Source of the DNA: Chloroflexota bacterium | Lineage (GTDB): Bacteria > Chloroflexota > Dehalococcoidia > Lucifugimonadales > HRBIN23 | NCBI GenBank assembly: GCA_016210325.1 | Contig: JACQUK010000071.1 | Location: forward strand, 1 to 41,102 | DNA: 41,102 nt | Direction: 5' to 3' | Shown here: piece by piece, positions 1 through 41,102 of the stretch | Layout of the letters: each line of letters starts with the position of its first letter | Position numbering within the stretch: the first letter of the stretch is position 1 | The notes under the pieces: generated by a model | Database searches by the model: none | What the model was told of the DNA's origin: nothing | What the model saw: only the letters and a program-made list of their open reading frames with translations | Program-made: the position numbers and the translations under genes

Positions 1-75
1 CAATCTGGGATGGGGCCCACCCCTCCAGGTTGCTTCGTCCTCCGGCAAGCCGGAGTCCTCGCAACGACAAATTGT
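1..75. repeat. Palindromic repeat remnant
   Basis: This gene-free stretch contains a CTCCGGC/GCCGGAG hairpin (about 50-66 of the palindrome region) followed by TCGCAACGAC. The same TCGCAACGA word, in the same kind of palindrome, recurs at 9760-9796, so I read this as a copy of a dispersed palindromic repeat. The rest of 1-134 shows no gene. Confidence 0.45.
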
Positions 76-134
76 AAGCGTATTTCGGAAACGGGACACT
101 AGCCTGAGAGGACAGAGGTCCCACCGCCAACAAC

Positions 135-173
135 AAAAAAGCAGGGAGCGGAAGGTGGCGCCCGCTCCCTGCT
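135..173 (-). terminator. Rho-independent terminator of the Met/Gly-repeat gene
   Basis: Read on the minus strand there is a 12-bp stem, AGCAGGGAGCGG paired with CCGCTCCCTGCT, followed by a run of six T residues. It lies just past the stop codon of the gene ending at 197. Confidence 0.85.
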
Positions 174-196
174 TTACGCTAGGGGAGGGTAAAGTC

Positions 197-1114
197 TTAG
201 GAAGCCGCGGCTGGCTGCGGTGCCGGTCCAAGGTCATGGATGCGAAGGCCAACGGCTGGGTCCGCAGAGAAGTCCCGCTTCAGGCCCTGGACCTGGACCC
301 GGTCGCCCACCGCGATGGCTGTCTGGCCTTCCTGCTTGAACGTCGTCTTGGTGGCATCGGTCAGAGAGAACGTGACCTCGTCGCCACGAGGGGTTGTCAG
401 GGTGAGGGATGTGTCTGTCACCGCCATCACCTCGCCGCGGGCCGCCACCCGGTGGAAGCCGACGGGTGCGATGACTACCCGGCGGGCTGATACAACGCCG
501 TTCTCCCTGGGCCCCAGGACTGCCACGATGTCGCCCACCTCGATATCGGCGAGGGTGGCTTCCTGCTGGAAGGGATCGAAGAGCTTGGTGTCTTCGGATA
601 CGTTGACGGTCACCGCCTGGCCGTCGCGGGTGATGCCCGCAAAGGAGTCCTGGGCTACGGAAGTTACCTTGACCATAGCTCCGAGCTGGCGGGCGTGGTC
701 GGCGCGGTTGCCATGACCCCGGGCCTCCGGACCATGCCCGCGGCCCATGCCGCGCACATCCCCAGGGGCGTCCATCATGCCTTGGCCGTCCATCATGCCT
801 TGGCCGTCCATCATGCCTTGGCCGTCCATCATACCTTGGCCACCCGTCATGCCTTGGCCACCCGTCATGCCCTGGCCACCCGTCATGCCTTGGCCACCCG
901 TCATGCCTTGGCCACCCGTCATGCCTTGGCCACCCATCATACCTTGGCCACCCGTCATCCCCATACCGCCGGCGCCCATGGCTCCCATGCGCTGGCCCAT
1001 GACGCCCCCATTGCCGCCGCCGTGGGCGAGGGCCGGCACCGCCACCAGGGCCAAGACAGTCACCAGCGCCGCCAGCAAGCCAATGTACCACCAGCTCCTG
1101 CGTCCCATGCTCAT
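197..1114 (-). CDS. Secreted Met/Gly-repeat protein with DUF5666-like domains
   Basis: 305 residues. An N-terminal signal peptide or anchor (residues 8-30, Leu/Val/Ala-rich, ending near ALA) is followed by ten 6-residue repeats of the type [T/M][G/D]GQGM. Then comes a His/Gly-rich linker and two beta-rich stretches, about 140-215 and 220-290, that resemble DUF5666 (short OB-like domains, with phrases such as VGDIVAVLG and VGDRVQVQG). Spaced methionines can bind copper or silver ions in periplasmic proteins, so a metal-related extracytoplasmic role is possible but unproven. AGGAGGGA precedes two candidate starts, at 1114 and 1108. A strong terminator follows the gene. The neighbours give no functional hint. 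Confidence 0.75.
   Translation of the reverse strand: MSMGRRSWWYIGLLAALVTVLALVAVPALAHGGGNGGVMGQRMGAMGAGGMGMTGGQGMMGGQGMTGGQGMTGGQGMTGGQGMTGGQGMTGGQGMMDGQGMMDGQGMMDGQGMMDAPGDVRGMGRGHGPEARGHGNRADHARQLGAMVKVTSVAQDSFAGITRDGQAVTVNVSEDTKLFDPFQQEATLADIEVGDIVAVLGPRENGVVSARRVVIAPVGFHRVAARGEVMAVTDTSLTLTTPRGDEVTFSLTDATKTTFKQEGQTAIAVGDRVQVQGLKRDFSADPAVGLRIHDLGPAPQPAAAS
775..960. repeat. 18-bp in-frame tandem repeat (10 units)
   Basis: The word cttggcc (once cctggcc) returns every 18 bp at 781, 799, 817, 835 and onwards to 943. It encodes the [T/M][G/D]GQGM units. Three or so units carry Asp and the rest Gly, so two sub-blocks have expanded separately. Such an array is prone to slippage and copy-number change. 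Confidence 0.9.
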
Positions 1115-1208
1115 TCCCTCCTAGTCGTCGGCATCTGCATTCACCCTCCCCATGAAAAGAAAACGTCTGGCGGCGTGAAAAGTTAGGCCGAAACAGCCTG
1201 GGGAACGC

Positions 1209-1335
1209 TAGGTTCTGTTGACATTCCCCGCTCACCCTGAGGCTCTCGAAGGAGAGCGGACCCGACCAGGCTCCCGCTCATGGTTCGACTGGCTCACCAC
1301 GAGCGGGAGAAACGGCAGGATGTCAACAGAACCTA
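1209..1335. mobile_element. MITE-like element with 16-bp perfect inverted ends
   Basis: TAGGTTCTGTTGACAT at 1209-1224 is matched exactly by its reverse complement at 1320-1335. The ends close on TA, as in IS630/Tc1-type TA target duplications. Two nested hairpins fill the inside: CCGCTC/GAGCGG (1228-1259) and CTCCCGCTC/GAGCGGGAG. There is no coding capacity. The right end overlaps the stop codon of the neighbouring amidohydrolase. Confidence 0.75.
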
Positions 1336-2259
1336 CCCCAGCCGCAGGATGCGCTGGGCATTGTCGCGGAGGAGGGCGCTCCGCTCATCATCCCGTAGGG
1401 GGAGCCGCGCGATGCGGGCCACCTCGGGCACGGGGTCGCGCCAGGGCCAGTCGCTGCCGTAGACCACCCGGTCTATTCCCAGGTCGCGGAACAGCGCCAC
1501 CAGCTCGTCATCCGAGAGGTCGCCTGGGCCTGGGGAGCCAGGTACCAGGCCACAGCAGTCGAAGGCCGCCTGGGGAAACTCCCTGGCCAGCGCCACCGCC
1601 TCCTGGAAGTAGGGTCGGCCTCCAGCGTGCGCCAGGACCAACTGTAGGCGGGGGAACTCCCGCAGCACCTCGGCTGCTAGACCCGGGCGCACCTCCGGCA
1701 CATCCCCGCCCTGGAAGGGGCCTGTATGCGGATAGACGGCCATCCCAAGCTCCTGGGCGGCGCGGTAGGCAGGCCACAGCCTGCGGTCATTGAGGGGAAG
1801 CCGCTGCACAAAGGTGTGGAGCTTGACGCCCCGTGCGCCCTGGGCGTGGCAACGCTCTACCTCCTGCGCCATGCCCTCTGGACCCAGCACGGGGTCAATG
1901 CCGATGTAGGCAATCAGGCCCAGGTGTTCCCGGGCCACCTGACACGTCCAGTCGTTGCGCCGTTGCACCCGGCCCACCATGGCCCCTCGGGCCTCTTCTT
2001 CCACCTCCCGGCGCTGCGACGGAGTGAGGTCTGGGGCCAGCCGCGCTCTGGCGGCGGCTAGCATGTCGGCCACCGGGGTGAAGTTGAGCATGACAGCGTG
2101 GGCCGCCCCGCTGCGGTGCATCAGGGCCAGCAGCTCCTCTACCACGCCGGTGTAGCCCGGCACCCTGGGCGCACCGCCCATGGCCTGCACGCCCTGCGCG
2201 GAGGAGCGGTGCGTGTGCACGTGGGTATCAATGTAGGAATAGGCAAGCGCCACACACAC
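1333..2259 (-). CDS. Amidohydrolase family 2 (ACMSD-like) metal-dependent hydrolase
   Basis: 308 residues, a normal length for the PF04909 amidohydrolase family, a TIM-barrel fold. Metal-ligand landmarks are visible: DTHVHTH near residues 11-17, GVKLHTF in the middle, YPHTG, LAHAGG and a C-terminal GSDWPW, whose Asp would be the conserved catalytic or metal Asp. Members hydrolyse or decarboxylate small cyclic or aromatic acids; the substrate cannot be told here. Translation probably starts at GTG 2259 or GTG 2253, just behind AAGGGGGT. The stop codon TAG is made of the TA target site and the last bases of the MITE-like element at 1209-1335, yet the protein ends in the normal NAxRIL context, so little or nothing is lost. 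Confidence 0.85.
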   Translation of the reverse strand: MCVALAYSYIDTHVHTHRSSAQGVQAMGGAPRVPGYTGVVEELLALMHRSGAAHAVMLNFTPVADMLAAARARLAPDLTPSQRREVEEEARGAMVGRVQRRNDWTCQVAREHLGLIAYIGIDPVLGPEGMAQEVERCHAQGARGVKLHTFVQRLPLNDRRLWPAYRAAQELGMAVYPHTGPFQGGDVPEVRPGLAAEVLREFPRLQLVLAHAGGRPYFQEAVALAREFPQAAFDCCGLVPGSPGPGDLSDDELVALFRDLGIDRVVYGSDWPWRDPVPEVARIARLPLRDDERSALLRDNAQRILRLG

Positions 2260-2313
2260 CCCCTTGAGTGCTTAGTCCGAGAAACAAGTCCTTGTTGGCA
2301 GAGGGCTCCTACA

Positions 2314-2522
2314 CCGCAACCTTATGGTCATTGACCAATTACAACGACATCGGCGTCGCTGTCACTGCTGACACCTCATCCCCCCGACCCCCTTCTCCAG
2401 CAGGAGAAGGGGGTGAAAAGACGCTGGGGGACACCCCCAGACCCCCGGCAAGGGACCTGGGTCCCCTGGCACCCTCCTAAGGGGAATGTCACGGTATTTT
2501 GTCAATCACCATAAGGCTGCGG
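2314..2522. mobile_element. MITE-like element with 22-bp imperfect inverted ends
   Basis: CCGCAACCTTATGGTCATTGAC (22 bp, 2314-2335) matches the reverse complement of 2501-2522 at 20 of 22 positions. The interior holds three successive hairpins: 2388-2413, an 11-bp stem; 2424-2440, CTGGGGG/CCCCCAG; and 2452-2465, GGGACC/GGTCCC. It lies in the 427-bp gap upstream of the amidohydrolase. No coding sequence is visible. Confidence 0.65.
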
Positions 2523-2686
2523 CATGATGCCACCCCGTTTACGGGGCGGTCGAACAGCACCACTGAAAACAGCAACATAGTAGTCAGACTAGGCACTAGT
2601 CGGTCCCACTATCAACGGCAGAGAACCCCGCTCGCTTTTCAACACGCCCAGGGCGAGTGCATTCCATCAACGGGAACCGGTCGTTG
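2523..2686. other. Intergenic remainder with two small palindromes
   Basis: I see no gene here. A CCCCG/CGGGG hairpin lies near 2532-2545, and the palindrome GACTAG-gca-CTAGTC at 2587-2601 could be an operator or only repeat debris. Confidence 0.3.
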
Positions 2687-3850
2687 CTAGACCTTGTACC
2701 GCTGGAGCAGTTGGCGGGCGATGACGGTCCGCAGGATCTCGTTGGTGCCCTCGCCAATGATCATCAGGGGGGCGTCCCGGTAGTACCGCTCCAGGGGCAG
2801 GTCCTTGATGTAGCCGTAGCCGCCGTGGATGCGCATGGCATCCATGGCGATCTGGGCGCAGACCTCGCTGGCGTAGAGCTTCGCCATGCCGGTCTCCATG
2901 TCCACCCGCTCACCAGAGTCCTTTTTGCGGGCAGCATCGTAGGTCAGCAGGCGGGCCGCCTGGAGCTTGGTGTACATATCTGCCAGCATCAACTGGACGG
3001 CCTGGTGCTCGCCGATGGGGCGGCCAAAGGTCTTGCGCTGCTGGGCATACTTGACGGCCCGCTCGAAGGCAGCGGTCGCCACGCCTACTGCCCTGGCCGC
3101 GATGTTGATTCGCCCCGCTTCCAGGGCACTCATCACCTGGCGGAAGCCCTGGCCTTCGACGCCGCCCACCAGGTTGTCGGCCGGACAGCGGTAGTCCTGG
3201 AAAATGAGCTCCACGGTGTCAACGCCACGGTAGCCCAACTTGTCCAACTCCCGCCCCACGGAGAAACCCGCCCCCTTCTCGGCAATAAAGCAGCTTATGC
3301 CCCGGTGAGGAGGCGTGGCGTTGGGATTGGTCTTGGCCAGGAGGGCAACGGCGTGCCCGTTCATGCCGTTGGTGATGAACATCTTGGTCCCGTTGACCAC
3401 GTACTCCTCGCCATCGCGCCGGGCAACCGTGGTCATGGCCTGGTTATCGGTGCCGGCGTTGGGCTCCGTGAGGCCCAGGCCGCAGCGCATCTCCCCTCGG
3501 GCCATCCGGGGCAAGAAGCGGCGCTTCTGCTCCTCGGTGCCGTAGTTCCTCACGATGTAGGTCATGATGTGGTGGGTGCCCAGGGGGCCTGTCACCGCCA
3601 TCCACCCCTTGGCAACCTCCTCGAAGACCATGGCGAAGGTGGTGTAGTCCAGGTCCAGCCCACCATACTCCTCCGGCACGTTCATGCCGAAGAGACCCAT
3701 AGCCGCCATCTGGTCTATGAGCTCCTGGGGGTAGATATTGTCCCTCTCGTACTTCATGGAGAGGGGCTCCACCTCTTTCTGGACCCAGTCCCGCACCGTA
3801 GTCAGGATCTGGCTACGGGCCTCGCCCTTGGCGACGTCGTCCCTGGGCAT
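2687..3850 (-). CDS. Acyl-CoA dehydrogenase
   Basis: 387 residues, the standard length of the short/medium-chain acyl-CoA dehydrogenase family. These FAD enzymes oxidise an acyl-CoA to the trans-2-enoyl-CoA and pass electrons to ETF; etfB and etfA are at 17660-19509. Visible landmarks are the middle-domain GLTEPNAGTD (about 126-135), the C-terminal signature QRKTFGRPIGEHQAVQ (271-286), and GEGTNEI, where Glu367 aligns with the catalytic glutamate of medium-chain enzymes. The start ATG is preceded by GGAGG. The gene follows the VOC protein in the same direction, with a gap of about 70 bp. Acyl chain specificity cannot be assigned. Confidence 0.95.
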   Translation of the reverse strand: MPRDDVAKGEARSQILTTVRDWVQKEVEPLSMKYERDNIYPQELIDQMAAMGLFGMNVPEEYGGLDLDYTTFAMVFEEVAKGWMAVTGPLGTHHIMTYIVRNYGTEEQKRRFLPRMARGEMRCGLGLTEPNAGTDNQAMTTVARRDGEEYVVNGTKMFITNGMNGHAVALLAKTNPNATPPHRGISCFIAEKGAGFSVGRELDKLGYRGVDTVELIFQDYRCPADNLVGGVEGQGFRQVMSALEAGRINIAARAVGVATAAFERAVKYAQQRKTFGRPIGEHQAVQLMLADMYTKLQAARLLTYDAARKKDSGERVDMETGMAKLYASEVCAQIAMDAMRIHGGYGYIKDLPLERYYRDAPLMIIGEGTNEILRTVIARQLLQRYKV

Positions 3851-3917
3851 ATTGCTGACCTCCGGCGTGATATGGCCTGCTGCCCCCTCTGGGCATCACC
3901 AACGTGGCTGTAGAGAG

Positions 3918-4838
3918 TCAGGGCTTGGGATAGGGAATGGCCCCCGGCGGCCGGTTCCAGACCTCCAGGAGCGTCCCCAGGAAGCTCTTGGGGTGAATCC
4001 ACCCCGTGGCCCGCCGGCTCTGCTCGATGGGCGGGATAGCGCCGAGCTGCTGCATCCCAGCGGCCTTGGCCTTCTCGATAAACTGGTGGACGTTGGGGGC
4101 GTAGGGGCAGATGTGGTGATAGGCAGCGCCCAGCGGCGCCCGCTGCTCCACAAACTTGCCACTGCCGTATTCGGTGCCGATGGGGATACTTATCTCAATA
4201 ACCGTGCCACCAACCGGGAACTCGACCAGCTCCACCGGGTCGTAGGGACCAAGGCCTCGCTTGGTAGTGTCCCGGTTCATGCTCTTGTCCCAGGGGATGC
4301 CAAAAACATCCTCCCACAGGTGGCGGACCTGCTCCTTGTCCCGCGCTGCGATGCCGATGTGGGCCATGCCGGTCACCGTGCCATCGCCGCGATAGTGGGG
4401 GTGGACGTAGTAGCCTTCGTCTGGCACCACGCTGATGAGCAGCCCCAGCGTAGTCTTGGGGTCCAAGACGACGCTGCCAACACCGTCCCAGCCCTGGCGG
4501 TCCGGCAGTAGGGCGACCCCCTGCTGCCGCAGCCGACGTACATCACGGGCAAAGTCCGAGGTGGCCAGAGCGATGTGGTGCATGCCCCCCACACCGCGGC
4601 GCTCCTCCAGGAACTTGCCCAGCTCGCCCGAGGCGTCCTTTGGCTTCAGGGCCTCGATGAACATCTCGCCGATGGGGAAGTCCAGGGCCGTCGCATCCCC
4701 TGGGACAGTCCCGCGGCCACCCGGCAGAGGGCTTCGGTGCTCGTCCACCGCCAGCCCCAGGCCCCCGGTGTAGACACGCCGCGCCTCCTCCAGGTCACCC
4801 ACCACCATCCCCACGTGGTGCACCCTCGTGAAGGTCAT
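3918..4838 (-). CDS. Two-domain VOC (glyoxalase/epimerase-like) protein
   Basis: 306 residues forming two vicinal-oxygen-chelate modules, about 5-125 and 148-290. The first begins RVHHVGMVVGDLEEA and continues GMHHIALAT, much like methylmalonyl-CoA epimerase. The second begins MAHIGIAARDKEQ. Histidines and glutamates in these strands would hold a divalent metal. Because it lies between argG and an acyl-CoA dehydrogenase, a CoA-thioester epimerase or isomerase role is plausible, but dioxygenases and lyases share the fold. GAGGAGG precedes the ATG. Confidence 0.85.
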   Translation of the reverse strand: MTFTRVHHVGMVVGDLEEARRVYTGGLGLAVDEHRSPLPGGRGTVPGDATALDFPIGEMFIEALKPKDASGELGKFLEERRGVGGMHHIALATSDFARDVRRLRQQGVALLPDRQGWDGVGSVVLDPKTTLGLLISVVPDEGYYVHPHYRGDGTVTGMAHIGIAARDKEQVRHLWEDVFGIPWDKSMNRDTTKRGLGPYDPVELVEFPVGGTVIEISIPIGTEYGSGKFVEQRAPLGAAYHHICPYAPNVHQFIEKAKAAGMQQLGAIPPIEQSRRATGWIHPKSFLGTLLEVWNRPPGAIPYPKP

Positions 4839-4874
4839 AGCACCCTCCTCAACCTAGTGTTGGGTAGGCTCCCC

Positions 4875-6083
4875 TTACTTGGTCTTGGGGCCCAACTGCA
4901 CCTGGGTCTGGGTCCTGACTGGGAGGCCGTACACCTTGATGAACCCCTCCGCCGCCCGGTGATCGAACTGGTCTCCGGCCCCGTAGGTGGCCAGTGCCAT
5001 CTGATAGAGGGCATGGGGTGACTTGCGGCCCGCCACCACGCAGGCGCCCCTGTGGAGACGCACCCGCACCGCGCCGCTGACGAAGCGCTGGGTGCTCTGC
5101 ACAAAGGCGTTGAGGTCTTCCCTCAAAGCGGTAAACCAGAGGCCATTGTAGACCAGGTCGGCGTACTGCTGGGCCAGCAAGTCCTTGAGGCGGACCTGCT
5201 CCTTGCTGAGCGTCAACGTCTCCAGCGCGCGGTGGGCCGCGTGGAGCACCGTGGCCGCCGGCGCCTCGTACACCTCCCGGGACTTGATGCCCACCAGGCG
5301 GTTCTCCACATGGTCAACGCGCCCCACGCCGCATTCCCCCGCGACGCGGTTCAGGTGGAGGACAAGGGCGACCCCCTCCATCTCCTCGCCGTTCAGGGCT
5401 ATAGGGACACCGTTGCGGAACTCAATCTCCAGGTAGATGGGCTTCTCGGGCGTCTTGTCCACCGGGCGGGTCCAGGCGAAAGCCGCTTCAGGGGGTTCGC
5501 CCCAGGGGTCCTCCAGGTCCTCGCCCTCAATGGAGCGTCCCCAGAGGTTCTCGTCCACCGAATAGGTCCGGCCCGCGGACTCAGGGACCGGGATCCCCCG
5601 GGCCCGGGCGTACTCCTTCTCCTCGTCCCTGCTCATCCCCCACAGGCGGGCCGGCGCAATCACTTCGAGTTGCGGCGCCAAGGCGATGGTGCTGACGTCG
5701 AACCGCACCTGGTCGTTGCCCTTGCCCGTGCAGCCGTGGGCCACGGCGTAGGCCCCCTCCGCCAGGGCCACGCGCACCTGGTGCCGTGCGATAAGGGGGC
5801 GCGCCAGGGCCGTGGCCAGGGGGTATACCCCCTCATAGATGGCCCCAGCCTGGAGGGCCGGCCACACGAACTCCTGCGCAAACTCTTGCTTGGCATCCAC
5901 CACCATGGCCTTGGCCGCGCCGCTCTTGAGGGCCTTCTGGCGCACGGCGCTCAAGTCGCGCTCCTGCCCCACGTCCAATGTAAGGGCGATGACGTCGGCG
6001 GTGTAGCGCTCCCTCAGCCACGGGATAGCGACCGACGTGTCCAGGCCTCCGCTATAGGCAAGCACAATTTTCTTGGTTGGCAT
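4875..6083 (-). CDS. argG: Argininosuccinate synthase
   Basis: 402 residues, full length for ArgG. The enzyme joins citrulline and aspartate with ATP to make argininosuccinate, the penultimate step of arginine synthesis. The PP-motif YSGGLDTS (residues 9-16) binds ATP. Further family landmarks are AHGCTGKGNDQVRF (about 113-126), YSVDENLWGRSIEG and GIKSREVYEAPAA. A GAGGAG ribosome site lies before the ATG. The gene is last of the arginine group argJ-argB-argD-argG, 84 bp after argD. argH, argF and argC are not in the window. Confidence 0.98.
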   Translation of the reverse strand: MPTKKIVLAYSGGLDTSVAIPWLRERYTADVIALTLDVGQERDLSAVRQKALKSGAAKAMVVDAKQEFAQEFVWPALQAGAIYEGVYPLATALARPLIARHQVRVALAEGAYAVAHGCTGKGNDQVRFDVSTIALAPQLEVIAPARLWGMSRDEEKEYARARGIPVPESAGRTYSVDENLWGRSIEGEDLEDPWGEPPEAAFAWTRPVDKTPEKPIYLEIEFRNGVPIALNGEEMEGVALVLHLNRVAGECGVGRVDHVENRLVGIKSREVYEAPAATVLHAAHRALETLTLSKEQVRLKDLLAQQYADLVYNGLWFTALREDLNAFVQSTQRFVSGAVRVRLHRGACVVAGRKSPHALYQMALATYGAGDQFDHRAAEGFIKVYGLPVRTQTQVQLGPKTK

Positions 6084-6167
6084 GGCGCTCTCCTCAACAC
6101 AGCTCTGGTCTGGCGGGCATCAACAGCGTACCATCCGCAGCACCCTTGTCCTGGGCCGCGGGCTGGG

Positions 6168-7367
6168 CTAGCCTTTTGCTTGTAGCACCTTGGTCAGGCC
6201 TCGCTCAAAGCGCGCGGCCCCCTCGTCCGCCTCCGCTGCTGTCAGCGTCAGGGGTGGCATGAAGCGGACCGTGTTGGGGCGCACCGCGTTCAGCAGCACC
6301 CCTTCCTGGTTGCAGGCCCCAACGACGTCCCCCGCAATATCCTGGTAGAGCTCCACGGCCATCAGCAGACCAACGCCCCGCACCTCGCGCACCGCCGTCT
6401 CGTGGCGGGCCTTCACCTGCTCCAGCGCCTGGGACAGGCGCTGGCCCATCCTGCGGGCGTGGTCAGGGACCTTCTGCTCAATGAGCACCCGCGTGGCAGC
6501 ATAGGCAGCAGCGGTCGCCAGGGGGTTGCCACCGAAGGTCGTGCCGTGGTCACCCGGCTGGAAAACGTCGGCCTTCTGGTTACACAGGAACGCACCGATG
6601 GCGACGCCCCCGCCGAGCCCCTTCGCCAGGGCAAGGATGTCAGGCTTCACGCCAAAGTATTGGAAGCCAAACAGGGTGCCCAGGCGCCCCATCCCTGTCT
6701 GGACCTCATCGAAGACGAGCAGCACGTTCTTCTGGTCGCACCAGGCCCGCAGCCCTTGCAGGTACTCCCGGGACATGGCGCGGACGCCCCCTTCGCCCTG
6801 CACCGGCTCCAGCAGGACTGCGCAGGTCTTGCCATTGCTGGCGCGCTTCACCGCCTCCAGGTCGTTGGCTGGCACCTGCACAAAGCCAGGGGTCAACGGC
6901 GTGAAGGGGTCCGAGTAGTGCGGGTTGCCAGTAGCCGTGATGGCAGTCAAGGTGCGGCCATGAAAGGCATTCTGGAGAGTGATGATCTCGTAGGCACCGT
7001 TGAGGGCTGATTTGCCGAACTTGCGGGCCAGCTTGATGGCGCCTTCGATGGCCTCGGCACCGCTGTTGCAGAAGAAGACCCTACTCAGACCGCTCTGCTC
7101 CACCAGTAGCTTGGCTAGCTTGAGCTGCGGCACGGTGTAGAACTGGTTGGAGGCCACCATCAACGTGGCGGCCTGCTCCTGAATAGCCTTCACCACCTCC
7201 GGATGGCAGTGGCCCAGGTTGTTGACTGCCCATCCTGCTACGAAGTCCAGGTACTCTTTGCCATCCTCGTCCCAGACCTTGGTGCCCTGCCCCCGCACAA
7301 TGACCACTGGCTGGCGGCGGGCACACTGCATGTAGTACTGCTTCTCAACATCAGTCCACTGGCTCAC
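6168..7367 (-). CDS. argD: Acetylornithine aminotransferase
   Basis: 399 residues from GTG 7367, chosen because GAGGAGGGG lies a few bases upstream and because the resulting N-terminus (EKQYYMQ, then VVIVRGQGTKVWDEDGKEYLD) matches class III ArgD proteins; an upstream GTG at 7406 would add 13 residues. The PLP enzyme converts N-acetylglutamate semialdehyde to N-acetylornithine. The PLP lysine is K249 in LALAKGLGGG, the PLP-contacting Asp is in LLVFDEVQTGMGR, and NSGAEAIEGAIKLAR (101-115) is the phosphate-binding region. It lies between argB and argG on the same strand. Confidence 0.97.
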   Translation of the reverse strand: MSQWTDVEKQYYMQCARRQPVVIVRGQGTKVWDEDGKEYLDFVAGWAVNNLGHCHPEVVKAIQEQAATLMVASNQFYTVPQLKLAKLLVEQSGLSRVFFCNSGAEAIEGAIKLARKFGKSALNGAYEIITLQNAFHGRTLTAITATGNPHYSDPFTPLTPGFVQVPANDLEAVKRASNGKTCAVLLEPVQGEGGVRAMSREYLQGLRAWCDQKNVLLVFDEVQTGMGRLGTLFGFQYFGVKPDILALAKGLGGGVAIGAFLCNQKADVFQPGDHGTTFGGNPLATAAAYAATRVLIEQKVPDHARRMGQRLSQALEQVKARHETAVREVRGVGLLMAVELYQDIAGDVVGACNQEGVLLNAVRPNTVRFMPPLTLTAAEADEGAARFERGLTKVLQAKG

Positions 7368-7465
7368 GGGACCCCTCCTCTGCACGGCTTCGGGGATATA
7401 GTACACCCTCCCGCTTGCCGGTTCCTCACTGTGGCGGTGCCAACATCAGCGTGTCCGGAGTAGCC

Positions 7466-8296
7466 CTATCCGACTCTGGTCCCCTGAAGGCGCCCGTCAA
7501 AGCACTCCTGTAGGGCGTGGGGCTTGCGCCCATCCACGATCTGGGCAAAGGCCACCCTCGGTAGGGCATAGAGGCACGCCTCTACCTTGGGGATCATGCC
7601 TCCTGCCACCACGCCGCTCTGGATCAGGGCACGAGCCTGCTCGGGCAGAAGGCGGGGGATGAGCCGTCGCGAGGTGTCCAGGATCCCATCCACATCGGTC
7701 AAGAAAAGAAGGCGCTGGGCACCCTGGGCGCGGGCCTGCGCCCCCGCGGCGGTGACGCCTTTTATTTTGAGCTGGCGGCGGCCCACGTCGGCGCCGACGG
7801 GGGCCAGTGCCACCGGGGCAACGACTGGGACGTACCCTAGCTTCAGCATCGCCTGCACCGTCCCGGGGTCCACCGTGGCCACCTCGCCCACCAGGCCAAG
7901 CTCCGGGTCCAGCACCCGGCCCTGGAACAGTGCCCCATCGGCCCCGGAGAGCCCCACCGCGGGGGTCCCCAGCGCTTGGAGCGACGCCACGAGCTGCTTG
8001 TTGACCAGCCCGGCCAGGACTGCCACCACGACTTCGAGGGTAGCGGCATCCGTCACGCGAAGGCCGCGGACAAAGCGCGGCATGGCCCCGGTGCGCTCCA
8101 TCCACTGGGAGATGACCTTGCCGCCGCCGTGGACGATGACCGGGAGCACGCCACGACGGCGGAGTGCCGCCACATCCTCCAGGGTGGTATCCCCCGACCC
8201 TAGCGTGCTCCCCCCGATTTTAATGACGATGGGCGCCGGCTCACTGGCGTTGTTGCTCACGTCTTGCTCGCTTGGTCCACTCAGGTATTCTGTCAC
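7466..8296 (-). CDS. argB: Acetylglutamate kinase
   Basis: 276 residues of the amino-acid kinase fold. It phosphorylates N-acetylglutamate with ATP, the second step of arginine synthesis. Visible motifs are IVIKIGGS (23-30, phosphate-contacting lysine), VIVHGGGK (53-60), the VGLSGADG loop, and LFLTDVDGIL for nucleotide binding. The start is uncertain: GTG 8296 has only a weak ribosome site, and a GTG slightly downstream (at VSNNASEP) is possible. The N-terminal extension is short, so arginine feedback control cannot be judged. Just downstream of argJ, same strand. Confidence 0.96.
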   Translation of the reverse strand: MTEYLSGPSEQDVSNNASEPAPIVIKIGGSTLGSGDTTLEDVAALRRRGVLPVIVHGGGKVISQWMERTGAMPRFVRGLRVTDAATLEVVVAVLAGLVNKQLVASLQALGTPAVGLSGADGALFQGRVLDPELGLVGEVATVDPGTVQAMLKLGYVPVVAPVALAPVGADVGRRQLKIKGVTAAGAQARAQGAQRLLFLTDVDGILDTSRRLIPRLLPEQARALIQSGVVAGGMIPKVEACLYALPRVAFAQIVDGRKPHALQECFDGRLQGTRVG

Positions 8297-8386
8297 CCTG
8301 GCCGCATCTGACGCTAGTCAGTCTGCCCATACAGTAGGCGAAGTGCGTCCAGCCGCAGTCGCTCCCAGAGGCCACCCCGGGGCGGC

Positions 8387-9601
8387 CTAGGTAGTGTAGG
8401 CCGCGTTGAGGGTCACGTAGTTATCCGTCAGGTCACAGCCCCAGGCCGTAGCGGAGTGGTCCCCAAGACCCAGGTCAATTCGGAAGCGGACCTCCGGGCT
8501 CTTCAGAAGGCCCACTACCACCGGTCGGCTGAAGGGGACCGGTAACCCCTTGTCCACGATGCAGAGGTCGTTGATGTAGATAGCCACCCTGGACTCCTGG
8601 ATCTCCCTCTGCGTTTTGCCCATAGCTATCAGGATGCGGCCCCAGTTGGGGTCGCTGCCGAAGACGGCCGCTTTCACCAGCACCGAGGAGGCTACAGCTC
8701 GGGCCAACACGCGAGCATCCTCCAGGGTCTTGGCCCGCTCCACGGTCACCTCGATGAACTTGGTGGCACCCTCGCCGTCCAGGGGAATAGCCTTGGCGAG
8801 GCTTGTGCACACGTGGAGGAGGGCCTGCCGGAAGAGCTGGGCCTCGGGGGTGTCGGGGCGGACTTCGGGAGCGCCAGCGGCGCCATTGGCCAGGAGATAG
8901 ACCGAGTCGCTGCAACTCGTGTCCCCGTCAACGCTGATCATGTTGAAGGTGGCAGCCACTGCCTCCTTCAGCCAGGGGCGGAGCATGTCAGGGGACACCG
9001 AGGCGTCGGTAGTGATGAAGGAGAGCATGGTGGCCATGTTGGGGTGGATCATGGCGGCGCCCTTGGCGCACCCCCCCAGGTGGACCACGGTGCCGCCTAG
9101 AGGGAAGGAGACGGCTGCCTCTTTGGTGCGGGTGTCCGTGGTCAGGATAGCCCTCGCGAAGTCCTTGCCCCCGTCCCGGGTCAACTGGATACGCTGAAGG
9201 CCGGCGCGGATCAGGGCCATGGGGAGCTCCTCGCCGATGACGCCGGTGGAGGCCACAAACACATCTTCCTGCTGGATACCCAGCTTCCTGGCAGCCAGGG
9301 AGGCCACCTCCGCGGCGTCCTTGACCCCCTGCTCGCCCACGCAGGCGTTGGCACAGCCGCTGTTGGCAGCGATGGCACGGCCCACGCCTCGCGCAATGTG
9401 CTGCTGGGACAGCACCACCGAGGCGGACTTGATGGTGTTAGTAGTAAAGGTGGCCACCGCGCTGGCCAGCCGTTCAGAGCAGAGGACACCCAGATCCAGC
9501 TTGTCCGCCCCATAGGTCTTGATGCCAGCAAAGGTTGCCCCAGCCAGGAACCCCTTGGCGGTGGTCACACCACCCTGCACCACAGCAATGTCCGTAGCCA
9601 T
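8387..9601 (-). CDS. argJ: Bifunctional ornithine/glutamate acetyltransferase
   Basis: 404 residues from ATG 9601, which AAGGAG precedes at good spacing; a GTG six codons upstream would remove that ribosome site. ArgJ moves the acetyl group from N-acetylornithine to glutamate and so recycles it; many members can also use acetyl-CoA. The proprotein cleaves itself before a threonine nucleophile, here T191 in IHPNMATML. Other landmarks are GVTTAKGF (11-18), ANSGCANACVG (80-89) and STGVIGEELPM (118-128). It is the first gene of the arginine block and has an extended -10 element upstream. Confidence 0.97.
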   Translation of the reverse strand: MATDIAVVQGGVTTAKGFLAGATFAGIKTYGADKLDLGVLCSERLASAVATFTTNTIKSASVVLSQQHIARGVGRAIAANSGCANACVGEQGVKDAAEVASLAARKLGIQQEDVFVASTGVIGEELPMALIRAGLQRIQLTRDGGKDFARAILTTDTRTKEAAVSFPLGGTVVHLGGCAKGAAMIHPNMATMLSFITTDASVSPDMLRPWLKEAVAATFNMISVDGDTSCSDSVYLLANGAAGAPEVRPDTPEAQLFRQALLHVCTSLAKAIPLDGEGATKFIEVTVERAKTLEDARVLARAVASSVLVKAAVFGSDPNWGRILIAMGKTQREIQESRVAIYINDLCIVDKGLPVPFSRPVVVGLLKSPEVRFRIDLGLGDHSATAWGCDLTDNYVTLNAAYTT

Positions 9602-9647
9602 GGCCTGCTCCTTGCTCACTGATGTCCTCAGTCCAGGAACAATGTGA

Positions 9648-9656
9648 AGTATAGCA
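9648..9656 (-). promoter_or_regulatory. Extended -10 promoter element for argJ
   Basis: On the minus strand, TGC-TATACT (TGn plus a 5/6 -10 box) lies about 47 bp before the argJ ATG. No good -35 box is seen, which is usual for extended -10 promoters. Confidence 0.45.
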
Positions 9657-9718
9657 CAAGGGGTCGCTGGCCCCTTAGGACATGACCGTCCTCGATCCGT
9701 GAGTCCAGATTCCGGAAG

Positions 9719-9735
9719 GTCACCTGTCAGGTGAC
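9719..9735. repeat. Short perfect palindrome GTCACCTG-T-CAGGTGAC
   Basis: A 17-bp perfect palindrome in the 256-bp gap between DUF1385 and argJ. It could be an operator upstream of argJ, or part of the adjacent repeat. Confidence 0.4.
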
Positions 9736-9740
9736 GCCGC

Positions 9741-9823
9741 TAATCCACGGTGTATCTCGTCGTTGCGAGCCCCGATTTCATCGGGGTTCGCAACGACGCC
9801 GCAGACTTTTCACGCACGGATTA
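9741..9823. repeat. Palindromic repeat with a long hairpin
   Basis: TCGTTGCGAGCCCCGA (9760-9775) pairs with 9781-9796 at 15 of 16 positions around a 5-base loop. TAATCC at 9741 and GGATTA at the right end form outer inverted ends. It shares the TCGTTGCGA word with the element at the start of the window. Confidence 0.6.
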
Positions 9824-9857
9824 AGGCCCGGGGGCCACTCTCCCCCTCACGGACGGG

Positions 9858-10823
9858 TCAAGTCCGGCCTTCTTCGCCAGCACCGCCAGAGGGCGCAGGC
9901 GCCTCCTGGTCAGAGGTGCCCGGTGCCACTGGAGCACCATCGCCCTCCAGGGCCGTGGTCATGGCGGCAATGGCCACCTCCACCTGGTCATCCTCCGGTT
10001 TCCGCGTGGTGAGGGCCTGGAGGGCCAGGCTAGGCGCCATCACCCAGCGCACCAGGGGTATGTCGGCGTGGGCACCGCTGAAGCGGATCACCTCGTAGCT
10101 GATTCCCGCGATGATGGGGATCAGAGCCAGGCGCACCAAGACGCCGATCCACAGGGGGGGCCGCCCCAAGAGCGCGTGGGACAAGACTGCGATGACCACT
10201 ACTACCAGGATGAAGGCCGTGCCACAGCGCGGGTGCGCTGTGCTGAACTGCCGTACGTTCTGGGGCTGCAACGGGAGGCCATGTTCGTAGGCGTGAATGG
10301 TCATATGCTCGGCACCGTGGTAGGCGAAGACCCGCCGTACCTCCCCAACCCGCCCAATGACCGCGATGTAGCCTAGAACCAGGGCCAGACGTATCAGCCC
10401 CTCCAGCAAGTTGCTCAGGACCGCAGAGGGGACCACGGCGTCCAGGGAGCGGGCCGCAAACAGGGGCAAAAGGAAGAACAAGGCCACGGCGAGAGCGAAG
10501 GCAACGGCCATAGACCCCCAGACGGCCCCAGAAGGCATGCTACTGGGCGCAGCCGAGGCGTCCTTGGCCTCGTCCGCCGGGGCCGCTGCCACCTGGGCGG
10601 AGTAGCTCAGGGCCCGCATCCCCAGCAGTAGCGCCTCCAGCAATACCACCACCCCCCGCACCAGAGGGGCTTGGCGGGCCTTGCTGGAGGAAAACCCAGG
10701 CAGCGGCCAGGTGCTCCGCACAACCGCGCCATTGGGGTGCCGCACCGCCAGGCCGATACAGCGGCCCCCACGAATCATGACCCCTTCGATGAGGGCCTGG
10801 CCCCCGTAGAAGAACGGCTTCAC
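9858..10823 (-). CDS. DUF1385 family membrane protein (YqhQ-like)
   Basis: 321 residues. It opens with the family hallmark FYGGQALIEGVMIRGG and contains GAEHMTIHAYEHG and STAHPRCGTAFILVVVVIA, which are diagnostic of DUF1385. About four hydrophobic segments are visible, at about 107-130, 140-160, 205-225 and 230-250. The C-terminal 40 residues are acidic, Ala/Pro-rich and probably disordered. The function is unknown. In Firmicutes and Chloroflexota the gene commonly lies near rpmE and prfA, and here it is 111 bp after rpmE. It starts at GTG behind AGGTGA. Confidence 0.9.
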   Translation of the reverse strand: MKPFFYGGQALIEGVMIRGGRCIGLAVRHPNGAVVRSTWPLPGFSSSKARQAPLVRGVVVLLEALLLGMRALSYSAQVAAAPADEAKDASAAPSSMPSGAVWGSMAVAFALAVALFFLLPLFAARSLDAVVPSAVLSNLLEGLIRLALVLGYIAVIGRVGEVRRVFAYHGAEHMTIHAYEHGLPLQPQNVRQFSTAHPRCGTAFILVVVVIAVLSHALLGRPPLWIGVLVRLALIPIIAGISYEVIRFSGAHADIPLVRWVMAPSLALQALTTRKPEDDQVEVAIAAMTTALEGDGAPVAPGTSDQEAPAPSGGAGEEGRT

Positions 10824-10884
10824 CTTCGTTCACCTGCTGAGGAGACTGCAACACGCTTCGGGGGTCTCGTCACACGACACAAAT

Positions 10885-10915
10885 AAAAACGGGGTGAGCG
10901 TTTTTCTCACCCCTC
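10885..10915 (-). terminator. Rho-independent terminator after rpmE
   Basis: On the minus strand, GGGGTGAG-aaaaacg-CTCACCCC is followed by GTTTTTATTT. It should end most rplU-rpmA-rpmE transcripts before DUF1385, so DUF1385 depends on read-through or its own promoter. Confidence 0.85.
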
Positions 10916-10934
10916 CGAGAGCCCTGGGCGGCGC

Positions 10935-11138
10935 CTAGCTGAGGCCGTACTTCCTCTTGAGGCGCTCGACCCGGCCCTCGGTATCTACGATTCGCTGCTC
11001 GCCGGTGAAGAACGGATGGCAGTGCGAGCAAACCTCCACCCGCAACTCCTTCTTGGTGGCACCGGTGGTCAGAATGTGGCCACACGAGCAGACAACTCTG
11101 GCGTCAGGGTACCAGGTTGGGTGGATCTTAGCTTTCAC
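10935..11138 (-). CDS. rpmE: 50S ribosomal protein L31, zinc-binding form
   Basis: 67 residues, normal for L31. Four zinc ligands of the C+ type are visible: C17 and C19 (VCSCG), and C37 and C40 (CSHCHPFF). L31 bridges the two subunits of the ribosome. The GTG start overlaps the end of rpmA by 11 bp, with AGAGGTAGG upstream inside rpmA, so translation is probably coupled. A zinc-free paralogue is not in the window. Confidence 0.98.
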
Positions 11139-11481
11139 GCTGGCCTACCTCTGGTTTCGTTGGCTGCTCCTCAGGGGCGGACCGCTCCGGCGCCCCAGCC
11201 GGGACCGGTGTCGCAACAGGTGGTGTCGCAACGGGATAGACGCAGACCCGCCGCTTGTCCTTGCGGGCGAACTCGAACCGTACGACGCCATCGGCTGTGG
11301 CAAACAGGGTGAAGTCCCTGCCAATGCCTACATTGAGCCCCGGGAGGATGCGAGTGCCCCGCTGCCTCACAATGATGTTGCCGGCCCGCACAACCTGTCC
11401 AGCGTAGCGTTTCACGCCGAGCCGCTGGCCATTGCTGTCCCGGCCGTTGCGGACCGAGCCGCCGGCTTTCTTGTGTGCCAT
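11128..11481 (-). CDS. rpmA: 50S ribosomal protein L27 with a C-terminal extension
   Basis: 117 residues; bacterial L27 is usually about 85-95. The first 85 or so are canonical: [16 protein letters not shown] at the N-terminus reaches towards the peptidyl transferase centre, then [16 protein letters not shown]. The last 30 residues are Pro/Ala/Glu-rich ([13 protein letters not shown] and on) and are probably disordered. There is no cleavable N-terminal extension of the Firmicute kind. Six bases separate it from rplU. Confidence 0.97.
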
Positions 11482-11487
11482 ACCTGC

Positions 11488-11976
11488 TTACTCCCCTTGC
11501 TTGTCACCAGAGGGCTCCGGCGAGACCACCGGCTCCTGCCCCTGCTCTTGAGCCGGTTGAGCCGGCACCGCTGGCTCTTCCGCCGGCTTCTCCTCGGCCA
11601 CAGGCTCCTTCAGCTCCGGCGCCTCGGCCCTGGGCGCTGCCTGCACTTCGAACACGCCAGGAACAATGATGCTCTTGACCAACAGCCGCGTGTACCACTG
11701 CCGGTGGCCCCGCTTGCGACGGTAGTTCTTCTTTGGACGGTACTTCATGATCACGAGCTTGGGGCCAACGAAAGCGTCCAGCACCTCGGCCACGACTTTT
11801 GCCCCCCGCAGTTGCTCATCGCCAGCGTAGAGCTGACCCTCGTGGGCCACCAACCGTACGTCTATCAGGTCTAGCACCCCCCCGACCTGGGTGGGGAGCT
11901 TCTCTACGTCAATCACATCGCCCGGACTCAGGCGGTACTGCTTGCCGCCGGTCTCGACTACAGCATACGTCGTCAC
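11488..11976 (-). CDS. rplU: 50S ribosomal protein L21 with an acidic C-terminal tail
   Basis: 162 residues against the usual 100-105. Residues 1-103 are canonical L21: AVVETGGKQYRLSPGD at the N-terminus, KYRPKKNYRRKRGHRQ in the RNA-binding loop, and YTRLLVKSI. The remaining 55 or so residues are rich in Glu, Pro, Ala and Gln (KEPVAEEKPAEEPAVPAQ) and probably disordered. First gene of rplU-rpmA-rpmE, behind a near-consensus promoter. Confidence 0.97.
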   Translation of the reverse strand: MTTYAVVETGGKQYRLSPGDVIDVEKLPTQVGGVLDLIDVRLVAHEGQLYAGDEQLRGAKVVAEVLDAFVGPKLVIMKYRPKKNYRRKRGHRQWYTRLLVKSIIVPGVFEVQAAPRAEAPELKEPVAEEKPAEEPAVPAQPAQEQGQEPVVSPEPSGDKQGE

Positions 11977-12014
11977 GGAACAGCCTTTACGATATCCACA
12001 AAAATCACCTTCCC

Positions 12015-12043
12015 ATTCTATGACCCCCTCAGAGGGGTGTCAA
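12015..12043 (-). promoter_or_regulatory. Sigma70-type promoter for rplU-rpmA-rpmE
   Basis: On the minus strand there is a perfect TTGACA, a 17-bp spacer and TAGAAT (5/6). The -10 box ends about 38 bp before the rplU ATG. The spacer contains a CCCCTC-t-GAGGGG palindrome, which could be a binding site for a regulator between the two boxes. Confidence 0.8.
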
Positions 12044-12285
12044 GCTGACCCGTCGGACTCATGGGCACATCAGGTCCACCTACTCACCCCCATCTGGTCC
12101 CCAATGGAGCCAAGATGAACAGGCCGGGGAGGGCCTGCTTGAGCCCTGATGCACTCATGCCAGAATGGTCAAGGCGCCGGGGTGGCCACCAATATCGGAG
12201 GCCCGCCACGCTTGCCCGCTGCGTGGCCTCCTGGTCTCGATACCCCCCCTTGCTGAAGCAGACTCCCTTCCCTACACTGACAACC

Positions 12286-14496
12286 GTGCTCTACAGGCTT
12301 GGCCTCTTGGCAGTGCGTTACCGCTGGGCAGTCATTGCCGCTTGGGCGGTCTTGCTGCTCTTGGCCCTGCCTCTGGCACCCAGGGCCTCCTCGGTCCTCA
12401 AGGCTGGCTTCGGCCGTGCTGACACCGAGTCCCAGCGCGGCCTCGAGCTTCTCACCAACAGGATGGGCGTGCCGGAGGCGTCTATCACCCTGGTCTTTCA
12501 GAGCAGCGAGCTGGCAGCCACCGACCCTCGCTTCATCGAGGCTGAGCAGCAGGCACTAGCCCCGTTGGCCGCCTCTCCCCGTGTGGCCCGCATCGTGACC
12601 CACTACAATGCCCAGAACCAACAGATGGTCTCCCCAGACGGCCACACGGCTTACGCCCTGGCCTTGCTGACCGATGACATCAATACCGCCATGGACCACT
12701 ATCCGGAGCTACGCGCCCTGGTACGCTCCGAGCAGCTCCAGGTGCAGGTCACCGGCGGCATCGCCGTCTTCGCGGACCTTAACGCAGCCAGCGAGCGCGA
12801 CCTGCGCCGCGCCGAGGTCCTGAGCCTCCCCATTGTGCTGGTAGCCCTGGTGCTGGTGTTCGGCAGCGCCGTGGCCGCTGGGCTGCCCCTGGCCATGGGC
12901 GCCCTCAGCGTAGCGCTCACCCTTGCCCTCATTGCGCTGCTGGCACAGTCCGTGGACATGTCCGTCTTCGTGTTGAACATCGCCACGATGCTGGGGCTGG
13001 GTGTCGCGGTGGACTACTCGCTGCTGGTGGTGAACCGCTTCCGAGAGGAGCTGCGGCAGCGGGACCGTCGGGAGGCGGTAGCGGTTGCGATGAGCACCGC
13101 TGGGCGAGCCCTCCTCTTCTCCGGCGCCACTACCATCCTGGGGCTCTCGGGGCTACTGTTCTTCAAGTTTATGATGCTGCGTTCCCTGGGGATCAGCGGC
13201 ATTATCGTCATCGGCGTCTCGCTGCTGGTGGCCACCACCCTGCTGCCGGCCATCCTGGCCGTGCTGGGGCCGCGGGTCAACGCCTGGGCTATCATCCCCG
13301 CCAGAGAGGCACAGGCGTCCTGGTGGCACCGCATTGCCACCGGGGTCATGCGCCACCCGTTCCTGGTGATGGTCCCGGTCTCCATCGGCCTCGTAGTGCT
13401 GGGCCTGCCCTTCCTTCAGGTGAAGATCGGCTCCCCCTGGGTCTCCGTGCTCCCGCCGGACTCCGAGGCCCGCGCAGGCTGGGAGACCCTGACCCGCGCC
13501 TTTGGCCCCGCCGAGCTGTCGCCAGTCATGCTTCTAGTGACCTCTGAGAAGGGGACCTTCCACCCTGATACCGTGGGCACACTCTACGACTTCACCCATC
13601 GGCTGGCCCAGGACCCCAGAGTGGTGCGAGTGGAGAGCATCGCGACCCTGGCACCCGGTGCGAGCAAGGAGCAATACCAGCAGCTCTACCGTGATCCACA
13701 GGCCATTCCGGTCCCGGATCTCAGGAAAGCTGTGGCCGACCTGGCCCGGCCAGATATCACCCTGGTCCGCGTGTTCCCCAGAGGCGCTCCCCTGTCCGAC
13801 GAGAGTAAGGCGCTGGTGCAGGACATCCGGAGCAGCGCCCCCCGGGACGGCGTCCAGGTCTTCGCGTCCGGGCTAACAGCAGACCTCTTGGACTCCACAA
13901 AGGTCATGTACGGTGACTTCCCCTGGGTGGTGGCCTACATCATGGTCACCATCTACTTGGCGTTGCTGGTGCTCTTCCGCTCCGTGGTCCTGCCGTTGAA
14001 GGCCGTGGTGATGAACACCCTTAGCATCTTCGCCAGCTACGGCGCCCTGGTGTTCATTTTCCAGCAAGGCCACTTCCAGCGCATCCTGGGCTTCACCGCT
14101 GATGGGACCACTGAATCTACTATCCCCATCCTGCTCTTCTGCATCCTTTTTGGCCTCAGCATGGACTACGAGGTCTTCATGCTGGCCCGCATCAAAGAGG
14201 TCTACGACGCAACCCGGGACAATACTGGCAGCGTGGCCCTGGGACTCGAGCGGACCGGGCGTATCGTCACCAGCGCCGCCCTCATTCTGGTCATTGTGAC
14301 CGGCGCCTTCGCCACCGGGGACATCGTCATCGTCAAGGCGCTGGGGTTGGGGATGGCCATCGCCATCTTTCTGGATGCCACGGTTGTCCGCGCGCTGCTG
14401 GTGCCAGCCACCATGCGCGTCCTGGGCAACGTGAACTGGTGGGCGCCGGCCTGGCTCCGGGGCCGCGGCGTGGCGGCCCGCGTTGGGCCACCATGA
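12286..14496 (+). CDS. MMPL family RND-type membrane transporter
   Basis: 736 residues from GTG 12286. I chose this start because the sequence before it is unlike a membrane protein, while LYRLGLLAVRYRWAVIAAW right after it is the typical MMPL N-terminus; open frame continues up to 12061. It has the duplicated RND layout: a first helix (about 14-37), a large outer loop, a helix bundle containing GVAVDYSLLVVNRFREEL (about 235-255), a second outer loop, and a second bundle containing GLSMDYEVFMLARIKE (about 622-637). Actinobacterial MMPL proteins export lipids; the cargo here is unknown. No periplasmic adaptor gene is adjacent. Confidence 0.9.
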   Translation: MLYRLGLLAVRYRWAVIAAWAVLLLLALPLAPRASSVLKAGFGRADTESQRGLELLTNRMGVPEASITLVFQSSELAATDPRFIEAEQQALAPLAASPRVARIVTHYNAQNQQMVSPDGHTAYALALLTDDINTAMDHYPELRALVRSEQLQVQVTGGIAVFADLNAASERDLRRAEVLSLPIVLVALVLVFGSAVAAGLPLAMGALSVALTLALIALLAQSVDMSVFVLNIATMLGLGVAVDYSLLVVNRFREELRQRDRREAVAVAMSTAGRALLFSGATTILGLSGLLFFKFMMLRSLGISGIIVIGVSLLVATTLLPAILAVLGPRVNAWAIIPAREAQASWWHRIATGVMRHPFLVMVPVSIGLVVLGLPFLQVKIGSPWVSVLPPDSEARAGWETLTRAFGPAELSPVMLLVTSEKGTFHPDTVGTLYDFTHRLAQDPRVVRVESIATLAPGASKEQYQQLYRDPQAIPVPDLRKAVADLARPDITLVRVFPRGAPLSDESKALVQDIRSSAPRDGVQVFASGLTADLLDSTKVMYGDFPWVVAYIMVTIYLALLVLFRSVVLPLKAVVMNTLSIFASYGALVFIFQQGHFQRILGFTADGTTESTIPILLFCILFGLSMDYEVFMLARIKEVYDATRDNTGSVALGLERTGRIVTSAALILVIVTGAFATGDIVIVKALGLGMAIAIFLDATVVRALLVPATMRVLGNVNWWAPAWLRGRGVAARVGPP

Positions 14497-14521
14497 CCAT
14501 CGGGCCCAGGGCACCGCGCGG

Positions 14522-14550
14522 TTGCCGCCCTCTCTACGTGACTCTATAAT
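14522..14550 (+). promoter_or_regulatory. Promoter of the ArsA-like gene
   Basis: TTGCCG, a 17-bp spacer and a perfect TATAAT. Transcription would start near 14557, downstream of the ATG at 14555, which supports GTG 14582 as the true start. Confidence 0.65.
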
Positions 14551-14581
14551 CAACATGAAGGTGGTTGCGGAGGGAGAAGCG

Positions 14582-15787
14582 GTGCGGATCATCCTCTACA
14601 CGGGCAAGGGCGGAGTTGGGAAGACCTCCGTGGCGGCGGCCACGGCCCTGCGCGCCGCCGAGCAGGGGAAGCGTACCCTGGTGCTCAGCACTGACCCTGC
14701 CCACAGTCTGGCAGATTCCTTCGATGTGCCCCTGGGTCCAGACCCCGTCCAGGTATCGAAGGACCTCTGGGGACAGGAGATTGAGGTCCTCAGGGAGATG
14801 GAGCGGCACTGGTCCACCGTGCAGGAGTGGCTGGCGGCCCTGATGCAGTGGCAGGGGATGGATGAGGTAGTGGCAGAAGAGCTGGCCGTCCTGCCGGGGA
14901 TGGAAGAGTTGGTGGGGCTCCTCTACGTGGCCCAGTACTATGACAGCGACGCCTGGGATGTGCTCATCATTGACTGCGCCCCCACCGGGGAGACGCTGCG
15001 TCTGCTAAGCTTCCCCGAGATGGCCCGCTGGTACATGAACCACATCTTCCCCATCCAGCGGCGGACCGCCAAGGCCCTGGGGCCATTTGCCAAGGCCATC
15101 ATCGGCCTCCCTTCACCCAATGGCAAGGTCTTCGCAGCTTTGGAGCAGCTCTACCGCCAGCTTGACCGGGTACACGGCCTCCTGACTCAGCCCGAGGTGG
15201 CCTCGGTGCGGCTGGTGGTCAATGCTGAAAAGATGGTGGTCAAGGAGACCCAACGCACCTTCACCTACCTGAACCTCTACGGCTACCACACCGACCTGGT
15301 AGTGTGCAACCGCCTGATCCCTCCCGAAGTGGACCACAGCTTCTTCAACAACTGGAGGGCCAGCCAGGCCCAGTACCTGGAGTTCATCCACGAGTGCTTT
15401 TCACCCATCCCTGTCTTGACTGCGCCCCTGCTGGACCGGGAGGTGGTGGGGCTGGACCCGCTGAGGGAGTTCAGCATGCACATCTTTGGGGAGCAGGACC
15501 CCGTCCAGCTCTTCTACCGGGGGCAGATGCAGCAGGTAGTCCGGGATGGCCCCGACCGTCTGCTCAAGGTGCCTGTTCCCTTTGCCAGCAAGGAGGACGT
15601 CAAGCTCGTCCGCAACGGCGAGGAGTTGGCCGTGCAAGTAGGCTGGTACCGCCGAAACCTGCACCTTCCCCGCATGCTGGCAGTCCTGGACATCACCCAG
15701 GCAAGCCTTGGTGATGGCACCCTGGTCATCCGGTTCCGAGACGACCGCCCCCAGCGCGTCCGTCGGCCAGCCCGTCAGCGGGACTGA
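14582..15787 (+). CDS. ArsA/Get3-like ATPase with C-terminal HSP20-like domain
   Basis: 401 residues from GTG 14582, which GGAGGGAG precedes; the resulting N-terminus is the classic RIILYTGKGGVGKTS. The deviant Walker A motif (8-15), LSTDPAHSLADSFD and IIDCAPTGETLRLLSFPE are family hallmarks. Residues about 320-390 (LPF-like strand, VGWYRRNLHLPRMLAVLDITQA) match the ArsA_HSP20 module found in ArsA homologues of phototrophs and Chloroflexota. No metalloid-binding cysteine set and no arsB or arsR gene is seen, so arsenite export is doubtful; targeting of membrane or lipid clients, as for Get3, is an alternative. The gene follows the MMPL gene but has its own promoter. Confidence 0.92.
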   Translation: MRIILYTGKGGVGKTSVAAATALRAAEQGKRTLVLSTDPAHSLADSFDVPLGPDPVQVSKDLWGQEIEVLREMERHWSTVQEWLAALMQWQGMDEVVAEELAVLPGMEELVGLLYVAQYYDSDAWDVLIIDCAPTGETLRLLSFPEMARWYMNHIFPIQRRTAKALGPFAKAIIGLPSPNGKVFAALEQLYRQLDRVHGLLTQPEVASVRLVVNAEKMVVKETQRTFTYLNLYGYHTDLVVCNRLIPPEVDHSFFNNWRASQAQYLEFIHECFSPIPVLTAPLLDREVVGLDPLREFSMHIFGEQDPVQLFYRGQMQQVVRDGPDRLLKVPVPFASKEDVKLVRNGEELAVQVGWYRRNLHLPRMLAVLDITQASLGDGTLVIRFRDDRPQRVRRPARQRD

Positions 15788-15926
15788 TTGCACCAGGGTT
15801 ACCTTGCTTGTAGGTCCGGAGGGGCCCAGACGAGTCCGCACTTTGGGAGAGATGGAGGAAAACCCGGCACCGCAGTCCCGCGGGGCCCTGCCTTGACGAG
15901 GGGTCGTGGCATAAGAGGAGGTTAGT

Positions 15927-16193
15927 ATGATAGCCGAGATGTTCGAAGTCCACTTTGCTCCAGGCGGCGAACTGGTGGTCCGCATCCGCCCCAAGCGCCT
16001 GCGCGATGTGCTCCCACAAGAGGCGCGCCAGCACCTGCACACCGCCCGTCGCGAGTTTAGCCTGGCGATGCAGGCCCTGGTAGACAGCGTCCTGGAGGCA
16101 ACCGAGGGCGACGACGAAGCTACGCCACCCAAGCGCCGCCGCGGCCGGATCGAGGTAAAAGAAGAGAAGGAGCCCGAAAAGCCTGAGGGATGA
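15927..16193 (+). CDS. Small charged hypothetical protein
   Basis: 88 residues, no family recognised. The start is well supported by AGGAGG before the ATG. The first 65 residues look folded and helical (QEARQHLHTARREFSLAMQAL); the last 25 are Lys/Arg/Glu-rich (KRRRGRIEVKEEKEPEKPEG). It comes 139 bp after the ArsA-like gene, on the same strand, and may be a partner or stability factor for it. It converges on the next gene with a 9-bp gap. Confidence 0.65.
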   Translation: MIAEMFEVHFAPGGELVVRIRPKRLRDVLPQEARQHLHTARREFSLAMQALVDSVLEATEGDDEATPPKRRRGRIEVKEEKEPEKPEG

Positions 16194-16202
16194 CTGACGG
16201 CT

Positions 16203-17459
16203 TCAGCCGCGCCCTGGTGCTGCTGAGGGCTGCTGTGCGGCCAGGCGGCGCAGGAAGTCCTGGTAGCTGCCGAAGCGGGCCACCAGGCGGATGAACTCGC
16301 CTATCGAGGCGGTCCTGCCGCGTAGCTCTCTCAGTTGGCCCGCGATGGGGCTCACCGAGGCCGGGCTGTCGGCGTAGGTCCCATAGAAGGCAAAGTAGGC
16401 CTGGTTCAGCTTGCGTATGTAGTAACCATGCTCCACAAAAAAGCGCCTCCGCTCCTCCATGTACGCTTCAGCCTCATCCACCTTGCCCTGGACCAGTAGC
16501 TCGTCCACATGGAGCCGAGTCGCCCGCATCTCGCGGTTGAAGCTGAACACCCCCTCCTCTGGCGGCAGAGGCTTTCCCTGAGGGGGCACCACCCCGCCAA
16601 GGTCCTGAAAAGCCATGTCCCCCATCTCGCGCCCCGCCATGTCCGCCACCGTCTCGTTGAGCGAGGTGGTGTCGGGGTCCCGCCAGTACCCCAGGCCCAA
16701 CGGGTGGAAGAAGAGGTACTGGTGCACCCACTCGTGAGTGGCGGTTTGCAGGGAGGTCCGGAGGTCGGTGCCCTGTGAAACAATGGCCGGGTACGCCGCC
16801 ATGCCACCCAGACCCTCTACCAAAGCGGACATCCCCCGCTGCTGAATGACCTGATCCTCCAGGTGCTCCATCTCAGGGATGGTCAGCGTAGGGTCCAACA
16901 GCACCGTGTCCACAAGCTGGATGCGCTGCCTCGGCGATACCAAGAGGATCCTCGGTAGGCGGTCGAAACGGAAGTCCACTGGCGGGAACAGGAAGCTGAA
17001 AGGGCCCCACTTCCACCCGAAGCCCTGCTCCAGGAGGACGGTGCTGATGACTGACTCCAGGTACTCCTCCGCACGCCCCCTGAGGCGCTTCTGCTCTGCC
17101 CGCAGCCGCCGGACCCTGGCCTGAAGGTCTGTCGCTTCCTGGGAGATGCCGGGGCCGCCCTGGCTGTCCAAAGCCGCGAGCTGGTTCAGCCGCGCCTGGA
17201 GGTTTTCCTCCTCCCGGGCCGCGCTCATGAAACGGTCCAGGGCGGCCCGACCCTCCTTCGCCGTCAAGGGGCTGCCGGTCCAGACCGCCTCCAGCCGCCG
17301 GACCCACTTGCCAGGGAAGTTGGCGACTACCCACCCCTCAAGAGAGAAGCGGTGCCCGCTGGCCAGGGCCTGGATTGGGTCCAGCGTCACGGCGTCTTGG
17401 GGGCCCAGCAACAGCACCAGCAGCAGGAGCCCCAGAACAGCCCTCCTCATCCATCGCAT
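16203..17459 (-). CDS. Secreted HExxH zinc-metalloprotease-like protein
   Basis: 418 residues. Residues 5-20 form a Leu-rich signal or anchor, so the protein should act outside the membrane. A helical coiled-coil-like part (about 75-135) precedes the catalytic region. H242-E243-W-V-H246 is an HExxH zinc site, and NETVADMAGREMGD (268-281) supplies acidic residues such as E269 or E278 as a possible third ligand, as in gluzincins. I do not recognise a named peptidase family. It is divergent from etfB and convergent with the small charged gene. Confidence 0.8.
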   Translation of the reverse strand: MRWMRRAVLGLLLLVLLLGPQDAVTLDPIQALASGHRFSLEGWVVANFPGKWVRRLEAVWTGSPLTAKEGRAALDRFMSAAREEENLQARLNQLAALDSQGGPGISQEATDLQARVRRLRAEQKRLRGRAEEYLESVISTVLLEQGFGWKWGPFSFLFPPVDFRFDRLPRILLVSPRQRIQLVDTVLLDPTLTIPEMEHLEDQVIQQRGMSALVEGLGGMAAYPAIVSQGTDLRTSLQTATHEWVHQYLFFHPLGLGYWRDPDTTSLNETVADMAGREMGDMAFQDLGGVVPPQGKPLPPEEGVFSFNREMRATRLHVDELLVQGKVDEAEAYMEERRRFFVEHGYYIRKLNQAYFAFYGTYADSPASVSPIAGQLRELRGRTASIGEFIRLVARFGSYQDFLRRLAAQQPSAAPGRG

Positions 17460-17575
17460 CGAGAGCCCTACGACCTCCTGGTGAAGTAGCCGACGCCCCT
17501 AGTTGGCTTGGACACGCTGCCCCCTATGCTAGGATAACGCGGCGCCCCTCAGCATGATAGAACCCGTAACTACTG

Positions 17576-17605
17576 TTGACACCCGCGAAAGCCCAGTGCT
17601 ACAGT
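17576..17605 (+). promoter_or_regulatory. Promoter of etfB-etfA
   Basis: A perfect TTGACA, an 18-bp spacer and TACAGT (4/6). It lies about 55 bp before the etfB start. Confidence 0.65.
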
Positions 17606-17659
17606 GAAAATGCTCACAAACGAGCATGAGCGATGGCTTGCAACATTCGAGGAGGCGCG

Positions 17660-18466
17660 ATGCCGCTCAACATCATCGTAACCGCCAAGCAGGTCATAGA
17701 TCCCGAGACCCCTGCCTCGGCCCTCCGGCTCAACTCCCAGCTCAAGCGCATGGAGACCCCGCCAAACATCCCACCGGTCATCAACGGCTTTGACGAGAAC
17801 GCCATAGAAGCTGCCCTGCGCATCAAGGATGCCAAGGGCGCTGCCAACGTGAAGGTCACCGTCATCTCCGCCGGCAAGAGCTTCGTGCTGGATGTCATCA
17901 AGAAGCCCCTCTCCATGGGCGCCGACGAGCTGGTGCTGGTCCAGGACGACGCCCTGGAGGGGCTGGACGCCTTCGCTACCGCCCAGGTGTTGCTAGCCGC
18001 TATCAAGAAGGTGGGCAAGTTCGATCTCGTTGTGTGCGGCCGACAGGCCTCGGACTATGACCAGGCCCAGGTGCCCCTGTTCCTGGCCGAGGGCCTGGGC
18101 ATCCCCTGCGTGACCATCGCCAAGAAGGTGGAGGTCCCCGAGTCCAAGCTGGTAGTAGAGCGGGTGCTCCCCAACGGGACCGAGGAGGTGGAGGCCACGC
18201 TGCCCGCACTGGTCACCGTGTCCAACGAGTTGGGGCAACCCCGTTACCCCACCCTGAGGGGCATCATGATGGCCACGCGCAAACAGCCCACCACCTGGAA
18301 ACTCGGTGACCTGGGTCTCTCGCCCGCTGCCCTCCAGCCCAAGGTGCCCATCGAGCAGCTTTTTGTGCCCACCAGCCAGCGCCAGTGCGAGTTCATCAAC
18401 GGCGAGAACGAGGAGGACAAGGGACGCAAGCTGGCGCTGAAGCTGCGGGAGGCGAAGATCATCTAG
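17660..18466 (+). CDS. etfB: Electron transfer flavoprotein beta subunit
   Basis: 268 residues from ATG 17660, which GGAGG precedes; an ATG nine codons upstream lacks one. With EtfA it forms a soluble FAD/AMP heterodimer that takes electrons from acyl-CoA dehydrogenases and passes them to ETF:quinone oxidoreductase. Landmarks are VTAKQVIDPE at the N-terminus, VCGRQASDYDQAQV (about 127-140), and the signature PRYPTLRGIMMATRK near 200. The acyl-CoA dehydrogenase at 2687 is a possible electron donor. No bifurcating-type partner genes (fixC, fixX) are in the window. Confidence 0.96.
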   Translation: MPLNIIVTAKQVIDPETPASALRLNSQLKRMETPPNIPPVINGFDENAIEAALRIKDAKGAANVKVTVISAGKSFVLDVIKKPLSMGADELVLVQDDALEGLDAFATAQVLLAAIKKVGKFDLVVCGRQASDYDQAQVPLFLAEGLGIPCVTIAKKVEVPESKLVVERVLPNGTEEVEATLPALVTVSNELGQPRYPTLRGIMMATRKQPTTWKLGDLGLSPAALQPKVPIEQLFVPTSQRQCEFINGENEEDKGRKLALKLREAKII

Positions 18467-18522
18467 TCCTAGTGGGCACCACCCCACGTTCTGTCCCAAC
18501 GACGTAGAGGAGGATTGAAGAA

Positions 18523-19509
18523 ATGGCCGGAGTCCTGGTGGTCGGAGAGCTTGCCAACGGTAGCCTCGCCTCCATTACCGGTGAACTCCTCACCGCGGCA
18601 CGGAAGCTTGCAGGGCCCTTGGGCGAGCCCATTGGCGCTCTGCTGATGGCAGACCGCGCTGGCAACACCGCCAAAGAAGCGGGCCAGGCAGGCGCCGAGG
18701 TGGTCTACGTGGTGGAGGACCCGTTGCTCAAAGAGCCCCCCGTAGAGTTGGTGCTGTCGGCTGTGGAGCAGGTGGTCAAGAAGGTGCAGCCCACGGTGGT
18801 CTTGCTGGGCAGGACGCCCCTGGGCCGCGACCTGGGCCCCAGGCTGGCTTTCCGCCTGGGGGTTGGCCTTGTCCAGGACGCCGTAGACCTGGCCTGCGAC
18901 GCCCAGACCAAGAAAGTCACGGCGAACCGTCCCGTTTACGGCGGCAACGCCGTGGCGAAAGTAGCCCTGAACAGCCGCCCCCATGTCATCACCGTGCGCC
19001 CCAAGGTCTTCGAGGCCACTGCCCCCAACCCGGCTCCCAGCCCCAAGGTCGAGGCGGTGCCGGTGAAGCTGGACGCTGCTGCGGCCAAGATCAAGGTGCT
19101 CAAGCGGACGCAGCAGGAGGCCGCCGGCGTCAAGCTCGAAGAGGCCAGGATTGTGGTAGGTGGCGGCCGCGGCCTGGGCGGCCCTGAGCCCTTCAAGCAA
19201 CTGGATGAGCTGGCCAAGCTGTTGGGCGGCGCCGTAGGCGCCAGCCGCGCCGTCTGCGATGCCGGCTGGATGCCCTACGCCTACCAGATTGGCCTGACCG
19301 GGAAGAGCATCACCGCAGACACCTACATCGCGATTGCCATCTCCGGGGCCAGCCAGCACCTGACGGGGATCTCCACGGTCAAGAACATCATTGCTGTCAA
19401 CAAGGACGCGGAGGCCAATATCTTCAAAGAGGCCCGCTTTGGAGTGGTAGGCGACTGGAAGAAGATTCTCCCCGCCTTCATCCAGCAGGTGCAGGAGCTG
19501 GTGAAGTAA
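18523..19509 (+). CDS. etfA: Electron transfer flavoprotein alpha subunit
   Basis: 328 residues, normal length. The N-terminal domain (about 1-190) pairs with EtfB. The C-terminal FAD domain shows the family signature GASRAVCDAGWMPYAYQIG, then TGKSITADTYIAIAISGA, QHLTGI and IIAVNKD. GAGGAGG precedes the ATG. It is 56 bp after etfB and clearly in one operon with it. Confidence 0.97.
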   Translation: MAGVLVVGELANGSLASITGELLTAARKLAGPLGEPIGALLMADRAGNTAKEAGQAGAEVVYVVEDPLLKEPPVELVLSAVEQVVKKVQPTVVLLGRTPLGRDLGPRLAFRLGVGLVQDAVDLACDAQTKKVTANRPVYGGNAVAKVALNSRPHVITVRPKVFEATAPNPAPSPKVEAVPVKLDAAAAKIKVLKRTQQEAAGVKLEEARIVVGGGRGLGGPEPFKQLDELAKLLGGAVGASRAVCDAGWMPYAYQIGLTGKSITADTYIAIAISGASQHLTGISTVKNIIAVNKDAEANIFKEARFGVVGDWKKILPAFIQQVQELVK

Positions 19510-19548
19510 GCTAGATCCCGGACCTCAAAGCTCAGCGCTATGTTGTTC

Positions 19549-19575
19549 GATGCCTCCCCAAACAGGGGAGGCATC
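19549..19575 (+). terminator. Strong hairpin between etfA and the CopD-like gene
   Basis: GATGCCTCCCC-AAACA-GGGGAGGCATC is an 11-bp perfect stem. No T-run follows, so it may be a partial terminator, an mRNA-stability hairpin for etfA, or an attenuator: it ends 18 bases before the next ATG. Confidence 0.55.
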
Positions 19576-19593
19576 GTGCTGTGGGGGGAGGAT

Positions 19594-20109
19594 ATGGCGA
19601 CGCTGGTGGTGTTCCTCCACATCGTGGCGGCCATGGTATGGATAGGTGGGATGCTGTTCATCAGCCTGGTGCTGGTGCCACTGGTCCGCCACCTGCCGCC
19701 CGGCGCCGGCCCGCAGTTGCTGCGGATTACCGGGAGGCGCTTTCGCCTGGTCGCCTGGCCGGCCATCGGTGTGCTGGTGGCGACCGGCGTGCTGAACGCC
19801 TGGCATCACGGCGCCTTCACGCTGCTGGACAACGGACTGTTGTGGCAAACCTCCTGGGGACGGTGGCTCACCGTGAAGGTGGGCCTGGTGGCCCTGGCAG
19901 TGGTCATGAGCTTGCTGCACGACTGGGTGCTGGGACCCCACGCTGGCGCCCTGGAGATGGCCGCCCGCCGTGGAAACCCCCAGCAGCCTGACGCCGCGCT
20001 GCTGGCCCGGGCCGCCGCCATCCGCAGGGCCACCTCGTGGCTGGCCCGCCTGAACGGCGTCATTGCCCTGACCATTGTGCTGCTGGGGGTCTTTCTGAGC
20101 CGCGGCTAA
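19594..20109 (+). CDS. CopD-like four-helix membrane protein
   Basis: 171 residues from ATG 19594, which GGGGGAGG precedes; an upstream ATG at 19540 would read through the hairpin. Four membrane segments are visible. FLHIVAAMVWIGGMLF in helix 1, RRFRLVAWPAIGVLVATGVLNA in helix 2 and GRWLTVKVGLVALAVVMSLLHD in helix 3 match the CopD/DUF2269-type fold, whose conserved His and Trp can bind heme or copper. The exact role is unknown. It converges with the EF-G paralogue. Confidence 0.8.
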   Translation: MATLVVFLHIVAAMVWIGGMLFISLVLVPLVRHLPPGAGPQLLRITGRRFRLVAWPAIGVLVATGVLNAWHHGAFTLLDNGLLWQTSWGRWLTVKVGLVALAVVMSLLHDWVLGPHAGALEMAARRGNPQQPDAALLARAAAIRRATSWLARLNGVIALTIVLLGVFLSRG

Positions 20110-20141
20110 GGGGACCCACCTCTGCCTGCCGCAAGGAGCCT

Positions 20142-22184
20142 CTACGCCTTGGCCGCCTGCTTGGCCTGCTCCAGGACCTGCTGCGCCTGGTATGGGGGCA
20201 CCTCTTCGTAGTGGCCAAACTCCAACGAGAAGGTGCCGCGGCCCTGGGTCTTGGCACGCAGGTCCAGCGCGTAGCGCTGCATCTCGGCCAGGGGCACCTG
20301 GGCCTCCACTTCAGTCTGGCCGTCCCCTGTTGGGTTCATGCCCAGGATGCGCCCGCGCCTCCCGTTGAGGTCACCAATGATGTCCCCGGCATAGGTGTCA
20401 GGCACGGCGGCCTTCAGACGCATGATAGGCTCCAGCAGCGCCGGCTCCCCCTGGAGGACGCCCTTTTTCAGCCCGAAGTGGCCGGCGGTCTCGAAGTCAC
20501 CACCAGCCGAGTCTACCGGATGGTAGCTGCCATCGTAAAGGACAACCCGCAAGTCCACCACCGGGTAGCCCGCCAGCACCCCTTCTTGGCACGCGCGGCG
20601 GACACCCTTCTCCACCGCAGGGATGAACTCCTTGGGGACCACGCCGCCGACCACTTCGGAGGCGAACTCGAGGCCGGAACCGCGGGGCAGCGGCTCCAGG
20701 CGAATGACGATATGAGCGAAGTTGCCGTGACCCCCCGACTGCTTCTTGTAGCGGTGCTCCACACTGGTCTGCGAGCGAACGGTCTCCCGGTACGGGATAC
20801 GAGGAGTCTGGAGCACCAGCGCCACCCCAAACTTGCGTTGTGCCCGCTGTACCATCACATCAACGTGGGCATCCCCCTGGCCTTGCAGCACCGCTTCACC
20901 CGTGTCAGCATCGTGGGTGAACTTCAGGGAGGGGTCTTCTTCCACCAAGCGGTGCAAAGCAATGCTCAGCTTGTCCATGTCTGCTTTGGTCTTGGGATAC
21001 ACCGCCATGGAGTAGACCGGTGCGGGGAAGCTGATCCCCTCCAGCCGGACCGGGCGCTCTTTGTTGGTCAGCGTGTGCCCCGTGGCCGTACCCTGGAGCT
21101 TGGCCACAGCACCGATATCTCCCGCGGCCAGGCTGGGCACCGCTTCCTGGCTCTTGCCCCGGAGCACAAAGAGCTGGGCGATACGCTCGGTCTGCCCCGT
21201 GTTGGCGTCATACGCCTCGGAGTTGGTGCGTATCGTCCCACTGTAGACACGGAACAAGGTGAGTCTCCCCACAAAGGGGTCGGCGGTGGTCTTGAAGACC
21301 AGGGCCGCCAGCGGGCCATCCGGGTCAGGGGTCAAGGGTTGCTGGCCGTCGGTCTGAGCCGCAACGATGGCGGTCCTGGCAACCGCAGGGGAAGGGAGCA
21401 GGTCTATGATTGTGTCCAACAGCTCCTTGGTGCCCAGGTTTTGCAACCCGGACGCCGCCAGCACGGGGACCACTGTGCCAGCCAGCACGGCCTTCTTCAG
21501 GTGCTTGGACAGCTCATCATCGGTGATGGTCTCGCCCTCCAGGTACTTGGTAGCGAGGTCGTCATCGGTCTCGGCCACCGCCTCCACCACGCGCTCCCAC
21601 GCCTCCTTGACCTGGCCGGCCACCTCGTCGGGGACCGTCTGGGGTCGAGGCAGCAAGTTGACCACGCCCTTGAAGGTCTGGGCTGCGCCGATGGGGAGCT
21701 GCACGGGGACGCAGTGCTTGCCCAGCAGATTACGGATCGACTCCACCGCAGCGGAGAAATCGGCGTTCTCCCGGTCCATCTTGTTGACCACAATGACGCA
21801 GGGCAGCCCCAGGGCCTTGACCCGCTGCCACATCTGCTCGGTGCCCACCTCCACGCCGGCCTTGGCCGCCACCACCAGCACCGCCGCGTCAGCCACGCGG
21901 AGGACCGAGAGCGCCTCCGCGATGAAATCGAAGTAGCCCGGCGTGTCCAGCAGGTTAATCTTGCACTCCCTCCAGGGGCAGGGCAGCACCGCGAGCTGGA
22001 TGCTACCGCGGCGCTTGGCCTCCTCTGGCTCGTAGTCAGAGACGGTGTTGCCGTCGTCCACACGCCCCATGCGGGGGATGGCGCCGCTGGTGAAGAGCAG
22101 GGCCTCGGCCAGGGAGGTCTTTCCGGCACCGCTGTGGGAGAGGAGAGCGACGTTGCGGAGACGGTCAGCGGAGAAGGTCTGCAT
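20142..22184 (-). CDS. EF-G paralogue (EF-G-like GTPase) with altered G motifs
   Basis: 680 residues from ATG 22184, chosen because AAAGGGGGC lies directly upstream; a GTG five codons earlier would include that ribosome site. All EF-G domains are present, from the GTPase to the C-terminal domain (YALDLRAKTQGRGTFSLEFGHYEEVP). G1 is SHSGAGKT (16-23) where EF-G has AHIDAGKT. G3 is DTPG followed by Tyr84, where the catalytic His of DTPGH is expected. NKMD (134-137) is intact. This fits the EF-G-like paralogue group that coexists with a true fusA and need not carry out normal translocation. A role in ribosome recycling, stress or another step is open. Confidence 0.9.
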   Translation of the reverse strand: MQTFSADRLRNVALLSHSGAGKTSLAEALLFTSGAIPRMGRVDDGNTVSDYEPEEAKRRGSIQLAVLPCPWRECKINLLDTPGYFDFIAEALSVLRVADAAVLVVAAKAGVEVGTEQMWQRVKALGLPCVIVVNKMDRENADFSAAVESIRNLLGKHCVPVQLPIGAAQTFKGVVNLLPRPQTVPDEVAGQVKEAWERVVEAVAETDDDLATKYLEGETITDDELSKHLKKAVLAGTVVPVLAASGLQNLGTKELLDTIIDLLPSPAVARTAIVAAQTDGQQPLTPDPDGPLAALVFKTTADPFVGRLTLFRVYSGTIRTNSEAYDANTGQTERIAQLFVLRGKSQEAVPSLAAGDIGAVAKLQGTATGHTLTNKERPVRLEGISFPAPVYSMAVYPKTKADMDKLSIALHRLVEEDPSLKFTHDADTGEAVLQGQGDAHVDVMVQRAQRKFGVALVLQTPRIPYRETVRSQTSVEHRYKKQSGGHGNFAHIVIRLEPLPRGSGLEFASEVVGGVVPKEFIPAVEKGVRRACQEGVLAGYPVVDLRVVLYDGSYHPVDSAGGDFETAGHFGLKKGVLQGEPALLEPIMRLKAAVPDTYAGDIIGDLNGRRGRILGMNPTGDGQTEVEAQVPLAEMQRYALDLRAKTQGRGTFSLEFGHYEEVPPYQAQQVLEQAKQAAKA

Positions 22185-22213
22185 CAAGCCCCCTTTCACC
22201 GAAGCCTGGTGCC

Positions 22214-22243
22214 ATTGTATAGAACCGGCAGTGGCCGCCGCAA
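22214..22243 (-). promoter_or_regulatory. Possible promoter of the EF-G paralogue
   Basis: On the minus strand, TTGCGG, an 18-bp spacer and TACAAT (5/6), 30 bp before the ATG. Confidence 0.4.
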
Positions 22244-22358
22244 CCTCCCTTCACGAACTACGTCTACGCGGATTCAGCCGGGTATCCCGAAAACAAATCT
22301 TGTCGTGTAACACGCTGAACCAGTAACACCTTCCGACTTTCCTGTGTTCTCACACGGG

Positions 22359-22367
22359 TGGTATGAT
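22359..22367 (+). promoter_or_regulatory. Extended -10 element before the PIN-like gene
   Basis: TGG-TATGAT (TGn plus a 5/6 -10 box) lies 61 bp before the ATG at 22429. No convincing -35 box is seen. Confidence 0.35.
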
Positions 22368-22428
22368 TCAGGCGGCCCGGAACTAGGAGCCACTGCCGTA
22401 GGGATTCAGCCAGGACAAGGGGTCACCA

Positions 22429-22632
22429 ATGAAACAGCGAGTATTGCCTGCTCACCTAGTCTCGCTAGTTCACTATATCGAACTCAATAAAGCTGGATGG
22501 TGGGACAAGGCCGTTCAACGCTTCGTTATTGCGGGACTGTGGCTATCAGGCACTAACCTCAGGCCCGAATACATTGTTGAAAGGCTCCAGGATGGCTTTT
22601 CGCTAAGCATTGACTCTGGAGTGCTACAATAA
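22429..22632 (+). pseudogene. N-terminal part of the PIN-like gene, cut by in-frame TAA
   Basis: 67 residues, starting at an ATG with AAGGGG upstream. It is in the same frame as the 679-residue gene that follows; only the TAA at 22630-22632 and four codons separate it from that gene's first ATG. Read through, the junction (IDSGVLQ, stop, KLDVMCASGALICLPDGTYKVS) looks like one winged-helix unit: helix, turn, then a beta wing. So the parts most likely form a single 751-codon gene broken by one nonsense change, by a base-call error, or by programmed read-through. Confidence 0.7.
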
Positions 22633-22644
22633 AAACTAGATGTA

Positions 22645-24684
22645 ATGTGCGCTTCCGGCGCGCTTATCTGCCTACCTGATGGGACATACAAAGTCTCAGA
22701 CGACACCCTGCGTGATTTCGAATGCGAGGTGGAGGAAGCCGAGCAAGTTCAAAACCAGGCAAGAGCCAGATTCATCGCGGTTTGCAGGCAACACTGCCCG
22801 TCATGCGAGCCTGAAGAATCTTGGAAAGCTTTCAACGAGAAACTGCTCGTCCCGCTCGTTCGAGAACTCGGAGCGCGAACGTACGAGATCCTCTCCTCGA
22901 CACAAAAGAGCTTCGTGGGTAATATCGCCTTCGAAGAGTTTTTCCGGATGTTTCCAGAGAACCAGCAAGACAATCTAAGAACAGCCATCCTTGCATTCCT
23001 AGATCCCAAGAACGATGTAGTTCGCACCTTTATGCTTGGCTACTTGAACTCGTACTTCTTTATGGAATCAGCGAGTCTGGACACCAGCGCGCTTGATGCG
23101 TTGGCCCGAGTCAAACCTTCCTTCACTCTCTTCCTGGATACAAACTTCGTATTTTCTATCCTCGGCCTCCACGATAACCCGTCGAATGCGGCAGCCATAT
23201 CCCTCTTGCGTCTATTGAACACTCTTCCCCCCTCAGTTACAGAACGCCTTTACGTGTGTCCTATGACACTTGAGGAGACCAGGGCGGTCTTATCTGCTAA
23301 TAGCGCGTCTCTTGAGCAAGTAGAGGGGACCCCGGACATGGCGCGGGCCGTCTTGAACACAAGTACCTTGAGCGGCCTAGCACGCAAGTTCTTCCAAGAG
23401 GTGGTTAATGCCGGACAAACTATCAGAGCCAAGGACTATTTTGAGCCCTACATAAACAACCTTAAGCAGATTCTGCGCTCCAAAGGTGTGGAACTCTACA
23501 ACGAGAACCCCGACCGCTTGAAACAGAACCAGGCAGTAATAGATGATGCCCTCCAACTTCGTGAGTACGAGGTAACTACCTACGGTCCGAGAGCCAAGAG
23601 TTACGAAGCAATCTTGCATGACGTTGTTCTGTGGCACTCTGTCCGGACGAGACGACCCCAGCTAGTAGAATCGCCGCTGGAAGCAGGTTATTGGGTTGTC
23701 ACGGTTGACTACCGCTTTATTCGCTTCGATCTATGGAAGAGACGTCAACAAACGAACGAGCCACCAGTGTGTCTTAGCCCGACTGCGCTCATCCAAATGC
23801 TCCAGTTCTGGCTCCCTCGGAGCACGGAATTGGAGGAAACCATAGTCGGGAGTCTCCGTCTTCCCTTCCTGTTCCAGCACTTCGATCCCGCAGCCGAGCG
23901 GGTGTCTATCCAGATTCTACAAACACTCGCAAGATTCGAAAATGTCAATGACCTTTCCGAAGAGACAATTACCCAAGTCCTCGTCAATCAGGCGTTGCGG
24001 AACAAGATACCCAGTGCGCAGGACACCCAGACGAAGACTGAATTAGTGCGCGAGGCACTCGTCGAAGAAGACCAACAACTCAGGAATGCATTAGCCGCTG
24101 CACAAAACAGGTTAGAAACGCTCCACACGGAGGTTGCGACGAAGTCCGCTACGCTCCAAGAGCTGCAGCAGCACCTTTTGATTCAAGAACGCGAAACCAG
24201 CGACAAGACCAGAGCGATACAACAACTCCAAGAGCGCCTCGAGAAACAGGAACGCGAGAAGTCAGAAGCAGAGCACCTAACCAGAGTTGAGCGCGAAGCG
24301 CGCCGGTCGCTGGAACATAGAGTTACTGAATTGGAGCAAGATCGGGACCGTGAACAACAGCGGGCTTCTCTAAGAAAACGGGTAACCGCCTTTGGCGTGT
24401 GGGTTGCACTCTCGTTTGTTGCAGTTGCCATTCTTGCAGTTTTTCTCCCGGACGTCCTCTCGCGCACAACTTCCTGGAGCTATTGGAGAATCTCACTGCT
24501 CACTTGGGCGGCACTGTTAGTCCTATGGCTGCAGTTAGTTGCGTGGCGAGGGTCGGCCAGTGCCGGCCTGATGGAACACCGTCTGTTCCGTCATTTCTTG
24601 TGGGCCAAGACACGACTTCTTGGTGCCATAGGCCTCGTGACACTCACGGTAATTGGCACAATAGCGTACGAACTGCTCAAATAG
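22645..24684 (+). CDS. PIN-like nuclease with coiled coil and C-terminal membrane helices
   Basis: 679 residues from ATG 22645, which has no clear ribosome site and is in frame with the upstream 22429 part. A PIN-like nuclease domain spans about 158-362: FLDTN with D165, LEET with E210/E211, HDVVLW with D326 and VTVDYRF with D355 provide the acidic metal-binding set. Residues about 445-590 are a long Glu/Gln/Arg-rich coiled coil, and hydrophobic stretches at about 597-618, 628-645 and 660-678 would anchor it in the membrane. PIN domains cut RNA in VapC toxins and some defence effectors. The region is more AT-rich than its neighbours, which suggests transfer. No antitoxin-like gene is adjacent. 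Confidence 0.75.
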   Translation: MCASGALICLPDGTYKVSDDTLRDFECEVEEAEQVQNQARARFIAVCRQHCPSCEPEESWKAFNEKLLVPLVRELGARTYEILSSTQKSFVGNIAFEEFFRMFPENQQDNLRTAILAFLDPKNDVVRTFMLGYLNSYFFMESASLDTSALDALARVKPSFTLFLDTNFVFSILGLHDNPSNAAAISLLRLLNTLPPSVTERLYVCPMTLEETRAVLSANSASLEQVEGTPDMARAVLNTSTLSGLARKFFQEVVNAGQTIRAKDYFEPYINNLKQILRSKGVELYNENPDRLKQNQAVIDDALQLREYEVTTYGPRAKSYEAILHDVVLWHSVRTRRPQLVESPLEAGYWVVTVDYRFIRFDLWKRRQQTNEPPVCLSPTALIQMLQFWLPRSTELEETIVGSLRLPFLFQHFDPAAERVSIQILQTLARFENVNDLSEETITQVLVNQALRNKIPSAQDTQTKTELVREALVEEDQQLRNALAAAQNRLETLHTEVATKSATLQELQQHLLIQERETSDKTRAIQQLQERLEKQEREKSEAEHLTRVEREARRSLEHRVTELEQDRDREQQRASLRKRVTAFGVWVALSFVAVAILAVFLPDVLSRTTSWSYWRISLLTWAALLVLWLQLVAWRGSASAGLMEHRLFRHFLWAKTRLLGAIGLVTLTVIGTIAYELLK

Positions 24685-24737
24685 CGGCTGGAGCGTCGCT
24701 TCCCCTCCGACACTGTTGAGGCAAGCCCACCCCAAAC

Positions 24738-24767
24738 TTGACACCCCAACGCCACAGGTAGTATGGT
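24738..24767 (+). promoter_or_regulatory. Promoter of the E1 alpha-beta operon
   Basis: A perfect TTGACA, an 18-bp spacer and TATGGT (4/6), about 50 bp before the E1 alpha ATG. Confidence 0.6.
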
Positions 24768-24815
24768 GCCACCGACTAGCCAACTCCTACCAGTGCGATA
24801 CAGGGAGGCAGCGCG

Positions 24816-25826
24816 ATGTTGGAGATCACCCAGGAGAAACTGCTCTGGATGTACCGGACCATGACCACCATCCGCCAGTTCGAGGAGCGGGCCCTGGCAG
24901 AGGTCAGCGCCCGCCGGACCTTCGGCGGCTCCCACTCCTCGGCCGGGCAGGAGGCGGGCCCCACCGGCATCTGCGCACATCTGTCCCCCCAGGACTACAT
25001 CGCCAGCACCCACCGGGGCCACGGCCACTGCATCGCCAAGGGGGTAGACCCCAAGTTGATGATGGCGGAGCTCTTTGGGCGCGCCACCGGCAGCAACAAG
25101 GGCAAGGGCGGCTCCATGCACATCGCTGACATGTCCAAAGGGATGCTGGGGGCCAACGGCGTGGTGGCGGCCAGCGTCCCCCTGGCCGTGGGGGCAGCCC
25201 TCAAGGCGAAGCTGCGCAAGGAGGACGCGGTTGCCGTGGCCTTCTTCGGCGACGGCGGCTCCAACCAGGGCATCATCCACGAGAGCATGAACCTGGCCTC
25301 TATCTGGAAGCTGCCAGTCATCTTCGTCTGTGAGAACAACCAGTACGCCGAGTCCACCCCAGCGGAGTACTCGGTGTCGGTCCGCAACGTGGCCGACCGG
25401 GCCGCAGGCTACGGCATGCCCGGTGTCATCGCCGACGGCATGGACATCTTCGACGTATACGACAAGGCGGGGGCAGCGGTCGGCCGCGCCCGCTCCGGAC
25501 AGGGCCCCACGCTGCTGGAGTGCAAGACCTACCGCTACTACGGCCACTTCGCCGGCGACAACCCCCGCTCCTACCGTAGCGAGGAGGAGGAGAAGCAATG
25601 GCACGCCAAGGACCCCATCCAGCAGTTCCGTCAGCGGGTCCTGGCCGAGAAGGTCCTGCCCACCGGTGAGCTGGATGCCGTAGATGCCGAGGTGGCCGCC
25701 CTGATGGACGAGGCGGTCCGCTTCGCCGACGCCAGCCCCCTGCCTGGGCCTGAAGGGCTCTATGAAGATGTTTACGTCAACTATCCGCTGGAGGCGCTGC
25801 GGCGCGGCGCCGGCATGGGCGCATGA
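24816..25826 (+). CDS. 2-oxoacid/acetoin dehydrogenase E1 alpha subunit
   Basis: 336 residues. E1 alpha binds thiamine diphosphate and decarboxylates pyruvate, acetoin or a branched 2-oxoacid. The ThDP motif runs from GDGGSNQG (145-152) to ENNQYAES (173-180). STHRGHGHCIAKG (64-76) and KGKGGSMHIAD (95-105) are typical of AcoA and PdhA proteins. GGGAGG precedes the ATG. The E1 beta gene follows after 61 bp. Motifs and length favour the acetoin or pyruvate type over the branched-chain type, but the substrate is not certain. Confidence 0.93.
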   Translation: MLEITQEKLLWMYRTMTTIRQFEERALAEVSARRTFGGSHSSAGQEAGPTGICAHLSPQDYIASTHRGHGHCIAKGVDPKLMMAELFGRATGSNKGKGGSMHIADMSKGMLGANGVVAASVPLAVGAALKAKLRKEDAVAVAFFGDGGSNQGIIHESMNLASIWKLPVIFVCENNQYAESTPAEYSVSVRNVADRAAGYGMPGVIADGMDIFDVYDKAGAAVGRARSGQGPTLLECKTYRYYGHFAGDNPRSYRSEEEEKQWHAKDPIQQFRQRVLAEKVLPTGELDAVDAEVAALMDEAVRFADASPLPGPEGLYEDVYVNYPLEALRRGAGMGA

Positions 25827-25887
25827 TACTTACCGAGAAAAGCGATGCCGCGGTGCCTGCTGTACCTACCTATTACAAGGAGGCGTC

Positions 25888-26913
25888 ATGACCACCACAG
25901 CACGCGAGATCCGCTACCGGGACGCGGTTAACGAGGCGCTGCGCCAGGAGATGCAGCGGGACCCGGACGTCATCATCCTGGGCGAGGATATCGCCGGCGG
26001 CGCTGGCCGCGCCCAGCAGGGGATCGTGGACGCCTGGGGCGGCCCCTTCCGCACCACCCAGAGACTGATCCAGGAGTTCGGCCCGGAGCGGGTGCGGGAC
26101 ACCCCCATCTCCGAGGGCGGGTTCATTGGCGCCGCCATCGGGGCCGCCGCCGCGGGCCTGCGCCCCGTGGCCGAGCTGATGTTCGTGGACTTCGTCGGGG
26201 TCTGCCTGGACCAGCTCCTGAACAACGCGGCCAAGATGCGATATATGTATGGCGGACAGATCACTATCCCCGTCACTATTGTCACCCGCATCGGCGCCGG
26301 AGTAGGCTCCGCGGCCCAGCACTCCGAGTCTTTCTACTCCATCTTCGCCCACATCCCCGGCCTCAAGGGCGTCGTGCCCTCGGACCCCTACACGGCCAAG
26401 GGGCTGCTCACCGCCGCCATCCGCGACGACGACCCGGTGGTGCTCTTCGAGCACAAGAAGCTGTACAACCGCACGGGGCCGGTGCCCCAGGAGGCATACA
26501 CCCTCCCCATCGGCAAGGCACGGGTGCTGAAGCCGGGCAAGGACATCACCCTGGTGGGCATCTCGCTAATGACGTGGGAGTGCATGGCGGCGGCAGAGGC
26601 GCTGGCCAAGGAGGGGGTAGACGCCGAGGTCATTGACCTGCTGAGCGTGTCACCCATTGACTACGACGCGGTGCTGGAGTCGGTGCGCAAGACTCACCGC
26701 CTGGTGGTGGTGGACGAGGACACGCCGCGGTGCAGCGTGGCGTCAGAAATCATCAGCATAGTCGCCGAGGAGGCGCTAGACTTCCTGGACGCGCCACCCA
26801 GAAAGGTCACTGCGCCACACACGCCGGTGCCCTACAGCCGCCCGTTGGAGAAGCTGTACGTGCCCGACGCGGCGCGCATTGTGGCGGCGGCCAGGGCGGC
26901 CGTGGGGAGGTAG
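25888..26913 (+). CDS. 2-oxoacid/acetoin dehydrogenase E1 beta subunit
   Basis: 341 residues from ATG 25888, which AAGGAGG precedes; frame remains open upstream into the E1 alpha gene. It pairs with E1 alpha as the ThDP heterotetramer. Landmarks are ILGEDIAGGAG (about 28-38), RDTPISEGGFIGAAIGAAAAGLRPV split around residue 80, AQHSESFYSIF and the C-terminal transketolase domain (ITLVGISLMTWE, VDEDTPRCSVASEI). The E2 acyltransferase and E3 lipoamide dehydrogenase usually follow; here an AT-rich island starts instead. Confidence 0.93.
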   Translation: MTTTAREIRYRDAVNEALRQEMQRDPDVIILGEDIAGGAGRAQQGIVDAWGGPFRTTQRLIQEFGPERVRDTPISEGGFIGAAIGAAAAGLRPVAELMFVDFVGVCLDQLLNNAAKMRYMYGGQITIPVTIVTRIGAGVGSAAQHSESFYSIFAHIPGLKGVVPSDPYTAKGLLTAAIRDDDPVVLFEHKKLYNRTGPVPQEAYTLPIGKARVLKPGKDITLVGISLMTWECMAAAEALAKEGVDAEVIDLLSVSPIDYDAVLESVRKTHRLVVVDEDTPRCSVASEIISIVAEEALDFLDAPPRKVTAPHTPVPYSRPLEKLYVPDAARIVAAARAAVGR

Positions 26914-26989
26914 CAGCGCCCCCTCAAGGTTGGTCAAGCGCGGCCATACCTGTAACCTGCTGCACATAGCCGTTGGAGCAAAGAAGAGC

Positions 26990-26995
26990 TATACT
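26990..26995 (+). promoter_or_regulatory. Candidate -10 box of the TIGR04255/HEPN cassette
   Basis: TATACT (5/6) lies 42 bp before the first gene of the cassette. No good -35 box is seen. Confidence 0.3.
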
Positions 26996-27037
26996 CGAAG
27001 GTACAGGGGAAAGGATCAAAGACCGCTCAGGAGTCCT

Positions 27038-27793
27038 ATGAAAAGCCGTACCTACAACAGACCCCCCTTACAAGAGGTCATTGTTGAAATCCTTGTGGGC
27101 CCCAGTACTGCCTGGGACCTCACCGTTCCCGGTATCTTATATGAAGGGTTGAAAAAGGATTTCCCTGTTCGTGAAAGACGCCAAATTCAGGAAGTGGACA
27201 TTCAGCAGGCAACTGGAAGCTCCGCGCTCAATGTGAAGCAAAGCGAACGTGCCGTGTTCCTGGCAAATGATAGACGACGTCTTGTCCAAGTCGGGGATAG
27301 ACTAATCGCTGTCAACCAATTACCACCCTATCCCGGGTGGCAAGAAGTCAGGAACTCCGTACAGGCGGCATATACGGCTCTGAAAGCGGTAGTGACCGTA
27401 AATGAACTCCGACAGCTTTCTTTGCGGTATATAGACCGGATCGTAATCCCTGGAACCAAGGTAAAGGTCGAAGACTATTTGAAGTTCAGGCCGCACTTTG
27501 AGGGTGTCGAAAAGGATTCTCCACTGGATACATGGGCTGCCTTCATTGTGGGTATTCAGGTTCCGTATGATGACTCAAAAAACCTGCTCCGCATACAGAT
27601 AGGTTCCGGACTGCCTGAAAAGGATAAACAGGTGTTTTCCATGGAAACAGATTACCGTCTTGTGCAAGCAGGAGCGGTTCATACAGAACAGATTCTCGAA
27701 TGGCTTGATGTAGCTCACAGAAGGTGTGACGCCGCCTTTGAAAGCGCTATAACAGACAACCTTCGGCAGCTCTTCCAGCCGGTGGAGGAATAG
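27038..27793 (+). CDS. TIGR04255 family protein
   Basis: 251 residues from ATG 27038, with AGGAG upstream. The pattern matches the sporadic TIGR04255 family: N-terminal RPPLQEVIVEI, LVQVGDRLIAVNQLPPYPGW in the middle (about 90-110), and LRQLSLRYIDRIVIP, the family's LRYIN-like strand, then FSMETDYRL. The function is unknown. Members occur patchily, often in variable regions. It is the first gene of a tight three-gene set, with one base between its stop codon and the next ATG. The region is more AT-rich than the flanking E1 genes. Confidence 0.75.
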   Translation: MKSRTYNRPPLQEVIVEILVGPSTAWDLTVPGILYEGLKKDFPVRERRQIQEVDIQQATGSSALNVKQSERAVFLANDRRRLVQVGDRLIAVNQLPPYPGWQEVRNSVQAAYTALKAVVTVNELRQLSLRYIDRIVIPGTKVKVEDYLKFRPHFEGVEKDSPLDTWAAFIVGIQVPYDDSKNLLRIQIGSGLPEKDKQVFSMETDYRLVQAGAVHTEQILEWLDVAHRRCDAAFESAITDNLRQLFQPVEE

Positions 27794-27794
27794 G

Positions 27795-28316
27795 ATGCCC
27801 ACCGCTACGGCTGCAAAGGACTTACTGCCGCAGGGCACTAGAAATCCAGCAGACTATGGGTATATTGCTGGGTATATTGCTCGCCCGCCTCGGTCCCATA
27901 TGGAAGGTGGCACGCCAACACAGGTTCATATACAACAGTACATTGTGGCGGCCTCCCAGGCTTTTTGGCCAGTAACTGTTGATGCCGACTCGCTGCTGAA
28001 AGAGTTATCAAGCCTGGGCGTCTCATGCGTGAATCCAGGGGCCGTTCGTGACTATCTGGCCCATTACTCGGACTTACCTCTGCTCGTTGGGCAAATGACG
28101 AGGCAGGTCCATCAGGCTCTCCAAGATATGCGCCTTAGTCTAGAACTGGTTTACGACCCGGAGGATACCAACACAGAAACCCTGGTTTTGTACCTTCATC
28201 CGACCGAACTAGATCCCTCCCTTTTTAAACATCTTCGAGCGTGGAACCACACAGTTGCTGAACAAATGATATCCTCAGAAGCGTGGTTCATAGTCAACTT
28301 CGACCTGCGCCCATAA
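27795..28316 (+). CDS. Hypothetical protein, middle gene of the HEPN cassette
   Basis: 173 residues, no family recognised. GGAGG sits inside the end of the preceding gene, one base from its stop codon, so translation is probably coupled. There is no signal peptide or membrane segment. The C-terminal half has alternating strands and helices (LVLYLHPTELDPSLFKHLRAW, then EAWFIVNFDLRP). Its position between a TIGR04255 gene and a HEPN-like gene suggests a part in the same system. Confidence 0.65.
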   Translation: MPTATAAKDLLPQGTRNPADYGYIAGYIARPPRSHMEGGTPTQVHIQQYIVAASQAFWPVTVDADSLLKELSSLGVSCVNPGAVRDYLAHYSDLPLLVGQMTRQVHQALQDMRLSLELVYDPEDTNTETLVLYLHPTELDPSLFKHLRAWNHTVAEQMISSEAWFIVNFDLRP

Positions 28317-28326
28317 AGAGCAGACT

Positions 28327-28704
28327 GTGTTTGCGTGGAGCGACTATCTTTCACTAGCCCGCTATCTAGTTCAAAACGCGCCACAGACCGGAACTCAGGA
28401 AGCGGCTCAGCGTTCTTCCGTCAGCCGGGCTTATTATGCCGCCTATTGTCTGATAAGGGGATGGGCTTCTGGCCAAGCTCCTGACCCATTTGTTCCGACT
28501 AGAACAGGTCGAGATCACGGACTACTACGTACATGGCTGCGCGGTCATAGAGAGGTCCATGTGGCCCAAGAACTGGAACAGTTACATGACTGGCGGAAAC
28601 AATGCGATTACGACGATACTCTCGGAGTATCACTCGATATCGTCTGTCAGGAAGCACTGGACCGTATCGAACAAACTTTGGACACTCTTGCCATAATTCC
28701 GTAG
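28327..28704 (+). CDS. HEPN-domain-like protein
   Basis: 125 mostly helical residues. SSVSRAYYAAYCLI (31-44) and LHDWRKQCDYDDTL (about 85-98) match the two conserved helices of the HEPN superfamily (SRAYYAA and R...DYD). HEPN proteins are often RNases or nucleotidyl-transfer targets in toxin-antitoxin and defence modules, and some have lost catalysis; a clear RxxxxH ribonuclease motif is not obvious here. It starts at GTG, 11 bases after the preceding gene, with a weak ribosome site. Confidence 0.75.
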   Translation: MFAWSDYLSLARYLVQNAPQTGTQEAAQRSSVSRAYYAAYCLIRGWASGQAPDPFVPTRTGRDHGLLRTWLRGHREVHVAQELEQLHDWRKQCDYDDTLGVSLDIVCQEALDRIEQTLDTLAIIP

Positions 28705-28899
28705 AGCCATGAGGGTATCCCCGGGATCGGGACCCGTTGGCATAAACTGCTGCCGTCCCACAGCTATTACCGAGCTTATCCCCCCTTAACCCGTCCAACA
28801 CCTGCTGCCGGGCCCAGAAACAGTGCCGGTATTGCTGGGCTTGTCCTTCCCCAAACCCACCACCGGCGGGTGGGCAGGCCTCCAGCCAACCACCGGGGC
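28705..28899. other. Gene-free stretch
   Basis: No gene is visible. A CCCACC-CGGC-GGGTGGG palindrome lies near 28856-28874. It separates the HEPN cassette from pseudogene debris. Confidence 0.3.
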
Positions 28900-29243
28900 C
28901 TACCCCACCTCCGGCCAACGTGTGTGCCACTCGGTGGCCCCCTCGTAGGCGTGGGCGGCCTTCAGCACCGTGGCCTCGTCCCAGGCGCGGCCCATGATCT
29001 GGAGGCCGATGGGCAGCCCCCGGCTGTCGAAGCCGCACGGTACCGAGACCGCCGGCGTTCCAGTGAAGTTGCAGGGCCGCGTCAGGGTGCCCAGGATGGC
29101 CGCCGCCGGCTCCTCCCGGTCGGCCTATCTTGACCATGGGCCGCTGTAGGAGCGGCGCCGTCCCCTGGCACGTCGGTCCTACCAGGACGTCCACCTGGGC
29201 CAGGGCCGCCTCCATCTCCTGCTGCATGCGGCGGCACACCCGC
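28900..29243 (-). pseudogene. 3' fragment of an amidase gene, frameshifted
   Basis: On the minus strand this encodes the last 110 or so residues of an amidase, from [21 protein letters not shown] to EWHTRWPEVG and a TAG stop. It closely resembles the C-terminus of the intact amidase at 32180-33595, both in protein (RGLPIGLQIMGRAWDEATVLK) and in DNA. A small indel near 29125-29130 breaks the frame (cggtcggcctatc where the intact copy has cggtcgccgatc). The first three quarters of the gene are missing; the break is against a histidine kinase fragment. Confidence 0.85.
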
Positions 29244-29365
29244 TGGGTCTTGCTGTCTCCAATGCTTTCATCGTGGCGCACGGCGGCCGCATCTGGGCCG
29301 AGAGCAACAGCGGTCAGGGGGCACGGTTCCACTTCACCCTACCGCTCCGTGGTGGTATCGGTTGA
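29243..29365 (+). pseudogene. 3' fragment of a sensor histidine kinase gene
   Basis: About 40 codons in one frame end with TGA at 29363: [33 protein letters not shown]. This is the G2-box end of a HATPase_c domain. Everything upstream is missing, and the opposite-strand amidase fragment starts at the junction. Confidence 0.8.
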
Positions 29366-29419
29366 CTCTAGAAGGAGTCCGGAATTGCCTGGACACCCCC
29401 TGATGGCGGGAGCATTATG

Positions 29420-29439
29420 CCGCACCCTTGAGGGTGCGG
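29420..29439 (-). terminator. Hairpin downstream of the PQQ-propeller gene
   Basis: CCGCACCC-TTGA-GGGTGCGG has an 8-bp stem and lies about 30 bp past the stop codon of the gene ending at 29468. There is no strong T-run. Confidence 0.45.
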
Positions 29440-29467
29440 TACCCAGAGGATTGCGGAATAGCTTCTT

Positions 29468-31363
29468 CTACCTCGTGACCGCCACCATGATGTAGGTGGT
29501 GATGTCCTCAGCGCCTGAGTCCGACACGCCACGCACGGCCAACGAGACGGACGCGCCTGCGAAGGTCTTGGACACGCTGATATGCGCCTGCGTCTCCTGG
29601 TTGGCGCCCAACGCAGGCCGGTCAAATGTCACCACAACGTCCGGAGGCCCAAGGCCAGTTGGGAGCACCGCGGTGAGGGTGACATTTTCGTTGAACGCTG
29701 GCGTGTACGGCAATGCTCTGACTCTCGCTGTGGCTATGCCACCAACTGGCACCGTCTGCTGAAGCCCATCCAGAGTAAGCTGGTACAGGCCATCGCCATA
29801 GCTCAGAAGCTGCCCGTCCTCAGAGACAACGTAGAGCCTTCCGGCAGCGAAGGCCGGGCTTGCGAACGTTCCAGTGAGCGTGGGCGCCCCACCACCGGAG
29901 CGGCCGTCAACGCGGAAGCCGACACGAGCGGTGGCCGCGCCCCTGGGGTAGGTGAGACTCCTCTGGTCCACTAGGTCGTAGGCTTCGCCCTGGCCATACC
30001 CGTTCACGACGTAGAGGACATCGCCCACCACAATGGGCGCCGAGGGAATCCACCCAGAGTTACCAGTGTTGACCTCCTGGCGGCTGCCAGTCGCTATCTT
30101 GAACGTGAACTTCTTGCCCGCAGTGGTCGCCATGATGACCTCGTCTCGCCACAGCGCCAGGGACCCGATGCTCCAGCCCTCAAACCCCGCTGTCCACCTG
30201 GTCTGCCCCGTGGTGACGTCAATACCAAGGAGCTTCCCACCCGGGAGGGCTGCCGGCCTGGTAGTGACCACGTTCCGAATCACCTCAGCCATGACCTTGC
30301 CGACGTCAAACAGTCCGACTTTCCCTAGGAGCTGCACACCCTTCTCCACAAGGCTGGGAAACGAGATACCGATTGACTCGCCAAGGGAGGGCACCAGGAC
30401 CATGCCCTGCGCCACCAGTGGAGTAGCCACGATGGGCTGCCCCACGTTGACCTTCCACTTCTGCTGACCGCTCAAGGCGTCCAGCCCGTAGATGTTGCCG
30501 TCCCACGAGCCCACCACCAGTGTCCCGCCGGGGTCTATCGCCGGGCTGGACACTATCCATCCGCCAGTCTGGGACCTCCACAGCGGTCGTCCATTCCGGG
30601 AGTCGAACCCGTACACGCTGCCATCGCCGGACCCAACGAACACCAGCCCCAGCGCCGGCAGTGGTGACGCCACAATCCAAGAGTCAGTTGTGGACTTCCA
30701 GACCAGGTCGCCGCTCCTGGCGTCTACGGCGTAGAGATTGTGGTCCGTTGAGCCGACGAACACCTTCCCGTCAGCAAGGGCCGGCGTGGACAGGACCATC
30801 CCGTCGGTCTTGAACCTCCATAGCAGCTTGTGGGTATTGACTTGCACTGCATACACGTAGGTATCAGATGACCCGAAATAGGCCACGTCGTTGGCAATTA
30901 CCGGCGAGGATGCGGCCCACCCCTGCGTGTCAGCGAACCGCCACCGGAGCTGAAGGCCGGTCACCGCCGGCTGGGCGGATACTGTATTCGTCCGCTGGGG
31001 AGTTGCGCCCCACATGGGCCAACCTGGTGGGATGTCCATGACCCTCGGAGGGAAAACAGGCGTTGGCGTGGGGGTCGGAGTAAGGGTCGGTATGGCGACC
31101 GGAGTCCTGGTAGGCGTAGGTGTAGCAGGTGGTGGGGGTGTGGGCGAGGCGGCAGCCGTGGGCGTGGTCCTGGAGGACGGAGTAGCCGTAGCTGTTGAAG
31201 TGGCTGTGGGTATCAGGACGCTGGTGGCCGTGGGGCTCCCCGGCGTTACCTGGGCGGTGGGCGACCGGGGCGGTGTCACCGTGGGGGTGGACTCGGGCCG
31301 GCTACAAGCAGCCACCAACCCCACAACCAGCACGCACAGAAAGACCAAAGTCCTCACCTTCAT
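29468..31363 (-). CDS. Lipoprotein with PQQ-type beta-propeller
   Basis: 631 residues. The lipobox LVAAC puts the lipidated cysteine at residue 20. A Pro/Thr/Ala-rich spacer (about 21-105) should carry the domain away from the membrane. From about 125 to 500 there are PQQ/PQQ-like repeats: LRWRFADTQGWAASSPVIANDVAYFGS, split across blades, and repeated VFVGS..NLYAVDARSGDLVWK phrases. The C-terminal 100 residues look like a beta-sandwich (VPVGGIATARVRALPYTPAF). It is probably an extracellular binding or scaffold protein; catalytic PQQ residues cannot be confirmed. GGGGGG precedes the ATG. Confidence 0.85.
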   Translation of the reverse strand: MKVRTLVFLCVLVVGLVAACSRPESTPTVTPPRSPTAQVTPGSPTATSVLIPTATSTATATPSSRTTPTAAASPTPPPPATPTPTRTPVAIPTLTPTPTPTPVFPPRVMDIPPGWPMWGATPQRTNTVSAQPAVTGLQLRWRFADTQGWAASSPVIANDVAYFGSSDTYVYAVQVNTHKLLWRFKTDGMVLSTPALADGKVFVGSTDHNLYAVDARSGDLVWKSTTDSWIVASPLPALGLVFVGSGDGSVYGFDSRNGRPLWRSQTGGWIVSSPAIDPGGTLVVGSWDGNIYGLDALSGQQKWKVNVGQPIVATPLVAQGMVLVPSLGESIGISFPSLVEKGVQLLGKVGLFDVGKVMAEVIRNVVTTRPAALPGGKLLGIDVTTGQTRWTAGFEGWSIGSLALWRDEVIMATTAGKKFTFKIATGSRQEVNTGNSGWIPSAPIVVGDVLYVVNGYGQGEAYDLVDQRSLTYPRGAATARVGFRVDGRSGGGAPTLTGTFASPAFAAGRLYVVSEDGQLLSYGDGLYQLTLDGLQQTVPVGGIATARVRALPYTPAFNENVTLTAVLPTGLGPPDVVVTFDRPALGANQETQAHISVSKTFAGASVSLAVRGVSDSGAEDITTYIMVAVTR

Positions 31364-31450
31364 TCGCAGCCCCCCTTTCCCAACTTGTGGGCGTCGCCCT
31401 CAGCATCGCAGCCGCCTGCCGCGCAAAGCCCGCACGGCCTCGCAGCCCTG

Positions 31451-32140
31451 CTACGCGGCGGTGCTCGCCTTCAACCACATGAGCGCGCCCATGACCAGCA
31501 GCCACACGGTCAGGATGACCGAGAACACCGGGAAAAGCACATTGGTGACCATCGCCGAAGGGCCGTTGTAGTACTGCACCAGGCCCACCAGGGCCGCCCC
31601 AACGCCCGCTGCCACCGCAGCCCAGCCCAGCCACCGAGGGTAGCCGCTGCCCAGGGCAACAGCCAGGCCATACAGGATAAACGTAACCCCAAAGAAGACC
31701 ACAATCCAGATGCTGAAGAGGCCCAGGCCGACCTGGCCCACGGCGTCCGCGGAATGGAGCGCGACAGCCCTCTCGGCCGCTGGCGCAATGGCCCAGGCAT
31801 CCGCCATGCTCTTCAGCGCGAAGCCGTTGACGGCAAACAAGACGACGCCCAGGGCGGTGCCCACAGCCGCTATCGCGAAGCCCAAGCGAGCGAGCGCGGC
31901 GCCAGGCTGCACCGTGATGGAGCGATAAAGCCCGGCCAACCCACCCAGGACAAGGAGGACCGTGAAGACTATGCCCAACTGGACACCACGCCAGACGGTG
32001 CTTTCAGCGACCCGCCGCAGCAGGGCCTCAAGGTCATTGGGGTCAGCCACGCGAGGGTAGAGGGCGTTGACGATGATGCCCAGCACCGCGCCAGCGACCA
32101 GGGAGACCGCACTCATCCGCAGCAGCCATCGTTCGGCCAT
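31451..32140 (-). CDS. Multi-pass membrane protein, DUF4386-like
   Basis: 229 residues with about six membrane segments: residues 8-27, 50-72, 85-107, 130-158, 165-190 and 200-222. The overall layout resembles DUF4386-type proteins, but I cannot confirm this. Function unknown. GAGGGGG lies at good spacing before the ATG. It is 40 bp after the amidase gene on the same strand and may be co-transcribed with it. Confidence 0.65.
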   Translation of the reverse strand: MAERWLLRMSAVSLVAGAVLGIIVNALYPRVADPNDLEALLRRVAESTVWRGVQLGIVFTVLLVLGGLAGLYRSITVQPGAALARLGFAIAAVGTALGVVLFAVNGFALKSMADAWAIAPAAERAVALHSADAVGQVGLGLFSIWIVVFFGVTFILYGLAVALGSGYPRWLGWAAVAAGVGAALVGLVQYYNGPSAMVTNVLFPVFSVILTVWLLVMGALMWLKASTAA

Positions 32141-32179
32141 GCCACACCCCCTCTGAAGTCCTGAGCTGGGACCCAGATG

Positions 32180-33595
32180 CTAGGCTGGCTCGCTGGGCCA
32201 TCGCTGGTGCCACTCGGTGGCCTGCTCGTAGGCGTGGGCGGCCTTCAGGACCGTCGCCTCGTCCCAGGCGCGGCCCATGATCTGGAGGCCGATGGGCAGG
32301 CCGCGGCTGTCGAAGCCGCAGGGCACTGAGACCGCCGGCGTGCCGGTGTAGTCGCACGGGCGGGTGAGCACTCCGATGACCGAGGCCGCCGACTGCTCGC
32401 GGTCGCCGATCTTCACCATGGGCTTCTTGATCAGCGGCGCAGTGCCCGGGCAGGTGGGACTCACGATGACATCCACCTGGGCCAGGGCCGCCTGCATCTC
32501 CCGCTGCATAACACGGCGCAGTTGTTGCGCCTTCACGTACTGGGTCGCCGTCAGCACCATCGCCGCCTCCAGGCGGTCCCGCACATCGGCGCCGTAGTCC
32601 TGGGGACGGTCCCGCAGCCACGGCTCGTGGAAGGCGATGGCCTCGGCCATCGCGATGCTGGTCCCCGTGGCCGCCGAGAAGCGGAACGAGGGCAGCGAGA
32701 CCTCCTGGACGCTGCACCCCAGCTCCCCCAGCACCGCGACGGCCCGGTGGACCGCCTGGGAGACCTCCGGGTCCACGTCGTTAAAGAAGTGGTCCCGGGG
32801 CAGTCCTACCCTCAGGCCACGAAGGTCGCCCCTCAGCGCCGCCAAGTAGTCCGGCACCCGCACCCTGGCGGTGGAGGGGTCCTTGGGGTCGTAGCCGGCG
32901 ATGGCCCGAAGGACGGCTGCGGTGTCGGCCACGGTGCGGGTAAGCGGCCCGGCGTGGTCCAGGGACCAGGAGAGTGTCACCACGCCGTACTTGCTGACCC
33001 GGCCGTAGGTGGCCTTGAGGCCCACCACGCCGCAGAGGGCTGCCGGGATACGGATGGAGCCCCCGGTGTCGGACCCCATGGAGGCCAACGTCATGCCGCT
33101 GGCGATGGCGGCCCCGGAGCCGCTGCTGGAGCCACCGGTGATGCGCTCCAGGTCCCACGGGTTGCGCGCGGTGGGATAGTGCGGATTGATCCCCGTGCCG
33201 CCGATGGCGAACTCGTGCAGGTGGTTCTTGCCCACGATGACCGCTCCCGCCTTCTTGAAGCGGGATACCACCGTGCAGTCCTCGGTCGGCACGAAGTCGG
33301 CCATGATCTTGGAGCCTGCGGTGGTCCGTACCCCCTTGGTCCAGTACAGGTCTTTGAGGGAGACGGGGATTCCGTGCAGCGGCCCCCGGTACTTGCCCTG
33401 CTGCACCTCGCGCTCGGCCTTGCGGGCCTCCCGCAGGGCCGAGTCGCCCATGACGGTGATGAAGGCGTTCAGCTTTGGGTTCAGCCTCTCGATACGGTCC
33501 AGGTGCGCTCGCACCAGCTCCACGGGGGACAACTTCCGCTGCTTGACAAGACCAGCCGCTTCGATGATGGAGAGGCGCGTCAAGTCCTGAGCCAC
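32180..33595 (-). CDS. Amidase signature family enzyme
   Basis: 471 residues from GTG 33595, which AAGGAGGA precedes at ideal spacing; open frame reaches 33646. The Ser-cisSer-Lys triad is visible: K81 in PVSLKDL, S156 in RITGGSSSGSG and nucleophile S180 in GSDTGGSIRIPA. The family hydrolyses amides; GatA of the tRNA amidotransferase is a close relative. No gatB is near, and the small protein at 34218-34409 looks AtzG/GatC-like, so an AtzE-like small-molecule amidohydrolase is more likely than tRNA amidation. A decayed second copy of its 3' end lies at 28900-29243. Confidence 0.9.
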   Translation of the reverse strand: MAQDLTRLSIIEAAGLVKQRKLSPVELVRAHLDRIERLNPKLNAFITVMGDSALREARKAEREVQQGKYRGPLHGIPVSLKDLYWTKGVRTTAGSKIMADFVPTEDCTVVSRFKKAGAVIVGKNHLHEFAIGGTGINPHYPTARNPWDLERITGGSSSGSGAAIASGMTLASMGSDTGGSIRIPAALCGVVGLKATYGRVSKYGVVTLSWSLDHAGPLTRTVADTAAVLRAIAGYDPKDPSTARVRVPDYLAALRGDLRGLRVGLPRDHFFNDVDPEVSQAVHRAVAVLGELGCSVQEVSLPSFRFSAATGTSIAMAEAIAFHEPWLRDRPQDYGADVRDRLEAAMVLTATQYVKAQQLRRVMQREMQAALAQVDVIVSPTCPGTAPLIKKPMVKIGDREQSAASVIGVLTRPCDYTGTPAVSVPCGFDSRGLPIGLQIMGRAWDEATVLKAAHAYEQATEWHQRWPSEPA

Positions 33596-33655
33596 CAGAG
33601 TCCTCCTTCTCCATGGATGATGGGGCCAACCACACGCCTGCGCCAACGACTGGGG

Positions 33656-34165
33656 CTACCAGCCCGCCCAACGGCGAAGGACGTCCCAGCACTTTACAAC
33701 GTTTCCTGCTAGCAGCAGTCGATTGTCAACTGGGGTGACATCCGTGATTCCTAGCTGATTCAAACGTTCTCGCAAGCACGCCATTTCCTCTGCACTGAGA
33801 TCCGCTCCGTTCGGTGAATGCGGGTGCTCAATGACAAAAGCACGAAGGTCAGTGATGCCCTGGTCACGAGCTCTCGCCACGCAGTGCTCCAGACTTATCC
33901 GCAGACGCGGTCGGCTTGGCTGCACAGCAAGCAGCACAAACGCGCAGCGCGGCTCTTCCGCTGCTTGTCGCAGGGCCTCTGAGTAGCACGCGTCTGTTAT
34001 CGAGGAGTCTTCCTGGGGAGACGAGCAGAACACATAGACGCACTTGCCTCGGATGCAGTCCCATACGAAGCCTTTGTACTTTTTGGTAGGACACCCGGCG
34101 ATGCCCCGGATCAGCGTTGACTTGCCCGCGTTCTGCGCGCCTATTACGAGCGCCATCTTCGCCAT
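33656..34165 (-). CDS. Small P-loop NTPase-like protein
   Basis: 169 residues. The N-terminus MALVIGAQNAGKSTLIRGIAG has a clear Walker A motif (GAQNAGKST, about 9-17). CVYVFCSS could be the strand after switch II, but no DxxG or NKxD is evident, so GTPase identity is not shown. The remainder has several Cys residues and a helical end (CLRERLNQLGI). GGGAGG precedes the ATG. It lies between the AtzG-like gene and the amidase on the same strand and is more AT-rich than both, so it may be inserted cargo. Function unknown. Confidence 0.7.
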   Translation of the reverse strand: MAKMALVIGAQNAGKSTLIRGIAGCPTKKYKGFVWDCIRGKCVYVFCSSPQEDSSITDACYSEALRQAAEEPRCAFVLLAVQPSRPRLRISLEHCVARARDQGITDLRAFVIEHPHSPNGADLSAEEMACLRERLNQLGITDVTPVDNRLLLAGNVVKCWDVLRRWAGW

Positions 34166-34217
34166 GGTCGCCTCCCTCAGCCCAACTTATCGGCGCAAGC
34201 CTCGCTGCTGCTGCGCG

Positions 34218-34409
34218 CTAGCCTTGCAGCGGGGCGATGAAGGCCGGCTCTACGTCGCGCAGGTCCAGCTCGTTCAGGCGGCTGATGCGGGCCATCAGCT
34301 CTTTGATCTGCGGCGCCAGTTCCTCCAGGCGCTGGTCAGACAGCTCGAGCCCCATGAACTGGGCCACGACCTTCAGTTGCTGGGCTGTGAGCTCCTTCGC
34401 TTCGGGCAT
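34218..34409 (-). CDS. AtzG/GatC-like small amidase partner
   Basis: 63 residues from ATG 34409, which GAGGAGG precedes. It has two helices and ends NELDLRDVEPAFIAPLQ, matching the helix-loop pattern of GatC and the DUF4089/AtzG proteins that wrap round amidase subunits. The amidase at 32180 is the obvious partner, although a P-loop gene now lies between them. GatC proper is about 95 residues; this is shorter, which favours AtzG. Confidence 0.7.
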   Translation of the reverse strand: MPEAKELTAQQLKVVAQFMGLELSDQRLEELAPQIKELMARISRLNELDLRDVEPAFIAPLQG

Positions 34410-34515
34410 GTCCGCCTCCTCTGCGTTACGTGAAGTATGGGACACCACATCTCGCTTGGACCCGATGGCCGCCCATCCTAGCCGGCCAAGGCTCAACGGC
34501 CTTCCGGCGGCCGGA

Positions 34516-36135
34516 CTACCTGTCCACCAGCGCCAGGCCGCCGCGGCCCCGGGGGTCGGCAGCGCCCGTCAGGCGGCCGGTGGCCGGGTCGCGGGCCACC
34601 ATGTGCACCAGGGCAAAGAACGGGTCGAAGCTGTACAGGCTCTTCACCACCTTGTGGCCCTTCTTGGCCATCGCATCCTTGACAGCGTAGTACGCCCGCG
34701 CCTCCAGGTCCACCTGCTCGCCTTCGCAGTGGACCCGCGGCGCCGAGACCGCCTCAGCCGGCGTCATGCCGAAGTCTAGCACGTGGACGATGGCCTGGAG
34801 CACGCCGGTGAGAATCTTGGTGGCGCCGGGGGCGCTGGCCACCAGGTACGGGGCGCCGTCCTTAAAGACAAAGGTGGGGGCGATGCCCGTGGCCCTGGCC
34901 TTCCCCGGCGCAATGGAATTGGGATGCCCCGGATAGGGGTAAAAGGCCTGCATGGCGTTGTTGAACATGAAGCCCAGGCCCTCAACCACCACACCAGACG
35001 CGGGGGTGGAGAGGGTGTGGGTGATGGCGACAGCGTTCCCCTCGGCGTCCATGGCCGAGACCGTGGTGGTGTGGGCCGGCTCGCCCACCTGGACGCCGGG
35101 AACGGCGAAGCGGACGTTGCGGATGATCTTCTCCCGCCACCCGGAGGCATTCTCGTCGGAAAGCAGCAGGTCTACGGGCACTGGCTGGAACTCGGGGTCG
35201 CCAAGATAGCGGGCCCGGTCCACAAAGGAGGCCTTCTGGGCCAGGGCCATGACGTGCCAGTAGTCCGCCGTGCCAAAGCCCATATCCTTCACGTCGAAGC
35301 CTTCCAGAATCTTGAGGACCTCCATCACCTGCACACAGGAACAAGGCGGCGGGTTTCCAGTAAGCTGATAGCCCCGGTAGCTGCTGCGCACTGGCTCGCC
35401 GACCCGCATCCGGTACTCGCGCAGGTCCTCGGCCGTCAGCAGCCCGCCGTTCCGGGCAAAGTCCTCGGCGATTCTCTCTCCAATCCAGCCTGTGTAGAAG
35501 ACCTCTGGGCCGTTCTTGGCCACCTCCCGAAGGGTGTTGGCATAGTCAGGGTTGCGAAAAAGCTCTCCGGCCTCGTACGGGCGGCCGTTCTTGGTGAAGA
35601 GCTTGGCCGCCGCGGGTGTGGCGGTCAGAATGTCCCGCATGGAGGGCTGCCCCTCCTGGAGGGGCGGACGTTGCCACAGGTCAGCCAACTCCCCCGGCAC
35701 CTCGAAGCCAACCTCCGCCAGCTCGATGGCCGGATCCAACACCGCCGCCCAGGGCAGCTTGCCAAAACGCCGGTGGACCTCGTGGTAGCCACGGAGGTTG
35801 CCGGGGCACACAACCGAGAGATAGCCCAACTGGTTGGCCCAGCCCTCCACTTCCCACAGGTCGAAGCGCAGCTTGCGCTTGACCCTGGCAGCGAACATGT
35901 CAGGAGTAGCCTTGAGGGGTGCCCACCCGTGGAAGTCAATGCACAGGTGCTGGCCGCTGGCGGCGTGGTACACCTGGGCCACGCCCCAGCCGCCAAGGCT
36001 GTTCATCTGGGGGTCCACTACCCCCTGGGCAAAGGCGGTGGCCACTGCCGCGTCTACCGCGTTGCCGCCTGCCAGCAGCATCCGACGGCCCGCCTCGACC
36101 GCTTCCACCTGGGGCGCTGCCACCACACCCTTCAC
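34516..36135 (-). CDS. Gamma-glutamyltransferase family protein
   Basis: 539 residues from GTG 36135, which GGGGAGG precedes; an earlier GTG at 36150 would include that site. This Ntn-hydrolase is made as a proenzyme and cuts itself before a threonine. T356 in AHTTTVSAMD aligns with the nucleophile of E. coli GGT, followed by GNAVAITHTLST and LGFMFNNAM. Family features at the N-terminus are GGNAVDAAVATAFAQGVVDP (23-42). No signal peptide is visible, unlike secreted GGT. The substrate could be glutathione or another gamma-glutamyl or acyl-amide compound; the nearby amidase supports an amide pathway. Confidence 0.92.
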   Translation of the reverse strand: MKGVVAAPQVEAVEAGRRMLLAGGNAVDAAVATAFAQGVVDPQMNSLGGWGVAQVYHAASGQHLCIDFHGWAPLKATPDMFAARVKRKLRFDLWEVEGWANQLGYLSVVCPGNLRGYHEVHRRFGKLPWAAVLDPAIELAEVGFEVPGELADLWQRPPLQEGQPSMRDILTATPAAAKLFTKNGRPYEAGELFRNPDYANTLREVAKNGPEVFYTGWIGERIAEDFARNGGLLTAEDLREYRMRVGEPVRSSYRGYQLTGNPPPCSCVQVMEVLKILEGFDVKDMGFGTADYWHVMALAQKASFVDRARYLGDPEFQPVPVDLLLSDENASGWREKIIRNVRFAVPGVQVGEPAHTTTVSAMDAEGNAVAITHTLSTPASGVVVEGLGFMFNNAMQAFYPYPGHPNSIAPGKARATGIAPTFVFKDGAPYLVASAPGATKILTGVLQAIVHVLDFGMTPAEAVSAPRVHCEGEQVDLEARAYYAVKDAMAKKGHKVVKSLYSFDPFFALVHMVARDPATGRLTGAADPRGRGGLALVDR

Positions 36136-36160
36136 GGAACACCTCCCCACGGGAACAAGC

Positions 36161-36324
36161 TAGTGTCCTGACTCAGAAGTTCGCTGCATAATGCGCGGCC
36201 TAGATTGTCATGCTGAACGAAGTGAAGCATCTGGCGGGGAGGCAACCCCACCACCAGATTCTTCGTCCCGACGGGTCGGGACTCAGAATGACATTTTTCA
36301 ACGGATTCCTGATTCACCACACTA
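36161..36324. mobile_element. MITE-like element with TA-bounded imperfect inverted ends
   Basis: TAGTGTCCTGACTCA at the left resembles the reverse complement of the right end, TAGTGTGGTGAATCA, at 12 of 15 positions. Both ends close on TA. Inside, TGTCATGCTGA and the rightward TCAGAATGACA form a second inverted pair. No coding sequence. It begins 26 bp upstream of the GGT start codon. Confidence 0.65.
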
Positions 36325-36366
36325 GGAGCGCCTAACAGTACCCATCGCCGTGGGAGTAACGATAGG

Positions 36367-36458
36367 CTTCACCCCCATCCTCAGCCTTCCCCCTTGAAGG
36401 GGGAAGGGACCCTTCCTCTCCCCCATCCTTGGGGGAGAGTTAGAGTGGGGGTGAGGCA
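36367..36458. repeat. Nested palindromic repeat
   Basis: An outer pair TCACCCCCA (36369-36377) and TGGGGGTGA (36446-36454) encloses two hairpins: CCTTCCCCCTT/AAGGGGGAAGG (36385-36407) and CTCTCCCCC/GGGGGAGAG (36416-36439). No gene is visible in 36325-36541. Confidence 0.75.
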
Positions 36459-36541
36459 TCGAAACATCTACACACTTTGGTTTTGCCAGGGTCTCTAAGA
36501 GAACGCAACAAGGCCTAGCATGGCCCGAGCGCCTGGCCCCT

Positions 36542-36892
36542 CTACACCAGGACCCGCTGCGGCTCGGTGGTAGGGAAGATGGCCAGGATGCGGGCCGGCG
36601 CCTTACCCACGTTCTTCAGGGAGTGCTTCACCCCCTTGGGCGCCAGCACGGTGTAGCCTCCCGTGACCTTGCGCTTCTCGTCCCCCAGAGTCGCCTCCAC
36701 GTCCCCCTCCAGAATGACGATGCCCTCCTCGTGGGTGGGGTGGATGTGCAGAGGAATGCTGGCGCCGGGGGCCACGGTGACCTCGTTGACTGTCAGCGCG
36801 GCTGCCCCAACCTCCTTGCGAACAAGGGCGCGCGACGTGATGCCCTCCCAGAGCGACTGCGGCTGACTGTCGGCGGTGCGGATGACCGGCAT
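36542..36892 (-). CDS. Cupin domain protein
   Basis: 116 residues, a single small cupin. Metal ligands are visible in the first motif, HIHPTHEEG (H49, H51, H54/E55), and at H90 in PKGVKHSLKNVG. Such proteins can be sugar or amine-bound regulators, dioxygenases or isomerases; the function is not assignable. AAGGAGG lies at good spacing before the ATG. Confidence 0.88.
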   Translation of the reverse strand: MPVIRTADSQPQSLWEGITSRALVRKEVGAAALTVNEVTVAPGASIPLHIHPTHEEGIVILEGDVEATLGDEKRKVTGGYTVLAPKGVKHSLKNVGKAPARILAIFPTTEPQRVLV

Positions 36893-37014
36893 GAGCGACC
36901 TCCTTGCCTGGGGGTATCAGTCCCCGCAGGGACCCGCGATGGGCGGATTATAGTGGAAAGGGCGGGCAAAAGGCCAGAGGTGGCTTGAGAACGCCGCTGG
37001 GGACGTGAGGGTCG

Positions 37015-37399
37015 ATGGGCATCCGCGTCAGGCGCGTGTACGACGCCCCCGATGCCGAGGAGGGCCAGCGGTTCCTGGTGGACCGCCTCTGGCCCAGGGG
37101 GGTGACCAGGGAGGCGCTCCAGGGCACGGTGTGGCCTCAAGGAGGCCGCACCCAGCGACGAGCTGCGCCGCTGGTTCGGCCACGACCCGTCGCGCTGGGA
37201 GGAGTTCTGCCGCCGCTACGCCGCCGAGCTCGACGCCAGGCCGGAGGCGCTGTCGTCCCTGCCGGAGGCGGCCCGTCGGGGCCCAGTCACCCTGCTCTAC
37301 GGGGCGCGGGACACCCAGCACAACAACGCCGTGGCCCTGGGGTACTACCTGGACGAGAGGCTGAAGGTGGGTAGTGCCAGGAAGGTGGGGTGCTGTTGA
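37015..37399 (+). pseudogene. DUF488 family gene with a one-base frameshift
   Basis: The first 40 codons read RVRRVYDAPDAEEG, RFLVDRLWPRGVTREAL, the DUF488 start. At 37132-37136 the family's WLKEAAPSDELRRWF is reached only if one C of TGGCCTC is skipped; the reading then continues as FGHDPSRWEEFCRRYAAEL, TLLYGARDTQHNNAVAL and stops at 37397. Without the skip the frame gives unrelated sequence. So this is a one-base insertion, or a sequencing error. DUF488 proteins are about 120 residues and of unknown function. Confidence 0.8.
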
Positions 37400-37449
37400 C
37401 TGTACTCGAGCGTGTTGCGGCGTCATCTGGCGCTGGGACTCCATCCGAA

Positions 37450-38568
37450 TCATAGGTGTCCGGCTCCTCTGAATAATGCCACGCGCCAGTTGTCATTAGT
37501 ATCATTAATGAAACGGCGAAGCCGAACATGCCCCCAGTCTAGCCCCATCTCTTGGATGCTCTTAGTTGCCCCTTCTACCATTTGTCGCACCTTGTTCCCC
37601 CGAAAACGAAACCGGCGCTGGGCGACGGTCGGTGCCGTTATGTATGCGTTGGGTGTCAAGGCTGTGATCCGTCGAGAGTCGCTAGCGGTTGGTAAGACCC
37701 TGCCCGCAAGACTCCAGGGGCACAGCACCGCGAATGGGTTGGGAGCCAGAAGATCTGACCAGATGCGGGCCTCGTGTCCACTCTCGGCACCGTGGTGAGA
37801 TACCTTGAAGACTTCCGCCTGACCCGAGACCGCTACCGAGTTCTCAATGAGAACAGACCAGCCAACTAACGGGGCATTTTCCAAGTCGGCGCCCAAGAGC
37901 ATCTTGTGTCCCCCAACCTCCACCCAGAGAACCACAGAAGCCTCGTTGCGACTGGGGGGTGTGATCCTTCTCGGTTGTTCCCCAACTACAGGGTGACGCG
38001 CCCCAAATGCACTACAGGCCTGGAAAATTGCTCGATCGCATGGTGACAGCGAATGTACCTGGGCTAAGTACTGCTGCCCACCGATTAGGAGCTGCGTTCT
38101 TAGAAGCAGCCGATCTTGTGTCGCGGCGATTAGGTGTTGGAAGCGAGGCTGTCTACGCTGTGCCTGAAGGATTCGGAATACTTCAGCGATTTCATCTACG
38201 CCCGTTTCTGGCAGTGGCCGACTCCCGAACATGGCTGGTAGCGCGAGGAACTCGTCTCTTTGAAAGGCAGCGGAAATCGCGACCTTGGCTGCCTTGCACT
38301 GTTCCACAACGGTTCTGATACCCCTTACGTGGTCATCATGCCAATGAGTTATCACCACCAAAACGACCGAGTGCCCAACATCAGTCCCAATTTCCGAAAG
38401 ATAGCGGAGCGCTACCGGCTCACCGTCGGATGGATCGACACAAGAGTCCACGACAACCCACTGGTCGTCACCAACATGGACCAGCACGCACTCTCCATAA
38501 CCTGGCCCGAAGAGCGACACTTCTAATTCATCTGTAGCTGGCGCTTGCAATTCAGTGTTCGTCTTCAA
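37450..38568 (-). CDS. MBL-fold metallohydrolase, third gene of an overlapping operon
   Basis: 372 residues. GPGYGECVLVHVGDDQWVVVD (20-41, here split at the Cys) and ITHWHDDH (73-80) give the H75-x-H77-D78-x-H80 zinc site; KVSHHGAESGHEARIW later resembles the SHHG strand of ComEC-type MBL domains. Such domains cut nucleic acids or hydrolyse small esters; the target is unknown. The probable TTG start lies behind AAGGG and overlaps the preceding gene by 17 bp; later starts are possible. The whole operon is more AT-rich than the core, suggesting transfer. Confidence 0.85.
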   Translation of the reverse strand: MKTNTELQAPATDELEVSLFGPGYGECVLVHVGDDQWVVVDSCVDPSDGEPVALRYLSEIGTDVGHSVVLVVITHWHDDHVRGIRTVVEQCKAAKVAISAAFQRDEFLALPAMFGSRPLPETGVDEIAEVFRILQAQRRQPRFQHLIAATQDRLLLRTQLLIGGQQYLAQVHSLSPCDRAIFQACSAFGARHPVVGEQPRRITPPSRNEASVVLWVEVGGHKMLLGADLENAPLVGWSVLIENSVAVSGQAEVFKVSHHGAESGHEARIWSDLLAPNPFAVLCPWSLAGRVLPTASDSRRITALTPNAYITAPTVAQRRFRFRGNKVRQMVEGATKSIQEMGLDWGHVRLRRFINDTNDNWRVALFRGAGHL

Positions 38569-39121
38569 AAAGACCCTTGAAGTTCTCGATTGTGTCTTTC
38601 ACTGTTTCCATCTCCGTGCCTGTCCAGACCGGGAGCCTGCGGAATCTAAGGATCGAACTCCGATGCCGACCGGATGGGCGATCAAGATACCCGATACTCC
38701 AATAGAACGCAGCTCCTTGCTTTATCAATGGACGGTCGTCCTGGTCAACTTCTTCAGCATATATCTCGACATCCTGGATGCGACCTTCGCCTACCAGTGT
38801 TGTGATTCTCGCCTTGAATGTCTCTTCTCGGACCTCTGTCACATAGCCTATCCACTTTTGTATGGCATTGAAAGACTCTGCAACTTCGACTCGCGGCAAA
38901 CCATACGTTGATAGATCAGGCGCATTCACAATTAGTGTACTTGATGCGTCGTTAGATTCATTCGGTCGTGTTAGATCGGCATTATCTATGTTAGGTTGCG
39001 AGTATGACTCTTCAGTTCGTATGCTTGGGGGTTCATCCTCGACCTCTACCGGAACCGATCGCGCGTCATGTTCACGGTCCTTCATTTGAGTTGAAGACGA
39101 GACATGCCCGCGCTTGCTCAC
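38552..39121 (-). CDS. Hypothetical protein with disordered N-terminus and conserved C-terminal domain
   Basis: 189 residues. The first 80 or so are polar and Ser/Glu/Asp/Asn-rich, probably disordered. From about 86 to 172 the sequence AIQKWIGYVTEVREETFKA, then GAAFYWSIGYLDRP and SILRFRRLPVWT, looks like a small beta-barrel. It resembles an unnamed family I have seen as short genes next to proteins like its upstream neighbour; this is from memory and unverified. The GTG start overlaps the stop of the preceding gene in a GTGA, and its end overlaps the MBL gene by 17 bp, so all three are translated together. Confidence 0.7.
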   Translation of the reverse strand: MSKRGHVSSSTQMKDREHDARSVPVEVEDEPPSIRTEESYSQPNIDNADLTRPNESNDASSTLIVNAPDLSTYGLPRVEVAESFNAIQKWIGYVTEVREETFKARITTLVGEGRIQDVEIYAEEVDQDDRPLIKQGAAFYWSIGYLDRPSGRHRSSILRFRRLPVWTGTEMETVKDTIENFKGLFEDEH

Positions 39122-39780
39122 GTAGTTTCTCCTAGTTGCACTATCCTATCAGCGATAGTCCGTGATTCCTTCATTGAATCAACCCAACAAGTTTTCAGGA
39201 TTTCAAGGGCCAGCGCGGTCCCCGCCACACCCTTCACTTCGACTTCTAGCTCGTAGTGGTCGTTAACAGCAATGTAGACTCCGGGTTGAATCCGATTCGA
39301 CGGCTCAACCGTCACTCGAACGTAGCCCTTTCCCTCTTTAGACTTGACTCCTTCCATGGTCAGACTTCGCATACCGGGGGCGTCCAGGATGTTTCCCCAA
39401 GGTTGCTTGGGAGCCAGGGAATCACCAACTAAGTGCCAGCGGTCTTTGTCAGCCATCCGAAAGTGGAAATGCCGATTGAGCCCCATCCGGCTTATAGGAG
39501 TGTGACTGAGAAGCTGGAACGCACCCAAGGTCAGATCGCGCAGCGACTCGTTGTAAGCTTCTTGGAGCGTCTCAGCTTGGAATCTCTCCTGCGTTACTCG
39601 AAGTTCCAGCCATTCAGTGTTGAAGCTTGTTATTTGGGGGCTGATGACCTGTATCTTAGCAGCATCCGCCTCTGCAGAGCGTAGCAAGCCATTACGCTCG
39701 AACCATGCTGGATGGAATATCGCAGGGTTCAGTGACCCTCTAAGAACTATACTGGCAGATTGGATCTCTAACTGTGCCAT
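39118..39780 (-). CDS. Hypothetical protein, first gene of the MBL operon
   Basis: 220 residues, no named family. Clear motif-like stretches are LELRVTQERFQAET (about 57-70), LLSHTPISRMGLNRHFHFRM (about 91-110), GMRSLTMEGVKS and PSNRIQPGVYIAVNDHYELE. The HTPIxxMGxNRxxHF stretch is in the place where TIGR04255 proteins carry their LRYIN strand, so a distant relation to the gene at 27038 is possible. There is no signal or membrane segment. A TATAGT box lies nine bases before the ATG with no ribosome site, which suggests a leaderless mRNA. Confidence 0.7.
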   Translation of the reverse strand: MAQLEIQSASIVLRGSLNPAIFHPAWFERNGLLRSAEADAAKIQVISPQITSFNTEWLELRVTQERFQAETLQEAYNESLRDLTLGAFQLLSHTPISRMGLNRHFHFRMADKDRWHLVGDSLAPKQPWGNILDAPGMRSLTMEGVKSKEGKGYVRVTVEPSNRIQPGVYIAVNDHYELEVEVKGVAGTALALEILKTCWVDSMKESRTIADRIVQLGETT

Positions 39781-39788
39781 CTTACCAT

Positions 39789-39794
39789 ACTATA
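39789..39794 (-). promoter_or_regulatory. -10 box for a possibly leaderless MBL operon
   Basis: On the minus strand, TATAGT (5/6) ends eight bases before the ATG at 39780. Transcription would begin at or next to the start codon. No clear -35 box. Confidence 0.4.
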
Positions 39795-39909
39795 GGCTAA
39801 GTACATGCACCGGGAACACAATCTAATCTTGACAGCGTCCTTCCGGTTGCTCATGAGTATAGGTTATGCGCCAGTTTGCTGCAATTGTCGCCTGTCAAAT
39901 ACAGCCGCC

Positions 39910-40914
39910 CTAACCCAGCGCCGTCGGCGCAATGTCGTCTGCTACCACCCCGTCCTTCAGCAGCAGAACGCCATCCAGCACCAGGGTGGGCTTCCACAGC
40001 AGCAGGTCGTAGTGGCTGGAGGCCTTCACCGTGCCACCCAGGGTGATGCTGGTGCCGGTGCCGATGTGCACGCTGCCGTAGACCCCCTCGTCCTCCAGCA
40101 TCACGCCAGTCATGCGGGCCTTGGGGTTCAGGCCAATGCCCAGCTCGGCGATGTTGTAGGCATTCGGGTCTTTTTGGGACTCCCAGGCCTGCCTGAGCAC
40201 CTGGGCCTGCTGCCCGCCCTCTACAGAGACAATTCGCCCGCCCTGGACCCGCAGGCGGACGGGCTCCCTCAGCACACCAATGCCCAGGTAGGGGACGCTG
40301 GCGTCGGCGATGATGACACCCTCCGGTGAGCCTTCCAGCGGCACAATATTGGCCTCGATGTTGGGCACCGGGGAGAACTCCCCCTTGGCCACGATGCAGG
40401 TGAGGCCGTTCGCCTTCCGCCCCGTCAGGTCCATTCGCAGGTCAGTACCAGCGGGGGTGGTCAGGTGGGCCTTGCGGGCCGCCGTCAGGCGCCGCGCCAC
40501 CTCCTTGCAGACGGGCGCCAGCGCGGCGAAGTCCACCCGCAGGGCCTCCGACATGAGCAGGTCCTCGGTGTAGGCGGTCAAGACGGCCGCACGGGCGCCA
40601 GCCGCGACGGCCAGCTTCATGGCAGCGGTGTGGGTGATGGAGCGGCTGACCGGGGTGAAGATGACGTCGGCGGCCTTCATGGCGGCGGCCACCGTGGGCG
40701 GCGGCTCCTGGGAGTCGGCGGCCCGCTGGGGCATGACGGCCAGGGTTGCCTCAGCGCCTCGCTCGCCTGCGGCCTGGGCCAGCACCTCGGCGATGGAGAG
40801 GGTGCCGCGGTCTGCCACGATGAGCACCTGCTCGCCAGGCTGCACGTTGGTACAAGTAGTGACCAGGATGCGTGCCCCCGCCAGCATGCGGGCCTGCTTT
40901 GTCTCTGCTGTCAT
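39910..40914 (-). CDS. M29 aminopeptidase / NicX-like metal-dependent hydrolase
   Basis: 334 residues from ATG 40914, which TAGGAGAG precedes at six-base spacing; the adjacent ATG at 40917 is too close. The fold matches the M29 peptidase family and its relative NicX, a 2,5-dihydroxypyridine dioxygenase. Landmarks are VQPGEQVLIVADR (about 25-37), PAGTDLRMDLTGRKA, GEFSPVPNIEANIVPLEGSPEG (split), NIAELGIGLNP and HIGTGTSITLGG. Glu, His and Asp of these motifs bind the metals in M29 enzymes. M29 enzymes are usually longer (about 400), which leans towards the NicX-like subgroup; no aromatic-degradation genes are near. Confidence 0.85.
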   Translation of the reverse strand: MTAETKQARMLAGARILVTTCTNVQPGEQVLIVADRGTLSIAEVLAQAAGERGAEATLAVMPQRAADSQEPPPTVAAAMKAADVIFTPVSRSITHTAAMKLAVAAGARAAVLTAYTEDLLMSEALRVDFAALAPVCKEVARRLTAARKAHLTTPAGTDLRMDLTGRKANGLTCIVAKGEFSPVPNIEANIVPLEGSPEGVIIADASVPYLGIGVLREPVRLRVQGGRIVSVEGGQQAQVLRQAWESQKDPNAYNIAELGIGLNPKARMTGVMLEDEGVYGSVHIGTGTSITLGGTVKASSHYDLLLWKPTLVLDGVLLLKDGVVADDIAPTALG

Positions 40915-40930
40915 CATCTCTCTCCTAACA

Positions 40931-41055
40931 GGGTGCTGAAAAACCCTTTCGACCATCCCCCTGACCCCCTTCCTGGCCAGGAAGGGGGATGAATTTTGTA
41001 TCTGAGGGGCACCCTCAGACTCCCGGCAAAGGGGCTTCGCCCCTTGTATCCTGGA
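40931..41055. repeat. Triple-hairpin palindromic repeat
   Basis: Three successive hairpins: CCCCCTTCCTGG/CCAGGAAGGGGG, a perfect 24-bp palindrome (40965-40988); TCTGAGGG/CCCTCAGA (41001-41019); and AAGGGGC/GCCCCTT (41029-41045). The series and its linker words (GACCCCCTTC, CCCGGCAA) match the interior of the element at 2381-2480. The copy may continue past the window end. No gene in 40915-41102. Confidence 0.7.
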
Positions 41056-41102
41056 CATGGTTATTGACAAGGTAGCAAGAGGGATCAAGGGGTGCGATAG
41101 GC

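Follow-up and report, generated by a model that had tools for sequence, protein, structure and literature searches.

A conserved, mobile three-gene operon with a ComEC-like metallo-β-lactamase-fold hydrolase and a candidate role in anti-phage immunity

Avs1, Lamassu, Hachiman and Canu use ComEC-like DNases of the metallo-β-lactamase (MBL) fold as effectors. Known immune nucleases of this fold have disordered insertions that shield the active site and that a partner protease cleaves (PMC12799240). The survey of BREX-Related systems describes HNH, HKD, PD-(D/E)XK, TOPRIM/OLD, HEPN, PIN and Schlafen proteins as backup effectors (PMC12839542), and no MBL trio is found among them. Here we describe a trio of genes, P1, P2 and P3, encoded on a Chloroflexota contig of 41,102 nucleotides, referred to below as the window. 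We found no literature describing this trio, and term searches of Vassallo 2022 (PMC9519451) and of the BREX-related and YprA papers likewise returned no MBL trio.

Gene organization and surroundings of the trio

The initial annotation, made from the sequence alone, had proposed an operon of three overlapping, translationally coupled genes, and both the open reading frames (Table 1) and comparison with homologous loci agree with this. In 73 such loci the median gap is −4 bp at the P1/P2 junction and also at the P2/P3 junction (the P1/P2 spacing is exactly −4 bp in 25 of them), and because both medians are −4 bp we consider the coupling of the genes to be beyond chance. Given the possible −10 box close to P1 and the lack of an obvious Shine–Dalgarno sequence, the P1 start is possibly leaderless, as judged from the sequence; a consensus promoter scan returned no sigma-70 site on the trio strand and thus gives no support for such a start.

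Table 1 Positions of the trio and adjoining features in the window
Feature	Position	Strand	Description
P1	39118–39780	minus	First gene; 220 aa; ATG start; alpha+beta protein
P2	38552–39121	minus	Second gene; 189 aa; GTG start
P3	37450–38568	minus	Third gene; 372 aa; TTG start; ComEC-like MBL-fold hydrolase
P1 stop/P2 start overlap	39118–39121	minus	GTGA, 4 bp; from sequence
P2 end/P3 start overlap	38552–38568	minus	17 bp; from sequence
Possible −10 box	39789–39794	minus	TATAGT, 8 nt before the P1 ATG; from sequence only
DUF488 gene with frameshift	37015–37374	plus	Adjoins the trio; family match over the first 40 residues only

The trio was also correctly described as AT-rich, with a GC content of 53.2% as against 63.3% for the window (P1 51.9%, P2 49.5% and P3 55.8%), which ranks it 15th lowest among 776 windows of equal size, but AT-richness is not confined to it, as two further islands lie at approx. 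22.0–24.6 and 26.9–28.4 kb. The first contains, at 22645–24684 on the plus strand, an ORF of 679 aa with no Pfam family, in which a PIN-like segment (FTLFLDTNFVFSILGL), a coiled coil and C-terminal transmembrane helices can be discerned by eye; this is possibly another defence or toxin gene. The second (26879–28316, plus strand) encodes a protein that we take to resemble the TIGR04255 family, followed by a 173-aa protein with 34% identity over 58 aa (pairwise E value 1e-6) with the middle protein of an operon headed by a P1 relative (L009, described below).

The trio is flanked by an M29 peptidase gene on one side and by the frameshifted DUF488 ORF and then a cupin gene on the other. No att-like repeat stands out around it, synteny comparison with relatives revealed no empty site, and none of its immediate neighbours on the 41-kb contig is a recognized defence gene; ORF and Pfam inspection showed that a DUF499 ATPase, a DUF1156 methyltransferase and a helicase are absent from its surroundings. 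In a related Chloroflexota genome a tRNA-Gly gene (L008:11075–11151) is situated approx. 400 bp upstream of the trio and is a possible integration site.

Distribution and genomic context of the trio

Genome contigs were searched with an alignment of P3, which gave at least 80 loci, and the gene order around these loci was assessed with iterated profiles. Among the P3 matches listed, 73 of 80 have P1, P2 and P3 in this order on one strand, and the loci come from at least 19 phyla or unassigned groups, one of the host organisms being an archaeon of the Thermoplasmatota. Six of the seven exceptions are at contig edges (L020, L030, L050, L066, L075 and L076), and the seventh (L061) has kept P2 and P3 and lost P1, so that the trio is present wherever the contig leaves room, with the exception of this truncated locus. 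These data establish the trio as a genuine, conserved operon. Degraded copies are present at L087 and L117. In viral contigs the complete trio was present at all 23 P3 loci (L148–L170), and although prophage and viral contigs carry the trio, it was not found in a collection of phage records. P2 used alone as the query gave no matches in the genome and viral contigs, whereas the P3 alignment did retrieve loci.

The trio had been described as mobile-looking, and its homologues bear this out. A tblastn search detected the full trio on two plasmids, one from Adhaeribacter swui (Bacteroidota) and the other, which is conjugative, from Pantoea agglomerans, with approx. 20–34% identity, and both plasmid trios adjoin recombinase or integrase genes. 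Its presence is sporadic, at approx. 1% (one of 98 relatives, three of 400 genomes in the phylum and four of 298 in one family). Two copies occur in a single Arenicellales genome, and on an Arenicellales chromosome (G499:C1) there are two full-length P1 genes (3231946–3232626 and 4311196–4311879) together with a third fragment. In the P3 tree the window protein clusters with its Chloroflexota relatives (SH-aLRT 96, in a set of six rows), and at least 31 changes of phylum label are required (minimum 18), which is fewer than in shuffles; being above the minimum yet below the shuffles, this value indicates a mixture of descent and transfer.

In E. coli, a DNA relative of the Pantoea P3 gene is present in 15 of 5426 genomes, and all three of those inspected have the full trio in a lambdoid prophage, with profile scores of 105, 62 and 300 bits for P1, P2 and P3 respectively. 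The trio has the holin/lysis genes on one side and antiterminator Q on the other, both on the opposite strand, and this is a typical position for lysogenic-conversion genes. RefSeq gives the E. coli P1 homologue (WP_000143147.1, at L174:10662–11378, within a trio that spans 10662–13062) the name ‘anti-phage protein’ in one assembly and lists it as a ‘hypothetical protein’ in the other two. A literature search with the E. coli trio accessions found no paper and the source of the former name could not be traced, but the label means that the trio has possibly been flagged already by someone.

A survey of gene neighbourhoods placed trio homologues inside operons related to Hma/BREX and beside R-M (restriction–modification) genes. 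At locus L049, HmaC/DUF499, a 159-aa gene, P1, P2, P3, the HmaB/DUF1156 methyltransferase and a PLD-helicase follow one another on one strand; at least five loci are of this kind (L049 and the similar L022, L032, L074 and L080), and a partial Hma-type context was found at four more (L029, L036, L060 and L069). Direct neighbours elsewhere include a type I R gene (L084), type IIG genes (L035 and L020) and an E1-E2-JAB protein (L021), and DrmMI, CBASS-like and integrase-like genes are also among the neighbours. Counting PADLOC families at E≤1e-15, with genes taken as simple longest-ORF picks, we obtained 182 in 135 and 133 in 133 flanking genes as against 24 in 116 control genes, an enrichment that is qualitative only because the family counts are redundant, with many models per gene. 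The controls were genes away from the trio in some of the same genomes, and one control place contained a type III R-M system. Defence or mobile-element contexts and a sporadic distribution are therefore both found for the trio homologues.

Properties of the three proteins

P3 is an MBL hydrolase of the ComEC-like type, and its metal site is intact. The protein belongs to the Pfam family Lactamase_B, and its residues H75xH77xD79H80, N208, D228, K255, H258 and H259 make up the complete set of metal-site residues that had been predicted as a full zinc site. In 76 homologues H75, H77, D79 and H80 are invariant, as are N208, D228, K255, H259 and G260, with H258 conserved in 98%. The best matches of the P3 profile in the PDB are the nuclease domains of ComEC (9ic4 and 30bt), with both motif blocks aligned, and these resemblances point to a DNase, although the substrate could also be RNA or a small molecule. 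Links to immune effectors are weak: the nearest PADLOC models are LmuA (41 bits) and RTasMBL (39 bits), both partial matches, and Avs1a. Against the Avs1a family model P3 scores 22.4 bits, failing the cut-off of 420. P3 also weakly matches RNase Z and glyoxalase II.

Both P1 and P2 had been described as belonging to no named family, and neither has a match in Pfam, NCBIfam or PADLOC, the best for P2 being a sub-threshold match to DUF6483. The AF2 model of P2 agrees with the earlier description of a disordered and β-barrel protein: residues 1–80 are disordered, residues 83–160 are modelled confidently as an OB-fold-like barrel (β-β-β-α-β-β) and a C-terminal helix spans residues 168–186. Foldseek retrieved mostly OB-fold proteins (SSB/Rim1, Stn1–Ten1 and RPA) with E values of 0.02 or worse, so that the OB-fold match of P2 is weak. 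At one locus (L056:1321–3030, plus strand) P2 and an FtsZ GTPase domain form a single in-frame fusion, which overlaps P1 by ATGA and is followed by P3. The same bin has a second FtsZ that is 96% identical, and the FtsZ–P2 protein is either a bait-type fusion or an assembly chimera; it hints at a possible bait role for the variable N-terminal part of P2. In addition, an Acetobacter plasmid (L004:7911–8312, plus strand) encodes a P2-like barrel with neither P1 nor P3, flanked by cytosine methyltransferase and N6-methyltransferase genes.

P1 has the motif FNPAIFxPxW near its N-terminus and invariant residues G15, P19, N102, P124 and N173 (69-row alignment). Its AF2 model is confident (pLDDT 95.4, pTM 0.90), but comparison of the fold with the PDB gave no good match (best TM approx. 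0.3), and similarity was found to one viral model lacking a name (TM 0.65–0.70, E value 2e-10, 19% identity). AdoMetDC was considered as a fold relative and rejected (TM 0.3, rmsd approx. 15), and TIGR04255 was also rejected, as P1 has no NCBIfam match to it and shows no profile similarity to the TIGR04255-like protein of the window.

Relatives of P1 also occur without P2 and P3. At three loci (L009, L140 and L147) the P1 relative heads a three-gene set whose middle and third proteins differ from P2 and P3, and on Nostoc plasmids it stands alone. The set at L009 continues with proteins of 216 and 147 aa, the latter HEPN-like by eye with no Pfam match; at L140 the P1 relative lies between HsdR and HsdS in a type I R-M locus on a Picosynechococcus plasmid, and L147 is a viral contig. 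This occurrence with other partners suggests that P1 is a modular sensor. We tentatively extend this to a new class of modular immune operons, in which P1 would be the constant recognition part, the middle and effector genes would be swapped and the N-terminus of P2 may carry bait. The swaps might, on the same speculative footing, comprise an OB-fold protein with a ComEC-like DNase here, and elsewhere other middle proteins, paired with a HEPN-like protein at L009 or with another third gene at L140 and L147.

Candidate function and comparison with known systems

We consider it probable that the trio is a horizontally mobile immune module directed against phages or other mobile genetic elements, in which a ComEC-like DNase is gated by P1 and P2. 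P3 would be a metal-dependent DNase that is silenced or directed by its two partners; the putative OB-fold of P2 may bind nucleic acid in the form of ssDNA or an intermediate of phage replication, or may dock P3, the disordered tail may serve as a tether or inhibitor, and P1 would sense an infection signal. Upon infection P3 would be freed and would protect by degrading the DNA of the invader, or all DNA in an abortive infection. As the trio encodes no recognizable protease, unlike the known MBL immune nucleases, gating would be expected to proceed by binding or conformation instead of proteolysis.

The initial annotation had left defence, toxin–antitoxin and nucleotide-signal functions side by side; the context favours defence, and no specific evidence for nucleotide signalling was found. 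The refutation test set out in that annotation, namely homologues lacking their partners or a metabolic pathway always containing the trio, failed. An addiction or abortive-infection unit of toxin–antitoxin type, with P3 as the nuclease toxin and P1 and P2 as its neutralizers, to the benefit of the carrier plasmid or prophage, is an unlikely alternative for which the small coupled genes (median spacing −4 bp), their residence on plasmids and prophages and the other small genes after P1 relatives, one of them HEPN-like by eye, can nevertheless be cited. Three proteins conserved across at least 19 phyla, and within R-M and BREX-related operons, exceed the usual toxin–antitoxin pair, and family searches found no autoregulatory DNA-binding domain in P1 or P2.

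The closest structural family of P3, namely the ComEC DNase domain with both motif blocks, speaks against the idea, which we rate as improbable, that P3 hydrolyses RNA or a nucleotide second messenger and not DNA, as in nucleotide-based immunity; moreover, the conserved unit has no cyclase, CARF or CD-NTase gene. It is true that RNase Z-type RNases and phosphodiesterases are found among the enzymes of the MBL fold, and the weak matches of P3 to RNase Z and glyoxalase II fit such an activity. We regard as very improbable a role in DNA uptake, DNA processing or plasmid maintenance with no immune function. ComEC itself unites an OB-like with an MBL domain, which the OB-fold and the ComEC-like nuclease of the trio resemble, and some copies reside on plasmids, but channel or pilus genes do not accompany the trio, which instead occurs within methyltransferase/helicase defence operons and at prophage cargo sites. 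Finally, a metabolic or housekeeping operon that is mobile in looks only is scarcely conceivable, as the ordinary genes directly beside the window trio are outweighed by its distribution, with sporadic presence, prophage and plasmid copies and no fixed pathway around it, which refutes this reading in practice.

If the trio is indeed a DNase-based immune module, a widespread protease-free system would join the MBL-nuclease effector class, bringing with it two protein families new to Pfam, P1 having no close solved fold, and possibly a second mode of gating ComEC-like nucleases. The relatives in E. coli prophages and on the Pantoea plasmid make the trio directly testable.

The trypsin–MBL, or gated MBL nuclease, modules of Avs1 (AVAST type 1), Lamassu (LmuA), Hachiman (HamM) and DRT (RTasMBL) (PMC12799240) likewise have a ComEC-like MBL hydrolase as the likely effector, in mobile operons with sensor or regulator proteins and in defence contexts. 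In contrast with these, the trio has no protease, STAND, SMC, helicase or RT partner, P3 matches their models weakly and is accompanied by two new proteins, and the MBL gene is the last of the operon and not upstream. No trypsin-like protease fused to a sensor was found beside P3, only P1 and P2 being conserved in the 73 loci, and neither of these matches protease families. Canu (the CanABC caspase–nuclease; PMC12799240) also consists of three genes, with the MBL nuclease last and a small partner of unclear role, but no caspase (CanA) domain was detected in the trio, and P1 and P2 have no Pfam peptidase match. The 6A-MBL anti-phage system (NCBIfam NF058524), for which we found no paper, likewise includes a protein of the MBL fold, and P3 scores 16.4 bits against its model, failing the cut-off of 220. 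With regard to Hma (PADLOC) and the DUF499-centred BREX-Related systems (PMC12839542), the trio lies inside such operons at the loci given above, but is mostly found without their genes, the context being present at approx. nine homologous loci. P3 aligns with the C-terminal MBL nuclease domain of ComEC/Rec2 (9ic4 and 30bt) over the HxxxDH-type metal, NxxS, LLxADxE and FKxxHHGS motifs, and differs from it in being a soluble, stand-alone protein in which the stretch from the metal motif to NxxS is approx. 48 residues longer, with a conserved G123 and an invariant E126.
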